In this document: positions 1-6,188 of the stretch, one piece after another
Position numbering within the stretch: position 1 is the stretch's first letter
How the letters are laid out: each line of letters opens with the position of its first letter
From: Sulfurimonas sp.
GTDB taxonomy: Bacteria; Campylobacterota; Campylobacteria; Campylobacterales; Sulfurimonadaceae
Direction of reading: 5' to 3'
Length of the DNA: 6,188 nucleotides
NCBI GenBank assembly: GCA_022712845.1
Contig: JAFLJV010000059.1
Location: 1-6,188 of the forward strand
The notes under the pieces: generated by a model
Databases searched by the model: none
Told to the model about the DNA's origin: nothing
Seen by the model: the letters and a program-made list of their open reading frames with translations, nothing else
Made by a program: the position numbers and the translations under genes

Positions 1-2
1 TG

Positions 3-647
3 GCAGGCTTGGCGCTATCAGAACCTTTGAAGACAGACCATACTCCAAAACCTCTACTACAAGTTAAAGGGAAACCTTTAATCATCTGGCACATAGAAAA
101 ACTTGCATCTTTGGGCTTTAATGAGATTGTTATAAATATTGCTCACTTAGGTTATAAAATACCTGAGACTTTAGGCGATGGCTCAAAGTGGGAAGTAAAA
201 CTACTTTACTCTGATGAACAAGATGGTGATGGACTTGAGAGTGCTGGTGGAATTATAAAAGCACTTGCTTTACTTGGAGATGATACTTTTTTAGTTGTAA
301 ATAGCGATATTTTTTGCGATTATGCGTTTGATAAATTTTTTGATTTGGGCAATGATTTAGCTCATCTTATTTTAGTTAAAAATCCAAAGCATAATCCTAA
401 TGGGGATTTTGGATTGATAGATGGCATAGTTTACAATGATGCAAAAGAAAAGTTAACTTTTAGTGGGATCGGTTATTATTCACCTAAACTATTTAAAGAT
501 TTAAAGTGTGAAAGAAGTTCTTTAACTCCTCTTCTAAGAAAAAATATAGAGCATAAAAAAATTAGCGGTTCACTTCATCAAGGTACTTGGCATGATATTG
601 GAACTCCACAAAGGCTGCAAACTATAAATAATAAATATAATTGTTAA
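3..647 (+). CDS. murU: MurU-like N-acetylmuramate-1-phosphate uridylyltransferase, 5' partial
   Basis: Nucleotidyltransferase of the NTP_transferase superfamily, closest in pattern to MurU. MurU makes UDP-MurNAc from MurNAc-1-phosphate and UTP in cytoplasmic peptidoglycan recycling. The frame is open to the left edge, so the true start lies outside; the TTG at position 9 is not a credible start because the conserved A-G of the nucleotide-binding loop is encoded just before it. Numbering from that TTG, visible motifs are HTPKPL (11-16), LGDGS (55-59), LESAGG (76-81, LETGGG in MurU), the metal-site VVNSD (96-100), FSGIGYYSP (151-159) and the C-terminal TWHDIGTPQRL (193-203). The length and the short C-terminus fit MurU rather than long RmlA or GlmU enzymes. 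The N-terminal GxGxR signature is poorly conserved (A-G-L-A-L-S-E-P-L-K-T). Family assignment is firm; the sugar specificity is inferred, and a mannose- or heptose-1-phosphate enzyme is the alternative. It is separated from the next gene by a promoter. Confidence 0.8.
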   Translation, partial: AGLALSEPLKTDHTPKPLLQVKGKPLIIWHIEKLASLGFNEIVINIAHLGYKIPETLGDGSKWEVKLLYSDEQDGDGLESAGGIIKALALLGDDTFLVVNSDIFCDYAFDKFFDLGNDLAHLILVKNPKHNPNGDFGLIDGIVYNDAKEKLTFSGIGYYSPKLFKDLKCERSSLTPLLRKNIEHKKISGSLHQGTWHDIGTPQRLQTINNKYNC

Positions 648-654
648 TGTAATT

Positions 655-682
655 TTGATTTTGATTTTTAAAGTGTTATAAT
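655..682 (+). promoter_or_regulatory. Sigma-70 promoter with extended -10 for the receptor operon
   Basis: A perfect TATAAT lies at 677-682, preceded by TG at 674-675 (extended -10, TGtTATAAT). TTGATT at 655-660 is a fair -35 with a 16-bp spacer. The upstream DNA repeats TTTTGA twice (653-664) and then runs into T5, resembling the periodic T-rich upstream DNA of Campylobacterota housekeeping promoters. Transcription would start near 689, giving a leader of about 20 nt before the ATG at 711. It is the only strong promoter seen in the window and would serve the three genes that follow. Confidence 0.7.
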
Positions 683-701
683 TTAGTGATTAATTGATAC
701 T

Positions 702-704
702 AGG
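702..704 (+). promoter_or_regulatory. Short ribosome binding site that selects ATG 711
   Basis: AGG at 702-704 sits 6 nt before ATG 711. An in-frame TTG at 705 would directly abut it and so cannot use it. This favours 711 as the start of the receptor gene. Confidence 0.5.
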
Positions 705-710
705 TTGCTT

Positions 711-2681
711 ATGTTAAAAATAATATTACTATTTATAACCTTCACTGTTTTGCTGTTTTCTAAAGATGTTGATGAGAGCTTAATCACTGGTTTACAAGAT
801 GATTTGCTAAAGTACTCTCAAATAGCTACAGAGACTAAGCAAAATGTTGATTATATGCCTTATGTTATTTCAGTGCTTAATAACAAAGAGCTTACTAAAT
901 TAGGCATACTTAATCTTCGTGAAGCATTAAGTCTAATTCCAAGTGTTGATATATCAATAAGCATGTTAGGTGTTAAAAATCCGATTTTTCGCGGTTCCAA
1001 TCCTTTTGCAATGGGGCAGTCAAAACTAATAATTGACGGAATTATTGTAAATTCTCAAATGATTAATGCTTACAACCAATACCTTGACATGCCAATTGAC
1101 ATTATCGATAAGATTGAAGTAGTCAGAGGTCCAGGCTCCACACTAAACAATGTATATGCTTATGCTGGCTCTATACATGTAATTACAAAAGCAAATAATA
1201 ACAATAAAGCTAAAAAAGAAAAAAGTATCTTTGCATCTTACGGCTCTGATAACTACAAAATGAGTGGTTTTGTAACCTCATATGAAAACGATGACTTTAA
1301 AATAAGCAGTGATCTTTTTTATCAGGAGCATGATAAAGAACTTCCTGCAGGTCCTGACCGTCTAGGCAACTCTTTAACTGCTCCTCTCTGGCTAGAAAAC
1401 TATGCCTTAGGTCTTAATGTAAGCTACGAAAATTTGTATCTAAAAAGTCGTTTTTCAAGTAATAATAGTGGCGTTAGCTATGGTCAATCATTTATTTTAA
1501 GCGATGATAATTCAGATAATTTAGATATTGAAAATAATTTTGCTGAACTTGGTTACAACTTTAATATTGCAAAAAATATCAAAGCAAAATTATCAGTTAG
1601 TTATTTCGATGAGTCAAGAATATTGCAAAATAAAGTAAAACCAGATACCAATGCAACCTCAAATGATGGAACATATTTTCTTGCTAATTATTCTGAACAG
1701 ACATACTCTCAAAATTTGGAAGTTAAAATATCTTCATTCTCAAATCATCTTATCACAACTGGTATGATTTTCTCTCAAAGCCGTATAAAAAACAACTTAT
1801 CAAAAAAATCAAATGATGATATGCAAAGTTTTTTTTATACAGGTAACCTATTTCTAAACAGCAAAAGAAATCACTCTTCGTTTTATATAGATGATTTGAT
1901 AAACCTAAGTGAAAAAATATCTGTACAGTTAGGTTTAAAGATAGATGCCCACAGTGATGTAAAGACTCAATACAGTCCTAGGCTTGCTATGGTTTATAGA
2001 TATAATGATGAAAATATCTACAAGATTATGTATACAAACTCTTTTCGAGAACCATCATGGAGAGAGCAGTATTTAGCAGGTGCTCCTTATCATAAGCCTA
2101 CAGCAAACTTAGAAAGTGAAAATGTTGATGCATTTGAAGCTGCATATATCAAAAAATTTGACCATAACAAAGATTTTAAAATTAATCTTTTTTATCTTTT
2201 TAACAAAGATCAAATAAATGCTCAAAATACTGATAAAACATTCAGAAACAGTGGTGATGGTGAAATCTATGGTTTTGAAACAGAATTTAGAACTTCATTG
2301 ATAAATAACGATCAGCTTTATCTTAACTACTCTTTTGCTGATGGTGAAAACACTTCTGGTACTATGGCAAATAGTGCACAAAGCATGGCAAAACTATATT
2401 ATATATATAATATAAATAATATGTTTGCTCTATCTTCAGTAATAAAATATATTTCGGATAAAGATCGTACAGATGGAGATAATAGAAAAAAGATTAATGA
2501 TTATGCAACGGTTGATTTTACAGCAACATATTCACATCAACCAAGTGATTTAATTATAAGCTTGAGCTTGAAAAATATATTTGATGAACATCCTGTTTTA
2601 CCTTCACCTGTAGATACTTATCCTACAGACTTCAAACAAGATGGGCAAAGTTTCTTAATCAGAATGAGCAAAAGATTTTGA
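711..2681 (+). CDS. TonB-dependent outer-membrane receptor
   Basis: Predicted 656-residue TonB-dependent receptor, a 22-strand outer-membrane barrel that takes up or senses a ligand using TonB/ExbBD energy. Residues 1 to about 17 are a signal peptide (MLKIILLFITFTVLLFS). A TonB-box-like stretch (DESLITG, 21-27) follows, then the plug at about 47-160. The plug shows P-YVISVL (50-56), LREALSLIP (69-77), FRGS (93-96), KLIIDG (105-110), IDKIEVVRGPGS (132-143) and SIHVITK (154-160). The rest is alternating aromatic barrel sequence ending in Phe, the usual BAM recognition residue. FREP followed by a late LKNIFDEHP motif is typical of the barrel's C-terminal half. Start 711 is preferred over TTG 705 because of AGG spacing and signal peptide quality. 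The gene is first in the operon after a strong promoter, with the next ATG 1 bp past its stop. Nothing identifies the ligand; no Fur box is visible, so iron-siderophore uptake should not be assumed. Confidence 0.93.
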   Translation: MLKIILLFITFTVLLFSKDVDESLITGLQDDLLKYSQIATETKQNVDYMPYVISVLNNKELTKLGILNLREALSLIPSVDISISMLGVKNPIFRGSNPFAMGQSKLIIDGIIVNSQMINAYNQYLDMPIDIIDKIEVVRGPGSTLNNVYAYAGSIHVITKANNNNKAKKEKSIFASYGSDNYKMSGFVTSYENDDFKISSDLFYQEHDKELPAGPDRLGNSLTAPLWLENYALGLNVSYENLYLKSRFSSNNSGVSYGQSFILSDDNSDNLDIENNFAELGYNFNIAKNIKAKLSVSYFDESRILQNKVKPDTNATSNDGTYFLANYSEQTYSQNLEVKISSFSNHLITTGMIFSQSRIKNNLSKKSNDDMQSFFYTGNLFLNSKRNHSSFYIDDLINLSEKISVQLGLKIDAHSDVKTQYSPRLAMVYRYNDENIYKIMYTNSFREPSWREQYLAGAPYHKPTANLESENVDAFEAAYIKKFDHNKDFKINLFYLFNKDQINAQNTDKTFRNSGDGEIYGFETEFRTSLINNDQLYLNYSFADGENTSGTMANSAQSMAKLYYIYNINNMFALSSVIKYISDKDRTDGDNRKKINDYATVDFTATYSHQPSDLIISLSLKNIFDEHPVLPSPVDTYPTDFKQDGQSFLIRMSKRF

Positions 2682-2682
2682 T

Positions 2683-3213
2683 ATGAAAACATTACTACTT
2701 CTAATACTTATATCACTATCACTTTATTCATATGAATTTGATAAACTATTGCTAAGAGCTCAAGCTTCCTTATTTCCAAAAATTATACTCTTAGATCAAG
2801 AAATAAACCTAAAAACAATAGACAACACAGTACTAATAAGCATTATCTATAACAATGATGAAGCTAAAGAAGCCAAGAATTTTAAAAATAATATATACAA
2901 ACAGTATAAAAAACGACTAGGAAATTACAATCTTGTCATTAAAACAGTACATGTAGATGAATTTTCAGATACAGATAACTCTAGTGCATATTTCATTTTT
3001 AATACTTTAGGCAAAAATAAAAAAAATATTATTACTCATGCAATAAAAAATCAGCGTATTTGTTTTAGTTATTCAAATAAATCTTTTGCTAACGACACTT
3101 TGATTAGCTTATTTTTAAAAGAGAAAACATACATATACCTTAATAAATCTGCCCTAAGTAAGTATAAAATTAAATTTACTCCTATCTTTTATAAGATAGC
3201 AAAGGCTATATAA
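2683..3213 (+). CDS. Secreted YfiR-like (DUF4154-like) periplasmic protein
   Basis: A 176-residue protein with an N-terminal signal peptide (residues 1 to about 17, MKTLLLLILISLSLYSY) and a compact mature domain. The assignment rests on three resemblances to YfiR/DUF4154: an early segment with aligned FPKIILLD (31-38), a central VLISIIYNND strand (50-59) followed by an alpha/beta pattern, and the C-terminal run YIYLNKSALSKYKIKF then YKIAKAI, matching the family ending F-x-I-N-L-x-A-A-x-x-x-G-L-x-I-S-S-x-L-L-x-L-A-x-V. In Pseudomonas, YfiR is a periplasmic repressor of the diguanylate cyclase YfiN. Only one cysteine (C127) is present, so the disulfides of Pseudomonas YfiR cannot form. The gene begins 1 bp after the receptor stop, has no good ribosome site of its own, and its TAA shares a base with the next ATG, so translational coupling with both neighbours is likely. 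The family call is by eye and moderate; secretion is confident. Confidence 0.7.
   Translation: MKTLLLLILISLSLYSYEFDKLLLRAQASLFPKIILLDQEINLKTIDNTVLISIIYNNDEAKEAKNFKNNIYKQYKKRLGNYNLVIKTVHVDEFSDTDNSSAYFIFNTLGKNKKNIITHAIKNQRICFSYSNKSFANDTLISLFLKEKTYIYLNKSALSKYKIKFTPIFYKIAKAI
3182..3199 (+). repeat. Perfect 7-bp inverted repeat before the c-di-GMP gene
   Basis: CTATCTT (3182-3188) and AAGATAG (3193-3199) are exact inverted copies around a TTAT loop. They lie inside the last codons of the YfiR-like gene and end 1 nt before the AAAGG ribosome site of the following gene. An RNA hairpin here would end immediately upstream of the Shine-Dalgarno. There is no T-run after it, so it is not an intrinsic terminator. 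A chance palindrome in A+T-rich coding DNA is possible. Confidence 0.5.
3201..3205 (+). promoter_or_regulatory. Ribosome binding site for the PAS-GGDEF-EAL gene
   Basis: AAAGG lies 7 nt before ATG 3213, inside the end of the preceding gene. Together with the TAATG stop-start overlap it gives this gene both its own initiation site and the possibility of coupled re-initiation. Confidence 0.6.
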
Positions 3214-5453
3214 TGCCAAATATATTATTAACTATAAAGACAAAGCTTGTAGTATCATTTATACTTGTGTTAATCTTTATTTTAACACTTATATATCTGA
3301 CTTTCAGTAGCCTTTTTCAAGAATACATGCTAAAAAGTGAAAAAGAAAAAGCCGTATTAATCGCACAAACAATTGAACCAATGATCGGTATAAATTATTA
3401 TTTAGGTTTAAATGCTGATACAAAACAGTTAGCTATACAAACTGTTGAAAACGACAATATAGAATCTCTGCGTATTACTATAAAAGGAAAAGAAGTTTTC
3501 TTTTCACCATATGATGAACAACAGAGATATATTGATATTAAATATCCAATTAAAGACACTACAACTCAGCTTCAAATCGGAACAATTGATATATTTTATA
3601 AGCTTGAAAATTTTGATAAAACATTTAGTGCCATCCAATCAAAAATAATTAAATATATGGCATTTCTTGCCATTACATTTTTACTATTTACACTGCTTAC
3701 CCGTCAACTACTTAACCCTCTAAATCAGATTGCAGACAAGGTGCAAAACTATAAACTTGACTCTACTATAGATTTTTCCAATATTAGAAAAGAGGTAGAA
3801 ACAGATGCCATCATAGAAGCTTTTAAAAAAATGCTAGCAAATGTACATGAGCACACCCTTCTTCTAGAAAGGTATAAGTATGCAGTAGACGAGAGTGCGA
3901 TTGTAAGTAAATCCGATATACATGGCACTATCACCTATGTAAATGATGAGTTTTGTCGAGCATCTGGGTATAGCAGATATGAGCTTCTTGGTAATACTCA
4001 TAAAATTCTAAGGCATCCTCAAACAAAAAATGAAGTTATTAAAAATATCTGGTCCAGACTAAATAAGAAACAAATATGGAAAGGCAGAATCAAAAACTTG
4101 ACCAAAGATGGTCAAACATATCATATTAAAATCACTATAGTGCCAATATTTGATGAAAATGGTAATACTGTTGAGTTTATAAGCTTAAGCCATGATATAA
4201 CACAAATTATAAAACAAAAAGAGCAAATTTTACGACAAACAACCAACAAATTAACAAATATTCCCAATAGAATTAAACTTGAAGAAGATATGAAAACTTT
4301 TCAATCACCAAAACTAGCATTAATTTCGATAGATAATTTTTATGTTATAAATGACTACTATGGCTACGAAACCGGCACTTATACTATAAAAGAAACTGCT
4401 AAAACTATTCAAGAGCATCTAAAAAAACATAGTATTAACATGTATCATATATCTTCTCACGAATTTGCCATGCTTACTAATGATGACATAGGCTATTCTG
4501 CCTTTGATGAAATATATCATGATATATTAAAAATAATAGACAATTATACTATTAATACAAATGGAAATTCATTAAATATATGTGCCACTGCTGGTATTAC
4601 ATACAATCAGCATAATGCTATTTCCAATGCATCTTTAGCGTTACATCATGCTAGAGAAACTGGCAAATCTTCACTTGTATATGAAGAAGCAAGTAATCTT
4701 GTTGGGTTATACAATAACAATATTAAATGGACAAAACGAATCAAAGATGCACTAAATGAAGATAGATTTGTAGTTTATGTTCAGCCTATAGTCGATGCCA
4801 AAACTCTTGAAACAGACAAATATGAGTGTTTAGTAAGAATGATAGATGAAGATGAAAACATTATATCTCCATACCATTTTCTAGATATTTCAAAAAAATC
4901 AAAACTATATCTTGGAATTACACAAAAAGTCATATCTTCATCATTTAAAATATTTTCTCAACTACCTGATAAATCATTTTCTATCAATCTTTCAGTAGAG
5001 GACCTTACCGATAAAACAAACATGAACTTCCTTAAACAAAAAATAAAAGAGTATGATATAGCCTCTCGTCTTGTGCTTGAAATAGTAGAGTCTGAGGGAA
5101 TTGAAAGCTTTGATGAAATAATTCCTCTAATAAATGAGCTCAAACAATTAGGATGTAGCATATCTATTGATGATTTTGGAACTGGTTACTCAAATTTTGC
5201 ATACTTAATGGAGCTTAATGTTGATTATATAAAAATTGACGGTTCACTTATAAAAGATATAGACCATAATATCAACAGCCAAATAATCTCAAAAACTATT
5301 TTAGATTTTGCCGTACAACTTAAGCTTAAAACAGTTGCTGAGTTTATACACAACGAAAGTGTAATGCATTATACACAAGAGATGGGTATAGACTACCTGC
5401 AAGGTTTTCATCTTGGCGAACCTGTGCCAATTGAAACTCTTATGTCTAAATAA
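3213..5453 (+). CDS. Membrane PAS-GGDEF(degenerate)-EAL c-di-GMP phosphodiesterase
   Basis: A 746-residue inner-membrane signalling protein. Two membrane segments (about 11-31 and 147-163) enclose a roughly 115-residue periplasmic sensor whose helix-then-strand pattern (AVLIAQTIEPMI, then IGTIDIFYKLENF) resembles the YfiN-type sensor. A HAMP-like linker follows (about 164-215), then a PAS domain (about 220-331) of the Aer-like type with ELLGNTHKILRHP, a short helix, a GGDEF domain (about 345-492) and an EAL domain (about 505-744). The GGDEF signature is SSHEF (414-418) and no RxxD inhibitory site precedes it, so cyclase activity is unlikely. The EAL domain keeps what look like all metal and catalytic residues: E538 (in ECL), N592, E623/E626, D653-D654 in DDFGTGYS, K674, E710 and Q730 in QGF. 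Hydrolysis of c-di-GMP to pGpG is therefore predicted, possibly tuned by the silent GGDEF domain. It overlaps the YfiR-like gene by one base, which suggests that protein acts on its periplasmic domain. Domain calls are firm; activity and partner are inferred. Confidence 0.92.
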   Translation: MPNILLTIKTKLVVSFILVLIFILTLIYLTFSSLFQEYMLKSEKEKAVLIAQTIEPMIGINYYLGLNADTKQLAIQTVENDNIESLRITIKGKEVFFSPYDEQQRYIDIKYPIKDTTTQLQIGTIDIFYKLENFDKTFSAIQSKIIKYMAFLAITFLLFTLLTRQLLNPLNQIADKVQNYKLDSTIDFSNIRKEVETDAIIEAFKKMLANVHEHTLLLERYKYAVDESAIVSKSDIHGTITYVNDEFCRASGYSRYELLGNTHKILRHPQTKNEVIKNIWSRLNKKQIWKGRIKNLTKDGQTYHIKITIVPIFDENGNTVEFISLSHDITQIIKQKEQILRQTTNKLTNIPNRIKLEEDMKTFQSPKLALISIDNFYVINDYYGYETGTYTIKETAKTIQEHLKKHSINMYHISSHEFAMLTNDDIGYSAFDEIYHDILKIIDNYTINTNGNSLNICATAGITYNQHNAISNASLALHHARETGKSSLVYEEASNLVGLYNNNIKWTKRIKDALNEDRFVVYVQPIVDAKTLETDKYECLVRMIDEDENIISPYHFLDISKKSKLYLGITQKVISSSFKIFSQLPDKSFSINLSVEDLTDKTNMNFLKQKIKEYDIASRLVLEIVESEGIESFDEIIPLINELKQLGCSISIDDFGTGYSNFAYLMELNVDYIKIDGSLIKDIDHNINSQIISKTILDFAVQLKLKTVAEFIHNESVMHYTQEMGIDYLQGFHLGEPVPIETLMSK

Positions 5454-5467
5454 AAATAGCTTTTTAT
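5450..5467 (+). repeat. AT-only inverted repeat spanning a stop and the next start
   Basis: ATAAAAA (5450-5456) and TTTTTAT (5461-5467) are inverted copies with a TAGC loop. The left arm contains the stop of the PAS-GGDEF-EAL gene and the right arm contains the first two bases of the next ATG. All pairs are A-T, so any stem is weak. It is recorded because it is the only structure in this gap and could dampen initiation of the downstream gene. Confidence 0.3.
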
Positions 5468-5750
5468 GCACTATGAGTTTGAAGAGGATGCTGAGCCAAC
5501 TTGGCTGATAAAACAAAAAGAAGATGCTCTACTTGCTGAAACAGCTTACGCTAAAAACGAAAAGATTATCTATAAAAAAGGTGATCAGGTAGGTAACTTT
5601 TTATTTGTTCATTATAATAAAGCTAAAAATAGAGCTACATTTGAGTGTCAAGAATGCAGTAGAAAATTTACTTATAATATCTACAGCATTAAAAATAAAA
5701 AACGGTGTAAGTGGTATAAATTTCATGATAAACCATTTAAAGTCAAATAA
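5466..5750 (+). CDS. Small orphan protein with CxxC zinc-knuckle-like motif
   Basis: A 94-residue protein whose family I do not recognise. The N-terminal 30 residues are acidic and probably helical (MHYEFEEDAEPTWLIKQKED and on). The rest is basic and resembles small zinc-ribbon proteins: a GDQVGNFLFVHY strand segment (39-50), then R-A-T-F-E-C-Q-E-C (56-64), an intervening Y-S-I-K-N stretch, and K-R-C-K-W (79-83). Cysteines are at 61, 64 and 81, with a histidine at 87 as a possible fourth ligand (C-x2-C-x16-C-x5-H). No signal peptide or membrane segment is present, so it should be cytoplasmic; nucleic-acid binding is possible but unproven. ATG 5466 is the only plausible start, since an in-frame TAG lies 9 bp upstream, though no clear Shine-Dalgarno precedes it. 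It lies 12 bp after the phosphodiesterase gene and may be co-transcribed. Being a real gene is supported by position, strand and codon style like the neighbours. Confidence 0.65.
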   Translation: MHYEFEEDAEPTWLIKQKEDALLAETAYAKNEKIIYKKGDQVGNFLFVHYNKAKNRATFECQECSRKFTYNIYSIKNKKRCKWYKFHDKPFKVK

Positions 5751-5790
5751 ACTCTTCTTTTATATACCATCTTTTGTTATCATTATAAAT

Positions 5791-5794
5791 AAGG
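5791..5794 (+). promoter_or_regulatory. Ribosome binding site for the lytic transglycosylase gene
   Basis: AAGG lies 7 nt before ATG 5802. The surrounding 51-bp gap (5751-5801) is A+T-rich and shows no hairpin terminator and no promoter I would trust. Confidence 0.6.
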
Positions 5795-5801
5795 TATTTA
5801 A

Positions 5802-6188
5802 ATGATTAAAATTATCTCTTTACTGCTCTTTAATACACTACTTTTTGCAGAATATTCAAACTGTGATTTTCAAAATAAAAACTATGAAGAGATTTGTCAA
5901 AAAGTTGTAAAAAAAGGTGTTTCTTACAAATACGCAAATGAGTTTTTACTCTCTTACTTTAAAACAAAAAAATTTGATGAGATAAGTTATAAATATCTAC
6001 AACCAAAATATATCAAACAACATAGAAAAAATGAAAAAAAAGCTAACAATACACTTGTGAAGTTTTTACCAAAAGTTTTAAAACATTTAGAAGAGTACAA
6101 AGAAGTTTATGACTATACTGAAGAAAAATTTGGTGTAAATCGTGAAATAATTGCCGCTATCTTACTTAAAGAGACTAAGCTTGGTGTT
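5802..6188 (+). CDS. MltB-like lytic murein transglycosylase, 3' partial
   Basis: The first 129 residues are visible and the right edge cuts the gene. A signal peptide (MIKIISLLLFNTLLFA, cleavage probably after residue 16) sends it to the periplasm. C21 lies five residues into the mature part but there is no proper lipobox, so it is more likely soluble than a lipoprotein. A lysine-rich helical region follows. The segment Y-D-Y-T-E-E-K-F-G-V-N-R-E-I-I-A-A-I-L-L-K-E-T-K-L-G-V (103-129) matches the start of the MltB/SLT_2 catalytic domain (pattern YGVPPEIIVAIWGVETNYG), which puts the catalytic glutamate at E124. Such enzymes cleave the MurNAc-GlcNAc bond of peptidoglycan to give 1,6-anhydroMurNAc. 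Start 5802 is supported by AAGG 7 nt upstream and by the signal peptide. The downstream half of the domain cannot be checked here. Confidence 0.8.
   Translation, partial: MIKIISLLLFNTLLFAEYSNCDFQNKNYEEICQKVVKKGVSYKYANEFLLSYFKTKKFDEISYKYLQPKYIKQHRKNEKKANNTLVKFLPKVLKHLEEYKEVYDYTEEKFGVNREIIAAILLKETKLGV

Follow-up and report, generated by a model that had tools for sequence, protein, structure and literature searches.

The closest described counterpart of the locus examined here is the YfiBNR system of Pseudomonas aeruginosa (YfiR-DgcN-YfiB in Escherichia coli), in which, as described in PMC4655355, YfiR acts as the repressor of YfiN and the outer-membrane partner YfiB relieves this repression. 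Like that system, the window (the whole analysed stretch of 6,188 nucleotides from Sulfurimonas sp.) contains a tight operon (the order in E. coli was observed) with a YfiR-fold periplasmic protein, an input module of a transmembrane (TM) helix, a PAS-like domain, a second TM helix and a HAMP region, an outer-membrane partner, and a c-di-GMP output. On the other hand, the place of the lipoprotein YfiB is taken here by a TonB-dependent receptor, the output is predicted to break down c-di-GMP through an EAL domain instead of making it through a GGDEF domain, the YfiR-fold protein lacks the disulfides of YfiR, and a gene resembling N-acyl amino acid synthases (NAS) and LuxI occurs in many relatives.

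Several other systems share single features with this locus. In TonB-dependent cell-surface signalling of the FecA/FpvA type, the receptor reports ligand binding across the envelope, which is also the role proposed for the receptor in the window. However, the plug match of the latter starts as early as residue 49, so that an N-terminal signalling domain would hardly fit, and this receptor is accompanied by a YfiR-fold relay and a c-di-GMP output; Pfam gave no match to an anti-sigma or ECF sigma factor among the six open reading frames (ORFs) of the window. In LuxP-LuxQ, a periplasmic binding-protein-like adaptor likewise acts on a PAS-like sensor, but the window has a one-lobe YfiR fold, an outer-membrane receptor and an EAL output. 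The likeness to N-acyl amino acid synthases (FeeM and exosortase-linked NAS) and to LuxI lies in the Pfam matches and kept residues of the relatives' gene, whereas the window is without such a gene, and the relatives' gene adjoins a TonB-dependent receptor and, in all seven cases tested, falls under the TIGR03694 cut-off. The NAS-PilZ fusion enzymes Nas343 and Nas354 independently tie the synthesis of N-acyl amino acids to c-di-GMP; in them the synthase carries a fused domain that binds c-di-GMP (PMC4897644), whereas here the receptor line would change c-di-GMP.

Layout of the locus

The following features were located in the window.

655–682, + strand: promoter-like site TTGATT-16-TATAAT upstream of the three genes, a consensus match only
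711–2681, + strand: TonB-dependent receptor gene P0001 (656 aa, ATG at 711)
822–860, + strand: IATETKQNVDYMP, stretch between receptor signal peptide and plug, candidate contact to the YfiR-like protein
855–1169, + strand: plug domain of the receptor (Pfam PF07715, residues 49–153)
2683–3213, + strand: gene P0002 for the YfiR-fold periplasmic protein (176 aa)
3213–5453, + strand: gene P0003 for the inner-membrane sensor with PAS, degenerate GGDEF and EAL domains (746 aa), predicted c-di-GMP phosphodiesterase
3213–3857, + strand: YfiN-type input module of TM helix, PAS-like periplasmic domain, TM helix and HAMP-like region (model pLDDT 86.0, fold search), common to histidine kinase and GGDEF outputs
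3900–4205, + strand: cytoplasmic PAS domain (PF13426, residues 230–331)
4248–4661, + strand: GGDEF-like domain with degenerate site SSHEF (Pfam, residues 346–483)
4737–5423, + strand: EAL domain (Pfam), with E538, N592, E623, D653, D654, K674, E710 and Q730 kept

The ORFs agree with the three genes described in an earlier sequence-only reading, including the 1-bp gap between the receptor gene and the small-protein gene and the 1-bp overlap (TAATG) between the latter and the sensor gene; an in-frame TTG lies at 705, upstream of the receptor ATG. That reading had also put all three genes behind one promoter; the consensus site is a candidate for it, yet promoter-like sites are not in excess in the window (35 versus 37.1 expected from shuffles). 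Riboswitch control was rejected as well, since an Rfam search of the window and 12 relatives gave tRNA and SRP RNA matches only.

Conservation of the module and its outputs

Related loci were compared in 120 rows (L001–L025, L027, L028, 92 fetched regions and the window; L026, a short contig without a YfiR ORF, was left out), which became 117 distinct loci after the removal of three duplicates. The receptor gene lies immediately upstream of the YfiR-like gene and on the same strand in 100 of the 117 loci, window included, and the gap between the two ranges from -40 to +10 bp in 95 of 101 cases (over the 120 rows, three duplicates among them); in 6/117 loci, a receptor was undetected within about 4.5 kb. 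This placement, together with the tight gaps, indicates that the arrangement is not due to chance, and the conservation of gene order, set beforehand as a check on the sequence-only reading, was borne out. Distance correlations were 0.89–0.92 for every gene pair, which is no proof of contact because they are high for all pairs and without a control gene.

The sensors also appear to be shared among outputs of different kinds. A profile of EAL-output N-termini matched the EAL (57/57), histidine kinase (HK, 18/18), GGDEF (11/11) and large GGDEF-EAL (11/11) outputs, as well as 12 of 17 gammaproteobacterial DUF4154-linked outputs. This profile gave no direct match to E. coli DgcN/YfiN (E 0.8), which was matched by a profile of the gammaproteobacterial N-termini (E 2.5e-28). 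A YfiN-type periplasmic input is thus recognized indirectly, via the gammaproteobacterial sensors, and weakly with the periplasmic part alone: a periplasmic-only profile matched 15/18 HK, 5/11 large GGDEF-EAL and 1/17 gammaproteobacterial sensors, DgcN being unmatched. In total, 102 of the 2269 ORFs of these loci were matched by the periplasmic-only profile, comprising 89 assigned outputs, three duplicates, five truncated or split outputs and five outputs placed elsewhere in loci without a downstream output, while 22 of 30 other HK, EAL or GGDEF ORFs longer than 250 aa were unmatched. One output classed as 'GGDEF', that of L019, is the leading portion of an EAL protein whose frame is split. 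As the sensor domain is common to phosphodiesterase, cyclase and HK outputs, the conserved unit is, judged from sequence, a receptor-YfiR-sensor module with exchangeable outputs.

The YfiR-like periplasmic protein

The 176-residue protein P0002 had been labelled as a YfiR/DUF4154 member. In Pfam, it has no above-cut-off match to PF13689 (DUF4154), nor does any of the 44 members of set A1, P0002 included (drawn from 97 proteins), and one of the 23 members of set A2 matches this family (1.4e-5). However, a fold search with its AlphaFold2 model (pLDDT 86.2) returned YfiR chains as the best PDB matches. Moreover, the A2 profile matches L028 (3e-20) and L027 (5e-7; E-values for 2269 ORFs), whose PF13689 scores are 31.5 and 114.5 bits, respectively, and which form a bridge to bona fide DUF4154 members; hhalign against a DUF4154 set gave 91.7% for A2 and only 35.6% for A1. 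A failure to place the protein in DUF4154 by profile search, which the sequence-only reading had listed as a refutation, thus did occur in the direct Pfam search. We take the YfiR fold and the bridging relatives to outweigh it, so that P0002 counts as YfiR-like by its modelled fold and by its relatives and not by a Pfam match of its own. Weak Pfam matches to UvrD, Mob_Pre and others were dismissed as chance, a PDB sequence search with the P0002 profile gave nothing useful, and no relative was found in viral contigs with patterns of the single protein.

Disulfide-forming cysteine pairs are described for P. aeruginosa YfiR in PMC4655355. P0002 has a single cysteine (residue 127) and so cannot have these disulfides, and in 71/117 loci the last 160 residues of the YfiR-like protein contain no cysteine.

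A proposed signalling line across the envelope

The three genes probably form one trans-envelope signalling line, which runs from the receptor through the YfiR-fold relay and the sensor to the EAL domain. A ligand would bind the TonB-dependent receptor, the periplasmic side of which (the plug and a short N-terminal stretch) would alter its grip on the YfiR-fold protein; the latter would bind the sensor at its PAS-like periplasmic domain, just as YfiR presumably binds YfiN, and thereby switch the cytoplasmic EAL domain that would degrade c-di-GMP. In the simplest version, a copy of YfiBNR, free YfiR-like protein would keep the enzyme off, and the ligand-loaded receptor would remove this protein, so that c-di-GMP would fall.

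If this is true, YfiBNR would represent one form of a widespread outer-membrane-to-cytoplasm module with exchangeable outputs and not a special case, and relaying from TonB-dependent receptors would become a general function of DUF4154-type proteins. N-acyl amino acid synthases, described in PMC4897644 and PMC11631085 as having an unclear or poorly understood natural role, would in turn acquire a candidate receptor and a candidate response.

A synthase gene in related loci

Of 84 evaluable loci, 46 carry a synthase gene upstream of the receptor gene, a 70-aa remnant in L065 being outside set A6 and counted among these 46 loci and among the EAL ones below. Pfam matches (E up to 0.001) were obtained to PF13444 (45/45), PF00765 (35/45) and PF21926 (26/45), and R21, D45, D48, E97, S99 and R100, compared with the LuxI residue set, are kept in 45/45, which places the relatives' gene in the N-acyl amino acid synthase/LuxI group. 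All seven relatives' synthases tested scored below the cut-off of NCBIfam TIGR03694 (53.1–66.5 versus 111.95 bits), the synthase profile picked up nothing but a GNAT acetyltransferase among PDB sequences (E 0.013), and it matched none of the ORFs of 30 gammaproteobacterial DUF4154 loci, the flanks of which were about 1.5 kb only. Genome-length records under the names Sulfurimonas and Nitrosophilus contain the gene, and in L081 all four genes are on one contig.

Since the relatives' fourth gene resembles makers of signal molecules, some cells may read a self-made signal. It is quite possible, if short of probable, that a four-gene operon in Campylobacterota makes a long-chain acyl signal, reads it back through the TonB receptor and passes it by the YfiR relay to a phosphodiesterase. 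The window's sub-clade, which sits inside a larger clade in the tree (in which input ORFs of more than 230 aa were represented by their last 200 residues) and includes genomes labelled Gammaproteobacteria, would then be a listener that has kept the receiver; no synthase was found in it, and the module would have been refitted with phosphodiesterase, cyclase and HK outputs more than once. With no synthase adjoining, the window version may read the signal of others or an unrelated ligand. The candidate acyl signal would be an N-acyl amino acid or acyl-homoserine-lactone-like, and could serve as a cell-density or kin signal that cells perceive externally and respond to by changing their life-style.

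A somewhat doubtful alternative is that the product of the relatives' upstream acyltransferase is a membrane aminolipid or surfactant, and that enzyme and receptor are not related as signal and reader. The family includes or resembles lipid- and surfactant-making enzymes, according to PMC11631085 and PMC4897644, and seven of 46 synthase homologues (matches with E <1e-20, compared with a selection of YfiR positions) were not seen beside a receptor, two of these at contig edges. Against this, 35 of the 46 are within 4 kb of a YfiR match (one being the decayed fragment G245), three more adjoin a receptor that runs off the end of its contig and one adjoins a truncated receptor frame; moreover, among evaluable loci the synthase accompanies 39 of 56 EAL outputs and 0/15 HK or GGDEF-only outputs.

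The receptor

P0001 has both a beta-barrel (PF00593, 87.3 bits, cut-off 27) and a plug (PF07715, 47.1 bits, cut-off 23.9) in Pfam, and none of the six window ORFs gave an OmpA-like match there, which agrees with the earlier proposal that a TonB-dependent receptor stands in the place of YfiB. In an alignment of 84 full-length cassette receptors, a close version of IATETKQNVDYMP (IATxTKxNxD-like) was seen in 7 of 10 receptors inspected, the region being divergent in L077, L105 and L122. This N-terminal stretch is a candidate contact site for the YfiR-like protein.

It is also conceivable, though unlikely, that the receptor only imports its ligand with TonB, and that the one-lobe YfiR-fold protein binds the ligand and presents it to the PAS-like sensor, as LuxP presents its ligand to LuxQ. 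However, the one-lobe fold is without the two-lobe ligand cleft, the match to LuxQ is weak, and an N-terminal stretch recognizable in most, not all, inspected receptors hints at contact and not import alone.

Sensor and EAL output

In the proposed signalling line, the output is set by P0003, which matches EAL (207.3 bits), GGDEF (39.5 bits) and PAS_9 (60.7 bits) in Pfam, all over the cut-off. The eight residues of the catalytic EAL set (E, N, E, D, D, K, E, Q) are all present, and each is invariant in the 68 full-length EAL outputs tested, window included. With this set intact and a GGDEF site (SSHEF) that departs from the motif of active diguanylate cyclases, the output is predicted to be of the c-di-GMP breakdown type, as had been proposed. 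Among EAL outputs in general, 'degenerate' is too strong a class for the GGDEF sites, the commonest forms being SGDEF (37) and GGDEF (13).

That the EAL protein acts as a LapD-like c-di-GMP effector, without phosphodiesterase activity, is very unlikely. This would fit the degenerate GGDEF beside an EAL domain, the fold match of the sensor to the periplasmic domain of a LapD orthologue (4u64, E 3.4e-3) and the match to the NCBIfam LapD model, which is far under the cut-off (126.6 versus 1020 bits), but LapD itself has lost activity, whereas the catalytic positions are kept here, though the EAL motif of the window protein reads ECL. The least likely reading is that a nutrient receptor and a c-di-GMP gene are just co-transcribed, the YfiR-like protein sensing another periplasmic cue: TonB receptors are mostly transporters, and among solved receptors the colicin I receptor is nearest in sequence, but the coupling persists at a median pairwise identity of about 0.26 for both receptor and YfiR (72 triplets), with one sensor family and swapped outputs.

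The 'reversed sign' relative to YfiBNR, as claimed in the sequence-only reading, stands as far as the output type is concerned and does not extend beyond it; in other loci this module has cyclases and histidine kinases as its outputs, so that the sign follows the output gene. Full-length outputs of other members of the window's sub-clade are of similar length (746–752 aa, versus about 640–665 aa in most of the clade), which suggests, with PAS scanned in the window only, that they also carry the cytoplasmic PAS domain.

Gene content of the window

The genes of the window are as follows:
3-647: MurU-like nucleotidyltransferase, incomplete at the window start (NF045761, 249.7 bits; cut-off 250)
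711-2681, + strand: TonB-dependent receptor (barrel 87.3 bits, plug 47.1 bits)
2683-3213, + strand: small YfiR-like protein of 176 residues
3213-5453, + strand: membrane sensor of 746 residues with PAS, GGDEF and EAL domains
5466-5750: 94-aa ORF with a CxxC pair, with no family above cut-off
5802-6188: first part of a gene for a lytic transglycosylase (SLT_2) that continues past the window end

The sequence-only reading had described the receptor, small protein and sensor genes as closely coupled, which was borne out by their tight packing on one strand. An ORF of equal length to the 94-aa one also lies 3' of the cassette in L001 (3316-3600), a Sulfurimonas locus.

Conservation of the gene order

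Searching the genome collection for relatives of the small protein yielded 26 loci, and in the order to which the Sulfurimonas genome G004 belongs, 71 of 298 genomes had a homologue. With fetched regions added, the comparison set comprised 117 distinct loci, including the window. The gene order, whose conservation had been proposed as a check, was found to be kept in relatives: the receptor lies directly 5' of the YfiR-like gene in 100/117 loci and elsewhere nearby in 8, while 3 meet a contig edge and no nearby receptor was detected in 6. With duplicate loci counted in, the receptor-YfiR gap was -40 to +10 bp in 95/101 cases and the YfiR-output gap -40 to +50 bp in 76/88. At six loci (L102, L103, L119, L120, L127 and L130), no receptor was detected near the YfiR-like gene, which is accompanied by an output of the kinase, cyclase or EAL type (cut off in L120); these may represent a receptor-less form of the cassette. 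In addition, a receptor-like ORF was in view at 19 of 30 gammaproteobacterial DUF4154 loci, in two of which (L159 and L162) it is not same-strand upstream.

A shared sensor with different outputs

Across the 117 loci, the downstream outputs were EAL+GGDEF proteins (69), histidine kinases (19) and GGDEF alone (13, including L019, a split EAL protein), with no output in 10 and a contig edge in 6. A Pfam scan of 20 downstream proteins confirmed the kinases, cyclases and EAL proteins; by the same scan, HipA (L021) and SHMT (L071) were rejected as outputs, being unrelated neighbours.

A sensor profile built from the N-terminal part of 57 EAL outputs matched all N-termini of the histidine kinases (18/18), GGDEF proteins (11/11) and large GGDEF-EAL proteins (11/11), as well as 12/17 gammaproteobacterial DUF4154-linked outputs. 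E. coli DgcN/YfiN was not matched by this profile (E 0.8), and was matched by the gamma-set profile (E 2.5e-28) together with 52/57 EAL outputs. The link was weaker for the periplasmic part alone, which matched EAL outputs in 57/57, kinases in 15/18, GGDEF proteins in 11/11, large GGDEF-EAL proteins in 5/11 and gammaproteobacterial outputs in 1/17, and missed DgcN. Among 2269 ORFs of the loci, the periplasmic profile gave 102 matches (89 assigned outputs, 3 duplicates and 10 others). Its matches include five truncated or split outputs (L003, L072, L074, L083 and L120) and five displaced ones (L109, L114, L115, L121 and L125) at loci seemingly without an output; among the other ORFs >250 aa of kinase, EAL or GGDEF type, 22/30 were unmatched. 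Thus the receptor, the YfiR-fold relay and the YfiN-type sensor are usually found as a set, and it is the catalytic end that is swapped.

Output enzyme and possible mechanism

The earlier reading had given c-di-GMP breakdown as the output, a prediction supported by the eight catalytic EAL positions, which are invariant in 68/68 full-length proteins, the window included, and across which the closest solved EAL domains align. The window's GGDEF site is SSHEF, clearly degenerate; the commonest forms among EAL outputs were SGDEF (37) and GGDEF (13). The direction of c-di-GMP change depends on which output gene is present.

By analogy, the logic of the Pseudomonas YfiBNR system (PMC4655355) most likely applies: the YfiR-fold protein would hold the sensor, and the ligand-loaded receptor would then take it off. 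The chief alternative is an import-then-bind scheme resembling LuxP-LuxQ. In a full-text search of the open-access literature, the arrangement of YfiR or DUF4154 with a TonB receptor was absent from titles and abstracts among the matches listed.

A putative synthase gene in relatives

A gene of ~195 codons 5' of the receptor, resembling N-acyl amino acid synthase or LuxI, was present in 46 of the 117 loci and absent in 38; 16 loci are cut earlier and 17 were not evaluable. Its spacing to the receptor, measured from the first possible start, was -122 to +20 bp in 43/46. Residues R21, D45, D48, E97, S99 and R100 were invariant in 45/45, a set close to that of LuxI. Some members are named acyl-homoserine-lactone synthase in some databases, and 7/7 tested fell short of the threshold set for the exosortase-linked acyltransferase model. 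Among 46 genome matches in the order (E below 1e-20), 35 lay <4 kb from a YfiR match, 3 more adjoin a receptor that runs into a contig end and 1 adjoins a truncated receptor frame; no receptor was seen with 7. At evaluable loci, EAL outputs occurred with the synthase in 39 cases and without it in 17, and the synthase was found at 0/15 kinase or GGDEF-only outputs. Decayed copies with stop codons adjoin intact receptor-YfiR-EAL genes in genomes G245 (L065, G245:C2:158721-159070) and G132 (L068, G132:C1:372062-372303).

Several loci depart from this layout. In L114 and L121, synthase, receptor and YfiR genes occur without a downstream output, and a divergent shared-sensor protein adjoins the synthase; that of L114 has GGDEF and the start of EAL, cut by the fetched stretch. 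A PF04072 (Leucine carboxyl methyltransferase-type) gene directly adjoins a stand-alone synthase in L197 (2957-3841) and L198 (4399-5283), from genomes (G232 and G535) whose cassettes themselves lack the synthase; the acyl product there might be a methyl ester. In L021, a 4'-phosphopantetheinyl transferase gene (4003-4554) takes the synthase's place, and the next gene downstream is HipA-like and does not encode an output.

Place of the window among its relatives

The window's nearest named relative is L001, a Sulfurimonas metagenome-assembled genome (79% identity across the small protein). The next four (L002-L005) are titled Gammaproteobacteria, and therefore horizontal transfer or mis-binned contigs are in play, as for L017, likewise so titled, whose cassette, like theirs, clusters with Campylobacterota cassettes in the protein tree. 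In a quick tree of YfiR-like proteins, with SH-aLRT values as its only support, the window falls within a 73-row clade (support 97) that holds every synthase-bearing locus, with the gene in 46/60 judgeable rows as counted from the listing. The MurU-like gene abuts the cassette's 5' side, the synthase position in many relatives.

Within this clade, the window and L001-L005 form a six-row sub-clade (support 98), at none of whose loci a synthase was seen; nor was a match found elsewhere in the five draft genomes of L001-L005. In the sister group L073-L075, two loci have the synthase and the third is cut. The sub-clade's full-length outputs are ~100 residues longer than most of the clade, the extra segment being a PAS domain in the window. 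Synthase loss and the gain of a second input thus seem to coincide in the window's sub-clade.
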